Of a stretch of DNA of 45,410 nucleotides, positions 1 through 45,410 are shown in pieces. Where the stretch lies: contig JAQSYR010000002.1 in assembly GCA_029256035.1 (NCBI GenBank), positions 1 through 45,410 of the forward strand. The letters are read 5' to 3'. The notes under the pieces were generated by a model. The model had not been told where the DNA came from. It saw only the letters and a list, made by a program, of their open reading frames with translations, and did no database searches. This stretch comes from Anaerocolumna sp. (GTDB taxonomy: Bacteria; Bacillota; Clostridia; Lachnospirales; Lachnospiraceae). Position 1 is the stretch's first letter; every line of letters starts with the position of its first letter. The position numbers and the translations under genes were made by a program.

Positions 1-78
1 GATACAGCAGGTGTTGCTAAGAGAAGACAGGCTCGTTCCAAATACGGAGCAAAGAGACCTAAAGAAGCAAAGAAATAA
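1..78 (+). CDS. rpsL: 30S ribosomal protein S12, C-terminal end (truncated by window)
   Basis: Translation DTAGVAKRRQARSKYGAKRPKEAKK* in frame 1, directly upstream of rpsG-fusA-tuf (str operon order). Confidence 0.93.
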   Translation, partial: DTAGVAKRRQARSKYGAKRPKEAKK

Positions 79-363
79 TTCAGTTTCTTCACTAATCATT
101 AAGTGCCGGGTTAATTTTTAGATTCAGATTATAGATAAATACCGTCGGGTTGCATTTTATCACCGCGAAGAAGAATTTTGTCAGCGTATTCTTATTTTTA
201 CATAAGAGACGCTTTCAGATATACGGAATAGATTTGAGAAAAAAGTTAAACTGTGCGCGAACACAATGAAGTATGAGTAAAATTGCTCGTACTGCCCCAT
301 AATAAGAGGGGTATGTGAGTACCGAAGATTTAAGAAAAACTTATTGAATCAAAATTAAATTGA

Positions 364-873
<510 letters not shown>

Positions 874-1007
874 AATTTTTACCATAAGAGTGCAGTTTAA
901 TTAATGAGAAGCGATAGCTAATCATTTACAAGTTGTTATTGATATAGCCTAATTACTTCTTTCATAGAAGTATTTAGGTGAACCATATTGAATAAGGAGG
1001 AATTTCC

Positions 1008-3128
1008 TTGGCTGGAAGATTATATCCGTTAGAGAGAACTAGAAATATCGGTATTATGGCTCATATTGATGCTGGTAAGACAACTCTTACTGAACGTATC
1101 TTATACTATACCGGTGTTAACTACAAAATCGGTGATACTCATGAAGGTACTGCTACCATGGACTGGATGGAGCAGGAACAGGAAAGAGGTATCACAATTA
1201 CTTCAGCCGCAACAACTTGTCATTGGACACAGGAATTCGAACACAAGAAGATACCTGGAGCATTAGAAAACCGTATCAATATCATAGATACACCGGGACA
1301 CGTTGACTTTACAGTTGAAGTTGAGCGTTCTTTACGTGTACTTGATAGTGCTGTTGGTGTTTTCTGTGCTAAGGGTGGTGTTGAACCACAGTCCGAGACA
1401 GTTTGGCGTCAGGCTGATAAATATCATGTACCTAGAATGGCATTTGTTAATAAAATGGATATTTCAGGTGCTGATTTCTACAATGTTATTAGAATGATTA
1501 AATCAAGATTAGGTAAAAACCCAGTTGCTCTTCAGTTACCAATTGGTAAAGAAGACTCATTTAAGGGTATTATTGATTTATTTGAAATGAAAGCTTATTA
1601 TTATCTGGATGATAAGGGTGAAGAAATCGAAATCACTGAAATCCCTGATGATATGAAAGAACAAGCAGAAGAATACAGAGCAGCTATGATTGAATCTATC
1701 TGTGAAACAGATGATGTTTTAGTTGAAAAATTCTTAGAGGGTGAAGAACCATCTACAGAAGAATTAAAAGCAGCTCTTAGAAAAGCTACAATTAATGTAC
1801 AGATAATTCCTGTATTATGTGGTTCTGCTTACAGAAACAAAGGTGTTCAGAAATTACTAGATGCTGTTATTGAATATTTACCTGCTCCTACTGATATTCC
1901 TGATATTAAAGGTGTTGATGAAGAAGGTAATGAAATACACAGAAAATCTTCTGATGAAGAACCTTTTGCTGCATTAGCATTTAAGATTATGGCCGATCCA
2001 TTCGTTGGAAAGCTTGCATTCTTTAGAGTATACTCTGGAACATTAAATTCAGGTTCCTATGTTTTAAACTCCACAAAGAATAAAAAAGAGCGTGTAGGCC
2101 GTATCCTTCAGATGCATGCTAATAAGAGAGAAGACCTTGATAAAGTTTATGCGGGAGATATTGCTGCAGCAGTTGGTTTTAAGGTTACTACAACCGGTGA
2201 CACAATCTGTGATGAAAAATCCCCTGTAATTCTTGAATCTATGGAATTCCCTGAACCAGTTATTGAGGTATCAATTGAGCCTAAGACAAAAGCTGGTCAG
2301 GATAAAATGGGTGAATCTCTTGCAAAACTTGCAGAAGAAGATCCTACTTTCAGGGCTTATACAAACGAAGAAACAGGACAGACAATTATTGCAGGTATGG
2401 GTGAACTTCATCTTGAAATCATTGTTGACAGACTTCTTCGTGAGTTTAAAGTTGAGGCTAATGTTGGTGCACCTCAGGTTGCATACAAAGAAACCTTTAC
2501 AAAAGCTGTTGATGTTGATAGTAAATATGCAAAACAATCCGGTGGTCGTGGACAATACGGACACTGTAAAGTTAAATTCGAGCCTATGGATGCTAATGCA
2601 GAGAAGACTTTCGAATTCGTATCTACTGTAGTTGGTGGTGCTATTCCTAAAGAATATATCCCAGCTGTAGGTGCTGGTATTGAAGAAGCTTCTAAAGCTG
2701 GTATTCTTGGTGGATACCCAGTACTTGGTATCAGAGCAACCGTTTATGACGGATCTTATCATGAAGTTGACTCTAATGAAATGGCATTCAAAATTGCTGG
2801 TTCCATGGCATTTAAAGATGCAATGCATAAAGCAGGCGCAGTATTACTTGAGCCAATCATGAGAGTAGAAGTTACAGTTCCTGATGATTACATGGGAGAT
2901 GTAATTGGTGATATTAGTTCCCGTCGTGGACGTATTGAAGGAACAGAAGATGTTAGTGGTTCTAAATTAATCAGAGGATTTGTTCCATTGTCTGAAATGT
3001 TTGGTTATTCAACAACACTTCGTTCTAAGACTCAGGGTCGTGGAGCTTACTCCATGTTCTTCTCAAGTTACGAACCAGTTCCTAAGAATGTACAAGAAAA
3101 AGTACTTTCTGATAAAGGAAAGAAGTAA
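1008..3128 (+). CDS. fusA: Elongation factor G
   Basis: TTG start after [26 protein letters not shown] and [23 protein letters not shown] GTPase motifs; full length. Confidence 0.98.
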
Positions 3129-3293
3129 TAAAAATTTAAATAATGATTTTATAAGTTTATAGTATTTTTGCTTGAAAATATTTCTAGTTTGAAATATAAT
3201 TAGGCGTAGAGACAAACTATAATTAAGCCAAAATTGGGCGCGTGCTAGAGCACAGCTTACAATAAGTATTTATTTTAAGGAGGACGTTATAAA

Positions 3294-4487
3294 ATGGCTA
3301 AAGCTAAGTTCGAAAGAAACAAACCACATTGTAATATTGGAACCATCGGTCACGTAGATCATGGTAAAACTACATTAACTGCAGCAATCACTAAAACTCT
3401 TCATGAAAGATTAGGTACTGGTCAAGCAGTAGCTTTCGATCAGATCGATAAGGCTCCAGAAGAAAGAGAAAGAGGTATTACTATCTCTACAGCTCACGTT
3501 GAATATGAATCAACAAAGAGACACTATGCACACGTTGACTGTCCAGGACATGCTGACTACGTTAAGAACATGATTACTGGTGCTGCTCAGATGGATGGTG
3601 CTATCCTTGTTGTTGCTGCTACAGACGGTGTTATGGCTCAGACAAAAGAGCACATCTTATTATCCCGTCAGGTAGGTGTTCCTTACATCGTAGTATTCAT
3701 GAATAAATGTGATATGGTTGATGATTCAGAACTTCTTGAATTAGTAGAAATGGAAATCAGAGACTTATTATCAGAGTACGATTTCCCAGGCGATGACACT
3801 CCAATCATTCAAGGTTCCGCTCTTAAAGCTCTTGAAGATCCTGCAGGTCCTTGGGGAGATAAGATTCTTGAATTATTTGACGCTGTTGATACCTGGATTC
3901 CAGATCCTCAGAGAGAAACAGACAAACCTTTCTTAATGCCAGTAGAAGATGTATTCTCTATTACTGGACGTGGTACTGTTGCTACAGGCCGTGTTGAACG
4001 TGGTGTTCTTAAGGTTTCTGAAGAAATTGAAATCGTTGGTATTAAAGAAGAAAGCCGTAAAGTAGTTGTAACTGGTATCGAAATGTTCAGAAAACTTCTT
4101 GATGAAGCTCAAGCTGGTGATAACATCGGTGCACTTCTTCGTGGTGTTCAAAGAAACGAAATCGAAAGAGGACAGGTTCTTTGCAAACCAGGTTCAATCA
4201 AACCTCACAAGAAATTTACTGCTCAGGTTTACGTATTAACTAAAGACGAAGGTGGACGTCATACTCCATTCTTTAATAACTACAGACCACAGTTCTATTT
4301 CAGAACAACTGACGTTACTGGCGTTATCAATCTTCCAGAAGGTGTAGAAATGTGTATGCCTGGCGATAACATCGAAATGAACATCGAGTTAATTCACCCA
4401 ATCGCTATGGAACAAGGTTTAGGTTTCGCTATCCGTGAAGGTGGTAGAACAGTTGGTTCAGGTAAAGTTGCTACAATTATTGCGTAA
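3294..4487 (+). CDS. tuf: Elongation factor Tu
   Basis: [33 protein letters not shown]...; 397 aa; AAGGAGG upstream. Confidence 0.98.
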
Positions 4488-4519
4488 TTTTATAACCATA
4501 AATAAACTATAATTAATAT

Positions 4520-4566
4520 AATCCCAAACTGATTTCTATTCTTTGAATGGAAAGAAGTTTGGGATT
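4520..4566 (+). terminator. Hairpin terminator after tuf
   Basis: AATCCCAAACT (4520-4530) pairs with AGTTTGGGATT (4556-4566), followed by ATTGTATTT. Confidence 0.75.
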
Positions 4567-4708
4567 ATTGTATTTAGGTCAAGATAATACCTAAAATATC
4601 TGTGTAAATTCTTAAGCATTCCTTAATTATTATCAAAAATCGAAAAAAAATAAAAATTCCTTTGAAATATTCCAAAAATATGTATATAATATAATCGAGT
4701 ATGTTTAA

Positions 4709-4736
4709 TTGACAGCAGACTGTCAAAAATTATAAA
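4709..4736 (+). promoter_or_regulatory. Putative sigma-A promoter with palindrome over the -35, upstream of mbl/mreB-like gene
   Basis: TTGACA (4709-4714), 16-nt spacer, TATAAA (4731-4736). The -35 lies in TTGACAG-CAGA-CTGTCAA (4709-4726). Confidence 0.5.
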
Positions 4737-4852
4737 TGAAACTGAAAAATTAAATTTTAGGTGCAAATAATCGACATGAATTAAAAATAGAAAAGCTGAT
4801 ATATTAAGTAAGGTATCAGTGCGAAAGATAAGTCTAAGAGAGGAGATTAATT

Positions 4853-5842
4853 ATGTTAGGCAGTGATATTGGAATTGATTTAGGAACAGCAAGTGTATTA
4901 GTTTATATAAAAGGTAAAGGGGTAGTTCTAAAAGAGCCATCAGTAGTTGCTTTTGATAGAGATACCAACAAAATTAAAGCAATTGGTGAAGAAGCCAGGT
5001 TAATGCTTGGTAGAACACCTGGAAATATTGTTGCTGTAAGACCTTTAAGACAAGGAGTTATTTCTGATTATACGGTAACTGAAAAGATGTTAAAATATTT
5101 TATTCAGAAAGCAGTAGGAAAACAACGTTTCCGTAAGCCTAGAATTAGTGTATGTGTACCAAGTGGTGTTACAGAAGTTGAGAAAAAAGCAGTTGAGGAT
5201 GCAACTTATCAGGCAGGTGCAAGAGAAGTTGCTATTATAGAAGAGCCAATTGCAGCTGCCATTGGTGCTGGAATTGATATTTCAAGACCATGCGGTAATA
5301 TGATTGTAGATATTGGCGGGGGTACTTCAGATATTGCTGTTATATCTTTAGGTGGAACAGTAGTAAGTACTTCTATAAAAATAGCAGGTGATGATTTTGA
5401 TGAAGCTATCGTTCGTTACATGCGCAAAAAACATAATCTGTTAATTGGTGAAAGAACAGCAGAAGATATAAAGATTAAGATAGGTTCAGCCTATAAGAGA
5501 CCTGAAGTAGTTACCATGGACGTTAGAGGTCGTAACTTAGTAACCGGACTACCAAAAACAATTACAGTTAGTTCAGAAGAAACAGAAGAAGCATTAAAAG
5601 AAACAACTTCTCAAATCGTAGAAGCGGTTCATAGCGTATTAGAAAAAACGCCACCAGAATTAGCTGCAGATATTGCAGACAGAGGTATTGTTTTAACTGG
5701 CGGTGGATGCTTACTTTATGGATTAGAGCAATTAATTGAAGAAAAAACAGGAATTACCACTATGACAGCGGAAGATCCAATGACTGCAGTTGCAATTGGA
5801 ACAGGTAAATTTGTTGAATTTTTAAGTGGTAAAAGAGACTAA
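4853..5842 (+). CDS. MreB/Mbl-family actin-like rod-shape protein
   Basis: GIDLGTASVLVYIKGKGVVLKEPSVVA..., IVDIGGGTSDIAVISLGG, EEPIAAAIGAG; adjacency to two flagellar rod genes resembles the mbl-flhO-flhP order. Confidence 0.93.
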   Translation: MLGSDIGIDLGTASVLVYIKGKGVVLKEPSVVAFDRDTNKIKAIGEEARLMLGRTPGNIVAVRPLRQGVISDYTVTEKMLKYFIQKAVGKQRFRKPRISVCVPSGVTEVEKKAVEDATYQAGAREVAIIEEPIAAAIGAGIDISRPCGNMIVDIGGGTSDIAVISLGGTVVSTSIKIAGDDFDEAIVRYMRKKHNLLIGERTAEDIKIKIGSAYKRPEVVTMDVRGRNLVTGLPKTITVSSEETEEALKETTSQIVEAVHSVLEKTPPELAADIADRGIVLTGGGCLLYGLEQLIEEKTGITTMTAEDPMTAVAIGTGKFVEFLSGKRD

Positions 5843-5892
5843 AGAAAAGAGCATTATTTTTACCTGGTAAAAGTGTGCAGATGGGAGACAGT

Positions 5893-6666
5893 ATGGTAAG
5901 AGGACTATACACTGGGTGGACAGGCATGGCAAATGAACAGAAGAGACTGGATATTATCTCTAATAATTTAGCCAATGCTGCTACGGTAGGATACAAACAA
6001 GAAAGTGTAACAAACCAGTCATTTGACAATTTGTTAACCATTAAAATAAAAGATGCTTCTGAACTTTATAATGAGAGAGCCATTGGAACAATGAGTCTTG
6101 GTGTAAAACTTGGAGAAGTTTATACAGATTATGGACAAGGTTCTTTAAGAGAAACAGGGAATACCTTTGATTTGGGATTAGAAGGCAATGGATTTTTTAA
6201 TGTTGGGGTAACTGACCAGAATGGTACTACAACAACAAAGTACACAAGAGACGGGTCTTTTACCATGACACAGGATGGTTATGTTGTAGATGTGAATGGA
6301 AATCATCTTCTTGGGGAAAGTGGTGAAATAACCATACCCGTAGATGCAAATAATATTGTATTTGACACAGATGGGTCTATCTATGCAGATGGTGTGTTTG
6401 TTGACAGAGTCCTCATTACTGATTTTGAAAATTATGACTATCTGGCTAAATACGGAGATAATATGTATGAGGCAGTGGATGGTGCAGCCCAAATAGCGAC
6501 ACAGGTTACACTGCATCAAGGATTTACAGAGCAATCCAACGTAAATGTAGTTTCTGAAATGGTAGATATGATTGCAATAACCAGAGCATATGAAGCAAAT
6601 CAAAAAGTAATTCAAGCTGTTGATAATACACTGGATCTTGCTGTGAATACAGTTGGTAAAATCTAA
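5893..6666 (+). CDS. Flagellar basal-body rod protein (FlgF/FlgG family, FlhO-like)
   Basis: MVRGLYTGWTGMANEQKRLDIISNNLANAATVGYKQE and C-terminal VSEMVDMIAITRAYEANQKVIQ. Confidence 0.9.
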   Translation: MVRGLYTGWTGMANEQKRLDIISNNLANAATVGYKQESVTNQSFDNLLTIKIKDASELYNERAIGTMSLGVKLGEVYTDYGQGSLRETGNTFDLGLEGNGFFNVGVTDQNGTTTTKYTRDGSFTMTQDGYVVDVNGNHLLGESGEITIPVDANNIVFDTDGSIYADGVFVDRVLITDFENYDYLAKYGDNMYEAVDGAAQIATQVTLHQGFTEQSNVNVVSEMVDMIAITRAYEANQKVIQAVDNTLDLAVNTVGKI

Positions 6667-6692
6667 TCATACAAAAGAAAGGAATTAATCCT

Positions 6693-7508
6693 ATGCTACG
6701 TTCCTTATGGACAGCTGCATCCGGTATGCAGTCACAACAAACCAATGTTGATACCATATCCAATAATCTTGCTAATATAAATACAACGGGTTTTAAAAAA
6801 GAATCCGCCCAGTTTAAATCACTTTTGTATCAAACAATACAAAATACTTCTACAGACAGTAATGGTGATCCTAAACCAGTTGGTGTACAGGTTGGCTTAG
6901 GAGTAAGAAATTCAGCTATTATTTCTCAGTATACTCAGGGTACCTTGCTAGAAACAGGGAATGATTTTGACTTTGCCATCGAAGGGGAAGGATTTTTCAT
7001 GATTCAATTACCAGATGGAACTACCGGTTATACAAGGAATGGTTCCTTTGGACTTTCCATTGGAGTAGATGGTACTACTTTAACAACATCAGAAGGATAT
7101 CCAGTGTTAGATACCAACGGAAATCCAATTGTTATAGAGGAAGAGTATGACACATCACTGGTAGGGTTTGATACCAATGGCAACTTAACATATCCTGATG
7201 CCGAAGGTAATCCTCAACTAATGGGAATGCAGATTGGTTTTGCTCAATTTAATAATCCTGCCGGGTTAATGAAATCTTCCGGAAGCATATTAATAGAATC
7301 ACCTGCTTCTGGTACTCCAAGATATGAAGCTACCGATGCAAATCTTACGGACAGCAATATACGACAGGGATACCTTGAAGGTTCTAATGTACAGGCAGTT
7401 ACAGAGATGGTGGACTTGATAGTTGCACAAAGAGCCTATGAAATGAATTCAAAAGCAATTACTGCAGCTGACGAGATGCTACAGCAAGCCAATAATTTAA
7501 GAAGATAA
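6693..7508 (+). CDS. Flagellar basal-body rod protein (FlgG family, FlhP-like)
   Basis: MLRSLWTAASGMQSQQTNVDTISNNLANINTTGFKKE...NVQAVTEMVDLIVAQRAYEMNSKAI. Confidence 0.92.
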   Translation: MLRSLWTAASGMQSQQTNVDTISNNLANINTTGFKKESAQFKSLLYQTIQNTSTDSNGDPKPVGVQVGLGVRNSAIISQYTQGTLLETGNDFDFAIEGEGFFMIQLPDGTTGYTRNGSFGLSIGVDGTTLTTSEGYPVLDTNGNPIVIEEEYDTSLVGFDTNGNLTYPDAEGNPQLMGMQIGFAQFNNPAGLMKSSGSILIESPASGTPRYEATDANLTDSNIRQGYLEGSNVQAVTEMVDLIVAQRAYEMNSKAITAADEMLQQANNLRR

Positions 7509-7521
7509 ATAGGAGGATAAT

Positions 7522-7845
7522 ATGAATATTTCTGCTGGAACAAATTCAATATTAAACTCAACCTTATCAACCATTAATAATACTGGGAAGCTTGAGAATA
7601 AATTAAAAGAAAACAATGGTCAGGGAACGGATGAAGAGTTAATGGAAGCCTGTAAAAGCTTCGAAACCTACTTTGTTGAACAGGTATTTAATGAGATGAA
7701 AAAGACAATTCCAAATCAGGAAGAACAGAATGAATATGTAAACTATTTTGGAGATATGCTCTATGAAAAATATGCGGAGAATATTACAGATAGTGGTAAT
7801 CTGGGCATTGCACAGATGCTCTACGAGTCAATGAAAAGAAATTAG
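7522..7845 (+). CDS. FlgJ-like rod-binding protein (no muramidase domain)
   Basis: 107 aa, LMEACKSFETYFVEQVFNEMKKTIP...GIAQMLYESMKRN typical of the rod-binding domain; adjacent to flagellar rod genes. Confidence 0.75.
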   Translation: MNISAGTNSILNSTLSTINNTGKLENKLKENNGQGTDEELMEACKSFETYFVEQVFNEMKKTIPNQEEQNEYVNYFGDMLYEKYAENITDSGNLGIAQMLYESMKRN

Positions 7846-7856
7846 TGGACATACAT

Positions 7857-7893
7857 AAAAAAGGAGCAGTTATTAACCTAACTGGTCCTTTTT
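7857..7893 (+). terminator. Terminator between flagellar genes and recD2
   Basis: AAAAAGGAGCAGTT / AACTGGTCCTTTTT hairpin ending in a T tract. Confidence 0.7.
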
Positions 7894-7921
7894 CAAATCT
7901 ATGAATAGGGGAGGTGAGAGA

Positions 7922-10147
7922 ATGGCAGAAATTATAGAAGGGTATGTAGATAAAATAGTTTTTCGTAATGCAGAGAATGGCTACACTGTGCTATCCTTGG
8001 TTAATGATGACTTAGAGATGACTTGTGTAGGTATGTTTACCTTTATTAGTGAAGGTGAGTTTATACAAGCAAGTGGGAATTACATAGCACATCAGCTTTA
8101 TGGAGAACAGTTTCAGGTGGAAAGCTATGAATTTAAAAAACCCGAAGATTTAGAGTCTATGGAACGTTATCTTGGCTCTGGCGCAATCAAAGGTATTAAA
8201 AGTGGGCTGGCAGCACGAATTGTACGTCGGTTTAAAGAAGATTCCTTCCGTATTATTGAAGAAGAACCTGAAAGACTGGCAGAAGTCAAAGGTATTAGTG
8301 AGAAAATGGCAAAAGAAATCTCTAAGCAGTTTGAGGATAAGAAAGAAATGCGAGGAGCCATGTTATTTTTACAGCAATACGGTGTATCTACTACTTTTGC
8401 AGTTAAAATATATAAAGAATATGGTGCCAGGATGTATGATATTATAAAGGAGAATCCATATAAGCTGGCGGAAGACATAAGTGGCATAGGCTTTAAAGTT
8501 TCTGATGAAATTGCTGCTAAAGTAGGTATTGGCGCAAATTCCGACTATCGGATAAAAGCTGGTCTTTTATATATATTATTACAGGGTAGCAGTGCAGGAC
8601 ATGTTTATTTGCCAGAAAGCGTTCTTTTGTCTAAAACAGCAGAACTACTTGGAATTAATGTAAATGGAATGGAGAAGCATGTTATTGATTTAGCATTTGA
8701 CCGGAAAATTATTATTCGAGAAACCAATGGAACTAAGAATGTATATAGTGCCAGTCTGTTCTATTTAGAACTTAATACAGCAAAAATGTTATGGGATCTG
8801 AATATTAAATACAATTTAGATGCCAAGTACATTGCAGAACGTTTATCTGCAGTTGAATCATTATTTAAAATAGAATTGGATGAAATGCAAAGAACAGCAG
8901 TCCTTGAAGCCACTAAAAATGGAGTACTGGTACTTACAGGAGGACCGGGTACCGGTAAAACAACAACCATTAATGCCATTATCCGATTCTTTGAAGCAGA
9001 AGGAATGGATATTTTATTAGCTGCACCAACAGGAAGAGCAGCAAAGAGAATGACAGAAACAACCGGCTATGAAGCAAGAACTATCCATCGCCTTCTTGAG
9101 ATTTCTAAAATGTCCGGTGACCTTGAGAGTAAGCAGATGTTTGAGCGAAATGAAATGAATCCACTGGAAACGGATGTTATTATTATTGATGAGTTATCTA
9201 TGGTAGATATTAGTTTAATGCATGCCCTGCTAAAAGCAATTACCGTAGGAACCAGATTAATTTTAGTAGGCGATGTTAATCAGTTGCCATCGGTTGGTCC
9301 AGGAAATGTTTTAAGGGATATTATAAGCTCTCACCAGTTTAATGTAGTAAAACTAACAAAAATTTTCAGACAGGCAGCGGAAAGTGATATTATTGTAAAT
9401 GCACATAAAATAAATGCCGGAGAAACAATAAAGCTGGACAATAAGAGCAAAGATTTCTTTCTTTTACAAAGGGATAATGTAAATGTTATTATAAATGTCA
9501 TACTAACATTAATTAAAGATAAAATACCAAACTATGTAAATGCCACCTCATATGATATTCAAGTGCTAACACCCATGCGAAAAGGCGAACTAGGTGTGGA
9601 AAGATTAAATCAGGTACTGCAGCAGTTTTTAAATCCTCCTGAAAGTGGTAAAAAGGAAAAGGAATTCAATCAGATTATTTTTCGGGAAGGCGATAAAATA
9701 ATGCAGATTAAAAATAATTACCAGCTAACCTGGGAAATTAAAAGTAAATACGGAATTACTACAGAGAATGGAACTGGTGTATTTAATGGTGACATGGGTG
9801 TTATTAAAGAAATTAATTTATTTGCCGAGGAACTAGTCATTGAATTTGATGAAGGCAGAATGGTAGAGTACTCCTTTAGCCAGTTAGAAGAATTAGAACT
9901 TGCCTACGCTACCACCATTCATAAAGCCCAGGGGAGCGAATATCCTGCAGTTATTATGCCTCTTTTAACAGGCCCACGAATGCTTATGAATAGAAACCTT
10001 TTGTATACCGCTGTTACCAGAGCTAAAAATTGTGTGATTATTGTTGGAAGTGAAAAAACAGTTCAAGCCATGATAGAAAATGAAAGTGAACAGCATAGAT
10101 ATTCCAGTCTGTCAGAGCGGATTATTGAGCTTTTAGATGTATCGTAG
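7922..10147 (+). CDS. recD2: RecD2-type ATP-dependent helicase
   Basis: Helicase motifs LTGGPGTGKTTTINAI, IIDELSMVDISLM, GDVNQLPSVGPG, YATTIHKAQGSEYP; ATG at 7922 after GGGGAGGTGAGAG. Confidence 0.93.
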   Translation: MAEIIEGYVDKIVFRNAENGYTVLSLVNDDLEMTCVGMFTFISEGEFIQASGNYIAHQLYGEQFQVESYEFKKPEDLESMERYLGSGAIKGIKSGLAARIVRRFKEDSFRIIEEEPERLAEVKGISEKMAKEISKQFEDKKEMRGAMLFLQQYGVSTTFAVKIYKEYGARMYDIIKENPYKLAEDISGIGFKVSDEIAAKVGIGANSDYRIKAGLLYILLQGSSAGHVYLPESVLLSKTAELLGINVNGMEKHVIDLAFDRKIIIRETNGTKNVYSASLFYLELNTAKMLWDLNIKYNLDAKYIAERLSAVESLFKIELDEMQRTAVLEATKNGVLVLTGGPGTGKTTTINAIIRFFEAEGMDILLAAPTGRAAKRMTETTGYEARTIHRLLEISKMSGDLESKQMFERNEMNPLETDVIIIDELSMVDISLMHALLKAITVGTRLILVGDVNQLPSVGPGNVLRDIISSHQFNVVKLTKIFRQAAESDIIVNAHKINAGETIKLDNKSKDFFLLQRDNVNVIINVILTLIKDKIPNYVNATSYDIQVLTPMRKGELGVERLNQVLQQFLNPPESGKKEKEFNQIIFREGDKIMQIKNNYQLTWEIKSKYGITTENGTGVFNGDMGVIKEINLFAEELVIEFDEGRMVEYSFSQLEELELAYATTIHKAQGSEYPAVIMPLLTGPRMLMNRNLLYTAVTRAKNCVIIVGSEKTVQAMIENESEQHRYSSLSERIIELLDVS

Positions 10148-10300
10148 AATTTAAAGGAAGAAAAAGTAATGGAATGTTCAAAGAAATAAATTTATAGATG
10201 CAAATAGATAAAAAATACGATATAATAAAAATTATAGAAAAATATTCATATTAACAATAGGTAAAGTAGAGTTTGGTAATGAATGTGAAAGGGGAAAGCA

Positions 10301-11215
10301 ATGATGAAAACGGCTTTAGTAATCATGGCTGCTGGGTTGGGCAGCAGATATGGTGGAATCAAACAGCTGGAACCGGTTGGACCTAGTGGCGAGATTATTA
10401 TGGATTATTCCATATATGATGCAATAGAGGCAGGGTTTAACAAGGTTGTTTTTATAATCCGAAAAGATTTAGAACAAGATTTTAAAGAAGTAATTGGCAA
10501 TAGAATTGAAAAACAGATTGAAGTTGAGTACGTAATTCAAGATATAGAGGATTTGCCTGAGGGATACAGTAAACCTGAAGATAGAACAAAACCATGGGGG
10601 ACTGGCCAGGCAGTATTAAGTTGCTACGGAGTCCTAAAGGAACCATTTGCGGTTATTAATGCAGACGATTATTACGGAAAAGAAGCCTTTGTAACAATTC
10701 ATAATTACTTAATCAACGGAAAACAAGAGCCTGGAATCTATGATATCTGCATGGCTGGTTTTATTTTAGGCAATACGTTAAGTGATAATGGAGCAGTAAC
10801 CAGAGGTGTCTGTAAAGTAGATGAACAGGGTATGTTGATTGACATTACAGAAACGGCGGGCATTGTTAGAAATGGAGAGACAGCAGCAGCAAAAGATACC
10901 AATGGGAATACAATTGAACTTGACATAAATAGCGCAGTTTCTATGAATTTGTGGGGATTTACACCAGATTTTCTCCAGGAACTAAAAAAAGGTTTTACTG
11001 AGTTTTTAGATGGAATACAAGGAAATGAATTAAAGGCAGAATATTTACTTCCAGAAGTTGTAGGTAAATTAGTCAAAGAAGGAAAAGCGAAAGTCCATGT
11101 TTTAAGAACTGCGGATATCTGGTTCGGTGTAACTTATAAGGAAGATAAAGAAAAAGTTATAAAATCATTTCAGGAATTAGTAAATAAGGGTTTATATCCA
11201 GCAAAGTTGTTTTAA
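10301..11215 (+). CDS. Sugar-phosphate nucleotidyltransferase-like protein
   Basis: TALVIMAAGLGSRYGGIKQLEPVGPSGEIIMDYSIYDA and FAVINADDYYG. Confidence 0.8.
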   Translation: MMKTALVIMAAGLGSRYGGIKQLEPVGPSGEIIMDYSIYDAIEAGFNKVVFIIRKDLEQDFKEVIGNRIEKQIEVEYVIQDIEDLPEGYSKPEDRTKPWGTGQAVLSCYGVLKEPFAVINADDYYGKEAFVTIHNYLINGKQEPGIYDICMAGFILGNTLSDNGAVTRGVCKVDEQGMLIDITETAGIVRNGETAAAKDTNGNTIELDINSAVSMNLWGFTPDFLQELKKGFTEFLDGIQGNELKAEYLLPEVVGKLVKEGKAKVHVLRTADIWFGVTYKEDKEKVIKSFQELVNKGLYPAKLF

Positions 11216-11224
11216 TAATTGAAA

Positions 11225-11962
11225 ATGAGGGAAGTAAATTTGTTAGAACCAATGATTAACGTGGTATATCCCAGAAGGTGCCCGGTTTGTGGTGATATCG
11301 TAACACCCAGAGGAGAACTAGCGTGCTCTTCCTGTAAAAAAAACTTAACACCTATTCAAGAGCCACGCTGCAAAAAATGCAGCAAACCCGTGGAATCAGA
11401 GGAAGCGGAATATTGCCTTGACTGTTTTAAGAAAAGGCATAAATATATTAAGGGCTTTGCTTTATGGCTCTATGATGCAGGAATGAAGAAATCCATAGCA
11501 GATTTTAAATTCCATGGAAGAAGAGAATATGGAGAATTCTATGTAAGTGAAATAGTAAAAAGATTTGAAAAAGAGATCTTAGATATTGCACCAGATGCTT
11601 TAATCCCTATTCCAATTCATCGTTCAAAACTATTAAGGCGAGGATATAACCAGGCGGAGATACTGGCTAAGGGCATAGGGAAAGAATTAGAAATTCCAGT
11701 ATTATCTCACCTGCTTTTAAGAAATAAGAACACATTACCCCAAAAACAGCTGAATGATAAAGAAAGACTGAAAAACTTAGAACAGGCATTTGAATTCTCA
11801 GAGAAGGAAAAGGAAAGATACAATAACCATATTCATAAGGTCATACTAATTGATGATATTTATACGACTGGAAGTACGATAGAAGCATGTACCAATATAT
11901 TAATTCAAAATGGCATTAATGAAATTTACTTTATATGCGTTTGTATTGGTAAGGGTTACTAA
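11225..11962 (+). CDS. ComF family phosphoribosyltransferase-like protein
   Basis: N-terminal Cys-rich zinc motif (CPVCGD...CSSCKK...CKKC...YCLDC) and PRPP motif VILIDDIYTTGSTIEAC. Confidence 0.9.
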   Translation: MREVNLLEPMINVVYPRRCPVCGDIVTPRGELACSSCKKNLTPIQEPRCKKCSKPVESEEAEYCLDCFKKRHKYIKGFALWLYDAGMKKSIADFKFHGRREYGEFYVSEIVKRFEKEILDIAPDALIPIPIHRSKLLRRGYNQAEILAKGIGKELEIPVLSHLLLRNKNTLPQKQLNDKERLKNLEQAFEFSEKEKERYNNHIHKVILIDDIYTTGSTIEACTNILIQNGINEIYFICVCIGKGY

Positions 11963-11975
11963 GGAGGAAAATAGA

Positions 11976-12380
11976 ATGGATGTAAGAAATTGCAAAGATT
12001 GCGGTAAATTATTTAATTATTTAAGCGGACCTTCACTTTGTCCTACTTGTTTAAAAAAACTAGATGAAAAGTTTAATGTTGTAAAAGAGTATATTTACAA
12101 TCATCCCGGTGCAGGAATTCAGGAAGTTTCAGAAGAAAATGAAGTTTCAATTCCACAGATAAAGCAATGGGTTAGAGACGAAAGACTTACATTTGCTGAA
12201 GATTCTCTAGTGGGTATTGAATGTGAAAGTTGTGGGGTTACTATTCGCACAGGAAGATTTTGCCAATCCTGTAAAGATAAGCTTGCCAATAACTTAGGAA
12301 ATGCTTATCGTAAAGCAGAAGCACCCCAGTTGAAAAAAGATACAAAAGATAGTCCTAAGATGAGATTTTTAGATAATTAA
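11976..12380 (+). CDS. YvyF/flagellar-operon-like zinc-ribbon protein
   Basis: MDVRNCKDCGKLFNYLSGPSLCPTCLKKLDEKF...; AAGGAGG directly upstream of ATG 11976 (the track start at 11910 is too early). Confidence 0.75.
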   Translation: MDVRNCKDCGKLFNYLSGPSLCPTCLKKLDEKFNVVKEYIYNHPGAGIQEVSEENEVSIPQIKQWVRDERLTFAEDSLVGIECESCGVTIRTGRFCQSCKDKLANNLGNAYRKAEAPQLKKDTKDSPKMRFLDN

Positions 12381-12387
12381 ATGAAAT

Positions 12388-12439
12388 AATCTCCTATATT
12401 ATTTGTGAAGATCCAATTGGCACAAATGTACAGGAGATT
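12388..12439. terminator. Bidirectional terminator between convergent genes
   Basis: AATCTCCT/AGGAGATT outer stem and ATTTGTG/CACAAAT inner stem, followed by CTTTTTTTATTTT. Confidence 0.75.
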
Positions 12440-12445
12440 CTTTTT

Positions 12446-13282
12446 TTATTTTACTAATTTAATACCATTGTCAGATAAAGTTATTTTTCCTTCTTTTAAA
12501 AGTCTACCAACGGCTCTTTTAAAGGCATTCTTGCTTAGATTAAATTCTGCTTTAATAATTTCAGATTCTGTTTTGTCGTGAAAAGGCAGAAAACCGGAAC
12601 ACTCTTGTAATTTTTCATAAATCAGCTCACTATCTGCATCCATTTGTATGTGTGACTTTTCTCGAATACTTAAATCCAGCTTTCCATCGTTTTTTACCTG
12701 GATAACCCTGGCATCAATTACGTCTCCTACCTTTAAGGCGCGATGTAACTCTTTTGTTGGCACTAAGGCACAGTAGTGATTATCAACAGCAACAAAAGCA
12801 CCAAAACTCTCAATAATCTCATAAACAACTCCATTAACACGGTCATCTTTTTTATATGGAGAATTACAGTCTAAATATTCATACACTTTCATGGTAGCAC
12901 ATAAACGGTCACTCTTATCGATATATAGAGCAACTAAGACATCTTTACCTGTTTGAACTCTCTCTGTCTGCTCTTTAAAAGGTAATAGAAGATCTTTCGC
13001 CAAACCCCAGTCTAAAAAAGCGCCAATGGTGGTTACTTCTTTTACCTTAAGAACTGCAGTTTTACCTAAAGTCAATACAGGTATTGTTGTAGTTGCAATG
13101 GGTCTGTCTTCCGAATCCTTATATACAAATACTTCTATTTTATCCTCGTTTTGAATACCCTGTGGTACCTGGTTTTTAGGAAGCAGGATAGAACTGTTGT
13201 TTTGGCCGCTTTCACAAAGATACACTCCAAAATCCGTTGACTTTAGTACCTCTAATGTTTGAACTTCGCCTAACTTTATCAT
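12446..13282 (-). CDS. cvfB: S1-domain RNA-binding protein, CvfB/YitL family
   Basis: 278 aa; LGEVQTLEVLKSTDFGVYLCE, KVKEVTTIGAFLDWGLAKDLLLPF, winged-helix C-terminus NLSKNAFKRAVGRLLKEGKI. Confidence 0.87.
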   Translation of the reverse strand: MIKLGEVQTLEVLKSTDFGVYLCESGQNNSSILLPKNQVPQGIQNEDKIEVFVYKDSEDRPIATTTIPVLTLGKTAVLKVKEVTTIGAFLDWGLAKDLLLPFKEQTERVQTGKDVLVALYIDKSDRLCATMKVYEYLDCNSPYKKDDRVNGVVYEIIESFGAFVAVDNHYCALVPTKELHRALKVGDVIDARVIQVKNDGKLDLSIREKSHIQMDADSELIYEKLQECSGFLPFHDKTESEIIKAEFNLSKNAFKRAVGRLLKEGKITLSDNGIKLVK

Positions 13283-13409
13283 ATTTACACCAACCTTTCA
13301 TAGTGAAGTCACAATAACGGAATATCCGGAAAGTGAATTCCTAATTTATTTTTATCTAAGTATTGTAGTTTCAAGTACACTAAATGCAGGTTTTATATTA
13401 AAGATTGCT

Positions 13410-14114
13410 TTATTGTTGAAACTCTATAACGGTATAAGGTTTACCGTCTGTGTCTGTTAGAACAACGGTAAATACATTATTTTCAAAGTTTACCATAGGA
13501 ATGATGGTGTCGCCTAAAACTGCAGATTTTCTGTATTCTGCCCGCATTTGCCTGATTAAAAAATCTTCGGGTAAACATTCTTCTGCCATTCTAATATATT
13601 GCCCATTATTTACATGATTATTTGTATCAATATTAGTGCGTACTACGGAAAAACTTTCTAAAGCAGATAAATTTTTAGGGATTTCAATTTTACGAGGAGC
13701 ATACTCCATATGGTATTTTTCCTCTAATTGATAATATTTTACTGCTTCGTCGGTTACTCTTACCGGACGATTCTCCTTCGTATTCATGTAAACCCAGATG
13801 GAATTAGCAGCAGCTACAACTTGTCCCATGGAATCTGTAATTAGAAAATTACGGTAACCATACATGCTTTGAAAATCATAAGGCCATGTTGAAATTACAA
13901 TTTCTTCTCCTAACTTGGGAAAACGGTTCACATTAATCTGCCAGGCATTCATTAACCATAATCGATTCGCCTGTTCTAAATAATCAAGGCCTTTCCCAAT
14001 ATCTTCAGATTGAAAGGTGCTACAGTCCTGAAAATAATTTATGATGGAAAATAAGTCTAAATGTTTATTCTTATCAACTTCGCTATATCTGACTCTACTC
14101 TTAAAGCTATACAT
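13410..14114 (-). CDS. Acyl-ACP thioesterase (FatA/FatB-like hotdog)
   Basis: FKSRVRYSEVDKNKHLDLFSIINYFQDCSTFQSEDIG...NIDTNNHVNNGQYIRMAEE. Confidence 0.85.
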   Translation of the reverse strand: MYSFKSRVRYSEVDKNKHLDLFSIINYFQDCSTFQSEDIGKGLDYLEQANRLWLMNAWQINVNRFPKLGEEIVISTWPYDFQSMYGYRNFLITDSMGQVVAAANSIWVYMNTKENRPVRVTDEAVKYYQLEEKYHMEYAPRKIEIPKNLSALESFSVVRTNIDTNNHVNNGQYIRMAEECLPEDFLIRQMRAEYRKSAVLGDTIIPMVNFENNVFTVVLTDTDGKPYTVIEFQQ

Positions 14115-14370
14115 AATAAATCCCCTATCTTTACATTTCAGCTTATTATAGCATATTTTTCAAAATTTGTACTATATTTTTCTAACAATAGAGTTTTATT
14201 CGTTTGATTTCTTTGGAACTATTTGCTACAATACTGTAAATGAATAGTTTTATCCAAAAAACAAATACCCAGAATATATTATTACATACAAGCAAATCAT
14301 ATAAATAGAGTGTATGAATGTTTTTTGGTTGAAAATGATAGCATATAATAATATTATTTGGAGGAAAAAA

Positions 14371-14691
14371 ATGAAGAAGATTATTAGTTCTACAAATGCT
14401 CCTGCAGCAATTGGTCCTTATTCCCAGGCTGTGGAAGTGAATAATATGGTTTATACATCAGGTGTTATTCCTATTGATCCTGAGACTGGTAATTTGGTTG
14501 AAGGGGATATTAAAGTACAAGCAGAACGGGTACTTAAAAGCCTTACTGCACTATTAAAAGATAGTGGCACAAGCTTAGATAATGTTATTAAGACAACCGT
14601 ATTTCTTAAGAATATGAATGATTTTGGGGCAATGAATGAAATCTATGCTTCCTATTTCTCTGAAAAAAGTACAATTATTTCTATAAAATAG
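14371..14691 (+). pseudogene. RidA-family protein, C-terminally truncated
   Basis: MKKIISSTNAPAAIGPYSQAVEVNNMVYTSGVIPIDPETG...MNEIYASYFSEKSTIISIK*. Typical RidA continues with a P-A-R-[SA]-...-V-E-I-E-A-I-A tail that is absent here. Confidence 0.75.
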
Positions 14692-14735
14692 AAGAAATTA
14701 AAAAATACAAATTACTGGAAATTGCTTATGCAGTC

Positions 14736-14788
14736 TGCTATAATGGTAATATTATGTGAATAGTTATGGATGTCCCAATGGGACATCC
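14736..14788 (+). promoter_or_regulatory. Extended -10 promoter followed by a perfect inverted repeat
   Basis: TGC-TATAAT at 14736-14744, then GGATGTCCC-AAT-GGGACATCC (14768-14788). Confidence 0.5.
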
Positions 14789-14814
14789 AAACCAAATTGA
14801 AAGGATGGTTTTCG

Positions 14815-15417
14815 TTGGACCCCATAGATTATTATAATAAGAACGCAAGCTTGTATTTTGAAAATACAGTAGGATTAAATATGCAGGAGATTCTGGAAGA
14901 ATTTATTAAATACTTACCAGAAGGAGCAACGGTTCTTGACCTTGGATGTGGCTCTGGTAGAGACAGCCTGTATTTTATTGAGAAGGGCTTTGACACTACT
15001 GCCCTTGACGGGGCACAGGAACTTTGCGAACTGGCCTCTATTCATATTGGACAGAATGTCTTACATATGCAATATTCTGAACTTGATTTTACCGAAGTAT
15101 TTGACGGGATATGGGCGTGTGCGTCACTTTTACATTTACAGACCAACGATATTAATGATGTTCTTCAGAGTATGACCCAAGCGCTAAAACCCCATGGGAT
15201 ATTATATATGTCATTTAAACACGGGGATTTTAATGGAATTTTAAATGAAAGATATTTTAGCTGCTATACAACAAGAAGTTTAAAGAACTTAATGGAAAGT
15301 CATAAAGATCTTGAAGTTTTAGAATTGTGGATGAGTCAGGACGTTAGACCAGAGAGGGAAGATGAATCCTGGCTGAATATTATTGTAAGAAAAATAAAAG
15401 ATGAAAATCAGGAGTAA
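14815..15417 (+). CDS. Class I SAM-dependent methyltransferase
   Basis: (M)DPIDYYNKNASLYFENTVGL...VLDLGCGSGRDSLYFIEKGF. Likely TTG start at 14815 after AAAGGA; the track ATG at 14770 lies inside a palindrome. Confidence 0.85.
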   Translation: MDPIDYYNKNASLYFENTVGLNMQEILEEFIKYLPEGATVLDLGCGSGRDSLYFIEKGFDTTALDGAQELCELASIHIGQNVLHMQYSELDFTEVFDGIWACASLLHLQTNDINDVLQSMTQALKPHGILYMSFKHGDFNGILNERYFSCYTTRSLKNLMESHKDLEVLELWMSQDVRPEREDESWLNIIVRKIKDENQE

Positions 15418-16535
15418 TGAATATGAACAAAATAGCTTCCGTAAACAGAGTATTTTTAATTACTGTACTTTTATCAATTATAGGTTCTTTTATTAATGGT
15501 TATATCAGTTCGTATACGGATAATTATTTTATTTTACTGCTCATATCCCAAATTGTGCTGGTTACTCCATCACTTATATATTTTATGATAAACAGGCTAA
15601 ATATAGCTGAATCTATACGCTTTAAGCCTATTCGTGTATCTAATATTATTCTTATTATTGTTTTTGCATTTTTAATTTCACCCTTAATGAATTTTATTAA
15701 TGCATTATCAATGTTATTTGTGCGTAATACCACTTCAGAAATCATGTTTGATATTGTGCAAAAGAATAGCTTTTGGCTGAGCCTCTGTTTAATTGCAATT
15801 GTACCAGCTGTACTGGAAGAAACAGTTTACCGAGGCGTTTTCTATAACGAATATAGAAAAGTAAATCCTTGGAAAGGAATCGTACTAAGTGCTTTTTTAT
15901 TTGGAATCATACATGGTAATTTAAATCAGTTTTCCTATGCATTTGCCATGGGTATAGTATTTGCACTTCTAATTGAAGCAACAGATTCTATCTTATCAAC
16001 CATGATCGTGCATTTTCTTATTAATGGAACTTCAGTTGTCTTGCTTGCAATTTATCCTAAATTGCTGCAATACCTTGAGAATATTTATGGAATGGAACAA
16101 TATAATGCACAGGATTTACTGACACAGTTACAAGAAACAGTACCTATGAATTTTTCTTATATTATACAAACCTATGGAGTAAGTGCATTAATATTTACTC
16201 CACTTGCATTCATTGTTTTTCGAACCATTGCTAAAAATACCAATCGTTGGGAATTTATTAAGAATATTAGACATCCTAAGGTTGTAAAAGAAAGTTATGA
16301 GCCAATGGATGATGAATCTTCCTACTGGTATTCCAAAGAATTATTTTCCACAGATACCTTTGCGGAAAATAAAAAAAGCTTGTTTACAATCAGTCTGATT
16401 GGGGCAATTATAATATGTGTAAGCTTGTTAATTTTAAATGAAGTTTTTTCAGTAGATAATTCTATTCAGCCACTGGAAGATGGAAATACATTAATGATTT
16501 TTTTGAAAAATATAGTTAGTTCTTTTATGTATTAG
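15417..16535 (+). CDS. CPBP-family intramembrane metalloprotease
   Basis: Multiple hydrophobic segments; EETVYRGVFYNEYR, FGIIHGNLNQF and HFLINGTSV motifs; TAATG overlap with the upstream stop. Confidence 0.87.
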   Translation: MNMNKIASVNRVFLITVLLSIIGSFINGYISSYTDNYFILLLISQIVLVTPSLIYFMINRLNIAESIRFKPIRVSNIILIIVFAFLISPLMNFINALSMLFVRNTTSEIMFDIVQKNSFWLSLCLIAIVPAVLEETVYRGVFYNEYRKVNPWKGIVLSAFLFGIIHGNLNQFSYAFAMGIVFALLIEATDSILSTMIVHFLINGTSVVLLAIYPKLLQYLENIYGMEQYNAQDLLTQLQETVPMNFSYIIQTYGVSALIFTPLAFIVFRTIAKNTNRWEFIKNIRHPKVVKESYEPMDDESSYWYSKELFSTDTFAENKKSLFTISLIGAIIICVSLLILNEVFSVDNSIQPLEDGNTLMIFLKNIVSSFMY

Positions 16536-16588
16536 AATGATTCGTTAGTCGTTTACTATAATTATTAAGTATAAATGGAGGAATTAAT

Positions 16589-17512
16589 ATGGATAAAATA
16601 TATGATTTGATTATTATTGGGTCAGGACCAGCTGGATTGGCAGCAGCTATTTATGCAGGAAGAGCCGAACTGGATACTATCATTATTGAAAAAGCACCGA
16701 TTAGTGGTGGTCAGATCATAAATACCTATGAAGTTGATAATTATCCTGGTATTCCAGGAATTAGTGGCTTTGATTTAAGTACTAAATTCAGAGAACATTG
16801 TGATCGATTAGAGATGAAGTTTTTGACTGGAGAAGTAATAAAATTTGAAATTAAAGATGGAATAAAGATAGTAACTCTTGATGATGAGAAGGTGTATTAT
16901 TCCAAATCTGTTATTATTGCAACAGGTTCTAATCCTAGAAAATTAAATGTGGACGGCGAAGAAAGGCTATCTGGTATGGGTGTGTCTTACTGTGCTACTT
17001 GTGACGGTGCTTTCTTTAAAAATAAAACAACAGCAGTAGTAGGCGGTGGAGACGTAGCTGTTGAGGATGCAATTTTCCTGGCTAGATTATGTAAAAAAGT
17101 ATATGTGATTCACCGCAGAGATGAATTCAGAGCAGCTAAAAGTCTTACAACTAAATTAATGTCTATGGAAAACGTTGAAATCATCTGGGATAGTAAAGTA
17201 GAAGAAATTTTAGGGAATACACAAGTGGAACAACTTCGCATAAAAAATATTAAGACTGAGGAAAGCAGAGTATTAGATGTTGACGGTACTTTTATTGCCA
17301 TTGGATATAATCCTAGCTCAGAAGTTTATAAGGATGTTGTGAAATTAGATCAAAGCGGATTTATTATAGCAAGTGAAAATTGTGAAACTAATATTCCAGG
17401 AGTATTTGCTGCAGGTGATATAAGAACAAAGGACCTGCGCCAGATTATTACAGCTGCATCTGATGGTGCAAATGCCATTACAGCAGTAGAAAAGTATCTT
17501 AATAGTTTATAA
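16589..17512 (+). CDS. trxB: Thioredoxin-disulfide reductase
   Basis: IIGSGPAGLAAAIYAGRAELDT, redox CATC in SYCATCDGAFFKNK, GVFAAGDIRTKDLRQIITAASDGA. Confidence 0.95.
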   Translation: MDKIYDLIIIGSGPAGLAAAIYAGRAELDTIIIEKAPISGGQIINTYEVDNYPGIPGISGFDLSTKFREHCDRLEMKFLTGEVIKFEIKDGIKIVTLDDEKVYYSKSVIIATGSNPRKLNVDGEERLSGMGVSYCATCDGAFFKNKTTAVVGGGDVAVEDAIFLARLCKKVYVIHRRDEFRAAKSLTTKLMSMENVEIIWDSKVEEILGNTQVEQLRIKNIKTEESRVLDVDGTFIAIGYNPSSEVYKDVVKLDQSGFIIASENCETNIPGVFAAGDIRTKDLRQIITAASDGANAITAVEKYLNSL

Positions 17513-17608
17513 TAACTAATTTTATATAAAAAGACGGTAAAATGGACTGAATTAATCATTAATTTGTGACAATGGATAAAAAAACCTATTATTTTCTTGA
17601 TATTAAGG

Positions 17609-17637
17609 TTGACAGTAATTGTATGCTTTGATATAAT
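17609..17637 (+). promoter_or_regulatory. Consensus sigma-A promoter for the NlpC/P60 gene
   Basis: TTGACA (17609-17614), 17 nt, TATAAT (17632-17637). Confidence 0.75.
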
Positions 17638-17740
17638 GACCTCATGATATTTAATAAATTTGTAACATTTAAATCGATTTTGAAACATTTGAAAGATAAA
17701 TTGAAAGTTTTAATTAATGATTTAAGGAGGTCTTTCTTTC

Positions 17741-18976
17741 ATGATAAATAGTACGACAGTTAAAGTGTCACTTTGCCTATCAGCGGCTTTGGTATCCTTA
17801 AGTTTTCCCGTGACAGCAGAAGCAGCAAAAGAAACAAGAACATCAGATGTTGGAATTGCAGGTATAACACAAACCTTGGATTTATTGTACTCAACAGCAT
17901 CAGAACAGGTTATAGGAGAAGTGGAGTCACTTGTTTTAAAAAGTGATGAAATCAGTGAGAAACAGACTTTAACGCAAGTAGAGTCGCCATATGCCAATCT
18001 TGGTATCTCAATTGCAGAGAATTATGTAAATATAAGAAAAGAACCCAATACAGAAAGTGATGTTGTTGGTAAATTATATAAAGGATGTGCAACCGATATC
18101 CTTGCTACGGAAGGTGAATGGGTAAAAATCCAGTCAGGCAAAGTTAATGGTTATATTAATGCAGAATTTCTTGCAATTGGAGAAGAGGCAGAAGGGTTAA
18201 TTGATGACTATGCAACAAAGTATGCTACCATCAACACTCAAACCTTGTTTGTTCGTGAGAAACCAAACACAGAAGCCACCATTACAACTATGGTGCCTTT
18301 GGGTGAAACGTTCTTAGTATTAAATGAGAACGAAGGCTGGGCTAAGATTATGATTGATGAGGAAGAGACCGGCTTTGTTTCAAAAGACTACATAACTATG
18401 GATGTTGAATTTGAATATGCAGTTTCAATTGAGGAAGAACAGGCCAAATTAGCTGCAGAAGAAGCAGCAAGACAGGCAGAAGCGGAAAGACTTGTAAAAC
18501 TTGCAGAACAGCAGGAAGCGGCAAGACAGGCGCAAGCTCAAAGTAACTCAAACAATAATACAGAGAAAGAAACATCTTCCTCTGAAAATATAAGTTCTAA
18601 TCCAGGTAATTCAAGTGTAGGACAAGAGATTGCAGATTATGCTGTGAAGTTTGTAGGAAATCCTTATGTATGGGGTGGTACAAGTTTAACTAATGGAGCA
18701 GATTGTTCTGGTTTTGTTCAATCAATCTATTCTCACTTTGGATATGGAATAACAAGAACCTCAAGAGATCAGGCTGCATCAGCAGGACGTGAAGTTAGTA
18801 TTGACAGCCGTCAACCAGGAGATTTAATATTCTATAGAAACAGCAGTGGGGTTGTAAACCATGTTGCAATTTATATAGGTAATAATAAAGTTGTACATGC
18901 AAGTAATGCAAGAGAAGGTATTAAAATCTCAAGCTTTAATTATCGTACTCCGTATAAAATTAGAAGAATCGTATAA
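17741..18976 (+). CDS. Secreted SH3-domain NlpC/P60 peptidoglycan hydrolase
   Basis: Signal peptide, two SH3-like repeats (NYVNIRKEPNTESDVVGKLYKG; QTLFVREKPNTEATITTMVPLG), Ala/Glu-rich linker, NPYVWGGTSLTNGADCSGFVQSIYSHFG and NHVAIYIGNNKVVHASN. Confidence 0.93.
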   Translation: MINSTTVKVSLCLSAALVSLSFPVTAEAAKETRTSDVGIAGITQTLDLLYSTASEQVIGEVESLVLKSDEISEKQTLTQVESPYANLGISIAENYVNIRKEPNTESDVVGKLYKGCATDILATEGEWVKIQSGKVNGYINAEFLAIGEEAEGLIDDYATKYATINTQTLFVREKPNTEATITTMVPLGETFLVLNENEGWAKIMIDEEETGFVSKDYITMDVEFEYAVSIEEEQAKLAAEEAARQAEAERLVKLAEQQEAARQAQAQSNSNNNTEKETSSSENISSNPGNSSVGQEIADYAVKFVGNPYVWGGTSLTNGADCSGFVQSIYSHFGYGITRTSRDQAASAGREVSIDSRQPGDLIFYRNSSGVVNHVAIYIGNNKVVHASNAREGIKISSFNYRTPYKIRRIV

Positions 18977-18995
18977 ATTAATAACTATTCATATC

Positions 18996-19045
18996 TACCA
19001 GTTATCATCATAACCGTTATGGTTAAGAAGGTAACTGGTATTTTA
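18996..19045 (+). terminator. Terminator after the NlpC/P60 gene
   Basis: TACCAGTTA / TAACTGGTA stem with inner AACC/GGTT, followed by TTTTATT. Confidence 0.7.
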
Positions 19046-19085
19046 TTACTATTTTTAAAAGAAGGCATGCTAATATATCAAGAAG

Positions 19086-19156
19086 TTATCCACAATTAAA
19101 AACCCTTGTTTTTTCAATAATAGAAGTTATACACTAAGTTATCCACATTATCCACA
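19086..19156 (+). promoter_or_regulatory. DnaA-box cluster
   Basis: Exact TTATCCACA at 19086-19094, 19139-19147 and 19148-19156 (the last two abut), plus a degenerate TTATACACT at 19127-19135. Confidence 0.7.
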
Positions 19157-19484
19157 TAGTGTAACCACTGCTGTCGAATGTAAACAAGCTGTCAAGGTAG
19201 AATATTTGTTTTGTAAATTGTGATAAATTAGACAAAAAATGAAGTGTTTTATATTACAATTGCAGGTATGATTATTGTCAAATAAAAAAGAAATTTGTAA
19301 GGAAAATAATAAGAATTTGACGAAAGTTTGCGACTTTAAGACGAAAAATTAAGTTATTTAATACTTTATGTAAAAATTAGTCCTTTTGACCTAGTTCCTG
19401 GTCAAAGAAAAAAAGCATTCTAGTAACCTGTATTTTGATCAAATAATAGGAGAAATACTTTGTACAATCCAATGGGGAAATTGC

Positions 19485-19513
19485 TTGTCACTGTAGTTAC
19501 CATGTGTTATAAT
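19485..19513 (+). promoter_or_regulatory. Putative sigma-A promoter of hpf
   Basis: TTGTCA (19485-19490), 17 nt, TATAAT (19508-19513). Confidence 0.65.
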
Positions 19514-19557
19514 ATAAGTACGATATAAGAATAGAAAGTCAAAAGGAGTTGGTCATT

Positions 19558-20085
19558 ATGCGTTATATCATTAGCGGTAAAAATATTGAGGTTACTGAGG
19601 GTCTAAAAAGTGCAGTTTATGAAAAAATAGGTAAGCTCGAGAGATATTTTACTCCTGACACAGAAATACATGTAACAATGAATGTTGAAAAGGAAAGGCA
19701 AAAAATTGAAGTAACCATTCCTATGAAGGGTACTATCATCCGAGCAGAACAAAGTAGTAATGATATGTATGTATCAATTGATTTAGTAGAAGAAATCATC
19801 GAACGTCAGTTAAGAAAATATAAGAATAAGATTATCGAACAAAAACAATCTGCAGCAAGTTTGAATCAGTCATTTGTAGAGGATGACTATAGTGAAGATG
19901 ATTCTATCAAAATTATAAGAACCAAAAAGTTTGCCATTAAGCCAATGGATCCTGAGGAAGCTTGCGTTCAGATGGAATTATTAGGACACAATTTCTTTGT
20001 TTATCGTAATGCTGATACAGATGAAGTAAATGTAGTATATAAGCGTAAAGGTAATACTTATGGTTTAATTGAACCAGAAATTTAA
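19558..20085 (+). CDS. hpf: Long-form ribosome hibernation promoting factor (HPF/RaiA)
   Basis: MRYIISGKNIEVTEGLKSAVYEKIGKLERYF N-domain and IIRTKKFAIKPMDPEEACVQMELLGHNFFVYRNADTDEVNVVYKRKGNTYGLIEP C-domain. Confidence 0.93.
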   Translation: MRYIISGKNIEVTEGLKSAVYEKIGKLERYFTPDTEIHVTMNVEKERQKIEVTIPMKGTIIRAEQSSNDMYVSIDLVEEIIERQLRKYKNKIIEQKQSAASLNQSFVEDDYSEDDSIKIIRTKKFAIKPMDPEEACVQMELLGHNFFVYRNADTDEVNVVYKRKGNTYGLIEPEI

Positions 20086-20129
20086 GCCTTACTATTCTAA
20101 TATAATTTAAAGATAGTGGCAGTATTAGT

Positions 20130-20202
20130 GCTATCGCATCAAGGATTCTGTGAGAAACACAAGTGAAACGTTTCTCTTTGAACTTGATGCGGTAGCTTTT
20201 TT
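20130..20202 (+). terminator. Nested-hairpin terminator after hpf
   Basis: GCTATCGCATCAAG (20130-20143) / CTTGATGCGGTAGC (20183-20196) with inner GAGAAAC/GTTTCTC, then TTTTTT. Confidence 0.8.
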
Positions 20203-20349
20203 ACTTTCTTCTTCTCCCAAGTAATGTTAACAAAAAAGAAAAAGTGTTGAATAGTATCTATGTAAATGATACAATATAGGTTGAAATGTTATGTACTGTA
20301 AATGAGGGTAGAGATTAATAAGAAACTAACTAGTAGGAGTGAAATAAAT

Positions 20350-22917
20350 ATGAGTTTAGTAAAAAAGATTTTTGGAACACATAGTGAAAGAGAATTAAAA
20401 AGAATAATTCCTATTGTAGATAAGATTGAAGCATTAGAGCCTACTATGGAGAAATTGTCAGATGATGAGCTAAAGAATAAAACAGTTGAATTTAAAAATA
20501 GACTTAAAAATGGAGAAACCCTTGATAACCTTATGGTGGAAGCTTATGCAGTAGTAAGGGAAGCTTCAAAGAGAGTTTTGGGAATGAGACATTTCCGGGT
20601 ACAGTTAATGGGTGGTATTATCTTACATCAGGGAAGAATCACAGAAATGCGTACTGGCGAAGGTAAAACCCTGGTTTCTACCCTTCCAGCATACTTAAAT
20701 GCATTAACTGGCGACGGAGTTCATATTGTAACAGTTAATGATTACTTAGCAAAACGTGATGCTGAGTGGATGGGGCAGATTCATGAGTTCTTAGGACTTA
20801 AGGTCGGAGTTATTTTAAACAGTATGAATAACGACGAGAGAAGAGAAGCATATAATTGTGATATTACTTATGCTACCAACAACGAATTAGGATTTGATTA
20901 TCTAAGAGATAATATGGTTATTTATAAAGAGCAGCTGGTTCAAAGAGGACTACACTTTGCTGTCATCGATGAAGTTGACTCTGTTTTAATTGATGAAGCC
21001 AGAACTCCCCTTATTATATCTGGGCAGAGCGGCAAATCCACGAAACTTTATGAAGCCTGTGATATTCTTGCGGGACAATTGGTTCGTGGTAAAGTAAGCG
21101 CTGAATTAACTAAAATGGCTGCATTAATGAAAGAAGAAATCGAAGAAACCGGCGACTTTGTTGTAAATGAAAAAGATAAAAATGTAAACTTAACAGAACA
21201 AGGTGTTAAGAAAGTAGAAAACTTCTTTAACTTAGAAAATCTTGCAGATCCTGAAAACCTTGAAATCCAGCATAACATTATCTTGGCACTTCGTGCTCAT
21301 AACTTAATGTTCCGTGATAAAGATTATGTGGTAAAAGATGATGAGGTATTAATTGTAGATGAATTTACGGGACGTATTATGCCAGGCAGACGTTATTCTG
21401 ACGGATTACATCAGGCAATTGAAGCAAAGGAAAAAGTTAAGGTAAAGAGAGAAAGTAAAACTCTTGCTACTATTACTTTCCAGAACTTCTTTAATAAATA
21501 CGATAAAAAATGTGGTATGACTGGTACTGCATTAACAGAAGAAAAAGAATTTAGAGATATCTATGGCATGGATGTTATAGAGGTTCCTACCAATCTGCCC
21601 ATTGCACGTATAGATAGACAGGATGCTGTTTATAAAACAAAAAGAGAAAAACTAAACGCAGTTATCAATGAAATTATTGAATCTCACCAGAAAGGTCAGC
21701 CGGTACTGGTAGGTACTATTACAATTGAATCTTCCGAAGAGATCAGCGAACATCTAAAGAAAAAAGGTGTTCCTCATAAGGTGCTGAATGCAAAGTTCCA
21801 TGAATTAGAAGCTGAGATTATAGCAGACGCAGGTCAGCCAGGAGTTGTAACTATTGCAACTAATATGGCAGGCCGTGGTACTGATATTAAGCTTGGTGAA
21901 GGAGTAAAAGAAAATGGTGGTTTAAAGATTATTGGTACAGAACGTCATGAGTCCAGACGTATTGATAATCAGTTAAGAGGTCGTGCCGGACGTCAGGGTG
22001 ATCCTGGTGAATCCCGCTTCTTCATTTCTCTTGAAGATGACTTAATGCGCTTATTTGGTTCTGAAAGACTTATGGGTATGTTTAATTCTCTAGGTTTGCC
22101 AGAAGGTGAACAGATTGAGCATAAGATGCTTAGTAATGCAATAGAAAAAGCCCAGATGCGTATAGAAAGTAACAACTTTGGTATTCGTAAGAACCTCTTA
22201 GAATATGATCAGGTAAATAATGATCAGCGTGAAATTATCTATGCTGAGAGAAGAAGAGTACTTGATGGGGAAAGCATGAGAGATGTAATCTATAAGATGA
22301 TTACTGATACTGTTGAAAAGTCCGTTAACACTTGTATAAGTGAAGATCAGTCACCGGTTGATTGGGATATTAATGAACTTAATAATTTACTATTACCAAT
22401 CATTCCTCTTGAGCCAATAACAGAAGAACAAATAAAAAATCTTAAGAAGAATACACTGATTCAACAGTTAAAAGAAGATGCAGTGAAGCTTTATGAAGAA
22501 AAAGAAGCAGAATTCCCAGAAAAAGAACAGTTAAGAGAATTAGAAAGAGTCATTCTGTTAAAAGTCATTGATAGAAAATGGATGGATCATATTGATGATA
22601 TGGACCAACTTCGTCAAGGTATTGGACTTCAGGCATACGGACAGAAAAATCCTTTAGTAGAGTATAAATTCATGGGATTTGAAATGTTTGATGAAATGAT
22701 TGAATCAATTAATGAAGATACCGTGAAGGCATTGATGCATGTTAGAATTGAACAAAAAGTAGAACGTGAGCAGGTTGCAAAAGTAACCGGAACCAATAAG
22801 GATGACTCTGTTGCACAAGGACCGGTAAAAAGAGTTGGTAAGAAAATACAACCTAACGATCCATGTCCATGTGGAAGCGGCAAAAAGTATAAACACTGCC
22901 ACGGTAAGAATTCCTAG
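20350..22917 (+). CDS. secA: Preprotein translocase SecA
   Basis: [18 protein letters not shown]...[20 protein letters not shown]...[22 protein letters not shown]-terminal zinc motif [17 protein letters not shown] 20350 preferred over the track start at 20302. Confidence 0.97.
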
Positions 22918-22943
22918 AATAAAAGAGGAAAGAGGTGAAGTAA

Positions 22944-24081
22944 TTGGTTGAGTTGGATCAATTTAAATATACACTAAGTGGCTATGAAAAACCTTTACTT
23001 GAAGTGAGGGATTCACTTTGACCTGTTAAATAAGCAGGAAAGAGTCACAATGCTTGAACGCATTATGGAGGAATCAAACTTTTGGGATAACGCAGATAAG
23101 GCCCAAGGGTATGTAAAAGAATTAAAGAATTTAAAAGATATAATAGAAGAATACAATTCTTTAAAAAGAAATTATGAGGATATAGAAACACTAATTGAAA
23201 TGGCATATGAAGAGAATGATGCTACTTTGCTTTCGGAAATAGAGGAAACATTAAAAACCTTTATCAGTGATTTTGAAGAGCTCCGTCTAAATACCTTGTT
23301 ATCTGATGAATATGATAAATATAACGCAATTCTGACACTACATGCGGGGGCAGGAGGAACGGAAAGCTGTGACTGGGCCAGCATGCTTAGCAGAATGTAT
23401 CAAAAATGGGCAGATAAAAAAGGTTATAGTGTTGAGATATTAGATTTTTTAGATGGAGAAGAAGCCGGCTTAAAGTCTGTTACAATTCAGATTAGTGGTC
23501 TAAATGCTTATGGGCATTTAAAATCGGAACGTGGCGTACACCGTCTGGTTCGTATCTCCCCTTTTAATGCGGCAGGCAAAAGGCAGACCTCTTTTGTATC
23601 CTGTGATGTAATGCCTGACATTGAAGAAGATACAGGTATAGAAATTGATGAAACAGAGTTAAGAATTGATACCTACCGGTCAAGTGGTGCAGGTGGTCAG
23701 CATGTTAACAAAACATCCTCTGCTATACGTATTACCCATATTCCAACAGGCATTGTAGTCCAATGCCAAAATGAACGCTCCCAGTTTCAGAATAAAGATA
23801 AAGCTATGCAGATGTTAAAGGCCAAGCTATATTTATTAAAGCAGCAGGAGAACAAAGAAAAAGAATCTGGTATACGAGGCGAAATTAAAGAAATCGGTTG
23901 GGGAAATCAAATACGCTCCTATGTAATGCAGCCATATACAATGGTGAAAGATCATAGAACCAATATGGAGATAGGCAATACTGGAAGTGTATTAGACGGG
24001 AATATAGATCCCTTTATCAATGCGTATCTTTCCTGGAATAGTATTAACAATACAAATGCTATACAAAGTGAAAATTTATAA
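22944..24081 (+). CDS. prfB: Peptide chain release factor 2 with programmed +1 frameshift
   Basis: Frame A from TTG 22944: MVELDQFKYTLSGYEKPLLEVRDSL then in-frame TGA at 23019-23021 in AGGGATTCACTTTGAC. The +1 frame gives DLLNKQERVTMLERIMEESNFWDN... and the GGQ motif SSGAGGQHVNKTSSAIRITHIPTG. Confidence 0.95.
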
Positions 24082-24116
24082 AGCATAAATTAACAAAAGA
24101 CAAGGGAGGAAAACAA

Positions 24117-24596
24117 ATGGCTGAAAAAATGCTTACCAACGAAACGAAGCAAGTCATTTTTGCCTTAGGAGATGAAGAGTATGGATTAGATATTATGATT
24201 GTAAATGCAATTGAAAAGTATACTGACATTGTTCGTATACCAAATGCACCCTCCTATATCCATGGAATCATTAATCTTCGGGGCGAGGTAATTCCAGTAT
24301 ATAATTTACGAATGAAATTTGGCCTTGCAGAAAAAGCAGTGGATGAAAATTCAAAATTAATCGTTGCCAGAACCAATAATATGAAAATGGCATATGAAGT
24401 TGATGAAGTAAAAGGGATCATGGAAATTCCAGGGGCTAATATTAGTGAAACACCAATTATTGTTAGAAGTTCTGCAACTTCCTATATGAAAAATGTTGCC
24501 AATATTAGTGGAAGAATGATTATATTACTTGACCATGATGGTATTGTATCCGAAAAAGAACTTGAAAAAATCGAGGATTTACTAGCAGAGCAATAA
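24117..24596 (+). CDS. cheW: Chemotaxis protein CheW
   Basis: KQVIFALGDEEYGLDIMIVNAIEKYTDIVRIPNAPSYIHGIINLRGEVIPVYNLRMKFG. Confidence 0.92.
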   Translation: MAEKMLTNETKQVIFALGDEEYGLDIMIVNAIEKYTDIVRIPNAPSYIHGIINLRGEVIPVYNLRMKFGLAEKAVDENSKLIVARTNNMKMAYEVDEVKGIMEIPGANISETPIIVRSSATSYMKNVANISGRMIILLDHDGIVSEKELEKIEDLLAEQ

Positions 24597-24614
24597 AAAA
24601 TAGTATAAATTAAA

Positions 24615-24650
24615 GGGTTTGTCTCATTAAAATTGGGGCAGACTCTTTCT
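24615..24650 (+). terminator. Terminator after cheW
   Basis: GGGTTTGTCTC pairs (with G-U) with GGGGCAGACTC, then TTTCTT. Confidence 0.6.
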
Positions 24651-24794
24651 TATTGTATGCAAACAGTATTATTTTGAATAATTATTTAAAAAACAGTTGC
24701 ATTAATGCATAAAGTATGTTAAGATATCTTCCTGTGAAAGACATGTGTTTTCGAGGCAAAAACATAATATAATCTGTTTCTGGGGGATAAATGA

Positions 24795-25235
24795 ATGGAT
24801 GAAGGTAAGTATTATATTGTTAAGAAAAAAGCAGTGCCTGAAGTTTTATTAAAAGTAGTTGAAGCAAAGCATTTACTGGATTCTGAGAAGGTTTTAACTG
24901 TTCAGGAAGCCTCTGATATGGTTGGAATCAGCAGAAGTTCTTTCTATAAATATAAAGATGATATTTTCCCGTTTCATGAGAATGCCAGAGGTAAAACAAT
25001 AACCTTTATGCTTCAAGTGGATGATAAGCCAGGATTATTGTCTACGGTGCTTAATCGTGTGGCTAAGCATAATGCCAATATATTAACAATACATCAGAGT
25101 ATTCCGGTGAATGGAATTGCATCCTTAACACTTAGCATTGAGATATCACCACAAACAGTGGATGCATCCAATATTTTTGAAGATATAGAAAGTATTGACG
25201 GAATACATTATCTTAAAATACTGGCAAGAGAATAA
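24795..25235 (+). CDS. ACT-domain protein, PheB/YszB-like
   Basis: N-terminal helix-turn-helix-like VQEASDMVGISRSSFYKYKD and C-terminal ACT MLQVDDKPGLLSTVLNRVAKHNANILTIHQSIPVNGIASLTLSIE; upstream of hom. Confidence 0.85.
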   Translation: MDEGKYYIVKKKAVPEVLLKVVEAKHLLDSEKVLTVQEASDMVGISRSSFYKYKDDIFPFHENARGKTITFMLQVDDKPGLLSTVLNRVAKHNANILTIHQSIPVNGIASLTLSIEISPQTVDASNIFEDIESIDGIHYLKILARE

Positions 25236-25314
25236 AAGAAAAGATTTATTGGTCTCCTACCTTTGGAGACCTATTAACAAATATAGATTTAGCTAGGACT
25301 GAAAGGAGTTTAAC

Positions 25315-26532
25315 ATGATAAACATAGCAATTTTAGGATACGGCACCATAGGATCTGGTGTTGTTGAGGTACTTGGACTTAATGGAGACAGCATTAGCAA
25401 AAAATGTGGCCATGAGATAAACATTAAGTATATTTTAGACTTAAAAGATTTTCCGGGGACACCCATTGAAAATAAAATAGTACACGATTTTAATATTATT
25501 GCAAATGACCCGGAGATTAAGATAGTTGTTGAAGTTATGGGAGGTGTAGAGCCTGCCTATAGTTTTGTAAAAGAAGCAATCTTAAGAGGAAAGAGTGTTT
25601 GTACTTCCAATAAAGAACTGGTTGCAAAGCATGGGGCTGAACTGTTAGCTCTATCTAAAGAACAAAAAGTAAACTTCCTGTTTGAGGCTAGTGTTGGAGG
25701 TGGTATTCCAATTATCCGTCCACTAAACCAGTCTTTAACAGCAGATGAAATTGAAGAGATTACTGGTATTTTAAATGGAACAACAAATTATATTCTTTCA
25801 AAAATGACAGATGAAGGAGCAGATTTTGATGCTACTTTAAAAGAGGCACAGGCAAAAGGTTATGCAGAACGTCATCCAGAAGCAGATATTGAAGGTTATG
25901 ATGCCTGCAGAAAAATTGCAATTCTTTCTTCTCTGGCCTTTGGAATGCAGGTTGATTTTGAAGATATTTATACAGAAGGTATTACTAAAATAACGCAAAC
26001 GGATATTATGTATGGAAAAGCATTAGGAGCTAAAATCAAATTATTAGGTACCAGTAAAAAAGAAGGGAACCATGTTTATGCTATGGTAGCACCAATGATG
26101 ATTTTCCAAAACCATCCGCTGTATAGTGTAAACGATGTATTTAATGGAATCTTTGTAAGAGGAAACGTTATTGGTGATGTTATGTTTTATGGTAGCGGTG
26201 CAGGTAAACTGCCAACAGCAAGTGCAGTAGTAGCCGATGTGGTTGATGCAGCTAAACATCTAGGTACAAACATTATGACAATCTGGAGCAGCAAAAAACT
26301 TGAACTTTCCAGTATCACCCATGCAAAACATAAATTCTTTGTAAGAATTGCAGATAAGGATGCTTCAGTAAAAGAAAAGGTAAAAGAATTATTTGGAGAA
26401 GTCCAAGAGGTATTTGCAGAAGGTGTGGATAATGAATATGCATTTATTACCCAACCTATTGATGAAGAAACTTATGCAAAAAATGCTTCTCAAATAGATA
26501 ACATTGTAAGTAATATTAGAGTTAGATCATAA
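25315..26532 (+). CDS. hom: Homoserine dehydrogenase
   Basis: INIAILGYGTIGSGVVEVL, SNKELVAKHGAELLALSKE, FLFEASVGGGIPIIRPL, EITGILNGTTNYILSKM. Confidence 0.95.
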   Translation: MINIAILGYGTIGSGVVEVLGLNGDSISKKCGHEINIKYILDLKDFPGTPIENKIVHDFNIIANDPEIKIVVEVMGGVEPAYSFVKEAILRGKSVCTSNKELVAKHGAELLALSKEQKVNFLFEASVGGGIPIIRPLNQSLTADEIEEITGILNGTTNYILSKMTDEGADFDATLKEAQAKGYAERHPEADIEGYDACRKIAILSSLAFGMQVDFEDIYTEGITKITQTDIMYGKALGAKIKLLGTSKKEGNHVYAMVAPMMIFQNHPLYSVNDVFNGIFVRGNVIGDVMFYGSGAGKLPTASAVVADVVDAAKHLGTNIMTIWSSKKLELSSITHAKHKFFVRIADKDASVKEKVKELFGEVQEVFAEGVDNEYAFITQPIDEETYAKNASQIDNIVSNIRVRS

Positions 26533-26621
26533 TTTATTAAAATAGTAATGTAATAAATACAAAAGTATTAAATATTAAAATCATTAAAGCATGACTTGGA
26601 TAAAAAGTCAGGAGGATAAAG

Positions 26622-27821
26622 ATGAAATATGTTATTATCTTAGGAGATGGCATGTCAGATGAACCCATTGAATTATTAGGGGGCAAAACTCCTTTAGAAT
26701 ATGCAACTACACCTACCATGGATGCTATATCCCAAATGGCTGAGATTGGACTTTGCCATACCATACCGGAAGGCATGAAACCGGGAAGTGATACAGCCAA
26801 TCTATCCGTTTTGGGTTATGATCCAAAACAGTATTATACGGGAAGATCACCTTTAGAAGCCTTAAGCATTGGGGTGGATATGAAGTCAACGGATATTGCA
26901 CTGCGGTGTAATATTGTTACCCTATCGGATGATAATTTACCCTATGAAGAAAAGTCCATTATTGACCATAGTTCCAGCGAAATATCAACAGAAGATGCAG
27001 CTGTATTATTAGAAGCAGTAAGACAGGTACTGGAAACTGATACATACAAGTATTATGTAGGGACAAGCTATCGTCATCTGACAATCTGGGATAAAGGGGA
27101 AGTGGTAGATTTAACACCGCCTCACGATATCTTAGGAAAAGTCATTGGTTCCTACCTGCCTGAGGATAAGAATTTAAAAGAAATGATGAGAAAAAGTTAT
27201 GAAATTTTAAATGAACATCCACTGAATATAGATAGGGCAAAAAAAGGTTTAAACAAAGCCAATTCCCTATGGTTTTGGGGTGCTGGAACAAGGCCTGCAC
27301 TAACTTCATTTGAAGAAAAGTTTGGGAAAAAGGGTGTTATGATTTCTGCTGTGGATTTATTAAAAGGAATTGCAGTTGGTGCTGACATGAAAGTAGTAGA
27401 AGTGGAAGGCGCTGATGGTACCCTTCACACAAACTATGAAGGAAAAGCCAGAGCAGCAGTACAGGAACTATTAGATAATAATTATGATTTTGCATATATT
27501 CATGTAGAAGCGCCCGATGAAATGGGGCATCAAGGTAGTACCATGAATAAAATAAAAGCAATAGAATATTTAGATGAAAGAGTGATAAAGATACTAAAAG
27601 AGGAGTTGGACCAAAGGGGTGCTGAGTACAGACTACTGGTTATGCCAGATCATCCGACGCCAATTGCATGTAGAACCCATACGAGTGATCCGGTTCCTTA
27701 TATGCTTTTTGACAGCACAAAAACTTTGGTATCCAATCTTTTATATAATGAGGCTGACGCGAAACGTAGTGGAAACGTAGTAGACAATGGATACGAAATG
27801 ATTCATAAATTATTTGCATAA
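26622..27821 (+). CDS. Cofactor-independent phosphoglycerate mutase (ApgM-like)
   Basis: MKYVIILGDGMSDEPIELLGGKTPLEYATTPTMD, PGSDTANLSVLGYDP, HVEAPDEMGHQG, VMPDHPTPIACRTHTSDPVPY. Confidence 0.92.
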   Translation: MKYVIILGDGMSDEPIELLGGKTPLEYATTPTMDAISQMAEIGLCHTIPEGMKPGSDTANLSVLGYDPKQYYTGRSPLEALSIGVDMKSTDIALRCNIVTLSDDNLPYEEKSIIDHSSSEISTEDAAVLLEAVRQVLETDTYKYYVGTSYRHLTIWDKGEVVDLTPPHDILGKVIGSYLPEDKNLKEMMRKSYEILNEHPLNIDRAKKGLNKANSLWFWGAGTRPALTSFEEKFGKKGVMISAVDLLKGIAVGADMKVVEVEGADGTLHTNYEGKARAAVQELLDNNYDFAYIHVEAPDEMGHQGSTMNKIKAIEYLDERVIKILKEELDQRGAEYRLLVMPDHPTPIACRTHTSDPVPYMLFDSTKTLVSNLLYNEADAKRSGNVVDNGYEMIHKLFA

Positions 27822-27883
27822 TTATTATAATTTTTAGCTTATTATCTTCGATGATATAGAGTAAAAATAGTAGGAGGCATAGT

Positions 27884-29092
27884 ATGCTTATAGTAAAAAA
27901 ATTCGGTGGAACATCAGTAGCCGATAAAGAGAGAATTTTAAACGTTGCCAGAAGATGTGTGGAAGAATATAAAAAAGGCAATGAAGTAGTGGTAGTATTA
28001 TCAGCTATGGGAAAACAGACGGATGTTTTATTGTCCCAGGCAAGAGAAATTAATCCTAACGCAGCAAAAAGAGAGATTGATATGCTCCTTACTACAGGAG
28101 AACAAATTTCAGTCGCATTAATGGCAATGGCAATTGATTCCTTAGGTGTACCAGCAATATCATTAAATGCATTTCAGGTAGCAATGCATACAACATCAGT
28201 ATATGGTAATGCAAGATTAAAGAGAATTGATTCCGAAAGAATTAGGAATGAACTTGCAAGCAAAAAAATTGTTATTATCACTGGATTCCAAGGAATTAAT
28301 CAAGTGGATGACTATACCACTCTCGGAAGAGGCGGTTCAGATACTACAGCAGTTGCATTAGCTGCAGCTTTAAATGCGGATGCCTGTGAGATATATACAG
28401 ATGTAGATGGTGTGTTTACAGCAGATCCAAGAGTAGTCTCTAATGCAAGAAAGATAGATGAAATAACTTATGATGAGATGTTAGAGTTAGCATCTTTAGG
28501 AGCAGGAGTGCTACACAACAGATCTGTAGAAATGGCTAAAAAATATGGTGTACAGTTAGTGGTACGTTCAAGTCTAAATAATACCGAAGGAACGATTGTC
28601 AAGGAGGAAGTAAATATGGAAAAATTGCTTGTAAGTGGAGTAGCAGCAGATAGAAACACAGCTCGTATTGCTGTTATGGGATTAGAAGATCAACCGGGGG
28701 TAGCTTTTAAATTATTCAACCATTTAGCAAAACACAACATTAATGTTGATATTATTCTTCAGTCCGTGGGACGAGATGGAACAAAAGACATTAGCTTTAC
28801 TGTATCTGAAGATAATGTAGATGAAGCTGTTGAGATTTTAGAGCGTCACAGAGAAGGCAGCTTAAAGTGCCACGGTATTGATGTAGAAAAGAACGTAGCG
28901 AAAGTATCCATCGTAGGTGCTGGTATGATGACAAATGCAGGCGTAGCAGCTAAGATGTTTGAAGCTTTATATGATGCAGGAGTTAACATTAAGATGATTT
29001 CAACTTCAGAAATCAGAGTTACTGTTCTTATTGATGAAAGTTATGTAGATCAGGCCATGAAGGCAGTTCATGATAAATTTAGTCTGGCTTAA
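27884..29092 (+). CDS. lysC: Aspartate kinase (with ACT domains)
   Basis: LIVKKFGGTSVADKERI, GRGGSDTTAVALAAALNADACEIYTDVDGVFTADPR, two C-terminal ACT regions. Confidence 0.95.
   Translation: MLIVKKFGGTSVADKERILNVARRCVEEYKKGNEVVVVLSAMGKQTDVLLSQAREINPNAAKREIDMLLTTGEQISVALMAMAIDSLGVPAISLNAFQVAMHTTSVYGNARLKRIDSERIRNELASKKIVIITGFQGINQVDDYTTLGRGGSDTTAVALAAALNADACEIYTDVDGVFTADPRVVSNARKIDEITYDEMLELASLGAGVLHNRSVEMAKKYGVQLVVRSSLNNTEGTIVKEEVNMEKLLVSGVAADRNTARIAVMGLEDQPGVAFKLFNHLAKHNINVDIILQSVGRDGTKDISFTVSEDNVDEAVEILERHREGSLKCHGIDVEKNVAKVSIVGAGMMTNAGVAAKMFEALYDAGVNIKMISTSEIRVTVLIDESYVDQAMKAVHDKFSLA
28616..29092 (+). CDS. Possible internally initiated beta subunit of aspartate kinase
   Basis: In-frame ATG at 28616 preceded by AAGGAGG (28601-28607); encodes only the ACT regulatory region (158 aa). 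Confidence 0.6.
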   Translation: MEKLLVSGVAADRNTARIAVMGLEDQPGVAFKLFNHLAKHNINVDIILQSVGRDGTKDISFTVSEDNVDEAVEILERHREGSLKCHGIDVEKNVAKVSIVGAGMMTNAGVAAKMFEALYDAGVNIKMISTSEIRVTVLIDESYVDQAMKAVHDKFSLA

Positions 29093-29124
29093 ACTAGTAT
29101 TACAGATAGGGTAAAAGAAAGATA

Positions 29125-29174
29125 GGTGGTACGATAGGTATTTGCATAAAAATATCTATCGTACCACCTTTTTA
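29125..29174. terminator. Terminator between convergent lysC and cupin genes
   Basis: GGTGGTACGATAG (29125-29137) / CTATCGTACCACC (29156-29168) perfect 13-bp stem followed by TTTTTAT. Confidence 0.85.
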
Positions 29175-29218
29175 TAAGATAATACCTTAAGTTTAGATTA
29201 AGTCAGTTTAAAACTTAC

Positions 29219-29560
29219 TTATAAATCAACTTCAACTTTATCTACCTCTTCATATGGTGCAAGTGTAGAAACCATTCTTACCACGGAATTAGAATTATTT
29301 ACTACATAATGAACTTCACTTGGTTCAATATGTATTAGTTGACCTTGAGTTAATGTATATTTTGTTCCATCAACAATAATATCAACTTCTCCCTCTAAAA
29401 TATAAAAATCCTCTTCCATCACATTGTGATAATGGGCTTTAAAGTCTTGACCAGCTTGAAATTGAACAATCGCAAAATTCATTCTTGGACCTTTCATTAA
29501 GTATTTTGGTCCACTATCTCCGAATCGATATTCATAATCTTTTTCATCAACTATAAACAT
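29219..29560 (-). CDS. Single-domain cupin protein, downstream of lsrK
   Basis: GQDFKAHYHNVMEEDFYILEG matches the G(X)5HXH(X)4E(X)6G motif; second motif HIEPSEVHYVVN; AGGAGG-type ribosome-binding site; 77 bp after the lsrK stop on the same strand. Confidence 0.88.
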   Translation of the reverse strand: MFIVDEKDYEYRFGDSGPKYLMKGPRMNFAIVQFQAGQDFKAHYHNVMEEDFYILEGEVDIIVDGTKYTLTQGQLIHIEPSEVHYVVNNSNSVVRMVSTLAPYEEVDKVEVDL

Positions 29561-29637
29561 TCTTATGCCTCCTCAAATTAATTAGTGTTAATAATTCTTA
29601 TTTAAAGTAAAACAATATTTTAATAGAAATGGATAAA

Positions 29638-31206
29638 TTATATTCCAGGGGCTATCCACATGTTTTTCGTAAGTTTTAGATCGCATAGGTTTAGCTGTGC
29701 TTGGTATATTTTTTCCCATTGATTAAACATTTGGGTGTAAAGTATATGGTTATTATTATTCGGGTAGTAGGTTTCTTCCATCTGAACAATTCTATTTATA
29801 GCATTTTCAATATTATCATAAATACCAACACCAACACCTGCTAGAATGGCTGCTCCTAGTGCAGTTGCTTCTTTTACTTTTGGTATATGTACAGGCAATC
29901 CTAAAACATCGGATAATATTTGACACCACAATGGACTTTTGGATGCTCCAGATGCAAAAACTATTTCTTTGGGCATTTTTCCTGTAAGTGAAGCAACTAA
30001 TTCCATATTACCTTTTGTGACAAGTGCAGCATTTTCCATAATAGCCCGGTAAAAGGTGTATCGGTTGAATTTTTCTGGATTTATAGCGAAGTTAGTAAAG
30101 GTTGGAGCGGCGTGTTTCCAATTTATATAATTCATTGTATCGGAAAAGGTGCACATCATACCGTAGCAACCTGCAGGTATTTTTTCGGCTTCCTGATTCA
30201 TATAGAAATATGGGTCGACTCCTGTCTGTTTTGCTTTTTCTTTTTCAAGCTGACAAAATGCATCACGATACCATCGCATTATTAGACCAGGATAAAAAGC
30301 AATTGCTTCATATTGCCACAGATTAGGTAGTGCATGACAATTAACGCGAACCCGACATTCAGAGTCGGTTAATACTGTATTGGTGTTGTACTCATATTGC
30401 CAAAAACTACCTCCCATAACGGCTGCTTGTGATGGGGAAACAACGCCTACGCCAATGCATCCAAGTTGTGCATCACCGCCACCTGCTACAACGGGGGTGC
30501 CGTTTGTAAGTCCGGTTAATTCAGCCGCTTCAAGGGAAACACTTGCTACGATGGTTCCGCTTTCATAGACTGTTGGAAATATAGTGCTTTTTATTCCGGA
30601 TTTTTCTGCTATTGTAGTATCCCATTGTCTTTTCTCTAAGTCAAAAACCCCTGAGGTACAACCGTTACTTGGTTCAGTGGAAAGGACTCCAGTAAGCTTA
30701 TAGATTAACCAGTCATTAAACATTGTAACAGTTGCTATTTTTTCATAGATATCTGGCATTTTATTTTTGACCCACAAAATACGTGGAAGTGCGCCCAGTG
30801 CAAAGGTCTGACCTGATACGTTGTAAATTTCCTTCTCCAATGTAGGGGATTGTTCTATTAGCTGAATTACCTCGTCCTCCGAGCGTGCATCTACATTAGC
30901 ACATGCCCATATTTCTCTCTTTTCTTTATCATACAAGACAATACCTTCTCGCATACTGGTTGTAGATATACCTACAATATCTTTGGTAGAAATACCACAC
31001 TGTGCTATGGCATCTTTTATACATCCTGCTGCTAACTTCCAATTGTAAACCCAATCAAAGTCCATTGAACCTGGAAAGCGAGGATCTTCTTTGTGCTCCC
31101 ACTCTTTTTGTGAAACTGCAAGCTGATTACCGTCTAAATCAAAGATAACAGCTCGTACACTACCCGTACCAGCATCAATGGCCATTAAGTAGCTTTTATC
31201 ACCCAT
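29638..31206 (-). CDS. lsrK: Autoinducer-2 kinase LsrK (FGGY family)
   Basis: YLMAIDAGTGSVRAVIFDLDGNQLAVSQKEW, SMREGIVLYDKEKREIWACANVDARS, MRWYRDAFC, VKEATALGAAILAGVGVGI, C-terminus MWIAPGI; closely follows remembered LsrK sequence. Confidence 0.92.
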   Translation of the reverse strand: MGDKSYLMAIDAGTGSVRAVIFDLDGNQLAVSQKEWEHKEDPRFPGSMDFDWVYNWKLAAGCIKDAIAQCGISTKDIVGISTTSMREGIVLYDKEKREIWACANVDARSEDEVIQLIEQSPTLEKEIYNVSGQTFALGALPRILWVKNKMPDIYEKIATVTMFNDWLIYKLTGVLSTEPSNGCTSGVFDLEKRQWDTTIAEKSGIKSTIFPTVYESGTIVASVSLEAAELTGLTNGTPVVAGGGDAQLGCIGVGVVSPSQAAVMGGSFWQYEYNTNTVLTDSECRVRVNCHALPNLWQYEAIAFYPGLIMRWYRDAFCQLEKEKAKQTGVDPYFYMNQEAEKIPAGCYGMMCTFSDTMNYINWKHAAPTFTNFAINPEKFNRYTFYRAIMENAALVTKGNMELVASLTGKMPKEIVFASGASKSPLWCQILSDVLGLPVHIPKVKEATALGAAILAGVGVGIYDNIENAINRIVQMEETYYPNNNNHILYTQMFNQWEKIYQAQLNLCDLKLTKNMWIAPGI

Positions 31207-31242
31207 AAACCTTCCTCCTTAAAATATATAGTATTGCTTAAA

Positions 31243-32172
31243 TTATTCTAGGTCCAACAATTTTTGTGCTGTGCTTTCGTCTGTAATTAAAATATCAAGA
31301 TATTTGCCTTTTAAGGTTGCATTAATTGCTAGAATCTTACTGTCTCCTGCAGCAACGCCGATTACATTATTTAATTCTCTTAATAATGGTAGCGGTGTAC
31401 TGATTAATCTTGAGTCGATTTCGGTATCAATTATGTTACCGTCTTTATCAATAAAATGGGAGAGTAAATCACCTACGGCTCCTTGCATTCGCAATAGTAT
31501 GAAATCGTTCTGAGTAAGTATAGAAGATTTTATTATAGTCGCATCTTCGCTCATAGAACCAATTCCTACGATAGTCATACTTGCCAGTTTTATCATGCTC
31601 GATATTTCCTGGATAGAGGCTTCGTTTTTCATTGCCTCTGCCATCTCCTGAGAAGAAGCAAGGAGAGGGGAAGGCATTAAATAAAGCTTAGCGTTAAAGA
31701 TATTAGATTGTGTATTTGGTAAATAATATCGGACACCACCAGTTAATGATACATAAGAAACCGTTGAATCTACATTGGTTGCCAAATGATTCAGAGTTCT
31801 TGATGGAGTGTCACCATAACCGAAATTTACAAAGCAATTATCTGGTATCCGATTACTAATATACATAGCTGCTGCTTTAGCAATTGTTTCATTTACCTCT
31901 TCGCTATTAGGATTAGTAGGCACTATATATATATCTTTTAGGTTATACTTCTGAATCAATGCCTGCTCTAACTCGATTCGTTTACTGGGGTTTGCTCGGA
32001 TCTGAAATTGTACAATCCCACTTTCTCTAGCTTTATCTAACAGTTTTATTACTCTCATACGAGAAATTCCTAACAGATCGGCTATACTTTGCTGGGTCAT
32101 ATTTTCCAAATAATAGTACCAAGCAATTTTGGCCATTAAGTTTTCCTCGAATTCTTTCTCTGCTCTGTCCAT
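31243..32172 (-). CDS. lsrR: LsrR-like transcriptional regulator (SorC/DeoR type)
   Basis: N-terminal HTH AWYYYLENMTQQSIADLLGISRMRVIKLLDKARESGIV plus sugar-phosphate-binding domain; divergent from lsrA and beside lsrK. Confidence 0.88.
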   Translation of the reverse strand: MDRAEKEFEENLMAKIAWYYYLENMTQQSIADLLGISRMRVIKLLDKARESGIVQFQIRANPSKRIELEQALIQKYNLKDIYIVPTNPNSEEVNETIAKAAAMYISNRIPDNCFVNFGYGDTPSRTLNHLATNVDSTVSYVSLTGGVRYYLPNTQSNIFNAKLYLMPSPLLASSQEMAEAMKNEASIQEISSMIKLASMTIVGIGSMSEDATIIKSSILTQNDFILLRMQGAVGDLLSHFIDKDGNIIDTEIDSRLISTPLPLLRELNNVIGVAAGDSKILAINATLKGKYLDILITDESTAQKLLDLE

Positions 32173-32477
32173 AGTATGTAACTCCCTTCATTATTATATG
32201 ATAAACATATGTTGTATTCACTATAATTGGATATCATTTGTTTTGAATAGAAACAATTGATTTTCTTTTTTAAAAGTATAGCAGTTTATATATAATATGT
32301 CAATATTAATCTTATGATGTAAAATGATGCATTATTGCACATAATATTTTTTACTAATCTTATATATATGGATAATATATACATATGTAATTTGAAATGA
32401 TTTTGAATAATGTACAATATTACCATAGATAAAATGAATGAATTAAAAAAATGTTATTAAATATTTATTTTTATCTG

Positions 32478-32506
32478 TTGACAAAATGATTGAAATGTCT
32501 TATCAT
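32478..32506 (+). promoter_or_regulatory. Putative sigma-A promoter of lsrACDBF
   Basis: TTGACA (32478-32483), 17 nt, TATCAT (32501-32506), about 70 nt upstream of the lsrA ATG. Confidence 0.6.
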
Positions 32507-32576
32507 TTAGTCAAGTAAAGTACAACAAAATTTACATCAAGTAACAAATGTACTTGTTTTGATAGGAGGAAGAAAA

Positions 32577-34094
32577 ATGCAAGTGATTGGGGAACCACCT
32601 ATTAGCGAAACAATGATTTCATTACGAGGTATATGCAAATGTTTTTCATCAAACATAGTACTAAAAGGAATTGATCTAGACATTAGGCGTGGAGAAGTAG
32701 TGGCTTTGATTGGCGGTAATGGTGCTGGTAAGAGTACCTTGATGAAGATAATTATGGGTATCTATCAACAAGATAAAGGAGATATTTACTTAAACGGAGA
32801 AAAAGTAAATATGGTAAAACCTTCCGTAGCACTAATTCATGGCATTTATTTAGTTCCACAGGAACCTATGTTGTTTCCTAATATGACAGTAGAAGAGAAT
32901 ATAACAATAGGATTTCCGAATAAAAAGTCTGAATTACATACTAGAATTGTTGCTATCATGGATCAATTAGGATGGAAAATCAAGTTAGATCGTAAAGCAA
33001 ATACGTTATCTATCGCAGAGCAGCAATTAGTTGAAATTCTAAGAGGGCTTCTTAGAGATTCAAAAATATTAATTTTAGATGAACCAACGTCTTCTTTAAC
33101 ATTTAATGAAGTAGAATCTTTATTTAAATTAATAGAGGATCTGAAGAAGAAAGGAATTTGTATCTTTTATATTACTCATCGATTATCAGAAGTTTTTGAA
33201 ATTGCAACACATGTTGCGATTATGCGAGATGGAATGATAACCTTAAAAGGTCCAGTATCTGATTTTACCAAAGATGATTTAGTCAAAGGATTATTACCAC
33301 CTGAAACAAAGATGAAAACTAGTGAAAAATCAGAAGCTTTAGATTACACAAATCTAAAGCCCATATTGCAAGTTCAGAACTTTACAGGCTATGGATTTAG
33401 AGATATTAATTTAGAAGTTTATCCAGGTGAGATTCTTGGAGTAGCAGGAGTAGTTGGTGCAGGAAGAACAGAATTTGCAACTACTATTTTTGGGATGGAT
33501 GATGTAAAGTCAGGACACGTAATAATGGATGGTGAAGATATTACAGGAGCTTCTACAAGAACAGTCTTAGATAAAGGTATTAACTATGTTCCAGAAGATA
33601 GATATCAAAATGGAATTTTTAAGATTGGCGATGTAGGGTCTAATCTATCATCTGCATTTCTTAGAAAAAGTAGTAAGTTTTTTTTGAATTTTAAGTCTGA
33701 AAAACAATTAGCTGATGATTATATCAAAAATTTCAGAATTAAGGTAACCGGACAAAATCAAGTTATGGGATCTCTTTCTGGCGGAAATCAGCAAAAAGTG
33801 GTTATTGCAAGAGCATTATCTACGTTACCCAAAGTAGTAATCTTAGATGAGCCTACCAGAGGTATAGATGCCGGAGCAAGAGGTGATGTATATACGATTA
33901 TAAACCAATTAAAAAAGCAGGGAGTTGCAGTGTTACTAATTTCTTCTGATTTTGAGGAAATAGTTGAATTAAGTGATCGAGCAGTGATAATGTATCAAGG
34001 TTCAATCAACCAAAGTTTTATAAGAGAACAAATAAATTTGGATAATTTAACAGCAGCTTCGTTTGGCGTATATGAGGAGGATGGTAATGAATGA
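32577..34094 (+). CDS. lsrA: AI-2 ABC transporter ATP-binding protein LsrA
   Basis: Two ATPase domains: GGNGAGKSTLMKIIMGIY / ILILDEPTSSLTFNE and LSGGNQQKVVIARALSTLPKVVILDEPTRGIDAGA; ATG 32577 after AGGAGG. Confidence 0.9.
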   Translation: MQVIGEPPISETMISLRGICKCFSSNIVLKGIDLDIRRGEVVALIGGNGAGKSTLMKIIMGIYQQDKGDIYLNGEKVNMVKPSVALIHGIYLVPQEPMLFPNMTVEENITIGFPNKKSELHTRIVAIMDQLGWKIKLDRKANTLSIAEQQLVEILRGLLRDSKILILDEPTSSLTFNEVESLFKLIEDLKKKGICIFYITHRLSEVFEIATHVAIMRDGMITLKGPVSDFTKDDLVKGLLPPETKMKTSEKSEALDYTNLKPILQVQNFTGYGFRDINLEVYPGEILGVAGVVGAGRTEFATTIFGMDDVKSGHVIMDGEDITGASTRTVLDKGINYVPEDRYQNGIFKIGDVGSNLSSAFLRKSSKFFLNFKSEKQLADDYIKNFRIKVTGQNQVMGSLSGGNQQKVVIARALSTLPKVVILDEPTRGIDAGARGDVYTIINQLKKQGVAVLLISSDFEEIVELSDRAVIMYQGSINQSFIREQINLDNLTAASFGVYEEDGNE

Positions 34095-35104
34095 AAACTT
34101 TAAAAAGAATTTTTAAAGCAAGAGAAATATCGTCCTTAACTTTTTTGATAATTATGTTTCTAGTTGTAGGTGCAGTCAATCCTGCATTTCTACAGATAAG
34201 AAATCTATTTCTTACGTTTAACGGAAGTGTCGTGTTTGTACTTTTGGCTGTTGGAATATCTTTTGTAATTATAACAGGAGAAATTGATGTTTCTATAGGT
34301 GCCACCCTTGGATTAGCAGCAGCAGTTTCAGCAACTTTGTTAAGAGGTGGAAGTCCATGGATAGTTGCACTAATTGCAGCAATATTAGTTGGTATCGGAG
34401 TTGGACTTATTAATGGTATCGGAGTTACTGTTTTAAGGGTACCTTCCATCATAATGACACTTGGAGTTAATGGAATTGTAAGAGGAGCTATTTACGTATA
34501 TACCAACGGTAAATGGGTAGAAAATATTCCCTTTGAGTTTAAAGCTCTTTCACAAGCAAGTATTTTTAAAACAGTAACTTATTTTTTCTTCTGTACAATT
34601 TTATTTATGCTCTTGGTTCATTTCATACTCACTAAAACTAGACAAGGACGTCATTTTGCAGCAGTTGGTGATAATATGCAAGGGGCAAATCTAATTGGAA
34701 TACCAGTTGATAAAACAAAAGTGATAGCATATATAGTAAGCGGAATTTTTGCTGCTATAGCAGGTATTGTTTATGTAAGCCGTGTAGGCTTTGTTACTCC
34801 TACAGCAGGAAATGGATATGAAATGAAAGCAATTGCTGCATGTGTGTTAGGGGGTATTAGTCTTGCAGGTGGAGTTGGAACTGTGGTTGGTGCAACAATA
34901 GGTGCAATTATTATGGCTTCCATCAGTCGTGTTTTAGTATTTTTACAATTTTCTTCAGATTATGATAATACAATTACAGGAATTTTACTAATTGTAATTG
35001 TAGTTGCAGACTCCTTAATTCAAAGACGTATTTGTGAAAAGGCACGTCGGGAAAGATTGTCGGCAAGAACGTTATCAGAAGTAGGAGGTAAAGGCGATGA
35101 ATAA
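34091..35104 (+). CDS. lsrC: AI-2 ABC transporter permease LsrC
   Basis: BPD_transp_2-like permease, GEIDVSIGATLGLAAAVSA; ATGA overlap with lsrA. Confidence 0.87.
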   Translation: MKTLKRIFKAREISSLTFLIIMFLVVGAVNPAFLQIRNLFLTFNGSVVFVLLAVGISFVIITGEIDVSIGATLGLAAAVSATLLRGGSPWIVALIAAILVGIGVGLINGIGVTVLRVPSIIMTLGVNGIVRGAIYVYTNGKWVENIPFEFKALSQASIFKTVTYFFFCTILFMLLVHFILTKTRQGRHFAAVGDNMQGANLIGIPVDKTKVIAYIVSGIFAAIAGIVYVSRVGFVTPTAGNGYEMKAIAACVLGGISLAGGVGTVVGATIGAIIMASISRVLVFLQFSSDYDNTITGILLIVIVVADSLIQRRICEKARRERLSARTLSEVGGKGDE

Positions 35105-36101
35105 AAGTCTATTAAAAGAAAAACTATTTCGGTGGGAAAATTTTCTTGTCCTCATTTTGATAACGGAGATTATAATATTTGGTTTGCTAAATCCTAAGTT
35201 TTTACAATCCAGAGTTTTATTGGGGAGTATTAACGATTTTATATCAATTTGCATTATTTCATTATTTGTAACTTTTGTATTTATAACTGGTGGAATGGAT
35301 ATTCAAGCAGGTTCCATTGTGGGACTAACATCAATTTCTTTAGGAGTTTTATGGCAAGATGCGGGATTAAATATTTGGGCAGCTGTTGTTGTTGCCATTT
35401 TAATTGGAGCTATATGTGGTGCAATTAGTGGATTTTTAGTTGCATTTACTGGTGTTCAAGCCATGGTTGTGACTTTGGGTGGACAGTTCCTATATTCGGG
35501 ATTAGCCTTAGCAGTAGTTAATTTATCTTCTTCTAGTGCATTTGAGGGAATTAGTGGATTTCCTAACTCATTTATAGCTCTTGCAACGAGCAAAACTCTT
35601 GGAATACCAAACCAAGTAATAGTTTTCTTAATATTAATCATTTTAAGTTATATTTTATTACATAAAACAAAATATGGAAGATATATATTCCTTTGTGGAA
35701 TCAATCGTAATGCGGCTATATACTCTGGTATCAAAACCAAATTAATAATTATGAGTACCTATATTCTTTCCGGAATGAGTGCTTCTATCGCAGGAATTGT
35801 GTTAACAAGTTATCTTGGTTCAGCAAGAGCAGATCTTGGTAAAGAGTTAACGCTGCCAATAATAACAGCAGTAGTTCTAGGCGGAACTTCTAATTTGGGT
35901 GGAAAAGGTGGAGTATTGGGAACAGCTCTAGCAGCAGTAGTTATTGGAATAATGAGATTTGGATTAGTTATGGCAGGATTGCCAACTCAGTATTTAGATA
36001 TACCAATAGGTACATTACTTGTGGTTACAGTAGCAGCCCGAACAGTTTCAGGCAATACAAAGTTGATAAAAACCATTGGTAAAATGTTTGGCAAGGCTTA
36101 G
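35097..36101 (+). CDS. lsrD: AI-2 ABC transporter permease LsrD
   Basis: Second permease FITGGMDIQAGSIVGLTSISLGVLW; overlaps lsrC by 8 bp. Confidence 0.87.
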   Translation: MNKSLLKEKLFRWENFLVLILITEIIIFGLLNPKFLQSRVLLGSINDFISICIISLFVTFVFITGGMDIQAGSIVGLTSISLGVLWQDAGLNIWAAVVVAILIGAICGAISGFLVAFTGVQAMVVTLGGQFLYSGLALAVVNLSSSSAFEGISGFPNSFIALATSKTLGIPNQVIVFLILIILSYILLHKTKYGRYIFLCGINRNAAIYSGIKTKLIIMSTYILSGMSASIAGIVLTSYLGSARADLGKELTLPIITAVVLGGTSNLGGKGGVLGTALAAVVIGIMRFGLVMAGLPTQYLDIPIGTLLVVTVAARTVSGNTKLIKTIGKMFGKA

Positions 36102-36175
36102 GTTTGTGTTGAATTTGTTGATTATTATATTTTTATAATAATAGATGAAAAATAATGTATTGAGGAGGAATTGGT

Positions 36176-37312
36176 ATGAAAAAGAAAGTAGTAAGTATTA
36201 TGTTATGTGTAGCAATGATGGTAACATTAATTAGTGGGTGTGCTAAAAAAGATACTCAAACTGGAGCTAGTAATGATACAACAGCAGCTACAACAGCAGC
36301 ACAAACGGAAGCCGCTACAAGTGGAGAAGCTTCAAGCGATGATATTTCCATTACTTTTGTTCCTAAATTATCAGGTAATGCATTTTTTGAATCAGCTAAT
36401 ACTGGTGCACAGGAATATGCAGCTAAAGTTGGTGGATATACCGTTAAATATGATGGAAATCCTGAAGCTGCAGTTGCAAACCAAGTAGCAATCATTAACA
36501 ATGCTATTTCTCAAGGAGCAGATGGTATCTGTGTTTCATCTGTAGACGCAACTGGTCTTGATGCAGCCATGAAAAAAGCAATGGAAGCAGGCCTAGCTGT
36601 TGTAACTTGGGACTCTGATGTATCAAATGATGCACGTTCCTTAATGGTTTCTCAGGGAACCCCTGAACAACTTGGTCAAATGTTAGTTGATATGGCAGCA
36701 GAAGGAATGGAAGATCCTTTAGCGGATGACGTAACATATGCTTGGCACTATTCTCAAGCTACCGTTGCTGATCAGAATTCCTGGCAAGTTGCTGGTGAAG
36801 CATATATTGCTGAAAAGTATCCTAACTGGACAAATGTAGCACCAGATAATTATTACAGCGAACAGGATGCTGAAAAAGCAATCTCCGTTGGTGAATCAAT
36901 TTTAACTGCACATCCTGATATTACAGCAATTATTTGTAATGACTCAACTGCATTACCAGGGCAAGCACAAGCAGCTCAGAATCTTGGATTAACATCTGAA
37001 GATGTAGTCATAACAGGTTTTGCTGCACCTAACTCAATGAAAGATTATTGCCGTGCTGGAATTATTGAAAGATGGGGATTATGGGATTGTAAAGTTCAAG
37101 GTGCTATGGGAACTTATCTTGCATACTGGTTAGCTTCAGGTAATACGTTTAAAGTTGGTGATAAAATTGAAATACCTGAAATAGGTACGGTAGAAGTTAT
37201 GCCAAATACAATATTAAATCCAGATGCTTATACAGCTGAAGATTCTGGTGTTGTATTGTTGCCAGAAAGAACAGTATTTGATATTAATAATATGGATAAT
37301 TATGATTTCTAA
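36176..37312 (+). CDS. lsrB: AI-2-binding lipoprotein LsrB
   Basis: Lipobox LISGC; SITFVPKLSGNAFFESANTGAQEYA, VTWDSDVSNDARSLMVSQGTPEQLGQMLVDMAAEGM, GIIERWGLWDCKVQGAMGTYLAYWLASG, VVLLPERTVFDINNMDNYDF. Confidence 0.93.
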   Translation: MKKKVVSIMLCVAMMVTLISGCAKKDTQTGASNDTTAATTAAQTEAATSGEASSDDISITFVPKLSGNAFFESANTGAQEYAAKVGGYTVKYDGNPEAAVANQVAIINNAISQGADGICVSSVDATGLDAAMKKAMEAGLAVVTWDSDVSNDARSLMVSQGTPEQLGQMLVDMAAEGMEDPLADDVTYAWHYSQATVADQNSWQVAGEAYIAEKYPNWTNVAPDNYYSEQDAEKAISVGESILTAHPDITAIICNDSTALPGQAQAAQNLGLTSEDVVITGFAAPNSMKDYCRAGIIERWGLWDCKVQGAMGTYLAYWLASGNTFKVGDKIEIPEIGTVEVMPNTILNPDAYTAEDSGVVLLPERTVFDINNMDNYDF

Positions 37313-37415
37313 GAGACGTAAGTAATAATTTAATTCAGTTTATAAGTAAAGTATAGATATATTTAAAGATTAAGAATACCGAGAATATATTAATGACTTT
37401 AGTTATATAAATTTG

Positions 37416-37444
37416 GGGGTCTCACTTCATAAAGGTGTGACTCC
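37416..37444 (+). other. lsrB-lsrF intergenic stem-loop
   Basis: GGGGTCTCACTT / AAGGTGTGACTCC: 12-position stem with one T-T mismatch and two G-U pairs; no T tract follows. Confidence 0.6.
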
Positions 37445-37480
37445 TAAACTATTAAAGTAGTTGTAAAAGGAGGTAAATGA

Positions 37481-38359
37481 ATGGCAGATTTAGATGGATT
37501 GAAGGTTGCAAAGGATTATCATGTTGGTACATCTTTTGCAAAACAAGGTGGATTCTATGTAAAAGGAATGGCAGATGTAGACTGGGGCATGAAAGCCCGT
37601 TTGGCCAGTATTTTTAAACCAGAAAGTGGTCGTACTGTTATGCTTGCATTTGATCATGGGTATTTTATGGGATCTACAGCAGGACTTGAGAGATTAGATA
37701 TTGTAATTCCTCCTGTTTTAGAACATATTGATGTGCTAATGGGAACAAGAGGTGCGTTACGTACATGTATATCAGCAAGTACAGGAAAAGCGGTAGCCCT
37801 ACGTGTAAGCTGCGGTTCCTCTATATTAGATGATGACCTAAGCCATGAAGTTATTGGAGTTAGTATTGAAGATGCTGTTAGAATGAATGCAGCATGTATG
37901 GCTGTTCAAACTTTCATTGGTGCAGATGGAGAGAAGGACAGTTTAGATAATCTTTGTAAGACTGTTGATGCAGGTATTCAGTATGGTATACCAACAATGG
38001 GTGTTGTTGCTGTTGGAAAGCAAATGGAAAGAACAAGTAGATTCTTTAAGTTGGCGACTCGCATATTACCTGAATTAGGTGCACATATTGTAAAGACATA
38101 TTATTGTGAGGATTTTGAAGAAATTACTGCTGCTTGTCCTGTTCCAATTGTAGTTGCAGGTGGTAAAAAACTGCCTGAAGATGAAGCATTGGAAATGTGC
38201 TATCATGCTATAGCTGAGGGAGCTGCAGGTATTGATATGGGACGAAATATCTTCCAGAGTCTTGATCCTGTTGCTATGGCACAAGCAGTTAATATGATTG
38301 TTCATAAGAATGCTACAGATAAAGAAGCATACGAATTTTTCTTAGATACAAAAAAATAA
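37481..38359 (+). CDS. lsrF: LsrF, phospho-AI-2-derived 3-hydroxy-5-phosphonooxypentane-2,4-dione thiolase
   Basis: MADLDGLKVAKDYHVG...FYVKGMADVDWGMKARLASIFKPESGRTVMLAFDHGYFMGSTAGLERLD...IDMGRNIFQSLDPVAMAQAVNMIVH. Confidence 0.93.
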   Translation: MADLDGLKVAKDYHVGTSFAKQGGFYVKGMADVDWGMKARLASIFKPESGRTVMLAFDHGYFMGSTAGLERLDIVIPPVLEHIDVLMGTRGALRTCISASTGKAVALRVSCGSSILDDDLSHEVIGVSIEDAVRMNAACMAVQTFIGADGEKDSLDNLCKTVDAGIQYGIPTMGVVAVGKQMERTSRFFKLATRILPELGAHIVKTYYCEDFEEITAACPVPIVVAGGKKLPEDEALEMCYHAIAEGAAGIDMGRNIFQSLDPVAMAQAVNMIVHKNATDKEAYEFFLDTKK

Positions 38360-38396
38360 GACCATATTTATATTTATCACGCCTAAGGTTTTAAAA

Positions 38397-38434
38397 AATA
38401 GCCTGTTGTTAATTTCCAACAGGTTATTTTTTTA
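38397..38434. terminator. Terminator between lsrF and the convergent lipoprotein gene
   Basis: AATAGCCTGTTG / CAACAGGTTATT followed by TTTTTTT. Confidence 0.8.
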
Positions 38435-38533
38435 CGTTATTAATGTTTGTTATTTTTTAATAACATAAACTTTACAGGATTTATTGTTTCATTATTGTAT
38501 TATTTTATTCCTTGGTTTTGAACACTATTTTAT

Positions 38534-39784
38534 TTATTCGGGAATCCTTATTTCCCCATCTTCATAAATGTAATCATAAACACTGGTGGTATAAGAGATT
38601 ACACTTTTACTTTGTACATCAAAAAATTCATAATATTTTAGAGTGGTATTTGTCTCACATACTAAAAGGATAGTAGTATTGCTTGCCCAAAGAGGTTCAA
38701 TAATCTTAACTGCAATTCCTAATTTATTTTCTATAAGACGTATTTCACCAAAACCATTGTAATTATAGCTGAACTCAAGTGGATCAAGGTCGGTAAGCAT
38801 TAAGGATTGTGTTTTATCTATTGAAAATACTTTATAAATTACACTACTTGAATTAAGTCTTTTTGCTGTCATTTCATCTACCAGCGGCACCATAAGACTC
38901 CAATTCACTTTATCATTATCATCTATTATGCAAAGGTTTTTACTTGTATTTTTATTATCCCATTTTGCATAATTACTTAAGTAAATCTTTGTTCCATCGG
39001 TAATCATATAACTGTATACCGTTTCTGTTATCCCTTTTCCCTCACCTGCAAAATTATCACGTGAATTGTCTACAAAAACCGTAAAATATGTGTCCTGATT
39101 TACACTATAAATAATATCAGTAATAATGGGGTCCCCTTCCACCGTAGATTGAACAATCCTTAATTGTGATGCAATATTTCTACTTACATTCTCAACAAAT
39201 ATTTGGACCATTTTGCTATTTTCAATTCCTGACGGGGTTATGACAACAGCCCCTTCTTTTGCAGCTTTTTCCATATTGTAATCCGCGTCAAGATTCTTAA
39301 GATCCTCAAAACCATTTGGAGTGGAAGCTGTTATATTTGATTCACCAAGTTCAAATTCTGCATAATAATTTTTATTATCAATTTCTTTAATTACCCGATA
39401 TTTTCCGTTAGTAAACGAATAATCAAACCATGAAAGATCAATGTAAATGGTAGTAGCAGATTGAGGCGAAGCAATATAACCTATGGCATGCCACCCAAAA
39501 TTCTCTGGAAAAGGAATCTGATACCAGGTTCCATCAATTAGCTTTTCTATGGAAAAAGGCTCACCATAAATAGATTCCTTTTCTGTGTTATTTTGAATAA
39601 AACAAGTAATACGCTCAATATCCTTTCCATAAACTTCATACTGAGTAGTTAAAATAATATTACCTGATGTATCAAAATCAGAAATTTTTTTGTCGGATGC
39701 AATTAAGGAATTATCTTTTATGGTACAACCAGATGAAATGATAAGAATAGTTAAAATTAATAATAATTTATATATTTTACTCAT
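38534..39784 (-). CDS. Lipoprotein with bacterial Ig-like region, function unknown
   Basis: MSKIYKLLLILTILIISSGC lipobox (start revised to complement 39784 after GAGGCGG); ITCFIQNNTEKESIYGEPFSIEKLIDGTWYQIPFPENFGW resembles an Ig-like domain. Confidence 0.65.
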   Translation of the reverse strand: MSKIYKLLLILTILIISSGCTIKDNSLIASDKKISDFDTSGNIILTTQYEVYGKDIERITCFIQNNTEKESIYGEPFSIEKLIDGTWYQIPFPENFGWHAIGYIASPQSATTIYIDLSWFDYSFTNGKYRVIKEIDNKNYYAEFELGESNITASTPNGFEDLKNLDADYNMEKAAKEGAVVITPSGIENSKMVQIFVENVSRNIASQLRIVQSTVEGDPIITDIIYSVNQDTYFTVFVDNSRDNFAGEGKGITETVYSYMITDGTKIYLSNYAKWDNKNTSKNLCIIDDNDKVNWSLMVPLVDEMTAKRLNSSSVIYKVFSIDKTQSLMLTDLDPLEFSYNYNGFGEIRLIENKLGIAVKIIEPLWASNTTILLVCETNTTLKYYEFFDVQSKSVISYTTSVYDYIYEDGEIRIPE

Positions 39785-39890
39785 ATAGCCGCCTCTCATA
39801 ATAGAATTTAGTGGGTGATTGCCAAAATAGGTTGCCAAAATATCCAGTTCTCAGTATATTGAACTATAATTAAAATATACCACAAATATA

Positions 39891-39966
39891 GGTGTCAGGC
39901 ACCATGAACAAATCATGAACAAAATGTTTCTATTTTGTTCATAGTTTGTTCATGGTGCCTGACACC
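39891..39966. repeat. Long near-perfect hairpin with GGTGTCAGGCACC / GGTGCCTGACACC ends
   Basis: 35-nt arms 39891-39925 and 39932-39966 complementary except two adjacent positions; 6-nt loop. Confidence 0.9.
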
Positions 39967-40044
39967 GGTCTTGATTTTAACTGTCTGCAATGGTATTATG
40001 GAAGAGAATGTATGTTAAATTATATGGAACAAAGGAGCAACATA

Positions 40045-42189
40045 ATGGATATATTAAAGCAGCTGCGGGACGAGCTTGGTATTAAATTAGAGCAAGTAGA
40101 AGCTACCGTAAAATTAATTGATGAAGGAAATACCATACCCTTTATAGCCAGATACCGTAAAGAAGTAACGGGTTCATTAAATGATGAAGTATTAAGAAAT
40201 TTGCACGAAAGGCTTCTTTATCTTCGAAATCTGGAAGATAAGAAAGCTAGTGTATTATCAAGCATAGAAGAACAGGGAAAACTGACGGAAGAGTTAAAGA
40301 ACCAGATTTTAGCGGCTACAACACTAGTAGTTGTGGAAGATTTATACCGACCATATCGTCCAAAGAGAAGAACCAGGGCTACCATTGCCAAAGAAAAGGG
40401 ACTAGAACCACTAGCCAATATTATACTATTGCAAATGACGAATCAGCCTATTGAAAAAGAGGCAGCAGCTTTTCTCTCAGAAGAAAAAGAGGTTGTAACA
40501 GTGGAAGAGGCCATTGCCGGTGCAATGGATATAATTGCGGAGAGTATTTCTGATGAGGCTGATTATAGAATTCACATTAGAAAGGTTACTTTTGATGAAG
40601 GAATAATTGCCTCAACCTGCAAGGATGAGAAAGCAGAGAGTGTCTATGAGATGTATTATAATTTTGAAGAGAAGCTGACGAAACTGGCTGGTCATAGAGT
40701 GCTTGCTCTCAATCGTGGTGAAAATGAGAAGATATTGACCGTAAAAATAATGGCGCCAGAAGATAAAATTCTTCTGTATCTCCAAACTAAGACAATTACA
40801 AGAGATAATCCATACACCAACGATATTTTAAAATCAACCATTGAAGATAGTTATAAAAGGCTTATTGCTCCAGCCATTGAGAGGGAAATAAGAAATGATC
40901 TTACGGAAAAAGCCGAAGATGGTGCTATTAAAGTATTTGGTAAGAACTTAGAGCAGCTTCTGATGCAGCCTCCAATTGTGGGACAAGTGGTACTTGGTTG
41001 GGATCCGGCATTTCGTACCGGTTGTAAACTTGCAGTAGTAGATGGAACTGGCAAAGTGTTAGATACTATGGTTATTTATCCGACAGCACCACAAAACAAA
41101 GTGGATGAGGCTAAGAAAAAGGTAAGTGAATTAATCAAGAAATATGGAATATCAGTAATTTCCATTGGAAATGGAACTGCTTCAAGAGAATCTGAATTAA
41201 TCGTTGCAGATTTATTAAAAGAAATGCACAGCCATGTTCAGTACGTTATTGTAAATGAAGCAGGAGCCTCTGTATATTCAGCAAGTAAACTGGCGACGGA
41301 AGAATTTCCAAACTTTGATGTGGGTCAGAGAAGTGCTGCTTCCATTGCAAGAAGATTACAAGATCCTCTGGCAGAGCTAGTTAAAATTGATCCAAAATCC
41401 ATTGGAGTTGGACAGTATCAGCATGATATGAACCAAAAGAAATTATCGGAGGCATTAACCGGAGTCGTTGAAGATTGTGTAAATAAAGTAGGAGTTGATT
41501 TAAATACAGCCTCAGCTTCCCTTCTTGAATACATTTCCGGTATCAGTAAGGTAATAGCGAAAAATATTGTATCCTATAGGGAAGAGAATGGACGATTTAC
41601 GAATCGAAGTCAATTGCTTAAAGTGGCAAAATTAGGACCAAAAGCATTTGAACAGTGTGCTGGTTTTATGAGAATACAAGATGGTAAAAATCCATTGGAT
41701 GCAACCAGTGTTCATCCCGAATCCTATGAAGCAGCTACCAACTTATTAAATAAACTTAACTTTACTTTAACTGATTTAAAAACCGGTGGGCTAGTGAATC
41801 TTTCAAAACTTGTAAAAGATAAAAAAGCAATGGCAGATAATCTGGGAATTGGTGAAATAACACTGATTGACATTATAAAAGAACTAGAAAAGCCAGGTAG
41901 AGACCCTCGTGATGAGATGCCAAAACCAATTTTAAGAACTGATGTTTTAGAAATGAAAGATTTAACAGAAGGTATGCTCTTAAAAGGAACTGTTCGTAAT
42001 GTAATTGATTTTGGTGCCTTTGTAGATATCGGTGTTCATCAGGATGGATTAGTTCATATCTCTCAATTGACAGATAAGAAGTTTGTTAAGCATCCATTAG
42101 ATGTAGTTAGTGTTGGTGATGTTGTAGATGTAAAGGTTATGAGCGTTGATGCTGCCAAAAAGAGGATACAACTTACTATGATCCTTTAG
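40045..42189 (+). CDS. tex: Tex, S1-domain RNA-binding transcription accessory protein
   Basis: MDILKQLRDELGIKLEQVEATVKLIDEGNTIPFIARYRKEVTGSLND..., LGWDPAFRTGCKLAVVD, C-terminal S1 GMLLKGTVRNVIDFGAFVDIGVHQDGLVHISQL; ATG 40045 after AAAGGAG. Confidence 0.95.
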   Translation: MDILKQLRDELGIKLEQVEATVKLIDEGNTIPFIARYRKEVTGSLNDEVLRNLHERLLYLRNLEDKKASVLSSIEEQGKLTEELKNQILAATTLVVVEDLYRPYRPKRRTRATIAKEKGLEPLANIILLQMTNQPIEKEAAAFLSEEKEVVTVEEAIAGAMDIIAESISDEADYRIHIRKVTFDEGIIASTCKDEKAESVYEMYYNFEEKLTKLAGHRVLALNRGENEKILTVKIMAPEDKILLYLQTKTITRDNPYTNDILKSTIEDSYKRLIAPAIEREIRNDLTEKAEDGAIKVFGKNLEQLLMQPPIVGQVVLGWDPAFRTGCKLAVVDGTGKVLDTMVIYPTAPQNKVDEAKKKVSELIKKYGISVISIGNGTASRESELIVADLLKEMHSHVQYVIVNEAGASVYSASKLATEEFPNFDVGQRSAASIARRLQDPLAELVKIDPKSIGVGQYQHDMNQKKLSEALTGVVEDCVNKVGVDLNTASASLLEYISGISKVIAKNIVSYREENGRFTNRSQLLKVAKLGPKAFEQCAGFMRIQDGKNPLDATSVHPESYEAATNLLNKLNFTLTDLKTGGLVNLSKLVKDKKAMADNLGIGEITLIDIIKELEKPGRDPRDEMPKPILRTDVLEMKDLTEGMLLKGTVRNVIDFGAFVDIGVHQDGLVHISQLTDKKFVKHPLDVVSVGDVVDVKVMSVDAAKKRIQLTMIL

Positions 42190-42255
42190 TTTGCCAAAGC
42201 TTAGAAAGCAATATTATAAATATAAAACTTAAGCCATTAAAATTTAGCAAATTTT

Positions 42256-42316
42256 AAGAAACGTCATATAATACAAGGTAACATAAAAACTTGTGCTATA
42301 TGGCGTTTCTTTTTGT
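42256..42316 (+). terminator. Terminator after tex
   Basis: AAGAAACGTCATATA / TATATGGCGTTTCTT with inner ACAAG/CTTGT, followed by TTTTGTCG. Confidence 0.8.
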
Positions 42317-42533
42317 CGTTTTCTAAGGAACTACTTATGAGGCTGAAATCAATAATTATTACTATTTACCATGTACTACACATATTAATATACAACAATA
42401 TAATAATTTTAACAGCAGTGGTTACTAGAGATGGTGACTGTACAAAACCCATAGAATGCAACAATGCTACTGTAATATAAAGTTGATAGGGACAAAAACA
42501 ATAAAATATATTCCATTTAAGAGGAGCATTAAC

Positions 42534-43010
42534 ATGGGAAAAAAGGAAATTCACAAATCAAGGAAACCGAAACTTTGTCTGGTATCCTCTTCAGGAGGTC
42601 ACTGGGAACAGTTACAAAGGCTACAACCTTTACTAGAAAAATATGATGGATTTTATGTTTCTGAAAAAACAACCTATAACTGTGGTGCTAATTATACTAT
42701 GCTGCAAACGGACCTAAAAGATATGTGGATGATTCCCAAAATGATATGCAATATGGGTAAAGCAGTTTTTATATGGTTTAGAGAAAAACCTGATTTTGTG
42801 ATTACCACAGGTACTTTAGTGGCATATCCTTTCTATTTGCTGAGTATTCTGTATAGGAAAAAGTTTATTTTTATAGAAAGCTTTTCAAGAATCTATGACG
42901 GAACGAAAGCTGGACGAATGATGTATAAACATGCGGATTTGTTTATCGTTCAGTGGGAAACTTTATTAGAGATTTATCCGAAAGCAGTCTATGGAGGGAG
43001 CATCTATTGA
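42534..43010 (+). CDS. Alg14/PssD-like glycosyltransferase subunit
   Basis: KLCLVSSSGGHWEQLQRLQPLLEKYDGFYVSEKT...PDFVITTGTLVAYPFYLLSILYRKKFIFIESFSRI; AGAGGAGC before ATG 42534. Confidence 0.87.
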   Translation: MGKKEIHKSRKPKLCLVSSSGGHWEQLQRLQPLLEKYDGFYVSEKTTYNCGANYTMLQTDLKDMWMIPKMICNMGKAVFIWFREKPDFVITTGTLVAYPFYLLSILYRKKFIFIESFSRIYDGTKAGRMMYKHADLFIVQWETLLEIYPKAVYGGSIY

Positions 43011-43495
43011 TCTTTGTTTGCGCAGGTTCCAGGGAATATCAATTTAACCGTTTATTTCAAAAGATAGATGATTTACTTGAAAAGGGTGTAATTCAGGAAG
43101 AAGTTTTTGCACAGATAGGGGCATCAACATATAAACCAAGGAATTATCAATATAGGAATTACATAAGCAAAGAAGAATATAATCAATGGATGGAAGCAAG
43201 TAGACTGGTTATTACTCATGGTGGTACCGGCTCCATTATTGGGGCTTTAAAAAAAGGCAAAAAAGTAATAGCAGTCACCAGGCTAAGCAAATATGAGGAA
43301 CATGTGGATGATCATCAAAAGCAAATTGTAGACCTATTTACCAGGGAACATTATATCCTAGGAGTTCACGAAATAGAGGAACTAAGGGAAGCACTTGCTT
43401 TAGTGGATGAGAAGTCTACCATACTAAGAAGATTTGAAAAAGAATCCTATATTCTTAACATCATAGAAGAGTTTATTAAAAACAACTATCATTGA
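43007..43495 (+). CDS. Alg13/PssE-like glycosyltransferase subunit
   Basis: TTG 43007 in TTGA overlap with the upstream stop, GGAGGGAG upstream; (M)IFVCAGSREYQFNRLFQKIDDL...VITHGGTGSIIGALKKGKKVIAVTRLSKYEEHVDDHQ. Confidence 0.85.
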   Translation: MIFVCAGSREYQFNRLFQKIDDLLEKGVIQEEVFAQIGASTYKPRNYQYRNYISKEEYNQWMEASRLVITHGGTGSIIGALKKGKKVIAVTRLSKYEEHVDDHQKQIVDLFTREHYILGVHEIEELREALALVDEKSTILRRFEKESYILNIIEEFIKNNYH

Positions 43496-43505
43496 GGAGA
43501 GAGGA

Positions 43506-44393
43506 ATGAATAAAAGAGTAAAAAATGCAGTTCTTATACCTATGAATATATTGTATAAATTTAATCCGTCTGTCACCTTGAAACTATTGTATCGACTAAA
43601 GACGGGGCGCAGACTAAATCTGAAAAGTCCAAAAACCTACACAGAAAAAATTCAGTGGTTAAAACTAAATTATAAAAGCAAACTTCTTCCTATCTGTACA
43701 GATAAATATACTGTCAGAAAATATGTGAAACACTGTGGCTGTGAAAATATTCTGACAAAGTTGTACTGGTATGGATATGACCCCTCCGCTATACCATTTG
43801 ATGATTTACCTGATCAATTTGTGATTAAAGTAACTCATGGCAGTGGTTTTAATATTATTTGCAAGAATAAGCAGGAACTGGATATCAGTGCAACAACTCG
43901 GGTGCTAAAGAGGTGGTTAACAGAAAAATATCTTCCCTGCTATGGAGAATGGTTTTACGGGGTAATTAAGCCAAGAATTATAGTAGAAGAATATTTAGAT
44001 GATGGAAAAGGTTCTTCTCCCAAAGATTACAAATTTTATTGCTTCCATGGAGAACCAAAGCTAATCAATGTTCATGTAGACAGATTTACAAATCACAAAA
44101 GCATTTTACTTGATGTTAATTGGAACCCTTTAAAGAATATTAAAATGAAAGAAGTTGACAACTCTATTAAAGTTGAAAAACCATCCGAATTAGATGAGTT
44201 GTTAAAGTATGCAAGAATATTATCCAAAGGGTTTCCTCATGTCAGGGTTGATTTATATATTGTAAATTCTAAAATATATTTTGGTGAATTAAGCTTTACC
44301 AGTGATGCAGGTTTTGTAACCATATCACCAATTCAAACGGAAGAGATCATTGGAGAATGGTTAAGGATTCCATCAGGTGGGGGGAACTTATGA
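43506..44393 (+). CDS. TupA-like ATP-grasp protein
   Basis: RRLNLKSPKTYTEKIQWLKLNYKSKLLPICTDKYTVRKYV...FVIKVTHGSGFNIICKNK...IIVEEYLDDGKGSSPKDYKFYCFHGEPKLINVHVDR. Confidence 0.85.
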   Translation: MNKRVKNAVLIPMNILYKFNPSVTLKLLYRLKTGRRLNLKSPKTYTEKIQWLKLNYKSKLLPICTDKYTVRKYVKHCGCENILTKLYWYGYDPSAIPFDDLPDQFVIKVTHGSGFNIICKNKQELDISATTRVLKRWLTEKYLPCYGEWFYGVIKPRIIVEEYLDDGKGSSPKDYKFYCFHGEPKLINVHVDRFTNHKSILLDVNWNPLKNIKMKEVDNSIKVEKPSELDELLKYARILSKGFPHVRVDLYIVNSKIYFGELSFTSDAGFVTISPIQTEEIIGEWLRIPSGGGNL

Positions 44394-45410
44394 TTAAAAT
44401 ATTAATGGTTGCAACAACCCATTTTGAGTTAGATGGTATTACAAATAGTTTAATGAACTACTATAGGCATATGGATAAGTCAGATATGCAAATTGACTTT
44501 GTTACACCCAATAAAGTAGTTAAGAGGTTAAAAAAGGAATTAACAAGGGGTGGAAGTAAGATTTACGTTCTTCCTATGCGCAATACAAGACCATTTAGGT
44601 ATGCAGCTCTTTTAAGCAGGATTATCAGAGCTGGTAAGTATGATATCGTGCATGCTCATGGTAATAGCTGTACTTTGCAGACAGAGATGTTTGCAGCAAA
44701 AATAGGAGGCGCTAAAATTCGTATTGCACACAGCAGAAATACATCCTGCGATCATAAATTTATACACCTGTTATTACGCCCCTTCTTTAACCGTACCTAT
44801 ACCCATGGTTTTGCCTGTGGCAAGGAAGCGGGGAAATGGTTGTTTGGCAACAAGACATTTACAGTAATAATTCCTATTGGATGTATTTTATGAACTGCTT
44901 AAAATTGATCCAAACCAAGTACTGGTTTTAATGGGAGACGGAGAATTAAGAAGTGAGATAGAGTTTAAAATAAAAACACTGGGAATGGAAGAAAATGTTA
45001 TATTAACAGGCAAAACACTAGAAGTATCAAATTTATTACAGGCCATGGATATTATGGTGTTTCCATCAAGACACGAAGGACTGCCAAATGTTGTGGTGGA
45101 ATGGCAGCTGGCCGGTCTTCCTTCCCTGGTATCAGATAAGGTGACCCAGGAGGTTAAGGTTACGGATCTTGTTACCTTTATGCCATTAGAAGAAGGTCCA
45201 TATGCTTGGGCTAGTAAGATTAATGAAATGATTCTTTCGGATCGTAACAAAATGAGGGAAGAAATTAAGGATCAGATGAAGGCAGCAGGATTCGATATTG
45301 AGGAAAATGCAAGAGAGCTGAAACAAATCTATCAGACTCTAATAGAAGAGAAAAAAATTAATCATGAGAAAAATGAAATAAAACAGATGAAAGAAAAAAA
45401 GATAAATAAA
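44390..45410 (+). pseudogene. Glycosyltransferase family 4, interrupted by apparent internal deletion and frame change (open at window end)
   Basis: N-terminal half 44390-44893 (KILMVATTHFELDGITNSLMNYYRHMDK...) stops at TGA 44891-44893. The +1 frame from 44889 resumes YELLKIDPNQVLVLMGDGELRSEIEFKIKTLGMEENVILTGKTLEVSNLLQAMDIMVFPSRHEGLPNVVVEWQLAGLPSLVSD, open to the window end. Confidence 0.8.

Follow-up and report, generated by a model that had tools for sequence, protein, structure and literature searches.

The described systems closest to the locus reported here are datA, the DARS sites of Escherichia coli, the extra-oriC DnaA-box clusters of Bacillus subtilis and the basal unwinding system of oriC itself. 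In datA, high- and low-affinity DnaA boxes run in the same direction, IHF bends the DNA between boxes, and the locus is origin-proximal (PMC5742627). The cores of DARS are instead built on a head-to-head pair, boxes I and II, that binds ADP-DnaA (PMC5742627). In B. subtilis, six DnaA-box clusters lie outside oriC and deletion of all six causes early initiation, as Okumura et al. (2012) are cited in PMC13220808; according to this 2026 review, B. subtilis has neither datA nor DARS, and it is not known to have regulators that balance ATP-DnaA and ADP-DnaA. The locus described below, an array of four DnaA boxes found upstream of hpf in Anaerocolumna sp., is a conserved element with fixed geometry across genera, families and classes of Bacillota. 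The sequence comparisons give good support to its prediction as a DnaA-binding control locus outside oriC; judged from the same comparisons and by analogy, it is probably an origin-proximal, stand-alone, non-coding site that would sequester or inactivate DnaA, limiting re-initiation.

The window, that is, the whole stretch of 45,410 nucleotides that was analysed, contains the four boxes at 19,086–19,156, all on the + strand and at offsets of 0/41/53/62 from box 1 (Table 1). A previous sequence-only reading had described three exact boxes and one degenerate box in a single orientation, two of them exactly abutting, in an intergenic region of about 570 bp before hpf and away from dnaA; all of this holds, the gap measuring 581 bp (18,977–19,557) and dnaA being found on another contig (C252). 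The DNA following the cluster is AT-rich as had been claimed, but no richer than the flanks (AT about 0.68–0.69 throughout in relatives), and the extent given to the cluster, 19,086–19,156, does enclose the boxes but is too short for the element, which also takes in a conserved AAAAG ahead of box 1 and, at about 19,200–19,228, a second motif.

Table 1. Features of the DnaA-box element and its surroundings (positions in the window).
Feature	Positions	Strand	Basis or remark
Upstream gene, secreted SH3-repeat / NlpC-P60-like protein	17741..18976	+	Family named from sequence; often lies to the left of the element in relatives
Inverted repeat ACCAGTTA...TAACTGGT, then T-rich DNA; putative terminator of upstream gene	18997..19043	+	Read from sequence; consensus scan gave no call
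Whole conserved element, from the lead-in through the four DnaA boxes to the downstream motif	19081..19231	+	Position-locked conservation in 66 non-redundant relatives; downstream motif
DnaA box 1, TTATCCACA, after conserved AAAAG-like lead-in	19086..19094	+	Starts exactly 41 bp before box 2 in 66 relatives
Spacer, 32 bp	19095..19126	+	Weak sequence conservation; A/T tracts recur about every 10 bp at locked positions
DnaA box 2, weak and specialised, TTATACACT	19127..19135	+	Lachnospiraceae consensus TTATACAC[CGTA]
DnaA box 3, TTATCCACA, set off from box 2 by conserved RAG/RAC	19139..19147	+	
DnaA box 4, TTATCCACA, abutting box 3, 9-bp period	19148..19156	+	
Second conserved motif GAATATTTGTTTTGTAAATTGTGATAAAT	19200..19228	+	Matches Lachnospiraceae consensus [GA]AACANNTGTTTTGTG..A..AAA at 12/13 core positions
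Likely hpf promoter, TTGTCA-17-TATAAT with TG extension	19485..19513	+	11/12 consensus positions; 329 bp past box 4
hpf (ribosome hibernation factor), then secA-like and prfB-like ORFs	19558..20085	+	Name from the earlier reading, supported by synteny

The sequence-only reading had put forward a genome-wide count of box clusters as a check. Counting the boxes gave 43 exact copies of TTATCCACA in the host genome (2.08 Mb in 264 contigs, 63.5% complete) and 22 for the reversed control. Were 43 boxes scattered at random, about 3.5e-5 triples would be expected within a 62-bp span, and reversed-pattern controls were zero in every genome set; a chance cluster is thus rejected. Abutting box pairs occur at two places only in the host genome, in this array and at a site between murC and dnaD-dnaC. 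At the latter (G000:C45:4714-4917; L004, L001 1501-1704), a DnaA-box cluster with an abutting pair lies after murC and before dnaD-dnaC-prs, which suggests control by DnaA of its own helicase-loading genes, dnaC encoding the helicase loader; a similar cluster is present at murC-dnaD in another genome (G028, L124). Elsewhere, at G000:C111:86890-86910, two copies of TTATCCACA lie 12 bp apart on the minus strand with few long ORFs around.

The conservation of the element was followed outwards from hpf, a homologue of which was identified by protein search in 114 of 120 Lachnospiraceae genomes, yielding 110 upstream regions. All four boxes are found upstream of hpf at 0/40–42/52–54/61–63 in 49 of 110 Lachnospiraceae genera, and geometry scores fall in separate groups, with 49 regions at 39 or above, a few with boxes 2–4 only and the remainder below about 6. 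Same-strand boxes are most frequent between 200 and 400 bp before hpf, where the two 100-bp bins hold 84 and 100 of them (against 18 and 12 on the opposite strand), and drop to 0–4 per bin beyond 600 bp. Independently of hpf, the core formed by boxes 2–4 (at most two mismatches) is present in 78 of the 120 Lachnospiraceae genomes, with zero matches to the reversed-pattern control; about one third of the genomes have no core match at the thresholds used, and the element is thus not universal. At one mismatch or fewer, the core turned up in 49/196 order-level, 41/291 class-level and 76/300 phylum-level genomes, with controls at zero, these counts varying with mismatch thresholds and incomplete assemblies and the genomes not being independent samples. 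A scan of named genomes returned at least 119 stretches, nearly all from Lachnospiraceae among the matches listed; a match in Listeria fleischmannii, which is without box 1 and abuts a coding region, was not counted. Searches of the literature on Lachnospiraceae together with the DnaA box, and on the downstream palindrome, returned nothing relevant.

In 66 non-redundant relatives, conservation is position-locked and extends beyond the boxes to the lead-in (AAAAG), to the RAG/RAC that parts box 2 from box 3 and to the A/T tracts of the spacer. Box 2 is specialised, its Lachnospiraceae consensus having A at position 5 in 84% and a free last base. The spacer between boxes 1 and 2 is 31–33 bp long in Lachnospiraceae and one turn shorter in other families: box 1 starts 40–42 bp before box 2 in the former and 30–32 bp before it in many of the latter, with few sites in between. 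This difference of one turn suggests a role for the face of the helix. A period fit of upstream box distances peaks at about 11–11.25 bp but is dominated by the 40–42 peak, so that the phasing rests on two peaks, at about 31 and 41 bp.

The second motif is tied to the boxes in a similar way. In most Lachnospiraceae loci, [GA]AACANNTGTTTTGT lies 71–74 bp after the start of box 2 (71 of 125 at two mismatches or fewer, 1.6 expected), the copy in the window occupying 19,200–19,214; in families f24 and f76 and in some phylum-level loci, the full palindrome ACAAAACANNTGTTTTGT lies at about +42. The conserved palindrome downstream of the DnaA boxes was noted at 19,200–19,228 in the window and in loci L318, L322, L324, L326 and L407. 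The distance from motif to boxes is fixed and family-specific. GAACANNTGTTT is common to the Lachnospiraceae form [GA]AACANNTGTTT and to the LexA sites that precede lexA in these genomes, and it also occurs in the GAAC-N4-GTTT sites of C. difficile (PMC4234289). This resemblance to an SOS box is the ground for an alternative in which a small RNA or peptide, unannotated and perhaps induced by damage, would be controlled from the boxes and the palindrome. Such a control region is nonetheless quite unlikely: no conserved sequence, RNA family or ORF is found after the motif; compared with the CGAAC-N4-GTTYG core of the LexA box and with the SOS boxes at lexA, the motif differs in its outer positions (TTTTGT, not TTTG) and carries AAAC in about 37% of cases; its arms read AAAAC, not CGAAC, outside Lachnospiraceae; and the copy in the window has GAAT, not GAAC. 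A plain LexA box does not fit the palindrome outside Lachnospiraceae, where the core is similar and the flanks are wrong. A structured RNA was rejected since Rfam has no match within the window and the DNA after the element shows no conserved block resembling a transcript.

The products of hpf and secA in the window share 87–91% and 90% identity, respectively, with those of metagenome-assembled loci, including Anaerocolumna sp., identities that put the host among Lachnospiraceae close to Anaerocolumna. In many order-, class- and phylum-level loci the element likewise lies upstream of hpf. The sequence-only reading had entertained DnaA control of hpf, and a transcriptional role of DnaA at hpf (and secA) would link ribosome hibernation to the replication state. 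In about half of the carriers, distant families included, the element does sit a few hundred bp upstream of hpf and in the same orientation; such adjacency is above expectation if position were irrelevant and counts against the reading as a stand-alone site. As a primary function, however, hpf control is unlikely and was not retained: the probable hpf promoter lies 329 bp beyond box 4, the distance from element to hpf varies (roughly 200–490 bp in Lachnospiraceae and up to about 770 bp outside), and hpf is without boxes where the element sits elsewhere. By coordinates, the element is away from hpf in about 28 of the 78 core-carrying Lachnospiraceae genomes, where it commonly adjoins a P60 gene or lies near tagA/yitT, glmS or a V-ATPase subunit D gene, and in four families (f2, f24, f28 and f65) other genes separate it from hpf; in the last three the interval is 2.6–12 kb and holds an amino-acid ABC transporter or further genes. 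In five examined loci (L140, L220, L233, L243 and L250), it lies between the 3' ends of convergent genes, so that no adjacent promoter is apparent. These relocated copies and convergent contexts led to the rejection of an hpf operator as the core function. The array, with its single orientation and fixed spacing, has been kept while genomes were rearranged around it. A tie to the P60 gene, true for many Lachnospiraceae, was also rejected, since distant families have other neighbours and the element is thus independent of that gene.

Two variations on this gene order were observed. In Enterocloster/Hungatella-like genomes (L192, L211, L234, L236, L248 and relatives), secA and hpf are divergent and flank the element, and an extra abutting DnaA-box pair lies 76–85 bp before box 2 in several of these loci. 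A record labelled Anaerolineaceae (L205, SHOH01000074.1) bears a complete Lachnospiraceae-type P60-element-hpf-secA-prfB block and is probably a mislabelled or contaminated contig of a metagenome-assembled genome.

The placement of the element relative to dnaA was established in near-complete genomes of relatives, the host assembly with its 264 contigs standing outside this set, and origin-proximity is thus read from relatives. In 13 of 13 such genomes from eight families, the element lies at 2.6–19.4% of the genome from dnaA, the maximum possible being 50%: 2.6% in G442, 2.7% in G504, 5.4% in G577, 6.8% in G524, 7.8% in G230 and 8.6% in G453, then 14.2% in G046, 15.0% in G211, 15.7% in G308, 16.7% in G157, about 19% in G299 and 19.4% in G145, with about 5% as a lower bound in G102 (five contigs). 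Its orientation relative to the fork is not fixed. In two single-contig Lachnospiraceae genomes that have no core match, hpf is farther away, at 34% (G085) and 28% (G035).

Proximity to the origin is distinct from being one. The core layout, box-N3-box-box, is that of the unwinding module of real origins in some Clostridia: in two loci with adjoining dnaA and dnaN (L181 and L242), an identical core is followed by a long DnaA-trio, CTACTAATACTATTACTA, and these show what the core looks like when part of an origin. The element could on this ground be an auxiliary or former replication origin, which is extremely unlikely. In relatives, the typical oriC structure sits at dnaA-dnaN with a DnaA-trio (as defined in PMC7561715), and in a locus of the same genus (L158) dnaA is followed by TTATACACAAATTAACAGCCCCTATTACTACTGCTACTA, a box, a GC stretch and the trio. 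Downstream of the element there is no trio (score 2.08, against 2.65 for its own shuffles), and no conserved GC cluster was seen after it in the 66 relatives; none of the order-, class- and phylum-level loci fetched has an adjoining dnaA or dnaN, or a trio. GC skew does not switch at the element and is positive on both sides within the window; in G308, which has dnaA at 1.3 kb, it stays positive from 5 kb up to 2.26 Mb, a span that includes the element at 712 kb, and is mostly negative beyond. The sequence-only reading had itself named a true oriC at this site among the outcomes that would change its interpretation, and the position of dnaA, the trio test and the GC skew together reject that case.

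How, then, might a stand-alone DnaA-binding site outside oriC act? DnaA would bind boxes 3 and 4 tightly and extend cooperatively over the weak box 2; looping across the bendable A/T-tract spacer would bring into contact box 1, which would lie on the same helical face three to four turns away. IHF is not known from bacteria of this kind, and the bend would thus need HU or intrinsic A-tract curvature. The outcome would be a head-to-tail DnaA oligomer presumably unable to open DNA, as no DnaA-trio follows. The locus may titrate DnaA or promote ATP hydrolysis within the oligomer, two activities that sequence cannot separate, and either would help to block re-initiation, since the locus would be copied early in each round of replication. 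A second protein probably binds the palindrome and tunes the locus, as IHF does at datA.

The opposite polarity, in which a DARS-like site regenerates ATP-DnaA instead of removing DnaA, had been proposed alongside titration by the sequence-only reading. A cluster of a few DnaA boxes next to the site of a second protein is also a fair description of DARS2 (PMC5742627), but the boxes of the element are all head-to-tail, there is no position-locked minus-strand box, and membership in the DARS class was rejected in the absence of the head-to-head box I/II pair that defines its cores (PMC5742627). The element also lies near oriC. E. coli DARS2, by contrast, is far from it. Reactivation is thus very unlikely; an extra-oriC control locus stands, and titration or inactivation of DnaA would fit it better.

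The presence of one recognisable, conserved DnaA locus across Clostridia and the wider Bacillota offers a concrete target for the question of how ATP-DnaA and ADP-DnaA are balanced; its phased geometry is a natural data set on DnaA oligomer and loop formation, and its palindrome points to a candidate partner protein. More tentatively, the element may be a two-protein switch, ancient in Bacillota, in which an origin-proximal, head-to-tail DnaA array imitates the loading module of oriC but leaves out the part that unwinds DNA, and a fixed palindrome receives a second regulator, possibly SOS-related in Lachnospiraceae, that decides between sequestration and inactivation of DnaA. If this were true, the Gram-positive lineage would have in this element its missing regulator of the datA type.

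Compared with the oriC basal unwinding system, made of tandem boxes, a GC stretch and a DnaA-trio, the element shares the core found in the L181 and L242 origins but has no trio, is not at dnaA and shows no skew switch. With DARS1 and DARS2 of E. coli, it has in common a small DnaA-box cluster outside oriC, and in the case of DARS2 sites for other proteins; DARS, however, needs boxes I and II head-to-head, whereas the element is strictly head-to-tail. The likeness to the B. subtilis clusters, drawn from their description in the citing review, lies in intergenic DnaA boxes outside oriC in the same broad phylum, and the element indeed has consensus boxes, is intergenic and lies away from dnaA and oriC; unlike those six loci as described there, it is a single locus in which four boxes keep a rigid, helically phased spacing next to a palindrome. 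Like datA, it is non-coding, single and origin-proximal (near oriC in all 13 near-complete genomes of relatives), and its predicted high- and low-affinity boxes run in the same direction, as do the essential boxes of datA. Where datA has an IHF bending site between boxes, the element has position-locked A/T tracts in its spacer; its 41/12/9 spacing and second motif differ, and the parallel with datA is one of architecture. As IHF is not expected and DnaA-ATP hydrolysis at the element is a proposal made by analogy, membership in the datA class is not claimed; by the same analogy, the element most plausibly works like datA or the B. subtilis clusters.
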